Shown: in pieces, positions 1 to 33,350 of the stretch | How the letters are laid out: each line of letters opens with the position of its first letter | Numbering within the stretch: position 1 is the first letter of the stretch | Assembly (NCBI GenBank): GCA_002690325.1 | Contig: NZED01000011.1 | Span: forward strand, 35,765-69,114 | DNA: 33,350 nucleotides | Origin: Synechococcus sp. ARS1019 | GTDB lineage: Bacteria; Cyanobacteriota; Cyanobacteriia; PCC-6307; Cyanobiaceae | Reading direction: 5' to 3' | The notes under the pieces: model-generated | Database searches by the model: none | The model's input: the letters and a program-made list of their open reading frames with translations, nothing else | What the model was told of the DNA's origin: nothing | Program-made: the position numbers and the translations under genes

Positions 1-1762
1 GTCAAGTGATCAGTGTCCTGCACTCTCCTTGATTGAGCTGGCTGAGCTGATGACGCATCCCCTGGACCTCACCGGTCTAGCGGCTGTTTGGAGTTGGCTG
101 CATACCGATCAACCGTGGTTTCGGCTCAAGCGCGATCGCTCGATTCAACCCAAATCCAGTGATGAAATCCGCCGCCAGCGGTTGCAAACGCGGCAGCTTG
201 TTCTTGCTGATCGTTTGGCCGAGCAGCAGCTGTCGTTGTTGCGTGAATCACTGCCACTCACAGGGGAGCGCTACGCGGCATTAACAGCACATTGGCAACA
301 GGTCCTCGATCGGTTGATCGATCTGTCCAGTGAATCCAGCACCACACTGGAACTTCACCCCGAGGAGACGGACTGGTTGCGTCAGCTTCAGATCTCGGCT
401 GACCCTCAAAGCCTCCGTCAATGGTTGATTCGTCGTGAGCTGATCGATGCCCATGAACCACGGGCTTTGCGCGGCAGTGTTTGGTCGAAATATTTCAGTG
501 ATGAACTCACTGCAGAAGCTCAGCGCTTGGTCGACGCAGCGACTGAGTTTCATCCCGGCGACGACACCCGACAAGACCTGACAGGTCTGACCAGTTACAC
601 CCTCGACGATGCAGGTACGCGTGAAATTGATGATGCGCTCTCCTTAGAGCGCCGTGGGCCGCACTGTTGGATTTGGATCCACATCGCTGATCCCGCCAGG
701 CTGATTGAGGCGGAGAGTCCTTTGGATTGTGAAGCCAGACGACGGGCGACCACGCTGTACCTGGGCGATGGTGTCTTGCCAATGCTGCCGCTTGATCTTG
801 CGGCAGGTCCGCTCAGTCTGAAAGCCGGTCAACGATCGGCAGCATTGAGTGTTGGTGTGTTGCTCTCAGACGATGGAGAGATCGTTGACCATCACATCGG
901 CCGGAGTTGGATTCAACCCAAGTACGCACTCACCTATGAGGACGGCGATGAGCTAATTGAGCTCGCGCCACCAGGCGACGAAGATCTCTCGGATCTTGCA
1001 AGATTGCTGCTACGACGTGCCGAATGGAGACGCCGTCAAGGCGCCGTTCAACTGGATCGTCTGGAAGGGAGGTTCCGTCGTCATCACGATGCAGTTGAGC
1101 TTCAGGTGATTGAACCCAGTGCTGCCCGTTTGATGGTGAGTGAAGCGATGCTGCTGATGGGAGCAGTGGTGGCTGAATTCGGGCGTGCGAACGATTTGGC
1201 ATTGCCTTATCGCAGTCAACCTCCAGCTGATCTGCCCTCTGATGCGGAGCTTGAGGCTCTGCCTGAGGGACCGGTGCGTGACGCTGCGATCAAGCGTTGT
1301 TTGAGCCGGGGGATCCAAGGCACACAGCCCATGGCTCATTTCAGCCTTGGTCTACCGGCCTATGTGCAGGCCACATCACCGATTCGTCGTTATGCCGACT
1401 TATTGACCCATCGGCAGCTGATTGCCAGCCTCACCGATCAGCTCCCACTGGAAGAAAGCCGCATTGGTGAACTGATCGACGATCTTGATGACCCACTGCG
1501 GCAGTCGATTCAAATCAGTCGGGAAGATCAACGCCACTGGCAGCAGGTCTGGTTTGCGGAACGCCAAGAGCAAACCTGGTCAGCACAGTTCCTGCGCTGG
1601 TTGCGTCCTCAAGACCGGTTGGCCCTCGTCCACGTGGATGACCTTGCAATGGATCTTGTCGGACAGGTGCAAGGCGCCGAACCACAGCCGGGGGATCGAC
1701 TCAACGTGCGGGTGAGTGTCGCGGATCCTGAACGCGGAGAACTCCAGCTTCAGCTCAGCTGA
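1..1762 (+). CDS. RNB-domain exoribonuclease (RNase II/VacB family), 5' partial
   Basis: Frame is open to the left edge (SSDQCPALSLIELAELMT...), so the listed TTG start at 29 is probably not real. Intact RNB motifs: TLDDAGTREIDDALSLE and QATSPIRRYADLLTHRQL. Confidence 0.9.
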   Translation, partial: SSDQCPALSLIELAELMTHPLDLTGLAAVWSWLHTDQPWFRLKRDRSIQPKSSDEIRRQRLQTRQLVLADRLAEQQLSLLRESLPLTGERYAALTAHWQQVLDRLIDLSSESSTTLELHPEETDWLRQLQISADPQSLRQWLIRRELIDAHEPRALRGSVWSKYFSDELTAEAQRLVDAATEFHPGDDTRQDLTGLTSYTLDDAGTREIDDALSLERRGPHCWIWIHIADPARLIEAESPLDCEARRRATTLYLGDGVLPMLPLDLAAGPLSLKAGQRSAALSVGVLLSDDGEIVDHHIGRSWIQPKYALTYEDGDELIELAPPGDEDLSDLARLLLRRAEWRRRQGAVQLDRLEGRFRRHHDAVELQVIEPSAARLMVSEAMLLMGAVVAEFGRANDLALPYRSQPPADLPSDAELEALPEGPVRDAAIKRCLSRGIQGTQPMAHFSLGLPAYVQATSPIRRYADLLTHRQLIASLTDQLPLEESRIGELIDDLDDPLRQSIQISREDQRHWQQVWFAERQEQTWSAQFLRWLRPQDRLALVHVDDLAMDLVGQVQGAEPQPGDRLNVRVSVADPERGELQLQLS

Positions 1763-3516
1763 TGGCCTGCCAAAACCCGAAGCCAAGGTCCCCAAGGATT
1801 TCGGATGACCCGCAAATGCAGCTGCTCTCCACCGTTCAATCCTCTTAACCAGGTTTCAACACCTGGCTCAAGGGTGATTAACGGCCAGGTCCCCTCTGAG
1901 CATTCCAGGCTGTAAGTCGATCCATCTGGTCGCTTCAAGACACCGGCTGCCAAGGTTTCATGCGGTGAGTGAGGGGCTTGTTCCGCTTGTGGGCGCATGA
2001 GCTCGGTTGCAGACTCCAACACACCAAATGGATTGATCCGAGCGGGGTGATCGAGGGCTTCACACTGCGCTTTGACCCAGTTGGGATGCCACCAAGGCCA
2101 CTCCCACAGGGGAAGGACCGCTGCAGGGGCTTGTGGATCCTCCAGCAGAGCGAGTTGAAGACCTCGTACAGGTAACTCGTTTGGGCAGCACTGTTGTTGC
2201 ACAGCCTGAGCCGCAGCCATCCCGGCAGCTTGACCAAGATTGAGAATTAACGGTTGCAGGCGTGTGGCGCCATTGGCCATATGGCTCACGCTGAAGGCCT
2301 TGTCGGCCATCAGCAGATTGCTGGTGTGGTCTGACACCAAGGCCTCAAAGGGAATGCAGAAGGGCGTTCCTGTCCAACGTCCCCCCCAGCGACAGCTTTT
2401 TGCAGCCAGGGGCCAGTCCTCCCCTGGGTAGTGATGGTCGTTGGCGTATGTGCCCACCGCAATGCTTGTGCAATCACCGTCGCTATTCAGCGGCAGCGGG
2501 CCTCGTTGAGCCCCGGGCTGGATCGGCAGTAAGTCCACTTCTGTGACGGTGCTTCGCCCGATTAGCCGGCGTCCTTCGCGCCAATACGGCATCAATGCCA
2601 GTGGTGAGCCGCTGCCTGGAATCCCCTCACCAGGGGATAACCAGCCATCACTGCAGCGTTGGAGTTCTCTCAGAAAGGACAAACTATGGCTCTGCATCTC
2701 CGTTGCAAGAGCGTGCCGTTCTGTTGGATCTGAGCTGATGGAACGGTGCAGGCCGTCATGCCAGTCGTTGCCGTGAAGCGGCCAATTCAGCATGACCAAT
2801 CCACCGGGGAGGCGGCCGTAGCTCAGTGTGCGATCTAAGCCGAAGTCCGACAGACAGCCTTCAAAGGGATCGCTTGGCTCAGCAACCGCGGGAAGGTCTG
2901 CACTTGATTCATCCAGTTGTCCAAAGCTCACCCAGGTTGGGGATTGCACCGGGTGATCTCGAAAAAAGAGATCTGTGCTCAAGCGTTCACGATTGGGCGC
3001 ACTGGGTTCGTTCCATTGCTCTTTTGGCTCCCACCCCCAGCGGTGAGGAACCTCCGCCAGTGCCATGAGATCACCGAGATCGCTGCCGTCGATGACGACG
3101 CTGGCCCTAATCAGATGCTGTTGTTCTGCACTCCCAACCCGAAGCTGTTCGATCCGATCCTCATTGCGGGTCACTGAAATCAATTCACAGCAGGGCAACC
3201 ACTGGAGATGACGCTCACGGCCAACCCAATCACGCAGAAGTTGTTCTGCAGTGGCTGGTTGGAAGCCGAAGCAACTCACCCAGTTTTGATCGAGACCGCT
3301 CGGTTCTCGCTTTGCAATGTCATGCAGAAAGGCCCCCCATAGACCGGTTTGCCAGCAGCTGAGTTCATGGCCATCGGGAGCGCAAACCCCTGCACTACTG
3401 AGCATTCCGCCGAGCCAGGAACCAGGCGTTAACAGCAAGGTGTCCACACCCGATCGTGCTGCCTGGAGTGCCGCAGCAACACCCCCCGTTCCACCGCCCC
3501 AAACCACGACATCCAT
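1750..3516 (-). CDS. FAD-dependent oxidoreductase (FAD_oxidored-like)
   Basis: N-terminal Rossmann motif MDVVVWGGGTGGVAAALQAARSG and a C-terminal NGATRLQPLILNLGQAAGMAAA segment typical of the family. Start chosen at the internal Met just before the dinucleotide fold; ORF extends to 3549. Confidence 0.85.
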   Translation of the reverse strand: MDVVVWGGGTGGVAAALQAARSGVDTLLLTPGSWLGGMLSSAGVCAPDGHELSCWQTGLWGAFLHDIAKREPSGLDQNWVSCFGFQPATAEQLLRDWVGRERHLQWLPCCELISVTRNEDRIEQLRVGSAEQQHLIRASVVIDGSDLGDLMALAEVPHRWGWEPKEQWNEPSAPNRERLSTDLFFRDHPVQSPTWVSFGQLDESSADLPAVAEPSDPFEGCLSDFGLDRTLSYGRLPGGLVMLNWPLHGNDWHDGLHRSISSDPTERHALATEMQSHSLSFLRELQRCSDGWLSPGEGIPGSGSPLALMPYWREGRRLIGRSTVTEVDLLPIQPGAQRGPLPLNSDGDCTSIAVGTYANDHHYPGEDWPLAAKSCRWGGRWTGTPFCIPFEALVSDHTSNLLMADKAFSVSHMANGATRLQPLILNLGQAAGMAAAQAVQQQCCPNELPVRGLQLALLEDPQAPAAVLPLWEWPWWHPNWVKAQCEALDHPARINPFGVLESATELMRPQAEQAPHSPHETLAAGVLKRPDGSTYSLECSEGTWPLITLEPGVETWLRGLNGGEQLHLRVIRNPWGPWLRVLAGHQLS

Positions 3517-3615
3517 TGAGATGGAGTTGGGCAGGGATGCTGGTGCCATCAGCGCAATCAGGGGGTGTCGTTAGGATCCGGCGTCGCCTGGTGGCAGCAA
3601 AGGTTCCGAGACCAC

Positions 3616-5160
3616 ATGAGCTTTACCCTGACGACGCCGCTTTATTACGTCAACGACAAGCCTCATCTGGGCAGTACGTACACAACCTTGGCTTGTGATG
3701 CCTTGGCCCGGTTTGAACGTCTGCAGAGCCGTGATGTGGTGTTTGTGACGGGTGTCGATGAACACGGCCAAAAGATTCAACGCACAGCTGAGCAACAGCA
3801 GTTGAGTCCCCAGGAGCACTGCGATCGGGTCAGTGATCGCTACCGGGAACTTTGGTCGCAGTGGCAGATCACCAACGACCGTTTCATCCGCACCACCAAC
3901 CCTCGCCATCTTGAGCTGGTCGAGCAGTTTTACGCCCGAGTCCAAGCCTCCGGGGACATCGTTCGCGGTCGGCAAACCGGTTGGTATTGCGTTGGATGTG
4001 AGGAATACAAGGACGTTCCCGCAGATGCAGACCAACCGGACTGTTCGATCCATGCCAAGCCTCTGGAATGGCGCGACGAGGAAAACCTGTTCTTTCGCCT
4101 CTCCCGTTACCAGAACGACATTGAAGCTCTCGTGAATCGAGATGATTTCATTGCTCCTGCCAGTCGTCGTCAAGAAGTCCGCAATTTTGTGGCCCAAGGA
4201 TTGCGTGACTTCTCGATTTCAAGAGTCAATGTGTCCTGGGGATTGCCGGTTCCCGGAGAGGACGGGCACACCTTTTACGTCTGGTTTGATGCCCTGCTCG
4301 GCTATCTCAGTGCCCTTCTTGATGACGGGGGCGAGGTTGATCTCGAGCGATTAACGACTGCCGGTTGGCCTGCTTCTGTGCATGTCATTGGCAAAGACAT
4401 CCTCCGCTTCCATGCTGTGTACTGGCCGGCCATGTTGATGTCGGCTGGTCTTCCCCTCCCGAAGCACGTTTTTGGTCATGGTTTTCTGACCCGTGAGGGT
4501 CAGAAAATGGGCAAGTCTCTCGGCAATGTGCTCGACCCAGAAAAATTGCTGTCGATGTGCGGTGCCGATGCCGTGCGTTGGTATTTGCTGCGGGATATGC
4601 AGTTCGGTGACGACGGAGATTTCCAGCAGCAACGCTTCCTCGATCTTGTCAACAACGATTTGGCCAACACGATTGGCAACCTGCTGAATCGCACGTCATC
4701 GATGGCTCGGAAGTGGTTTTCCGATGCAGTCCCACCCGCTGATTGTGCGTCCGATGAATCCCATCCCCTCGCTCAACAGGGTCAACAAACGGTGGAGATC
4801 GTTTTGGACTCTTTGCCAAAACTGTCGTTCAAGGTGGCAGCTGAAGCCATTCTTCAACTGGCGATCAGTGCCAATGGCCATCTGAGTGAGACCGCTCCGT
4901 GGACTCGGATGAAACAAGAGGGACAAGAAGCCGCAGTGGGGAATGACCTGTACGCCGTTCTGGAATCCACTCGATTGGTCGGTGTTCTGCTGTCACCCCT
5001 GGTACCGGACCTCAGCGGACGGATCCTCAATCAGTTGGGCCATGATCCCGTTCAATCCGACTGGACAACACAGTTGCGTTGGGGTGGTTTGCGTTCCGGC
5101 TCAGCTCTGCCAAAACCCAGTCCGGTGATGCAACGACTGGAACTCGATGAAGACCTCTGA
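3616..5160 (+). CDS. metG: methionyl-tRNA synthetase
   Basis: MSFTLTTPLYYVNDKPHLGSTYTTLACDALAR, KMSKS-type loop GQKMGKSLGN, Cys knuckle WYCVGCEEY. The ORF track start at 3565 is extended upstream; conserved N-terminus begins at 3616. Confidence 0.96.
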   Translation: MSFTLTTPLYYVNDKPHLGSTYTTLACDALARFERLQSRDVVFVTGVDEHGQKIQRTAEQQQLSPQEHCDRVSDRYRELWSQWQITNDRFIRTTNPRHLELVEQFYARVQASGDIVRGRQTGWYCVGCEEYKDVPADADQPDCSIHAKPLEWRDEENLFFRLSRYQNDIEALVNRDDFIAPASRRQEVRNFVAQGLRDFSISRVNVSWGLPVPGEDGHTFYVWFDALLGYLSALLDDGGEVDLERLTTAGWPASVHVIGKDILRFHAVYWPAMLMSAGLPLPKHVFGHGFLTREGQKMGKSLGNVLDPEKLLSMCGADAVRWYLLRDMQFGDDGDFQQQRFLDLVNNDLANTIGNLLNRTSSMARKWFSDAVPPADCASDESHPLAQQGQQTVEIVLDSLPKLSFKVAAEAILQLAISANGHLSETAPWTRMKQEGQEAAVGNDLYAVLESTRLVGVLLSPLVPDLSGRILNQLGHDPVQSDWTTQLRWGGLRSGSALPKPSPVMQRLELDEDL

Positions 5161-6325
5161 GCCGTTTCGAACACCTCGGACGTCAGGACTGGCTGTTCTG
5201 ATCTGCTTCGTGCTCGGAGCTGCTGGAGTCGGATGTCGGCAGCAGGGGGCACCAAGCGGGAACGCGATTCCGCCATTTGTCTTCCGCTCTCTTGATCTCG
5301 ATCAGCGTCGCTCCGATGGCACCCGAGATTGGGACCTTCAGAGCCCAGAAGCGCGTTATTCGCTCGATAGCCGCACGGTTCGTGCGGTGAAGCCAAAGGG
5401 AGTGTTGTATCGCCAGGACCAACCCTCCTTTCAGATTCGAGCCGAGTTAGCGACGGTCCTCAACGACGGCGAACTCGTTGTTCTTGAGGGTGGTGTTGAG
5501 CTGCAGCAATTGAACCAACGCATGGTCACCATTACCGGTGACCGTCTGGTGTGGACTCCAAGCCAGTCGCAGATGGTGATCGACCAGAACCCTCGTGCCG
5601 TTGACGAGACGTCGGAACTCACTGTTGACCATCTGACCTTTGACGTCCAACAGGACACCCTTCTCTTTCGGGGCGACACCCTTTGGACGCGTTGGGCCGG
5701 AGAACGATCCGACAAACCCCCGAGCAGCACGGTGACCAGCCGCAATGGGTTTTGGAATTTGCAGAGTGGTGCCTTGGAGTCTCAGGGTCCGGTCCTGATC
5801 AAACGCACCTCGGGGGAAACGGTGACAGCACCTGGGTTAGTTGGAAACACCTTGAACCAGCACATTGACCTTCTCTCCCCAGTGTTGATGACCTTGCCGC
5901 AGGACCAAGGCAAGCTCACCACAGGCAAAACACGTTGGGATTTTGGCCGCCAAGAATTAACCACGAAGGCTGATGTGCTGGCGACTTTGAAAAAAACCAC
6001 CATCAAGGGCCGCGGATTTCGTGTCAATCAAGTTGGAAAACGAGTCACCATCCCCTCGCGCTGTGAACTCGTTCAACCGGATCAGCACTTAACAGCTCAA
6101 CGCTGCAGCTGGAACTGGGGGAATGACAGTGTCGTCGCTGAGGGCGATGTGGTGCTCAAGCGCGACGCTCTTGACCAAATCACACGGGCATCGCGCTTAG
6201 AAGGAGTCCTCAACCATGAGGGAGTGATTCGTTTTGGTGTCCCTGGTCGACGGGTGACGTCGACCATCAAGTTGAAGACTCCGAATCAATCGGATCAGAC
6301 GAATCGCCCTCCAGTGTCGTTCTGA
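5147..6325 (+). CDS. LptC-like LPS export periplasmic/lipoprotein, long cyanobacterial form
   Basis: Signal/lipobox-like N-terminus (AVLICFVLGAAGVGC) and repeated beta-type LptC/OstA-like segments (ELATVLNDGELVVLEGGVELQQLN, TAQRCSWNWGNDSVVAEGDVVL). Overlaps the end of metG. Confidence 0.75.
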   Translation: MKTSEPFRTPRTSGLAVLICFVLGAAGVGCRQQGAPSGNAIPPFVFRSLDLDQRRSDGTRDWDLQSPEARYSLDSRTVRAVKPKGVLYRQDQPSFQIRAELATVLNDGELVVLEGGVELQQLNQRMVTITGDRLVWTPSQSQMVIDQNPRAVDETSELTVDHLTFDVQQDTLLFRGDTLWTRWAGERSDKPPSSTVTSRNGFWNLQSGALESQGPVLIKRTSGETVTAPGLVGNTLNQHIDLLSPVLMTLPQDQGKLTTGKTRWDFGRQELTTKADVLATLKKTTIKGRGFRVNQVGKRVTIPSRCELVQPDQHLTAQRCSWNWGNDSVVAEGDVVLKRDALDQITRASRLEGVLNHEGVIRFGVPGRRVTSTIKLKTPNQSDQTNRPPVSF

Positions 6326-6920
6326 GGCGTTCAATCCAACCCTTCAACCAGATCTCATCAGATCGCGTGAAGCAACGCTCAGACCAACCGCCAAGAATCA
6401 CGACACCGTCGTGGCCGATCGCTGAGACAACAACCGAAGGAAGATCCGGAAGCACCGCATCAAATTCACGGCGTCCTGGAAACAACGCGGTTTTCACCAT
6501 TGAGACCAAGGTGTTTCGCTCCATTGCCCGCTGACAGATTGCGCCAGGTTCAAAGCTCTCTGATCCGATTAAGCCTCGTCTGAGCAGAACACGGCCACGC
6601 CAATAGACGAGGAGCGTGGCTGCTGATGTGGCGGTCAGCAGCATGTGGCTCCCCCATCCGAGCTCCTGTCGAACCATTTCATCCAGGTCATCGATCATGA
6701 CCAACCCCTGCTCCCCAGGGAGTTCTTGACGTTCAGCAGAACGGGGATTGGCCTGTGTCCAAAGCACCGCAATCAACATCAAACCAACTGCGGCTAGCCC
6801 GGCGATGACCTCTGCGCGTTGCAGTTCTGGATTGATGGTGTGAGCGGTCCAGGCATTAACCACCGTGAGGAGCAACACCAGAACACCCATGCTCAGGACA
6901 TAACGGGCAGGCAGCGGCAT
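6267..6920 (-). CDS. cofactor assembly of complex C subunit B (CCB2/CCB4)-like membrane protein
   Basis: Two N-terminal TM segments followed by a soluble domain with LLVYWRGRVLLRRGLI, resembling cyanobacterial CCB2/CCB4-family proteins. Confidence 0.7.
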   Translation of the reverse strand: MPLPARYVLSMGVLVLLLTVVNAWTAHTINPELQRAEVIAGLAAVGLMLIAVLWTQANPRSAERQELPGEQGLVMIDDLDEMVRQELGWGSHMLLTATSAATLLVYWRGRVLLRRGLIGSESFEPGAICQRAMERNTLVSMVKTALFPGRREFDAVLPDLPSVVVSAIGHDGVVILGGWSERCFTRSDEIWLKGWIERLRTTLEGDSSDPIDSESST

Positions 6921-6982
6921 GGTTTCGTTCTGCTGTCAGATCGCCAACATCCTGCTCAAATGTGGTGAACAGAGGGCGAGGT

Positions 6983-7390
6983 ATGAACGTCAGCGAAGCA
7001 TTCGCGGCCATCGCACTGGCTGCAGTGGCCTGTGATGGCAAGCTCAGTCGTGATGAAGCCCACGCCCTTCGAGGTCAACTCGAATACCGATCGATCTACA
7101 GCGGACTCTCCGAGTCACAGATGGGTGATCTCTTTGACAATCTCTTAAAGCTTCTCCGCAGCGGTGGCGTGGAGAGTTTGATTTCAGGAGCCTTGCCTGT
7201 TCTGTCGGTTCCCCAAAAAGAATCAGCCTTGGCGGTTGCCGCTCACCTCGTCCATGCCGATCGATTGGTCACAGCAGAAGAATCGGCATTGCTAGACAAA
7301 CTCGCTGCTGAAATGAACCTGCCTGGGGACGAAGCGTTGATGGTGATTCGAGCGATTGCTGCGCTCAATCGCACGAGCCTGGACACCTAA
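6983..7390 (+). CDS. TerB-like (tellurite resistance TerB family) protein
   Basis: Helical sequence with acidic TerB-like repeats: AVACDGKLSRDEAHALR ... HLVHADRLVTAEESALLDKLAAEMNL. Confidence 0.75.
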   Translation: MNVSEAFAAIALAAVACDGKLSRDEAHALRGQLEYRSIYSGLSESQMGDLFDNLLKLLRSGGVESLISGALPVLSVPQKESALAVAAHLVHADRLVTAEESALLDKLAAEMNLPGDEALMVIRAIAALNRTSLDT

Positions 7391-7413
7391 AGGCAGACTG
7401 GGCAAAAGCTGGA

Positions 7414-8100
7414 TTGATTTCGATGGTTTTCCCGCTCACGAGGCGTTTGATAACAGGGCTGATCAGCCTGGTCATCACACTCGCTGTGTTGGTGCCGTCA
7501 GCAGCAGCGATTGCTCCGACCAATTTTCCTGAACAGCCTCCGGAAGCCCATCTTCTTGATGATGCTGATGTGTTCAGTCGCGCAAGTCGATCCGAGTTAG
7601 AAAATCGTTTGATCGAAGTTGGCGACGGGCGCATTGATGCGCGTCTGGTGACTGTGCGTCGACTGGACTACGGCTTTAGTTTGCGAAGCTTCGGTGAGGA
7701 GTTGCTTGAGCGCTGGTCCTCAGCCAACAGCAGCACTCCGATGTTGCTTCTGTTGATTGAAACGCAAAACAAGCGAGCTGCTGTGGTCGCTGACCCCAAG
7801 CTGACCACTCAGCTTCCGGAATCCCTTCTCACCAGCACTGGTCGGGCCACGATGGCGACTCCGCTTCGTCAGGGGGATCGATACCGCCAAGCGTCCGTTG
7901 ATGGCTTAAACCGGCTTGCAACAGTGTTAGAGGGCGGAGAGGATCCTGGTCCACCAGAGGAGATTGTTCGCACAACATTGCCAACAAATGTGCCGACAAA
8001 GGCTGAAACAGAAGAGAGCGATGCCTTTACTTGGGTCATCGTTCTCCTGGTTGTCGGCACCATCGTGCCCATGGCGACCTGGTGGGTGTTTTCCCGCTGA
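7414..8100 (+). CDS. TPM-domain protein (Psb32-like), signal peptide and C-terminal TM
   Basis: LLDDADVFSRASRSELENRLIEV...RLVTVRRLDYGFSLRSFGEELLERW matches the TPM/Psb32 pattern; C-terminal TM VIVLLVVGTIVPMATWWVF. Confidence 0.82.
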   Translation: MISMVFPLTRRLITGLISLVITLAVLVPSAAAIAPTNFPEQPPEAHLLDDADVFSRASRSELENRLIEVGDGRIDARLVTVRRLDYGFSLRSFGEELLERWSSANSSTPMLLLLIETQNKRAAVVADPKLTTQLPESLLTSTGRATMATPLRQGDRYRQASVDGLNRLATVLEGGEDPGPPEEIVRTTLPTNVPTKAETEESDAFTWVIVLLVVGTIVPMATWWVFSR

Positions 8101-8112
8101 CGCACGTCATCG

Positions 8113-9267
8113 ATGTCCCGTCGCAACTGGATCGGCTTGTTTTCCAAAAACAACCAGTCTTCCGACCTCACCAGTGATCTGGAGAGGGGTTATGAGGCTG
8201 CGTTGCTGATCCAGAGTCTTGAACTCGAGTATTACAACGATCGTCCGATTCGCCCTGAATTGGAGCTTTCGGTGCCTCGTTCTGTTCAGGCCACGATCCT
8301 GAGACGGTTCAGAGCTGCACTGAGTATTTGTAAGTCAACCGAGCAAAGTATCCGGCCCAACCGAGCACAACTGGATATTCAGGAATTACGTCAGTTTCAA
8401 CTGATTGAGTTTGTAGTCGGTCGCTACGCCTCCATACGAAGTGGGGGGTCACAACCCAGCTTGAGCCGATCACCAGATCCACTTCCTCGATCCTTACTGG
8501 GCTTTTTCGACTCAGTCCGTCGTCAACTCGATCCATCCTCAGAGGAAACTCTTGTCGCTGGATTTAGACGCAGACGTGATTCAACGTTGATTTCGTTGAG
8601 GATTTTGTTGCTTCTAGTTCTTGTTCCCTTGCTGATGCAGCAGATTTCAAGAACTTATTTAGTGTCACCTCTCGTCGATCGGTTCTCACCGGACATCCCG
8701 TTGATGAACTATGCCAAACCCAATCTTGAGATTAAAGCTGTTGACCAATTAAGGGTCTACAAAGCGGAATTAGAGTTTGATGCCTTGGTTCGAGGCGATG
8801 ATTTACCTTCACCCGATGATTTGAAGCAGAAGCTTCAAGCAAAAGCTGTTGAATTAAAAGAAGAAGCCAATGTTGAAAGCCTCCAAGCTATTAAAAATGT
8901 TCTCGCTGATCTGATTGGTTTACTTTCATTTGTCGCTGTCTGTTTGATCAGCCGTGATGAATTAAGGGTCCTTCGCGGATTTTTGGATGAAGCTGTTTAC
9001 GGTTTAAGTGATTCAGCCAAGGCCTTCGGAATTATTTTATTTACTGATGTGTTCGTGGGTTACCACAGTCCTGAAGGCTGGACGGTTCTCCTCGAGGGAA
9101 TTGCAGATCATTTTGGTCTTCCTCCCCGTGAGAATTTCATCATGCTGTTTATCGCCACGTTCCCTGTGATCTTGGCCACTATTTTCAAATACTGGATTTT
9201 CCGATATCTCAATCGTGTTTCTCCTTCATCAGTTGCCACCTTGAAAGGAATGAATGGTGGTGGCTGA
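8113..9267 (+). CDS. pxcA: proton extrusion protein PcxA / CemA family
   Basis: C-terminal CemA-like block: DLIGLLSFVAVCLISRDELRVLRGFLDEAVYGLSDSAKAFGIILFTDVFVGYHSPEGWTVLLEGIADHFGLPPRENFIMLFIATFPVILATIFKYWIFRYLNR. Confidence 0.93.
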   Translation: MSRRNWIGLFSKNNQSSDLTSDLERGYEAALLIQSLELEYYNDRPIRPELELSVPRSVQATILRRFRAALSICKSTEQSIRPNRAQLDIQELRQFQLIEFVVGRYASIRSGGSQPSLSRSPDPLPRSLLGFFDSVRRQLDPSSEETLVAGFRRRRDSTLISLRILLLLVLVPLLMQQISRTYLVSPLVDRFSPDIPLMNYAKPNLEIKAVDQLRVYKAELEFDALVRGDDLPSPDDLKQKLQAKAVELKEEANVESLQAIKNVLADLIGLLSFVAVCLISRDELRVLRGFLDEAVYGLSDSAKAFGIILFTDVFVGYHSPEGWTVLLEGIADHFGLPPRENFIMLFIATFPVILATIFKYWIFRYLNRVSPSSVATLKGMNGGG

Positions 9268-9823
9268 AACACATTTGCATCGCCCCAAATTGATTCTTGT
9301 TACTGGTCCGAGTCGCAGCGGAAAGAGCCGATGGGCGGAATCACTGGTCTCGGATTTTAAAAATGTGACTTATGTCGCCACCTCTCCGACTCGTGCAGAT
9401 GATGAGGATTGGCAACAACGAATCCAGCTCCATCGCAATCGACGCCCCCCTCACTGGACGGTTCTTGAATCAGGTCCACAGTTAACGCAAGCGCTGGATC
9501 AGATTGATTCATCTGAACAGGATCACGCTGTTTTGATTGATGCTCTTGGCGGTTTTGTGGCGGCTCATCTGGATCAAGACAATCAGAATTGGCAACAACT
9601 CACCGACCAACTCAGCGATTGCTTGACCAGCATTGAGCGGACCGTTGTTCTTGTTGTGGAAGAAACGGGATGGGGTGTCGTTCCTCCAACGGCGATTGGA
9701 GGGCTGTTTCGGGATCGCCTTGGCCAACTCGGGCAGCGATTCAATGCCCAGGCTGATGAGAGCTGGCTGGTGGTTCAAGGTAGAGCTCTCAATCTGCATC
9801 AGCTCGGTTTTCCAGTTCCATGA
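9254..9823 (+). CDS. cobU: adenosylcobinamide kinase / adenosylcobinamide-phosphate guanylyltransferase-like
   Basis: P-loop GPSRSGKSRWAE, YVATSP, ALGGFVAAHL, VVEETGWGVVPP, LGQRFNAQADESWLVVQGRALNL. Confidence 0.88.
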   Translation: MVVAETHLHRPKLILVTGPSRSGKSRWAESLVSDFKNVTYVATSPTRADDEDWQQRIQLHRNRRPPHWTVLESGPQLTQALDQIDSSEQDHAVLIDALGGFVAAHLDQDNQNWQQLTDQLSDCLTSIERTVVLVVEETGWGVVPPTAIGGLFRDRLGQLGQRFNAQADESWLVVQGRALNLHQLGFPVP

Positions 9824-10320
9824 GCAAGACCGCCACTCCTCAGGCGTTGCGTGTGGCTTTGTTTGAGCCTCGGATCCCACCCAATACAGGCAATATCGCC
9901 AGAACCTGTGCAGCATTTCAGCTCCCTCTGGAGCTGATTGAACCCTTGGGATTCAGCATCGATGACCGCAGCCTCAAGCGAGCTGGCTTGGACTACTGGG
10001 ACCACGTTGATGTGCGCTGTCACGCCAATCTTGAAAGTCTGATCTCCACACTGCCGTCAAAGCACCGTTTGATTGGCTGCAGCCGCTGGGGTGGGGTTGA
10101 GCTCAAATCCATGGCCTTTGAACACGGAGATGTTCTTCTTTTTGGGCGAGAAGACACCGGTCTTCCCGAATCCGTCCGGGAACGCTGTGATCAGATCGTC
10201 ACGATTCCAATGCCAGGCTCAGCTAACGACGACGGTCAGGGAGGCGTACGCAGTCTGAATTTGTCTGTTGCCACCGCTTTGGTGACCTACACCGCTGGGA
10301 TTCAGCTCAATCTGTGGTGA
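9820..10320 (+). CDS. trmL: tRNA (cytidine(34)-2'-O)-methyltransferase, SPOUT family
   Basis: VALFEPRIPPNTGNIARTCAAF, DYWDHVDV, LLFGREDTGLPESV, IPMPG...VRSLNLSVATALVTY. Overlaps cobU by 4 nt (ATGA). Confidence 0.93.
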   Translation: MSKTATPQALRVALFEPRIPPNTGNIARTCAAFQLPLELIEPLGFSIDDRSLKRAGLDYWDHVDVRCHANLESLISTLPSKHRLIGCSRWGGVELKSMAFEHGDVLLFGREDTGLPESVRERCDQIVTIPMPGSANDDGQGGVRSLNLSVATALVTYTAGIQLNLW

Positions 10321-10426
10321 TTGAAAGACTGCACTAAGAGGGCTTGCAGGGAGATGTTCAGCTCGTTACCGTCAGCCAGTTCAATCTCGGCTCTGGTCAG
10401 GATCGAGCGCAGTCCGACTGTTTTTC

Positions 10427-11266
10427 ATGCGGTCCCAGCTCACACTGGTTTCAATCGCGACTCCACTGCTTGCAGTCGGCTTGTGGTCGTCGATTCCTGG
10501 TCGTGCAGACAGCCGCAAACTGATTGAGCTTCCTCCCTTACCTGAGATCCCTGAGGCTCCATCCGTTGAGATAGCTCAGACGGTCTTGCCCTCAATGCCT
10601 CCTGCACCTCCTCCGATCAAGCTGGAGGCAAAGGAAATTGCCGCGATTCAGCGTGGCGATTCATTGGCATCGTTTTTATCTCGCCACAACGTCACACTCG
10701 AGCAGCTCAAGACGTTGAATCCGGGTCTGGAAGTGGCTGATCTTTCCGTTGGTCGCGTCGTCCGGGTCGCCAAAGCCGCTCCTGGCCAATCGCTTCTCGC
10801 AATCCGACCCTTAACCAGCGGTGGCGCTAGCTGGCCCAAGACACCTGGGTTTGCACCGGTTCGCACCGATGGATCGGTCTTACCTGACACCTACATGTGG
10901 CCGACCAAGGGTGTGTTCACCTCGGGTTACGGCTGGCGTTGGGGGCGCATGCATAAAGGCATTGACATCGCGAACAACACAGGAACGCCGATTCATGCGG
11001 CTCGACAAGGCGTTGTCACGTACTCAGGGTGGAGTGGTGCGTATGGCTATTTGGTTGAAATTGCCCATCGCGATGGCGACTCAACCCGTTATGCCCATAA
11101 CAGCCGGCTGTTGGTCAAGAAGGGGCAAGTGGTGCCCAAAGGAATGCGAATTTCGTTGATGGGCAGTACAGGCCGGAGCACAGGCCCACATTTGCACTTT
11201 GAAATTCGTCGATCAGGAGGTGCTGCAATCAATCCTTTGAGCAAACTTCCCCAGCGGAATGCCTGA
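10427..11266 (+). CDS. LysM + M23 family metallopeptidase (murein endopeptidase-like)
   Basis: LysM-like IQRGDSLASFLSRHNVTLEQLKTLNPGL; M23 motifs SGYGWRWGRMHKGIDIAN and GPHLHFEIR; N-terminal signal-like segment. Confidence 0.93.
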   Translation: MRSQLTLVSIATPLLAVGLWSSIPGRADSRKLIELPPLPEIPEAPSVEIAQTVLPSMPPAPPPIKLEAKEIAAIQRGDSLASFLSRHNVTLEQLKTLNPGLEVADLSVGRVVRVAKAAPGQSLLAIRPLTSGGASWPKTPGFAPVRTDGSVLPDTYMWPTKGVFTSGYGWRWGRMHKGIDIANNTGTPIHAARQGVVTYSGWSGAYGYLVEIAHRDGDSTRYAHNSRLLVKKGQVVPKGMRISLMGSTGRSTGPHLHFEIRRSGGAAINPLSKLPQRNA

Positions 11267-11306
11267 CCAAGTCGGTCCCACCATCGTTTAAAATCTTTCG
11301 CATCAC

Positions 11307-11380
11307 GCCTCCATAGCTCAGCCGGTTAGAGCGACGGATTCATAGCCCGTAGGTCGCCTGTTCAAGTCAGGCTGGAGGCA
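11307..11380 (+). tRNA. tRNA-Met (CAT anticodon)
   Basis: 74-nt cloverleaf: acceptor GCCTCCA/TGGAGGC, D arm GCTC..GAGC, anticodon loop TTCATAG, T arm GCCTG TTCAAGT CAGGC. An A-C mismatch closes the anticodon loop. CAT could also be tRNA-Ile(k2C); elongator Met favoured. Confidence 0.93.
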
Positions 11381-11391
11381 CTTCAATCATT

Positions 11392-11431
11392 AATTCAAAT
11401 ACACAATGTATCAACATTGTGTATTTGAATT
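11392..11431. repeat. perfect 18-bp inverted repeat, 4-nt loop
   Basis: AATTCAAATACACAATGT - ATCA - ACATTGTGTATTTGAATT, arms exactly complementary, 12 bp downstream of the tRNA. Confidence 0.93.
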
Positions 11432-11489
11432 CCCTTTGTTTTTGCTGCGTTGTCTGAGATTGAATGTCAGACAATTACTTCAGGTTTCT

Positions 11490-11837
11490 TTAGCGCATTT
11501 CAATCGCATTCAGTCGATCTCTGAATGACTTGGGCTGTTCATCCGTCAGTGGAGCCAGTTCAACAAATGCAGATGGCTGCTCAATCAATGGAGCCACGTC
11601 CATTGATGCCTGTTGCGGAGATTCTGCACGCGTTACTTCCGGTCGATAGCTGTCCTGACGAGGTTGCTCGAACCGCCTTGTTGACCGTTGAGCACGGCCG
11701 CTACCAGGCATTCTCAATACACCTGTGGCCGGATCTCGCTCCAACGGTTTTTTCTTGAGATCACCGCGAAGCTGATTCAGAAGCCTGAAATGACCGGTGG
11801 CGCTGTACTTCCTCAGCAGACCTGGATCCCAGCTCAT
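11490..11837 (-). CDS. conserved cyanobacterial hypothetical protein
   Basis: MSWDPGLLRKYSATGHFRLLNQLRGDLKKKPLERDP looks like a conserved N-terminus; ORF extends to 11900, start at 11837 preferred. Confidence 0.6.
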   Translation of the reverse strand: MSWDPGLLRKYSATGHFRLLNQLRGDLKKKPLERDPATGVLRMPGSGRAQRSTRRFEQPRQDSYRPEVTRAESPQQASMDVAPLIEQPSAFVELAPLTDEQPKSFRDRLNAIEMR

Positions 11838-11973
11838 GTTGCGTTGCTGCTTTGGAGAGTGTATTTCGCCATTGAAGCGAAGAGCGTGATAAATTGACAT
11901 TTGAAACTGGTAGTCGGTCCGACTTTGTACAAGTCGTTAGTGATTGCCCGTTGATCTTCATTACATCCCGAAC

Positions 11974-12576
11974 ATGACAGCGAACGGCTGCCTTCGCGTT
12001 GGCCAGCAGGCCCCTGACTTCACAGCCACTGCCGTGGTGGATCAAGAATTCAAGGACATCACCCTGTCCCAATACCGCGGTAAGTACGTGGTGTTGTTCT
12101 TCTATCCCCTCGACTTCACGTTCGTCTGCCCTACTGAAATCACCGCGTTCAGCGATCGCTACGCCGATTTCTCCAGCAAGAACACTGAAGTTCTCGGCGT
12201 GTCTGTTGACAGCCAGTTCAGCCACCTCTCCTGGATCCAGACCCCACGCAACGAGGGTGGTCTTGGCGACATCGCCTATCCCCTGGTTGCCGACCTGAAA
12301 AAAGAAATCGCAACCGCTTACAACGTTCTTGACGATGCGGAAGGCGTGGCTTTGCGTGGCCTGTTCATCATCGATCCTGATGGTGTGATCATGCACTCCA
12401 CCATCAACAACCTGCCTGTTGGCCGGAACGTTGACGAAACTCTGCGTGTTCTTCAAGCCTTCCAGTACGTTCAGTCCAACCCTGATGAGGTCTGCCCCGC
12501 CAACTGGACTCCTGGCGAAAAGACCATGAAGCCTGATCCCGTTGGTTCCAAGGAGTATTTCTCAGCCATCGGTTGA
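11974..12576 (+). CDS. 2-Cys peroxiredoxin (AhpC/TSA family)
   Basis: [21 protein letters not shown] peroxidatic Cys motif and [15 protein letters not shown] resolving Cys motif. Confidence 0.97.
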
Positions 12577-12618
12577 TTCGTTTTCAACGTTGACCAGCAG
12601 TGATCACTGCGTTCTGAA

Positions 12619-12650
12619 CCCCGTCTGACTCAATCAGTCGGGGTTTTTTT
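12619..12650 (+). terminator. rho-independent terminator downstream of the peroxiredoxin gene
   Basis: CCCCGtCTGA-CTCAA-TCAGtCGGGG hairpin (one T-T mismatch) followed by TTTTTTT; 42 nt past the stop codon. Confidence 0.88.
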
Positions 12651-15350
12651 GATGAGTTCATCGATGGCCTGTGGAAGTGTTCCTGCCATCGCAATCCGTT
12701 TGCCGTCGCTGACGACGATCCGTTGCAGCGATGGCAGACCACCTTTGCTGGCACGGAGATAGACAGGTTCTACATAAAGAAGACTGCGGCCGATCGGCAA
12801 TACAAGAAGGTTGCCTTGAATCACCTCGGACCCAGCACGATCCCAAAGCCCGAATCTCTGGCTGATCGCTGGATCTTGATTGATTAGAGCTTGTATTTGT
12901 TCGGGACCAAGAATTGGTTGATCGCGCGGGAATTCAATCTGGAGGAGTTCTCCGTAGTGATCACCGTCATTTCTTGCTGCCAACCAAGCATTGAGGTTTG
13001 GACGAGCCTGTGGTGTTAATGGTTGCAATAAAAGAAATTCAGACGAAGTATTGTCTTCAACTTGTGCAGTGATGTGATATGGAACTACTGGCACTTGTTT
13101 TCGACCATACATTTCCATTGGAACCTCCCAAATATCATCGCCACTGTAAAAACTACGTGGATCAGTAACGTGATATCTTTGCAATTGTCTCACTTGAACA
13201 TTGAACAATTCCTCAGGCACTCTTAAATGACCTTTCAAGACTGCCGGCATTGTCTCAATTGATTCAAACAAGGATGGGAATACCCGCATCCATCCCCTGA
13301 TGATCGGATCATTTGGCTCATTGACATAAAAGTGAACTGATCCGTTGTAGGCATCAACAACAATCTTGACTGCATTTCTCAAATAGCGATCATCATCATC
13401 GACTGCTGCGGCTGCGCTATAGGGATAGCTGCTGGAGTGGGTATACCCCTCAATAATCCAATACTGATGTTGATTGGTGTCGTATCCAGGTGTTCCATCA
13501 GCGATGGGAACTGAGACCAGATAGGGATCACCACGCAGGTCTAGGAATGGAGCCAGGGCTTTGATGCGATGACGAAGTTCGCGTCGAATGAGCAGACGTG
13601 AATCAGCGCTGATCGATTGGGTTGTCAGCAAGCGCGGCTCCTGAAGGAACAATGCTGCTGCCAAACGATGCCATGGGCTGCTCAGGCGAATACCAGCCTG
13701 ACCTCCATAGCGGCTGAACACATTTTCATCACCATCTGGATAGTCAAATTCATCCACACCTGCACCAGTAATGGCATACGGAGATTGCAGCATCCCGAAG
13801 TACAACGACGCTCGATCTGCGGGGACAGCGGATAAAACATCATCTCGCCGAATAGAGAGTTGATTATTCCCCTCAATACGAATCTCAGAACCCAGATCAC
13901 TAATGAAATAGGCAGGGAGACCGTCCTCTGCCTTGGCGTTGACTGGACTCAACGTGAAGCCATACCCATGGGTGAAAACAAAATGTTTGTTTTGCCAAGT
14001 TCTTGATCGTTTGGGCAGGCGTGATTGATCCATTTCCCGGGCGGATAGGATCACCTGCTGGGCCGTTTCTTGATCAGGACGTAGGGGGTAACGATCAACC
14101 ACTGCATGGTTGAAGTGGTAGTAAACCCTCAACTGTTGGAGTTGACGATTGGTTTCTAGAAGCGGCGCACTGTCCCAAAGCCGAACATTGTCGAGAGTGC
14201 TAGCGCCTTGCTTCAGATCCTCAGCCGTTAGGCGTGATGACGGAACAAATTTTTTGCGCTCGATTGAATCGAGTTGAAAGGCGTGTCGCGTGGCTTGAAT
14301 CGCTTCTGCAATGAATGGCGATTGCAGACTGAGTTCCTGGGGATTCACAACCAGCCAACGCGCCATCGGTGCCATGACGCCTTCGAGGATGAAAAGGGTC
14401 GTCATGCCAACTGCGATCACACTCGGCAGGCGACGAACACACCATCGCGGCTGATTGAAGGCAATCGCGATCGCTAGAGCGACCAGAGCCAAGGACACCC
14501 CTGACCGTAAGGGCAAGGTGAAATTCACCTGGAGCCATCCCGCACCAGCGACAATTCCGTGCTGGCTCCAGAGCACCTGGTGTCGCATCAACCAGACCCA
14601 AAGCCCGCCGGTCAACAGCACAGCAGACGTGGCTTGACGGAGACGTTTCCGTTCAAGCGAATCGAGATCCAGTTGCCAATCGGATAGCACTGATGAGTTC
14701 ATCAGCCGTTCCGTTAGAACTGAGCAGATCCCAAGGGTCTCTAGAAGCAACACAAGACCCAAGCCGAGCCGATATCCACTGAACCGGCCGAGGGCAAAAC
14801 TCAGGTCAGCACCAAGCACTGGGTCCTGCAGGCCAGCATCTGGGATGGTGAGAACTTGGGCCCAAATCGGCCATGCTCGGGCCGTAATGAAGACAAGCGC
14901 AACAGCAGACGCCCGCCAAAGCCATGGTCGAAGTCTGCGGAGACTCAAGGTCACCAACGACAGGGCAAGGAGGGGGGGCGCCAGTTGCCATGGAATCGTT
15001 GTTCCGTTGAGGGCACGAATCGCTAAGAGCAAAAACAAGGTGGTGCTAACCACCTGGCCAGAACTGCTCAACACCAGTGCAGCACTGAAACGCCAACCTC
15101 TGAGATGGCCTCGCTGCTCAACGGTTCTGGAAACCGCTCGACTGTTTGGTTTGGTTGCTGGCTGCAGCCAAGGCCGCCGCCAACGGTCAACAATCCAAAT
15201 CACGCCCAAGGTGCTGACTGCGGCTATTGCCTGAAGCAACCAGCGCGTCACAAGCACGTCCTGCCAGTTGAACTGCCCAAACCACAGCCACTCCATTGCC
15301 ATTCGGGCCAGAACGACGGCAACCGGCAGCAGAAGGAGCAGCCGGATCAT
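12630..15350 (-). CDS. UPF0182 family membrane protein
   Basis: Multiple N-terminal TM segments plus large soluble region with ...NKHFVFTHGYGFTLSPVN, YFGMLQSPYAITGAGVDEFDYP, NDPIIRGWMRVFPSLF typical of UPF0182. Confidence 0.93.
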   Translation of the reverse strand: MIRLLLLLPVAVVLARMAMEWLWFGQFNWQDVLVTRWLLQAIAAVSTLGVIWIVDRWRRPWLQPATKPNSRAVSRTVEQRGHLRGWRFSAALVLSSSGQVVSTTLFLLLAIRALNGTTIPWQLAPPLLALSLVTLSLRRLRPWLWRASAVALVFITARAWPIWAQVLTIPDAGLQDPVLGADLSFALGRFSGYRLGLGLVLLLETLGICSVLTERLMNSSVLSDWQLDLDSLERKRLRQATSAVLLTGGLWVWLMRHQVLWSQHGIVAGAGWLQVNFTLPLRSGVSLALVALAIAIAFNQPRWCVRRLPSVIAVGMTTLFILEGVMAPMARWLVVNPQELSLQSPFIAEAIQATRHAFQLDSIERKKFVPSSRLTAEDLKQGASTLDNVRLWDSAPLLETNRQLQQLRVYYHFNHAVVDRYPLRPDQETAQQVILSAREMDQSRLPKRSRTWQNKHFVFTHGYGFTLSPVNAKAEDGLPAYFISDLGSEIRIEGNNQLSIRRDDVLSAVPADRASLYFGMLQSPYAITGAGVDEFDYPDGDENVFSRYGGQAGIRLSSPWHRLAAALFLQEPRLLTTQSISADSRLLIRRELRHRIKALAPFLDLRGDPYLVSVPIADGTPGYDTNQHQYWIIEGYTHSSSYPYSAAAAVDDDDRYLRNAVKIVVDAYNGSVHFYVNEPNDPIIRGWMRVFPSLFESIETMPAVLKGHLRVPEELFNVQVRQLQRYHVTDPRSFYSGDDIWEVPMEMYGRKQVPVVPYHITAQVEDNTSSEFLLLQPLTPQARPNLNAWLAARNDGDHYGELLQIEFPRDQPILGPEQIQALINQDPAISQRFGLWDRAGSEVIQGNLLVLPIGRSLLYVEPVYLRASKGGLPSLQRIVVSDGKRIAMAGTLPQAIDELIKKTPTD

Positions 15351-17155
15351 GTGAGTCCAGCCAACTTCAAAAAGCGTGATCCCTGCAGCGTCTCTTCATC
15401 CAAGAGAGCATCGACCAATCGATCCATGACCGCACGGTTTTGGCTCAGAAGTTCAACAGCTCGATCAAGTGATTCACGGGCCAATGCCAGGATTTGTAGG
15501 TCAATGTCCCGTCCCGTGGTTTGGGCATAACTAGGGCTGCGATTTAACCAATCTCGACCAAGGAAAACGTCTTGATCACCTCCTTCTAAAGCCACGGGAC
15601 CGAGATCGGAAAAGCCGAAGCGAGTCACCATTTCTCGCGCCAATTGAGACACCATTTGGAGATCTCCTGAAGCGCCCTGGGTCACTTCTTGAGATCCAAA
15701 TACCACCATTTCGGCGGCCCGCCCACCCAGGGCAACAACCAAACGAGCACGGAGTCGCGATTTGGTCACCAAGCCAGAATCAAGCACTTCTTCGTCGGGC
15801 CAAAGCCGCGTAAAACCTCCGACTCCTCCGCTTCTGGGCAATAGCGTCACCTTGTCGACCCGATCTGCCTCTGGGAGCAGAGCGGCGACGAGGGCATGGC
15901 CGATTTCGTGATAGGCGATCAGCCGCTTTTGAGCACAGTCCTGCAAGGGTGCAGCGGCCAGTCCCATTGTGATTCGCTCTAGCGCACCTTCCAACTGCCG
16001 ATCACTGATCGACGACTGGCCCTGACGCGCGGTCAGGATGGCCGCTTCGTTCAACAAGTTGGCAAGATCAGCGCCTGAAAATCCGGGAGTTCGTTGCGCC
16101 CATTCATTGAGCGACACACTCTCATCGAGGGGCCGTGTTCGGGCATGGACCGACAAAATGTCGCAGCGGCCCTGACGATCAGGAAGACCAACTTGAATCC
16201 GGCGGTCGAATCGGCCAGGACGGGTCAGCGCTGCATCCAGCACATCCACGCGGTTGGTGGCCGCCAATAAAATCACGCCGGAATTTTCGGCAAATCCATC
16301 CATTTCTGTGAGCAACTGATTGAGCGTTTGCTCTCGCTCGTCATTGCCACCACCGATTCCAGCTCCCCGTTGACGACCAACAGCGTCGATTTCATCGATG
16401 AAGACGATGCAGGGAGCTTTCTCTTTGGCCTGTTTGAACAGATCACGAACACGACTGGCGCCAACGCCGACGAACATCTCGACAAATTCAGAGGCTGAGA
16501 TCGAGAAAAACGGCACTCCTGCTTCGCCAGCGATCGCTCTGGCCAGCAACGTTTTTCCAGTTCCAGGGGGGCCGATCAAGAGCACACCCTTGGGAATACG
16601 GGCTCCAAGCCGAATAAATGATTCGGGCTCTTTCAGAAATGTGACGACTTCTTCGAGCTCCTGCTTGGCATCGTTGATGCCTGCAACATCTTCAAATCGG
16701 ATGGATAAATCATCCTGCGATTTCACACGAGGCTGACTTCGAGCGAAACCAAATGCGCGATTGGCAACTTGTGCTGAGCGTCGAAGCAGAAACGACAGCC
16801 CCACAACAAGAAGAAGGATCAGCCCGAGGTTGCCGACAAGGCCCGCCATCGCGTCGTCGCCACGGGTATCTCGCACGGTGAGAGGGGTACCTGAAGCCTC
16901 TGCCCCCCTCAAGATCTGCTGATCATTCGCGAAAACCGGAACCTGCACCTCGCGTCCATCCGGGTAGCTCACACGGACTTCGCGACGAGCTGGGATCAGC
17001 TCCAGGGATTTGACCTCTCCATCCTTGATCTGTTGGAGCAGAGTCGAATAGTCAGGAGGTTCGGGCTGGTTAAACGCACCGAACAGCGGTTTGGGCTGAG
17101 TGGATTCCTCAGAGTTAGTAGAACCTGAACTCACGACAAAACCGATCTGGGACAA
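15347..17155 (-). CDS. FtsH-family ATP-dependent zinc metalloprotease
   Basis: Walker [12 protein letters not shown], zinc motif [21 protein letters not shown]. Listed start is TTG at 17155; GTG at 17134 is an alternative. Confidence 0.95.
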
Positions 17156-17221
17156 GGCTAGCGATTTGACGCAAGGGAACTTCAGACGAGATGATCACTG
17201 TTTGGAACTCACTCAGCCTCA

Positions 17222-17398
17222 ATGGCCGTACCGAAGAAGAAAACATCCAAGGCAAAGCGCAATCAACGCCATGCCACTTGGAAGGCCAAAGCTGCTGTTG
17301 CTGCTGAGCGTGCCATGTCCATCGGTAAGTCCGTGCTGAGCGGCCGTGCCCAAGGATTCGTCTATCCCGTCAGTGAAACCGACGAAGCTGAGTCCTGA
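17222..17398 (+). CDS. rpmF: 50S ribosomal protein L32
   Basis: 58-aa ORF below the ORF-track cutoff: [58 protein letters not shown]. Confidence 0.97.
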
Positions 17399-18343
17399 TC
17401 AGAGGTTGACCCGGATCTGACGAAATCGTCGATCCGGGTCGATGTCATAAACAACCGACGCCTGATCCAGCTCGAACGAGATTGCTGGGATGGCTGTTTG
17501 AATCATGCGGATGAACGCTGAGACAGCTGAATCCGAAAGCCCTGTTCCTCGATCGCGCTGCATGGCTTGTTCTTGTTGTCGCTTCCAGATCATGGGAGCG
17601 TTGAAATCCGTGGCGGCCAATTGCCAGAGCGTGTCGATTTCATCCCAGACGCGTTGATAAGACGCAAGTTTGTCCTGGATCAATTCGCGGTAGCTCAACT
17701 CTTCGATGGTCAGGGGATTGCGAAGGTGCGAACTGCCTTCGTTGAGATGGTCTCCCGCTCCTAAGGGTGAACAACCGAGGAACCATCCTTCAACGATGAG
17801 AACATCGGCATTGCATCGGATGGATCCAGACCGGTCGCCACGTCCTTGTCGAAGGGCTTTATCAAAGCGTGGAAACGTGACGCTGGCGCCTTGTTTCCAA
17901 CGCGACAGACACTCAACCATCAATGCAGTGTCGTGGCTCCCAGGAAGCGCGCGTGGGACAGCCCATGGGTTTCCTGCCATGGCACGGTCCATCTCCGCAG
18001 CCGGCAGGTAGAAGTCGTCAATGGAAATCACCTGAATGGCGAATCCAAGGCTGTCGCTAGCAGCCGTTAGCCATTCTCCAAATGTCGTCTTGCCGCATCC
18101 GGGCAGAGCACTGAGGCCAATCAGTGTGCGTTGGGAGGCTGTGATGGCTTGTTCTGCTCGGCTCAGCAGTGGAAGGCCGAGACACCACAGCCAATCCGAG
18201 TCGGTCCCCTGAGCCCAAAGATGGACCGCCAGATCTTCAGCATCTTTGTCTAACCATGCTTGCGTCCATGACCTCAAATCCGTTTGAGCCACTGCTTCAA
18301 CCAACTCCGGAAGCCCCTTGAGCGGATGGGGTTTGGGACGCAT
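17399..18343 (-). CDS. D-glycerate 3-kinase-like P-loop kinase
   Basis: LIGLSALPGCGKTTFGEWL Walker A, ISIDDFYLP, GNPWAVPRALPGSHDTALM, VEGWFLG. Start at MRPKPHPLKG (18343) chosen to avoid overlap with the upstream gene. Confidence 0.85.
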   Translation of the reverse strand: MRPKPHPLKGLPELVEAVAQTDLRSWTQAWLDKDAEDLAVHLWAQGTDSDWLWCLGLPLLSRAEQAITASQRTLIGLSALPGCGKTTFGEWLTAASDSLGFAIQVISIDDFYLPAAEMDRAMAGNPWAVPRALPGSHDTALMVECLSRWKQGASVTFPRFDKALRQGRGDRSGSIRCNADVLIVEGWFLGCSPLGAGDHLNEGSSHLRNPLTIEELSYRELIQDKLASYQRVWDEIDTLWQLAATDFNAPMIWKRQQEQAMQRDRGTGLSDSAVSAFIRMIQTAIPAISFELDQASVVYDIDPDRRFRQIRVNL

Positions 18344-18344
18344 A

Positions 18345-18683
18345 TCAGGAACCAACTTTGAAGGCCTCCAACACCACGCCATAAACCAGGCCAATCCTGA
18401 AGAGATCCAGGCAATGCCAAAACAGAGGGAGAGGGTGTCGCGAGATCTGATCGCGGGCACGCACCATGACTTCGCATGACACCAGCAAGGCCAGGGCACT
18501 CAAGGTGCGAATTCCAAACAACTCACCCACGTGCTCAAGCAAATTGCTGGCCACGAAAAAGCCAGCAAGGAATGCCACTAATGTCCAGGCCCGTCGCCAC
18601 CAAGGTCCAACAATGATTGGACTCAACTGACCTCCAAGCTCGCTTTCAAAACGAGCTAATCGAGTGCGTTGCCGTGACGGCAT
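18345..18683 (-). CDS. DUF565 / Ycf20-like membrane protein
   Basis: MPSRQRTRLARFESELGGQLSPIIVGPWWRRAWTLVAFLAGFFVASNLLEHVGELFGIRTLSALALLVSCEVMVR...LFRIGLVYGVVLEAFKVGS. Confidence 0.78.
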   Translation of the reverse strand: MPSRQRTRLARFESELGGQLSPIIVGPWWRRAWTLVAFLAGFFVASNLLEHVGELFGIRTLSALALLVSCEVMVRARDQISRHPLPLFWHCLDLFRIGLVYGVVLEAFKVGS

Positions 18684-18688
18684 TGATA

Positions 18689-19438
18689 TCAGCCTCCCCG
18701 GAGCAGATCCTGCAGATACTTCACCGTCACCAGCCCCTCTGTGCAAGTCGGTCCAGCACTCTGACGACATGGCTGATCGGGCTCTCCAAGGTGGTTCACA
18801 ACAGCAACGGCGTCGTTGAACCTTCTCAAAAGCTCCTTTTCCCACGGAGACGGCGTCAGCAAACAGGGAAGCCCGGCTCCCAGGGCTGAGTCCAAACCAG
18901 CTAAGGAGTCCTCAATCGCGAGGCAATCATCGGCCGAAACGCCCGCTCGGCTCACGGCTAATTGATATAGATCAGGAGCAGGCTTTCCGTTCTGGACATC
19001 ATCGGCAGTGATGATTCCAGAAAATTTCGATTTGTCTTCAGGGCTGACCGACAACAGTGCCTCCACTGAGGCACGGCCGCTGGAGGTCACAATCCAATTC
19101 TGAATTCCGGCGTGGCTGAGGCTGGATAACAAACGCTTCACGCCAGGCCGCCATCCGACCGCTCCCGCTTCAATTTCTTCGCTGTAGTGAAGTCTTTTGC
19201 GTTCTCGAAGTTGTTGGAGCTGGTCGTGATTGAGGGACAGGCCCAACTCAGCACAAGCCTGTTGCACGCGTCTTAGTCCACCCGGAATCTCCAACCGTTT
19301 GGCGTACTCCAGGCGATCCCAGTGCAGCGGTAGTCCGAGCTCAGCAAATGCACGGTTGAACGCCGGTCGATGGCCGTCCATTTCCGTATCGGCAAGTGTG
19401 CCGTCCACATCCCAGAACACGACGTTCAGCGTCGCCAT
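18689..19438 (-). CDS. HAD-superfamily hydrolase, CbbY-like
   Basis: VVFWDVDGTLADTEMDGHRPAFNRAF, VTSSGRASVEALL, ADDVQNGKPAPDLY, CLAIEDSLAGLDSALGAGL. Confidence 0.9.
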   Translation of the reverse strand: MATLNVVFWDVDGTLADTEMDGHRPAFNRAFAELGLPLHWDRLEYAKRLEIPGGLRRVQQACAELGLSLNHDQLQQLRERKRLHYSEEIEAGAVGWRPGVKRLLSSLSHAGIQNWIVTSSGRASVEALLSVSPEDKSKFSGIITADDVQNGKPAPDLYQLAVSRAGVSADDCLAIEDSLAGLDSALGAGLPCLLTPSPWEKELLRRFNDAVAVVNHLGEPDQPCRQSAGPTCTEGLVTVKYLQDLLRGG

Positions 19439-19498
19439 CAGACGTCCACCGCTCAGACCGGGCACCATGCTGATGCAACCACATGAATTGAGCTGCTG

Positions 19499-21391
19499 GT
19501 GTCTGTGTCTATCCGGCGCTGGAGCTGGTCCCTTCCGGCTGTGGTTGGTTCAGATCCGCTGGCTGGCCTCAATTTGCCTCTGGCCCTCCGCTGTTTGCTT
19601 CAACGCAGAGGTTTCACCACGGAATCTGCGGCTGAAGCCGTGCTTAATCCAATGGATCTGCCGGATCCCAGTGAGCACTTTCCTGATCTGGAAAGGGCAC
19701 TGCTGCGTTTAGAGCGCAGTTGTCGCTTGGGGGAAAAGGTCGCCATTTGCGGCGACTATGACGCCGATGGAATGACCAGTACCGCCCTGTTGCTCCGGGC
19801 GCTGACCGCTTTGGGGGCAGATCCCGTACCAGCGATTCCGTCGCGTATGGAAGACGGCTATGGACTCAATCGGGGCATGGTGGAAACGCTGAATCAGCAA
19901 GACATTCGAGTTCTCGTCACCGTTGACAACGGTGTCTCCGCTGATGAAGCACTGATCTGCGCAGAGCAACTCGGCCTTGAAGTGATCGTGACGGACCATC
20001 ACGCCATACCTCTGGAACGCCCCCCCATGACGGCGTTGATCCATCCCGAAACCACACCCGATGGCTCGCCCTATCGCGGATTAGCGGGCGTTGGTTTGGC
20101 TTTTGTGTTGGCTCACGCCCTGGCAGACCGTCTCAAGAAACCGGATGCGATTCTCGCGGCGCGGGATCTGTTCTGCATCGGAACCGTCGCCGATATGGCT
20201 CCTTTGTTGGGTGCCAATCGCCGTTGGCTCATCGATGGATTGAAGACACTGCATCGCAGCCCCTGTGCTGGCGTTCAGGCTCTTCAACGGCTGGCTGGTC
20301 TTGGGGATCAAGCCTTGAGCGCCGATGACATCGGTTTTCAGCTGGCGCCACGCATCAATGCGGTGGGACGTTTGGGTGATCCTGAATTGGTCGTTCAACT
20401 CTTAACCGCATCAGATCACAACGAGGCGATCGCGCTCGCTCGGCAGTGTGATGACTTCAACCGCCAACGGCGTGAACTGTGTGATGCCATCGAGGCTGAA
20501 GCAACGGCCCTTGTTGAGGCTGATCAGGGCCAGTTGCCACCGTTTTTGTTATTGGCGCAGGGTCACTGGCACCACGGCGTGATCGGCATTGTTGCGGCAC
20601 GACTGATGGATCGCTTCCATCGTCCTGCAGCGTTATTGGCCGGAGAAGGCAATGGCCGGTTGCGGGCATCAGTCCGCGCTCCCGCAGGCTTTGCCGTTGA
20701 TCAGGCTCTGCAAGCTTGTGCTCAGCATCTCGAACGCTTCGGTGGGCATCCCGCAGCAGGTGGATTCACCGTTGAAGCCAGCAAAGTGAGCGCCTTGCAT
20801 GCACAGTTGAACGATCTTGCTGCGGACTGGCTTGCATCTCAAGGGGACGGTGTTCCGATCCGTCCGGAAGCACTGCTTCGTCTTGAGGAGATCAATTGGG
20901 AGTTCTGGGCTCAATTAAGACGCCTCGAACCGTTCGGAATTGGTCATCCAACTCCACTGTTTTGGGCGAGAGATTGCCACCTTGTGCAATCACGTCTCGT
21001 CAATGGGGGCCATCTCTCTGTGCTGATTGAGCAGGGTGACGTGCAACGTCGAGGGATTGCCTGGCGATGGGACTCGTCTCAGCCGGTACCGGACCATTGT
21101 GATCTTGCCTTTCGAATCACCGAAAACAGCTGGAAGGGCGAACGACGCCTGCAGTTAGAGATCAAAGCCATCCGACAACATTCTCCCCGTGTCTCACTTC
21201 GCTACGGGAAGCGGGATTACGTCGCTGAACGATCGTCAGACGACAGCATTTTGATTCGCAATTCGGCTGGAGAAACGCTCCACGCAACGGGTACATCAAC
21301 AGACCGAGAGGGAGGAGATCAACGTTTTCGCCATCCCTCCGTGATGCACCTGGTCGACCAAGCCTGTTTGGGTCTTGGACTAAGACCCTGA
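19499..21391 (+). CDS. recJ: single-stranded-DNA-specific exonuclease RecJ
   Basis: CGDYDADGMTSTALLL, VTVDNGVSADEAL, VTDHHAIP, RINAVGRLGDP, FGGHPAAGGF. Confidence 0.95.
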   Translation: MSVSIRRWSWSLPAVVGSDPLAGLNLPLALRCLLQRRGFTTESAAEAVLNPMDLPDPSEHFPDLERALLRLERSCRLGEKVAICGDYDADGMTSTALLLRALTALGADPVPAIPSRMEDGYGLNRGMVETLNQQDIRVLVTVDNGVSADEALICAEQLGLEVIVTDHHAIPLERPPMTALIHPETTPDGSPYRGLAGVGLAFVLAHALADRLKKPDAILAARDLFCIGTVADMAPLLGANRRWLIDGLKTLHRSPCAGVQALQRLAGLGDQALSADDIGFQLAPRINAVGRLGDPELVVQLLTASDHNEAIALARQCDDFNRQRRELCDAIEAEATALVEADQGQLPPFLLLAQGHWHHGVIGIVAARLMDRFHRPAALLAGEGNGRLRASVRAPAGFAVDQALQACAQHLERFGGHPAAGGFTVEASKVSALHAQLNDLAADWLASQGDGVPIRPEALLRLEEINWEFWAQLRRLEPFGIGHPTPLFWARDCHLVQSRLVNGGHLSVLIEQGDVQRRGIAWRWDSSQPVPDHCDLAFRITENSWKGERRLQLEIKAIRQHSPRVSLRYGKRDYVAERSSDDSILIRNSAGETLHATGTSTDREGGDQRFRHPSVMHLVDQACLGLGLRP

Positions 21392-21410
21392 AGGCATCAA
21401 TGGAGTCCGA

Positions 21411-21518
21411 TCAGAGGGCACCACGGCGGTAAAAGAGGATGAAGATCACAGCAGGGCCAGCCAGAGTGATCAGCGCAAGGGCGGCGAAGTTGGCGATCAG
21501 ATGAAAGTCGATGCCCAT
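21411..21518 (-). CDS. psb30: photosystem II protein Psb30 (Ycf12)
   Basis: 35-aa ORF missed by the track: [35 protein letters not shown], single TM with RRGAL tail as in cyanobacterial Psb30. Confidence 0.85.
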
Positions 21519-21711
21519 GGGTGAAAAGCGCTTCTCAACGGTGGATTGTCGATCAGGCTACGAGGCTTGCCAACCCCGCAGGTTCTTTGAACCCATGCAC
21601 TGTGACGGCTTGTGATGTTGCAAGCATTGATATGACTTGATTCTCTGCAAACACACGCCACCGTTTTGAATCAGGTGGCGCGGCGGGTTGATGGGGATCA
21701 ATCAATTCTGT

Positions 21712-21933
21712 TTACTGATTGGGCTGAGTGCTGATGAACCTCAAAGCCCACAATCCCGCATAGGCGAACAGGAGTGCAGCAGAGACGAAGACCAGTACCA
21801 ACTCAGACACAGCCTGCTGCCAAGGAAGGGTGTTTCTAGCCAGATCTGGCGAGCGCTCGGCCAAGGCACCCGGGTTACTTGAAACCAATAAAAAAGTCCT
21901 CCCCCTCAACAAGGAAGGACCCATCGTTGGCAC
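21712..21933 (-). CDS. possible small single-TM membrane protein; true start likely inside the ORF
   Basis: QQAVSELVLVFVSAALLFAYAGLWALRFI TM segment. The 5' end of the listed ORF coincides with a minus-strand terminator hairpin, so a downstream start is expected. Confidence 0.35.
   Translation of the reverse strand: MPTMGPSLLRGRTFLLVSSNPGALAERSPDLARNTLPWQQAVSELVLVFVSAALLFAYAGLWALRFISTQPNQ
21890..21920 (-). terminator. rho-independent terminator, leftward
   Basis: Minus strand GTCCTTCC-TTGTTGAGG-GGGAGGAC (one G-U pair) followed by TTTTTT. Confidence 0.75.
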
Positions 21934-22028
21934 ATCACCCCAAGTGAATGCCTCCGCATAGCTAGCAAGAACATGCAGTCATGCGCGAGTGCGCAATGCT
22001 GCGGTGCTGCTGTTGCGTCATCCGAACT

Positions 22029-22056
22029 AAAAAAAACGGCCTTCTCCCAAAAGCCG
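22029..22056 (-). terminator. rho-independent terminator, leftward
   Basis: Minus strand CGGCTTT-TGGGAG-AAGGCCG (one G-U pair) followed by T8. Confidence 0.78.
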
Positions 22057-22322
22057 CTCATTAGCTTGACGCTGTGTCCATTTTTACGTTGTCGTCGCGC
22101 AATGCAACTGGCTTAAGTACTTACGGGGGACTGACTCACTCAACAACCGAGTCCACAGAAAGGTCTCTCTTTGCTCGTTCGAATCGTTCCAAAAACGATC
22201 CACCAAAACGACGGTCAGCTCGACGACGTTGCAGTAGAAAGGAATGAGATGTCCAACGAAAAACCCTGCTGTGACTGAATGTTTGTCCACAGCGGCGGTC
22301 ATCAGACGACACAGGATTAGCC

Positions 22323-22691
22323 ATGACAACCGACCATCAGACGTGGCATTGCATCCAGCACTGCGGTGCGTGCTGCAGGCTTTGTCCTGATGAACGCCAG
22401 GAGGCCCTTGAGGCCTTAACGCCTGAGCAACAACAGCAGTACCTCTCCATGGTCGGAGACGACGGCTGGTGCATTCATTACGACAGTGGCGGCCGTCGCT
22501 GTCGAATTTATGACCAGCGGCCTGAGTTCTGTCATGTGAGCGCTCTCGGCGCCCTGTTTGATGTGCCAGACAGCAATTTTGACCCCTTCGCCATTGCCTG
22601 TTGCCGTCAGCAGATCAGATCCATCTACGGCGGTCGTAGTGATGTCATGCGTAAGTTCAACCGTTCCATTCGAAATGGAGGGTCTCCCTGA
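22323..22691 (+). CDS. YkgJ-family cysteine cluster (zinc/iron-chelating) protein
   Basis: CIQHCGACCRLCPDER, GDDGWCIHYDSGGRRCRIYDQRPEFCHV, FAIACCRQQI. Confidence 0.88.
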   Translation: MTTDHQTWHCIQHCGACCRLCPDERQEALEALTPEQQQQYLSMVGDDGWCIHYDSGGRRCRIYDQRPEFCHVSALGALFDVPDSNFDPFAIACCRQQIRSIYGGRSDVMRKFNRSIRNGGSP

Positions 22692-23023
22692 TGACCGAAA
22701 CAGGCGCTGACCAGCGTCCTCCGTTCACCACTGTTCTCTTCAGCACGTTCACAACGGTTTTCGTGGCTGAGCTTGGCGATAAGACTCAGCTCGCCACTTT
22801 GTTGTTGTCTGCCCAGTCGGGGGCTCCGTGGCTTGTGTTTGTTGGCGCAGCTACAGCCTTAATTGCCTCGAGCCTTGTTGGTGTTTTGGTGGGTCGTTGG
22901 TTGTCTCAGGTTTTGGCACCAGAGCGTTTGGAACTGATGGCCGGTGTCTTGATGGTTGGCCTCGGATTGTGGCTCGGTTTCCAGGCATGCCAGTCATTAC
23001 TGCAAACCCCGTTGGGAGCTTGA
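22691..23023 (+). CDS. TMEM165/GDT1 (UPF0016) family, half-size transporter subunit 1
   Basis: FVAELGDKTQLATLLLSAQSG signature, three TM segments, 110 aa. Confidence 0.9.
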   Translation: MTETGADQRPPFTTVLFSTFTTVFVAELGDKTQLATLLLSAQSGAPWLVFVGAATALIASSLVGVLVGRWLSQVLAPERLELMAGVLMVGLGLWLGFQACQSLLQTPLGA

Positions 23024-23026
23024 GCC

Positions 23027-23344
23027 ATGGATATCCCTCTACTGCTATCGACCTTCTTCACCGTGTTCTTGGCTGAGCTCGGCGACAAAACTCAACTCGC
23101 AACCGTTGCGCTGAGCGGAACGTCCAATCGGCCACTCGCAGTCTTTATTGGCTCGTCCTCTGCCTTGGTTCTTGCCAGCTTGATCGGTGCATTGGCTGGC
23201 GGATCCGTCTCTGGATTTATTCGCACTGATCTGCTTCAGCTGATCGCATCTGCAGGGTTTTTATTGATCGGTGGACGTTTGCTTTGGCCTCTTGTCACAG
23301 CCGAGCCCACACCACAAAACAACGAGGAACCGTCGTCTGACTAA
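23027..23344 (+). CDS. TMEM165/GDT1 (UPF0016) family, half-size transporter subunit 2
   Basis: FLAELGDKTQLATVALSGTSN signature, three TM segments, 105 aa; 3 nt downstream of subunit 1. Confidence 0.9.
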   Translation: MDIPLLLSTFFTVFLAELGDKTQLATVALSGTSNRPLAVFIGSSSALVLASLIGALAGGSVSGFIRTDLLQLIASAGFLLIGGRLLWPLVTAEPTPQNNEEPSSD

Positions 23345-23471
23345 ATCCCATCGCTTGGACTTCTAAAGTCTTGGAGGTATCGATCGTTTTGCACGACTCC
23401 CGCTGCGTCGGTCGTCACGCGTCGACACCCTCTTCCCCCGACCTTGAAGGTCGGTTTCACCGACTGTCCCG

Positions 23472-25808
23472 ATGAAATTCAACGTTGCCGATCTGATTGA
23501 TCAGCTCAACACCGACACTCCGGTTGAGCCGGCAACCCTGGCGAAGACTCTCAAGCTGACGAATAAGGCCGACAAACAAAGCCTCGAACTGGCACTGGAT
23601 GCACTGGTGCGGCTTCAAATCATCGAACGCAACGCTGACAGTGGCTTATTGCGTGTTGATCAGGAGGACCTGATCGAAGCCAGGTTGCGTTGCAGCAGCA
23701 AGGGCTTCTGTTTTGCCATCCGAGATGACGGCGGCGATGACATCTATATCCGCGATCATCAGCTCAATCATGCTTGGAACGGAGACCGTGTCTTGGTGCG
23801 CGTCACCCGTGATGGAGGTCGACGACGATCTCCCGAAGGTGGCGTGCAATGCATTCTCGAACGGGCCACCACCTCCTTACTCGGCCAAGTTGAACGTCAA
23901 GACGATCAGTTGGTTGCGGTTCCTCTCGATGATCGTGTTCTTGCGACCATCCAATTACCGACCGGTGACGAGCAGTACGTGCAGTCGGATCCTGTGGCCT
24001 CAGTGGTCGAAGTTGAGCTGGACCGGTACCCCGTTGCGCAATGCCCTGCAGAAGGACATGTTGCGCGTCAACTGCCGTTAAACGGTGGTCAGGCCGCCGA
24101 TCGTGACCTCCTCCTAACCAAAGCAGGACTCCACAATCCAGCACCTCAACCACGGGCGTCAGCCAAGGTGCCACCTGCCAAAGGACGAACTGATCTCACC
24201 GATCAACCCTGTTTGTTACTTCGCAGTTGGAGTGGATCAGATGCACCGTCGTTGCCTGCTGTGCATGTGCTCCCCCATGCCGGGGGTGCCAGAGTTTGGA
24301 TTCATGCTCCAGCAGTGGCTGAGCGGCTTGGTGCAGGAAGCGCGGTTGACCAGTGGTTGAAGGATCGTGGAGAAGCGTTGTGCCTCGGGCAGAGCTGGCA
24401 ACCTTTGCTCTCGAATGCGCTGGTCAAAGCCTGTGCGCTGAAACCAGGGGTGACCAGCGATGCCGTCTCAGTGCGACTGGATATTGATGCCGATGGCGAG
24501 ATCACTGAGTGGGAATTCATGCTTAGCAGCATCCGCCCTGCCGCTGAAATCAATGCCAATCAGCTCGAAGCACTAGCGAATCGCAAGCCGAAATCCCGCA
24601 CAGTCCCTGCTGCGTTGAAGGGGATTAAAGATCAACTCCCACAACTGGAAACGCTCCAGTTCTGTGCTCGTTCTCTTCAGGAACGAGACCATCGGCACGG
24701 AATGATCCAGTTGGATCTTGGTTTGCCGCAACTCGAAGAACTCGGTGATCTGATTTGGACCGATCCCACCGGACGGCGTCAACGCTGGTGTGATGCGATC
24801 AATCCAGTCGATCCACAGTCATGGCTGCAGCCGTTACTGAGAGCCGCCAACCGTGCCTGGACCCATCACGCCACGGCCTTCAAGTTGCCTGGGCTCACGA
24901 TCACAACAGCCGAGCCTGATCCCTCCACTCTCAATGACGTCGCCAAGACGGCCATCGCTTTGGAGCTGCCCCTAGAACTTGATGATGAGGGCAGCCCAAC
25001 CGCTCTGGAGCTCGTCACCGCGTTCCAAGAAGCTCCACAGCGCCGTGTGTTGGAACAACAGCTCAGTCAGGCTCTTCTTGAGCCAACCATTGAAGCGATC
25101 AATGCATCCCTCGCTGATGCAACCAGCGACGACGAACCGTCCGATGAAATCGGAACTGCTGATGTGGTTCAGGGTCTCGCCCCATGGTGCTGCGCCACTC
25201 TGCACGCCACGGATCTGGTTAATCAACAAGTTCTCGTTGCTCTGCTCCAGGACGGCAAAGATCGGCCCAGTGTTCGACAAAAAGAGCGCGTCAATCTCGG
25301 TCAGAAAGGTGCGGAAGAGCAATTGAGTTGGGGTTTGTTTAGTGCGTCGGTGTCGGAAAAGCTCCAAACATTGACGAGTGAACGCCTCTGCCAGCGACTC
25401 AATACACGACATCGCCAGGCACAAGACCTCCATCGTGATCTGATTGCAATGGTTCAAGCGCGATTCGCAGAACCTCTCCTCAATACCGAGATTGAAGGGT
25501 GCATCAGCGGTGTGCAGAGCTATGGATTTTTTGTTGAAATTCCCCCGTCCCAAGTTGAAGGCCTTGTCCATGTCAGTTCTCTGAACGACGACTGGTACGA
25601 ATACAGATCGCGGCAAAATCGTTTGGTCGGCAGAAAAAGCCGTCGGGTTTATCAACTGGGAGATCTCGTTACCGTGCGGGTGACCAAGGTTGATGCGCTC
25701 CGGAATCAGATCGATCTCGATGTCATCCATCAGCCGCAGCACGATGTCGAGCAAGCGTCAGACGGGGAAGAGTCCTCACCTCTGCCTGTCACGGTGAGTG
25801 TGCACTGA
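23472..25808 (+). CDS. RNase R/Zam-like RNB-family protein, probably catalytically degenerate
   Basis: Full RNase R architecture: N-terminal HTH (MKFNVADLIDQL..LDALVRLQIIER), OB/CSD (GFCFAIRDDGGDDIYIRDHQLNHAWNGDRVLVRV), RNB-like core, C-terminal S1 (GCISGVQSYGFFVEIPPSQVEGLVHVSSL). RNB catalytic motifs not recognisable. Confidence 0.88.
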   Translation: MKFNVADLIDQLNTDTPVEPATLAKTLKLTNKADKQSLELALDALVRLQIIERNADSGLLRVDQEDLIEARLRCSSKGFCFAIRDDGGDDIYIRDHQLNHAWNGDRVLVRVTRDGGRRRSPEGGVQCILERATTSLLGQVERQDDQLVAVPLDDRVLATIQLPTGDEQYVQSDPVASVVEVELDRYPVAQCPAEGHVARQLPLNGGQAADRDLLLTKAGLHNPAPQPRASAKVPPAKGRTDLTDQPCLLLRSWSGSDAPSLPAVHVLPHAGGARVWIHAPAVAERLGAGSAVDQWLKDRGEALCLGQSWQPLLSNALVKACALKPGVTSDAVSVRLDIDADGEITEWEFMLSSIRPAAEINANQLEALANRKPKSRTVPAALKGIKDQLPQLETLQFCARSLQERDHRHGMIQLDLGLPQLEELGDLIWTDPTGRRQRWCDAINPVDPQSWLQPLLRAANRAWTHHATAFKLPGLTITTAEPDPSTLNDVAKTAIALELPLELDDEGSPTALELVTAFQEAPQRRVLEQQLSQALLEPTIEAINASLADATSDDEPSDEIGTADVVQGLAPWCCATLHATDLVNQQVLVALLQDGKDRPSVRQKERVNLGQKGAEEQLSWGLFSASVSEKLQTLTSERLCQRLNTRHRQAQDLHRDLIAMVQARFAEPLLNTEIEGCISGVQSYGFFVEIPPSQVEGLVHVSSLNDDWYEYRSRQNRLVGRKSRRVYQLGDLVTVRVTKVDALRNQIDLDVIHQPQHDVEQASDGEESSPLPVTVSVH

Positions 25809-25809
25809 G

Positions 25810-26418
25810 ATGCTTCCGTACGTTCTGGCCGTGACAGGAGCTTCAGCGCAGCCGCTTGCAGAGCGGGCGTTGTTGCGGCTGCTGCAGCAAGAACGCGCTG
25901 TCCATTTGGTGCTGAGCCGAGGTGCCCACGAGGTGTTTCGTGCAGAACAAGGGCTTTCCATTCCTGTTGAACCTGAACAGCAGGAGCGCTTTTGGCGTGA
26001 ACGACTGCAAGTCAACAGTGGCTCGTTGCAATGTCATCGCTGGAACGATCAAGCGGCGTCCATTGCCAGTGGGAGTTATCGCACCAAAGCGATGGTGATC
26101 GTTCCCTGCAGCATGGGAACAGTGGGGCGAATCAATGCCGGTGTTGCGATGGATCTGATCGAACGTTGCGCTGATGTGCACCTCAAGGAACGCCGACCGC
26201 TTGTGATCGCTCCGCGTGAAATGCCGTTCAACCTCATTCACCTTCGCAACCTCACCGCACTTGCTGAAGCCGGCGCCACGATTGCGGCCCCCATTCCGGC
26301 TTGGTATACACAACCAACATCCCTCGACGAGATGGTTGATTTCCTCGTCGTGCGTTTGTTTGACGGACTTGAAGAGAATCTCGCTCCTTTGCGTCGGTGG
26401 ACAGGGCCAATCGCATGA
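25810..26418 (+). CDS. ubiX: UbiX family flavin prenyltransferase
   Basis: YVLAVTGASAQPLAERALLRLL, ASGSYRTKAMVIVPCSMGTVGRINAGVAMDLIERCADVHLKERRPLVIAPREMPFNLIHLRNLTALAEAGATIAAPIPAWY. Confidence 0.95.
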   Translation: MLPYVLAVTGASAQPLAERALLRLLQQERAVHLVLSRGAHEVFRAEQGLSIPVEPEQQERFWRERLQVNSGSLQCHRWNDQAASIASGSYRTKAMVIVPCSMGTVGRINAGVAMDLIERCADVHLKERRPLVIAPREMPFNLIHLRNLTALAEAGATIAAPIPAWYTQPTSLDEMVDFLVVRLFDGLEENLAPLRRWTGPIA

Positions 26419-26915
26419 CACGGATTCAACGGCTGCTGTTGGTTCCTTGTCTGGCTCCGCTGCTCGCTGTCCTGTTGATTTCCGCGGTTCAAGAACGACG
26501 CCCTCAGAAACTCAATCTGCTTCTGTGGACGAGTCCAAGCTTGCCAATTGGTGGTTGGACAGCAATCTCAGTTCTGGTCGGAGGCGGAATCAGCGGCGCA
26601 ACCGCTCTGCTTCTACGCCCAACAGGCGCACGTTTACGTCGAACGGAACGCCGATCGCTGGCCGACGGCCCTTACGACGATCGTGATTCAGCATTCAGCA
26701 TCGATCCCAGAGGGACGGGATGGACTTCTGAACCCCGTCAACCGATGCCGGAGCGGGACATTCGCGACCCAGCGCCAACTGTCGCGGTGGCTTACCGCGT
26801 TGTTCAGCGACCTCAATCCAAAGGGGAGTCTCCTCCTGCAGCGGCTGCAGCATCACCGACGCCTGATCGAGAGGTCATTGATCAATGGGGAGATGATCCA
26901 GATCGGAATTGGTGA
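26415..26915 (+). CDS. conserved hypothetical two-TM membrane protein
   Basis: MTRIQRLLLVPCLAPLLAVLLISAVQERRPQKLNLLLWTSPSLPIGGWTAISVLVGGGISGATALLL; ATGA overlap with ubiX indicates coupling. Confidence 0.7.
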   Translation: MTRIQRLLLVPCLAPLLAVLLISAVQERRPQKLNLLLWTSPSLPIGGWTAISVLVGGGISGATALLLRPTGARLRRTERRSLADGPYDDRDSAFSIDPRGTGWTSEPRQPMPERDIRDPAPTVAVAYRVVQRPQSKGESPPAAAAASPTPDREVIDQWGDDPDRNW

Positions 26916-26960
26916 TCACACCCTTGGTCTGCTTACAGTTCCCGAAGTCATCTCAGTCCG

Positions 26961-27461
26961 GTGAGCGAGACACCTGCTTCCAAGCCTTCCGCAGCCAAAC
27001 CAGAGGCGGCTGAGACACCTGCTGCAAAACCAGCGGCGTCTGGAAAACCACCGGCAAAACCAGAGTCGGCTGCGAAACCTGCAGCCAAACCAAAGCCACC
27101 CAAACCAGAGGACAAACCTTTTCCGGAATTTGTTGACTCCCTGCTGATCCCAGCAATTGAAAAACAGCTCGCCGATCATTCCATTCAGGCCGATCGTCTC
27201 GAGCGAGTCGAAGGGGAACGCCCTGTGGTTGGTGGCACATGCCCAATGCTGATCGGGGAGTTACCTGGTGGACGTCGTTTTTGGGTGTGTTTCGCCTCCG
27301 AGAACATCAACAGCAGCAAGTTGATTGCACTAGCTGATCCAGGAAGCGACCCCACGCTGCTCGAATCTTTTTTGATTGATGAGAAGCGGATGTCCCTGCC
27401 GTTGCTGGTTTCCAGGCTCCTTCAGCGTCTCAATGGTCAGAAATGGCTTGGTGGGAACTAA
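26961..27461 (+). CDS. DUF2996 protein with Ala/Pro/Lys-rich N-terminal extension
   Basis: GTG start; low-complexity [47 protein letters not shown] followed by the conserved domain [48 protein letters not shown]. Confidence 0.8.
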
Positions 27462-27534
27462 TCCCAACAGCAACAAAGACGTCGGGACCAGGCTGACGCC
27501 GCCTACATTGGCTGCACCGCGAGACTCGGAACTG

Positions 27535-28614
27535 ATGGTCCCCCCTACAGCCGTGGCCGACCAAACTGCTAATGGCGCAGTTGCAACCAAGGAGCCCGTT
27601 AAGGACACAATCCTGACGCCCCGCTTCTACACAACTGATTTCGACGCCATGGCTGCCATGGACCTCCAGCCCAATGAGGCTGAACTGGAGGCCATCTGTG
27701 AGGAGTTCCGTAAGGACTACAACCGTCATCATTTTGTTCGCAATGATGAGTTCGACGGTGCTGCTGACAAGCTCGATCCTGAAACTCGCAAGGTCTTTGT
27801 TGAATTCCTTGAACAGAGCTGCACCTCCGAGTTCTCTGGTTTTCTGCTTTACAAGGAGCTGAGCCGCCGGATTAAACAAAAAAATCCGCTTCTGGCTGAG
27901 TGTTTCGCACATATGGCTCGGGACGAGGCTCGGCACGCTGGATTCCTCAACAAGTCGATGAGCGACTTTGGAATGCAGCTCGACCTTGGCTTCCTGACTG
28001 CAAACAAGGACTACACATTCTTTAAGCCTAAGTTTATTTTTTACGCCACTTATCTCTCAGAAAAGATTGGCTATTGGCGTTACATCGCTATTTTCCGTCA
28101 TCTCGAGAAAAATCCTGATAGCAAGATTTTCCCAATCTTCAATTTCTTCGAAAATTGGTGCCAAGACGAGAATCGCCATGGCGATTTCTTTGATGCGTTG
28201 ATGAAGGCCCAGCCAGATACGGTTCGTGGCCCTATTGCAAAGCTTTGGTGCCGGTTCTTCTTGCTGGCAGTGTTCGCGACCATGTATGTGCGCGACGTTG
28301 CTCGCAAAGAGTTCTACGAGGCCTTGGGGCTTGATGCCCGCACCTACGACCGGATGGTGATTGAAAAAACAAACGAAACCTCAGCACGCGTTTTCCCTGT
28401 CGTTCTCGATGTCAAAAATGAGAAATTCTGGACGCGTCTCGAACGCCTGGTGAACAACAACGCTGCGCTGGAAGCTGCCGATTCCAGTGATTCCATCGCC
28501 CCGGTCAAATTGATCCGCAAGTTGCCCTTCTGGGTTGCAAATGGTGCCGAAATGGCCAAGTTGTTCCTGATGTCCCCTGTTGACAGCAGCAAATATCAGC
28601 CAGCTGTTCGCTGA
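27535..28614 (+). CDS. acsF: Mg-protoporphyrin IX monomethyl ester oxidative cyclase
   Basis: [55 protein letters not shown] di-iron motifs. Start at 27535 chosen; ORF is open to 27376 and would overlap the DUF2996 gene. Confidence 0.95.
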
Positions 28615-28649
28615 TTGTTCGCCGTTTCACACCCGATTGAGGAGAGTTC

Positions 28650-30059
28650 TTGACTGACGCGTTTTCGATTCAATGGAGGGATCTCCTGGAGACCCTCCTC
28701 AATCGTGGGGCCTCAGCCGGTGCAGATCTGGTTGAGGTGTTTATGGAGAGGACCGATCACTTGGGCCTACTGGCCGAACAGGATCTCATCACCAGTGTGA
28801 ATCCGTCATTTGCACGCGGAGCAGGGCTTCGGGTCTTTTTGGATGGTCGTGATGGATTTGTCAGCACCAACGATTTATCGAGCGCTGGATTAACGCGAGC
28901 CCTTGATCAAGCGTTAGCGATGTTGGGCCTGTCTCCAGAGCGTCTGTCCAATGCTCGTGGTTTTGAGGGTCTCCGGCCACTCACTGATCATGGCTTGAGC
29001 AAAGACACCTGGCTGGATCGCTGCCCGTCGATGTCTGACGCCAGTGAGACCCTGCTGAAGGGAACCATTCAGCTTGAGCGGCTCGGTCAACACTTACAAG
29101 TCAGGCGCGGAAGTTATGCCCGCGACTGGCAAGAAGTCATGGTTGCAGCGTCTGACGGCACGTTTGCCAGGGATATTCGTCTGCACCAATCCACCGGTTT
29201 GTCGGTCCTCGCTGCTGATGGTGACCATCGTTCCAGTGTTGGGCGTCGTTATGGCAGCACTGACCAACCTGATGACCTCAGGAACTGGGATACCGAAGCA
29301 AGTGCATCGGAGGTGTGCGAGAGCGCTGGCCGCATGCTTCGGGCTGACTACGTTGATGCCGGTCAAATGCCCGCCGTTCTGGCGAATCGCTTTGGGGGGG
29401 TGATTTTCCACGAGGCTTGTGGTCACCTTCTCGAAACAACCCAGATCGAACGGGGAACCACCCCGTTTGCTGACAAGGTTGGTGAATCAATTGCTCACCC
29501 AGCGGTGACTGCCATTGATGAAGGTCTCAGTGGTGGAGCGTTCGGCTCCTTATCCATGGACGATGAAGGAATGGAACCGGAACGGACAGTTCTGATCGAA
29601 AACGGTGTCCTGAAGCGGTTCATCAGTGACCGTGCTGGGGAGCTAAGAACAGGCCACAAGCGCACCGGCAGTGGCAGACGTCAAAGTCATGCTTTCGCTG
29701 CAGCAAGTCGCATGCGAAATACCTACATCGACGCTGGTCCCCACACACCTGAGGAGCTGATTGGGTCCGTCGATCGTGGTCTCTACTGCAAAGCCATGGG
29801 CGGTGGCAGTGTCGGGCCGACCGGTCAATTCAATTTTTCGGTGGAGGAGGGCTATCTGATCGAGAACGGTGCCCTCACTAAACCGGTGAAGGGAGCCACT
29901 CTGATCGGTGACGCCAAAGAAGTGATGCCTCGGATCTCAATGTGTGCCAATGATCTCGAGCTAGCAGCAGGATTCTGTGGGTCGGTCAGCGGCAGCGTTT
30001 TTGTCACCGTTGGTCAACCCCACATCAAGGTGGACTCAATCACTGTGGGAGGTCGCTGA
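28650..30059 (+). CDS. tldD: TldD family metalloprotease subunit
   Basis: [21 protein letters not shown] (HExxxH), TTG start with GGAGAG just upstream; [25 protein letters not shown]. Confidence 0.92.
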
Positions 30060-30060
30060 T

Positions 30061-31425
30061 ATGTCCAACAACACCCTCAACGCCAGCGTCCTTCGGGACC
30101 GACTGCATACCCTCGCTACACGGGAAGGAATCCGACATTGGGATCTGGGAGCTGCCTGCAGCGACGATTGTTCCGTGCAAGTGGATCGCGGTGAAGCGAA
30201 GCAGATGAAGGCTGCCCAGCGCAGTTCGATCACAGTGCGGGTTTGGAACACCGACGGTCTGGTTGGCATCACCAGCACCACGGATTTATCGGACAGTGGG
30301 CTTGAGCAGGCGCTTGTTGGTGCCCATCAAGCCAGTGCCTACGGGAACCCCAATGACGTTCCGCAATTTTCACCGCTGGCCACCGCACCCTTACCTGAGC
30401 TCGACCGTCCACTGCAGGAGCGGCAAGGCATCCTCCCCCTGCTCAAAACGTTGCGTGAGGCTGAAGCAGAGTTGCTCTCCCGTCACCACGCCATTCAAAC
30501 CGTTCCATACAACGGTTTAGCCGAATCCCTTTCCCAAAGCCTTTATCTCAACAGCGATGGTGCGCTTCGAGAGATGGAGCGGACTCAAGCAAGCGTGTAC
30601 CTCTATGCCCGTGCAGAAGAGGACGGCCGCAAGCCCCGCAGTGGCGGGGCCGTGCGACTAGGTCTTGGAAGTCAGGGTCTGGATATCGAAGGCTGTATTA
30701 ATGAAGCCGTTGAGCGCACTGTCAGCCATCTCGCTTACCAACCCATCGAAACGGGGTCGTACCGCGTTTGCTTCAAGCCTGAAGCTTTCCTCTCCCTGAT
30801 GGGGGCGTTTAGCAGCATGTTCAACGCTCGTTCAGTCCTGGATGGAGTCAGCCTTAGCAACCGTGACTCGATTGGTGATCAGATTGCCGTTCCCTTCCTG
30901 TCGTTGCATGACAACGGCCTTCACCCAGGGCATGTCAGCGCGTCGGCCTTTGATGGGGAAGGAACTCCCACCCGTCGTCTCTGTCTGATCAACGGAGGGG
31001 AACTTTCTAGTTTTCTGCACTCAGAAGCCACAGCCCGTGCATTCGGTGTCCAACCCACTGGGCATGCCGGCCTTGGAGCCAAGGTCTCCGTTGGTCCCGA
31101 CTGGTTTGAAATTTCAACCAAAGAGGGATTAAGCAGTGGGACCGCCTTGGACCACCGAACTGAGCGTGAACCCTTTGTCTTGATTGAGGATTTGTCTGCT
31201 CTCCATGCCGGAGTGAAAGCAACACAAGGGTCGTTTTCTCTTCCGTTCGATGGTTGGCTCGTCAAAGATGGCCAACACATTTCTGTGGAAGCAGCAACAG
31301 TGGCCGGTGATATCCGGACTCTTTTAAACAGCATTGTTCACTTAGAGGCCGAATCAGAAATCACCCATCGCGGCGTTTGCCCCCACGTATGGGTAGACGG
31401 CCTCTCGATCACAGGCGAAGCCTGA
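30061..31425 (+). CDS. pmbA: TldE/PmbA family protein
   Basis: LNGGELSSFLHSEATARAFGVQPTGHAG and overall TldD/PmbA similarity without HExxxH; starts 1 nt after the tldD stop. Confidence 0.88.
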   Translation: MSNNTLNASVLRDRLHTLATREGIRHWDLGAACSDDCSVQVDRGEAKQMKAAQRSSITVRVWNTDGLVGITSTTDLSDSGLEQALVGAHQASAYGNPNDVPQFSPLATAPLPELDRPLQERQGILPLLKTLREAEAELLSRHHAIQTVPYNGLAESLSQSLYLNSDGALREMERTQASVYLYARAEEDGRKPRSGGAVRLGLGSQGLDIEGCINEAVERTVSHLAYQPIETGSYRVCFKPEAFLSLMGAFSSMFNARSVLDGVSLSNRDSIGDQIAVPFLSLHDNGLHPGHVSASAFDGEGTPTRRLCLINGGELSSFLHSEATARAFGVQPTGHAGLGAKVSVGPDWFEISTKEGLSSGTALDHRTEREPFVLIEDLSALHAGVKATQGSFSLPFDGWLVKDGQHISVEAATVAGDIRTLLNSIVHLEAESEITHRGVCPHVWVDGLSITGEA

Positions 31426-31444
31426 CCATCGATCGCGATCCACA

Positions 31445-32461
31445 GTGAAGATTCTGTTTTGGGGAACCCCGAACTATGCGGTTCCAACGCTGACCGCTCT
31501 GCACGGGGCGGGACACACCATTGTTGGTGTAGTGACTCAGCCAGATCGTCGCCGGGGCCGGGGAAAACAATTGGTGGCGTCAGCGGTCAAGCAGCGGGCG
31601 ATCGAACTCAATTGTCCTGTCTTTACCCCTGAGCGGATCAAACGCGACCTGGACTGCCAGCAACAACTCGCAGATCTCGGTGCCGATCTATCGGTTGTCG
31701 TGGCATTTGGACAAATCCTCCCCGCTTCTGTACTCAATCAACCACCACTGGGGTGCTGGAACGGCCATGGTTCTCTGCTGCCCCGTTGGAGAGGTGCTGG
31801 TCCGATCCAATGGTCGATTCTGGAAGGCGATCCAGAAACAGGCGTTGGTGTGATGGCCATGGAGGAAGGTCTCGACACTGGACCTGTTCTGTTGGAACAG
31901 CGTTTAGCGATCGGATTGCGCGAAAATGCCGCTCAACTTGGCGAGCGCCTCAGTGCTCTAACCGCTGAACTCATGGTCGCTGCGATGCCACGGATTGAGG
32001 CTGCTGGACCAGGTCAGGAGTCTGAGCGGCTCAATCGCCTCAATGTTCGCTTTCAAGGCGGAGAGAGTAGCTACGCGCGCATGTTGACGAAATCCGACTA
32101 CGTCATTGATTGGAGCCAATCTGCACTTGCCATCCATCGCAAAGTGATGGGTCTTTATCCGGGCGCGATGACACATTGGAAAGGGAAGCGCCTCAAAATC
32201 ATGGATACAGAACCACTCATTGAGCGCTTGTCCAATCAGCTCTCCGTCGAAGCCAAAGCACTGATTGGTCGTTGGCCGACTGGTGCCAATCCAGGGGGGG
32301 TGGTTCTTGACTCCATTGCTGATCTTGGTGTTGTTGTGAGTAGTTCTGGATGTCCACTCTTAATTCGGGAGGCTCAGCTTGAGGGCAAGGGCCGTAGCAA
32401 AGGGCAGACCATGATTCAGCAACTGGCTGTTCAGCCAGGAGACGCGTTTGAAGCGATTTGA
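31445..32461 (+). CDS. fmt: methionyl-tRNA formyltransferase
   Basis: KILFWGTPNYAVPTLTALHGAGHTIVGVVTQPDRRRGRGK, NGHGSLLPRWRGAGPIQWSILEGD; GTG start. Confidence 0.95.
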   Translation: MKILFWGTPNYAVPTLTALHGAGHTIVGVVTQPDRRRGRGKQLVASAVKQRAIELNCPVFTPERIKRDLDCQQQLADLGADLSVVVAFGQILPASVLNQPPLGCWNGHGSLLPRWRGAGPIQWSILEGDPETGVGVMAMEEGLDTGPVLLEQRLAIGLRENAAQLGERLSALTAELMVAAMPRIEAAGPGQESERLNRLNVRFQGGESSYARMLTKSDYVIDWSQSALAIHRKVMGLYPGAMTHWKGKRLKIMDTEPLIERLSNQLSVEAKALIGRWPTGANPGGVVLDSIADLGVVVSSSGCPLLIREAQLEGKGRSKGQTMIQQLAVQPGDAFEAI

Positions 32462-32474
32462 ACAACGGGGACCA

Positions 32475-33125
32475 TCAATCTTCGGTGTAAAGCATCTGCG
32501 CTTGCTGCCAAACGCGATCGAGATCTTGGTCGGGTAGTTGAAGGGCTTCAGGATGCATTTGCTTCAGCCAAACACGACGATCAACGTGATTGTTATCTGA
32601 AAAGAATGACGATTGCGAAGCCAACACCCTGAACTTCAGGAATTCGAGCAGACGGGCACGGAGCCTGACGCCATCAACAAGCTGCAAACGTTGCTGCGGG
32701 TCATTCAGGGATACTTCTGACCCAGGACTCAAGCCTTCTTGAAACGGAGCAAGCACTTCCAAGACCGTGGGTGGCTGCCAATGCCGCTGTTTCGTTTCTG
32801 GGTGGGGGCGATAGATCCAGGCCTTGGCACGCTGCTGAGAAGCGCTGACCATCTCAACGCGCCAGAACGAAAAGGTTTCGGGTGGGTGGTGTTCGCTCCA
32901 ATCAACATTGGGGAATGTCATGTCTGGCTGGCTCAGCACAACTTCTGCTGGTGCAAAGCTGACATTCAACGTGCCTGAAAAGCAGTTCGATAGATCAAGC
33001 CCGAGAGCCTGAAAAAATGGCATCTGTAAACAGATTGTGCCGGCGGGATATGGAGACGACGTTGAGCGTCCAGAGGCAACACCGTGACCCGCCACAACGT
33101 GACCTGTGATCATCGAACCGGTCAT
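32475..33125 (-). CDS. conserved hypothetical protein with DUF120/RibK-like N-terminal region
   Basis: Full-length ORF with ITGHVVAGHGVASG ... FFQALGLDLSNCFSGTLNVSFAP ... TVLEVLAPFQEGLSPGSEVSL, in an order like archaeal CTP-dependent riboflavin kinase. Confidence 0.7.
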   Translation of the reverse strand: MTGSMITGHVVAGHGVASGRSTSSPYPAGTICLQMPFFQALGLDLSNCFSGTLNVSFAPAEVVLSQPDMTFPNVDWSEHHPPETFSFWRVEMVSASQQRAKAWIYRPHPETKQRHWQPPTVLEVLAPFQEGLSPGSEVSLNDPQQRLQLVDGVRLRARLLEFLKFRVLASQSSFFSDNNHVDRRVWLKQMHPEALQLPDQDLDRVWQQAQMLYTED

Positions 33126-33128
33126 GCT

Positions 33129-33350
33129 TTAACGCGGTTCATGATGGGAACATCGATCGCAGGGACCCTCTGGCCAAACAGCACAACGCAAGAGCGGACT
33201 GCGTGCATTGAACCGGCAATGGGGATCGCCAATGACCCACCCATGACGCCAACGCGTCGCATCAATGGGTTGGCGTTGCGGTTTCACCATGAGGGCGACC
33301 GATGCAATCTGGTACTGGCCGTTGCGTAGGGAATAACGGTGACGACGTTG
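33129..33350 (-). CDS. DUF6464-like cyanobacterial protein, 5' partial (runs off right edge)
   Basis: Frame ...RYSLRNGQYQIASVALMVKPQRQPIDATRWRHGWVIGDPHCRFNARSPLLRCAVWPEGPCDRCSHHEPR*, conserved Cys pattern; not listed in the ORF track because no start is in the window. Confidence 0.75.
   Translation of the reverse strand, partial: QRRHRYSLRNGQYQIASVALMVKPQRQPIDATRWRHGWVIGDPHCRFNARSPLLRCAVWPEGPCDRCSHHEPR

Follow-up and report, generated by a model that had tools for sequence, protein, structure and literature searches.

The window (the whole stretch of DNA that we analyzed) is 33,350 nucleotides long and comes from contig NZED01000011.1 of Synechococcus sp. ARS1019. It contains an intact open reading frame of 778 codons that starts with ATG, has no frameshift, and encodes a protein of 778 amino acids (Table 1), just as the first-pass annotation of this DNA had described it. 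For the reasons given below, we call this gene zam. It lies in a conserved gene block that spans 22323–28614 of the window. The genes of this block, with tentative names for those other than zam, are a YkgJ-like gene, two UPF0016 transporter genes, zam, ubiX, an ORF of 172 amino acids, a DUF2996-like ORF, and acsF (chlorophyll biosynthesis); ubiX is presumed to encode a flavin prenyltransferase. Part of this order (zam, ubiX, DUF2996-like, acsF) is also seen at locus L071 of an S. elongatus-like genome. The genome encodes two proteins with RNB domains, Zam and Rnb, and the gene for Rnb, except for its 5' end, is at the start of the window.

Table 1. Positions of zam, its parts, and two other genes in the window.
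Feature	Position	Strand	Evidence or remark
Rnb, paralog with intact active site; 5' end outside the window	2..1762	+	YTLDDAGTREIDDALSLE (596-649), ATSPIRRYADLLTHRQ (1370-1417)
zam ortholog, 778-aa pseudo-RNase R	23472..25808	+	ORF, Pfam, tree, reciprocal best hit
N-terminal helical (winged-helix-like) region, aa 1-62	23472..23657	+	AlphaFold secondary structure; no Pfam hit
CSD1 / OB_RNB domain, aa 71-126	23682..23849	+	Pfam, identity; highest conservation in the protein (91% within the genus)
CSD1 cysteine pair C74/C80 in RLRCSSKGFCF	23691..23711	+	equivalent to redox-active C73/C79 of PCC 7002 Zam (PMC9145284)
Degenerate RNB domain, aa 239-593	24186..25250	+	Pfam; four Asp and Arg500 absent
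LLRSWSGSDAPSLPAV, aa 249-264, replacing the TIDxxxARDFDDA metal-binding motif	24216..24263	+	alignment
CCATLHATDLVNQQVL, aa 573-588, replacing TSPIRRYPDLVVHRLL	25188..25235	+	alignment
S1 domain, aa 671-750	25482..25721	+	Pfam, identity; second in conservation, 85% within the genus
UbiX-like flavin prenyltransferase gene (presumed)	25810..26418	+	one base past the zam stop

The zam product shares its architecture with RNase R (E. coli Rnr and B. subtilis RNase R). Pfam identified the OB_RNB, RNB, and S1 domains, and the RNB domain scored above its cut-off (140.8 bits versus 29.3). The first-pass annotation had also listed a helix-turn-helix. No Pfam hit was found for the N-terminal part of the protein, where such a domain would lie, but the AlphaFold model (built from 61 sequences; mean pLDDT of 77.6 and pTM of 0.77) folds it into three helices along with two short strands. 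RNase R is the best match in the PDB by sequence as well as by fold, and the best fold matches of the model are the RNase R structures 8cdu (3e-44) and 5xgu (7e-43). The protein has the CSD/OB, RNB, and S1 architecture and the fold of an active RNase R. It differs from RNase R in that it lacks the catalytic residues and scores far below the equivalog cut-off of the NCBIfam model for RNase R, TIGR02063 (222.5 bits versus 597.85).

An active RNase R has four metal-binding acidic residues and a catalytic arginine, and the zam product has none of these. When aligned to RNase II and RNase R from E. coli, the positions of Asp201, Asp207, Asp209, and Asp210 are occupied by R, P, L, and P, the position of Arg500 is occupied by L, and CCATLHA...QQ stands in place of the SPIRRY/HR block. 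In a phmmer alignment to RNase R from B. subtilis (8cdu), the first motif is offset by one residue and every ligand is still absent. Neither MAFFT (with the E. coli enzymes) nor phmmer puts aspartate at the ligand positions, so we rejected the idea that a misalignment conceals an intact site, and sequence alignment did not place four acidic residues in the RNB metal site. The first-pass annotation had given the two motifs at about 24200–24270 and 25190–25245, which is correct to within a few tens of bases, and had stated that both align without gaps; this holds for the second motif, but there is an indel of one or two residues beside the first. It had also claimed that both RNB signatures were lost. 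The four metal-site aspartates and the SPIRRY/HR residues are indeed gone, but D581 of the second signature (D504 of RNase II) is retained, and it is invariant in the alignment of 61 Zam sequences. In RNase II, replacing Asp209 with Asn is sufficient to abolish activity (PMC3293843). We are confident that the zam product has no RNB nuclease activity.

Zam proteins (sll1910 in Synechocystis PCC 6803; A1543 in Synechococcus PCC 7002) have the same domain order, the same size, the same loss of the metal site, and the same cysteine pair in CSD1. As a stand-in for PCC 7002, we used its closest relative in our comparison set, Picosynechococcus PCC 7117. With Zam from PCC 7117 as the query, the first match was 59236–61521 of contig NZED01000011.1, which is the zam ORF (7e-105), and Rnb came second (6e-12). 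The reverse search found only Zam from PCC 7117, so the two are reciprocal best hits, at just 34–36% identity. In a quick tree, Rnb and the E. coli enzymes lie outside a single clade that contains all of the Zams (SH-aLRT of 99, with 71 Zam rows), and the zam product falls inside that clade. Its two cysteines in the CSD1 loop, C74 and C80, match the C73 and C79 published for PCC 7002, which are also the positions of the cysteines in Zam from PCC 7117. Furthermore, ubiX lies directly downstream of zam not only in picocyanobacteria but also in many other families, among them Nostoc and Leptolyngbya types and the S. elongatus-like genome; known zam genes have ubiX downstream in many lineages and likewise coexist with one active Rnb per genome. 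Along with the degenerate metal site, which is characteristic of Zam, this leaves very little doubt that the protein is an ortholog of Zam. The resemblance to Zam that the first-pass annotation had noted is borne out by the reciprocal best hit, the tree, the cysteine pair, and the zam–ubiX synteny.

The loss of catalytic residues in Zam was published in 2022 (PMC9145284), so our finding for this protein, from what appears to be a marine picocyanobacterium, was already known, as were the redox-active cysteines and the photosynthesis phenotype. That study described the active sites as degenerate, considered the proteins unlikely to be nucleases, and located the conservation in CSD1 and S1; the loss of nuclease activity in the family was proposed from sequence, from genetics, and from a cautious negative test in vitro. 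C73 and C79 were found to be redox active and required for function (cysteine mutants are equivalent to the deletion), and deletion of zam lowered phycocyanin synthesis and altered the PSI:PSII ratio. The acetazolamide, pigment, and photosystem phenotypes of zam deletions are known only for PCC 6803 and PCC 7002 (PMC9145284). Genome annotations often label zam-type genes as exoribonucleases and so give a wrong picture of how abundant marine cyanobacteria degrade RNA.

We also considered whether the zam ORF might be a decaying pseudogene or an artifact of assembly, as the genome is a draft in 63 contigs and is 89% complete. However, zam is carried by 33 of 34 genomes from the same genus, with full-length open orthologs in most of them, and many of these genomes are single contigs. 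Across the class, 384 of 390 genomes have a match to the zam product (in a few of these, the match is the paralog). A dN/dS comparison, which the first-pass annotation had proposed as a check, gave a ratio of about 0.10 for the whole gene (NG86; 20 orthologs, pairs with dS under 2), which indicates purifying selection; this figure is rough because many pairs are near saturation. Given the open orthologs and the purifying selection, we rejected this explanation, and we see practically no chance that it is correct. Selection is not uniform across the protein. Among the 20 orthologs, mean identity is 91% in CSD1, 85% in S1, and 68.5% in RNB, while the Rnb paralog shows the reverse order, with RNB as its best-conserved domain (78%). 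In Zam, conservation has therefore shifted away from the catalytic domain and toward the RNA-binding ones.

Beyond the published account of degenerate sites, our survey adds that the decay is graded. None of the 223 distinct Zam sequences in the alignment has all four aspartates. About 25 Zams, all from outside the picocyanobacteria, retain Asp201, Asp209, Asp210, and Arg500, with SPxRRYPDL. The DDA motif is kept in 48 Zams, and 47 of these have Ser, Val, Ala, Gly, or Thr at position 207; the remaining one has lost Asp201 instead. (In the largest alignment, an indel in a loop displaced the D207 column, and we re-read this position by motif.) This pattern in the alignment suggests that Asp207 was lost first and that the other residues were lost later and probably repeatedly. 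Picocyanobacteria are the extreme case, with the site nearly entirely lost: Arg500 is kept in none of their 56 Zams, and acidic residues are present at no more than two of the four positions. For example, the picocyanobacterial Zam has RPLP in place of DDDD and no SPxRRY, while Zam from PCC 7117 keeps E..EN and APGQRY. In the quick tree, Gloeobacter- and Thermostichus-like Zams group with the picocyanobacteria. This may be due to long-branch attraction, so a count of independent losses cannot be read from the tree. We do not favor horizontal replacement as the origin of the Zams with three aspartates, because these have full Zam signatures in CSD1 and S1 and are nested in the clade, and several have ubiX downstream. 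The series from three aspartates plus the arginine, through partial sites, to none in picocyanobacteria makes it possible to test when nuclease activity was lost and whether the RNA-binding role preceded that loss.

The C74/C80 pair is kept in 215 of the 223 aligned Zams. The pair was published as invariant (PMC9145284), but there are exceptions: Thermostichus-like Zams (L073, L077, L078, and L083) lack it, so redox switching is not universal. In two other Zams, one of the cysteine positions is altered (C80G in L068 and C74S in L092). Similarly, Zam was reported to be in every cyanobacterial genome searched and to form its own clade of RNB proteins (PMC9145284), and this statement has exceptions as well. 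In G121, which is a single contig of 4.19 Mb, Rnb is present and Zam was not detectable. The same pattern, Rnb without detectable Zam, was seen in G131 and G091 (loci L101–L103 represent G121, G131, and G091).

Our analysis establishes that the protein is an ortholog of Zam, that it lacks the catalytic residues but has the cysteine pair, and that it is under purifying selection with a shift in conservation; these results support the non-catalytic, RNA-binding or regulatory role that the first-pass annotation had proposed for this RNase R-like protein, and we infer that the zam product binds RNA or RNase E. As a whole, the mechanism that we favor, with some reservation, is that Zam acts as a redox-gated, non-catalytic adaptor. 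The RNB domain would now be a non-catalytic scaffold, with CSD1 and S1 under strong selection and holding RNA and/or RNase E. C74 and C80 lie in the loop of CSD1 that contacts RNA, and a disulfide joining them would switch binding with the redox state of the cell, so that RNA turnover would follow photosynthesis. Exonucleolysis would be left to Rnb, whose site is intact. Zam from PCC 7002 responds to redox and needs both cysteines (PMC9145284). Also, Alr1240 of Anabaena binds RNase E and stimulates it (PMC10989914), and Thomas and colleagues assigned Alr1240 to Zam (PMC9145284). On the other hand, a review called Alr1240 an active RNase II that degrades unstructured RNA (PMC10989914), which conflicts with its assignment as an inactive Zam.

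When purified, Zam from PCC 7002 did not bind RNA in the published test, in which the protein aggregated (PMC9145284). This result favors a variant in which Zam is a redox-regulated adaptor for proteins: its CSD and S1 domains would bind RNase E (or the ribosome) directly rather than RNA, and any regulation of RNA would be indirect. However, the extreme conservation of loop 1-2 of CSD1, and of other RNA-contacting positions of RNase II-type CSDs (PMC9145284), fits contact with RNA equally well, and we consider this variant possible but distinctly less likely than an adaptor that may also hold RNA.

Another result goes against our preferred explanation of a redox-gated adaptor with a scaffold-like RNB domain: even this degenerate domain is under purifying selection (dN/dS of about 0.14), which implies that it is more than a space-filler or that it retains some further activity. 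It might, for instance, have a weak or altered nuclease activity that uses a different metal site, as the reported degradation of RNA by Alr1240 (PMC10989914) and the related Zams that keep three of the four aspartates along with Arg500 and SPxRRY could suggest. Yet the zam product keeps none of the four ligand positions and no Arg500, the change of Asp209 alone is enough to inactivate RNase II, and the genetics of PCC 7002 give no redundancy between zam and other exonucleases (PMC9145284). A residual nuclease activity is thus very improbable.

For a redox-gated adaptor without catalysis, the closest mechanistic analog is yeast Ssd1 (7am1), which was also retrieved by the fold search with our model. 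Like Zam, Ssd1 is a catalytically dead protein of the RNase II family. Its function resides in its cold shock domains; it has an alternative RNA-binding surface as well as a cold shock domain surface that is highly conserved, and its channel is blocked by insertions that bacterial RNase II does not have (PMC8934651). Ssd1 belongs to the Dis3L2 branch and presumably arose independently of Zam, and we treat it as an analog only. Catalytic sites have been lost repeatedly in Ssd1-type proteins of fungi (PMC8097288), so that such pseudonucleases arose there more than once, and Zam is their counterpart in bacteria.

Rnb is a cyanobacterial RNase II of the sll1290 type (PMC3293843). It belongs to the same RNB family as Zam and is encoded in the same genome. 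Unlike Zam, it has intact DxxxxxEIDD and SPIRRY motifs (here, TLDDAGTREIDDA and TSPIRRYADLLTHR), falls in a different clade, and has no Pfam CSD1 in the portion inside the window. It is the only protein with an intact RNB site in the genome of Synechococcus sp. ARS1019. One could imagine that Zam and Rnb of streamlined picocyanobacteria have split a single enzyme between them: Zam would have kept the RNA-binding domains without the active site, Rnb of Prochlorococcus-like genomes would have kept the active site without its own N-terminal part, and Zam could serve Rnb in trans as an RNA-binding or targeting subunit. We consider this scenario improbable.

The length of Rnb varies. At six loci (L218–L222 and L227, from G034, G058, G127, G304, G279, and G029), it consists of the RNB core alone, with open frames of 398–452 amino acids; the N-terminal 240–290 or so residues are gone and the catalytic site is intact. 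These are Prochlorococcus-like genomes and one genome of the same genus as ours, and they still have full-length Zam. Finally, three loci (L072, L074, and L085) have third RNB-domain proteins of about 460–740 amino acids, with SPLRR motifs, that resemble neither Zam nor Rnb.
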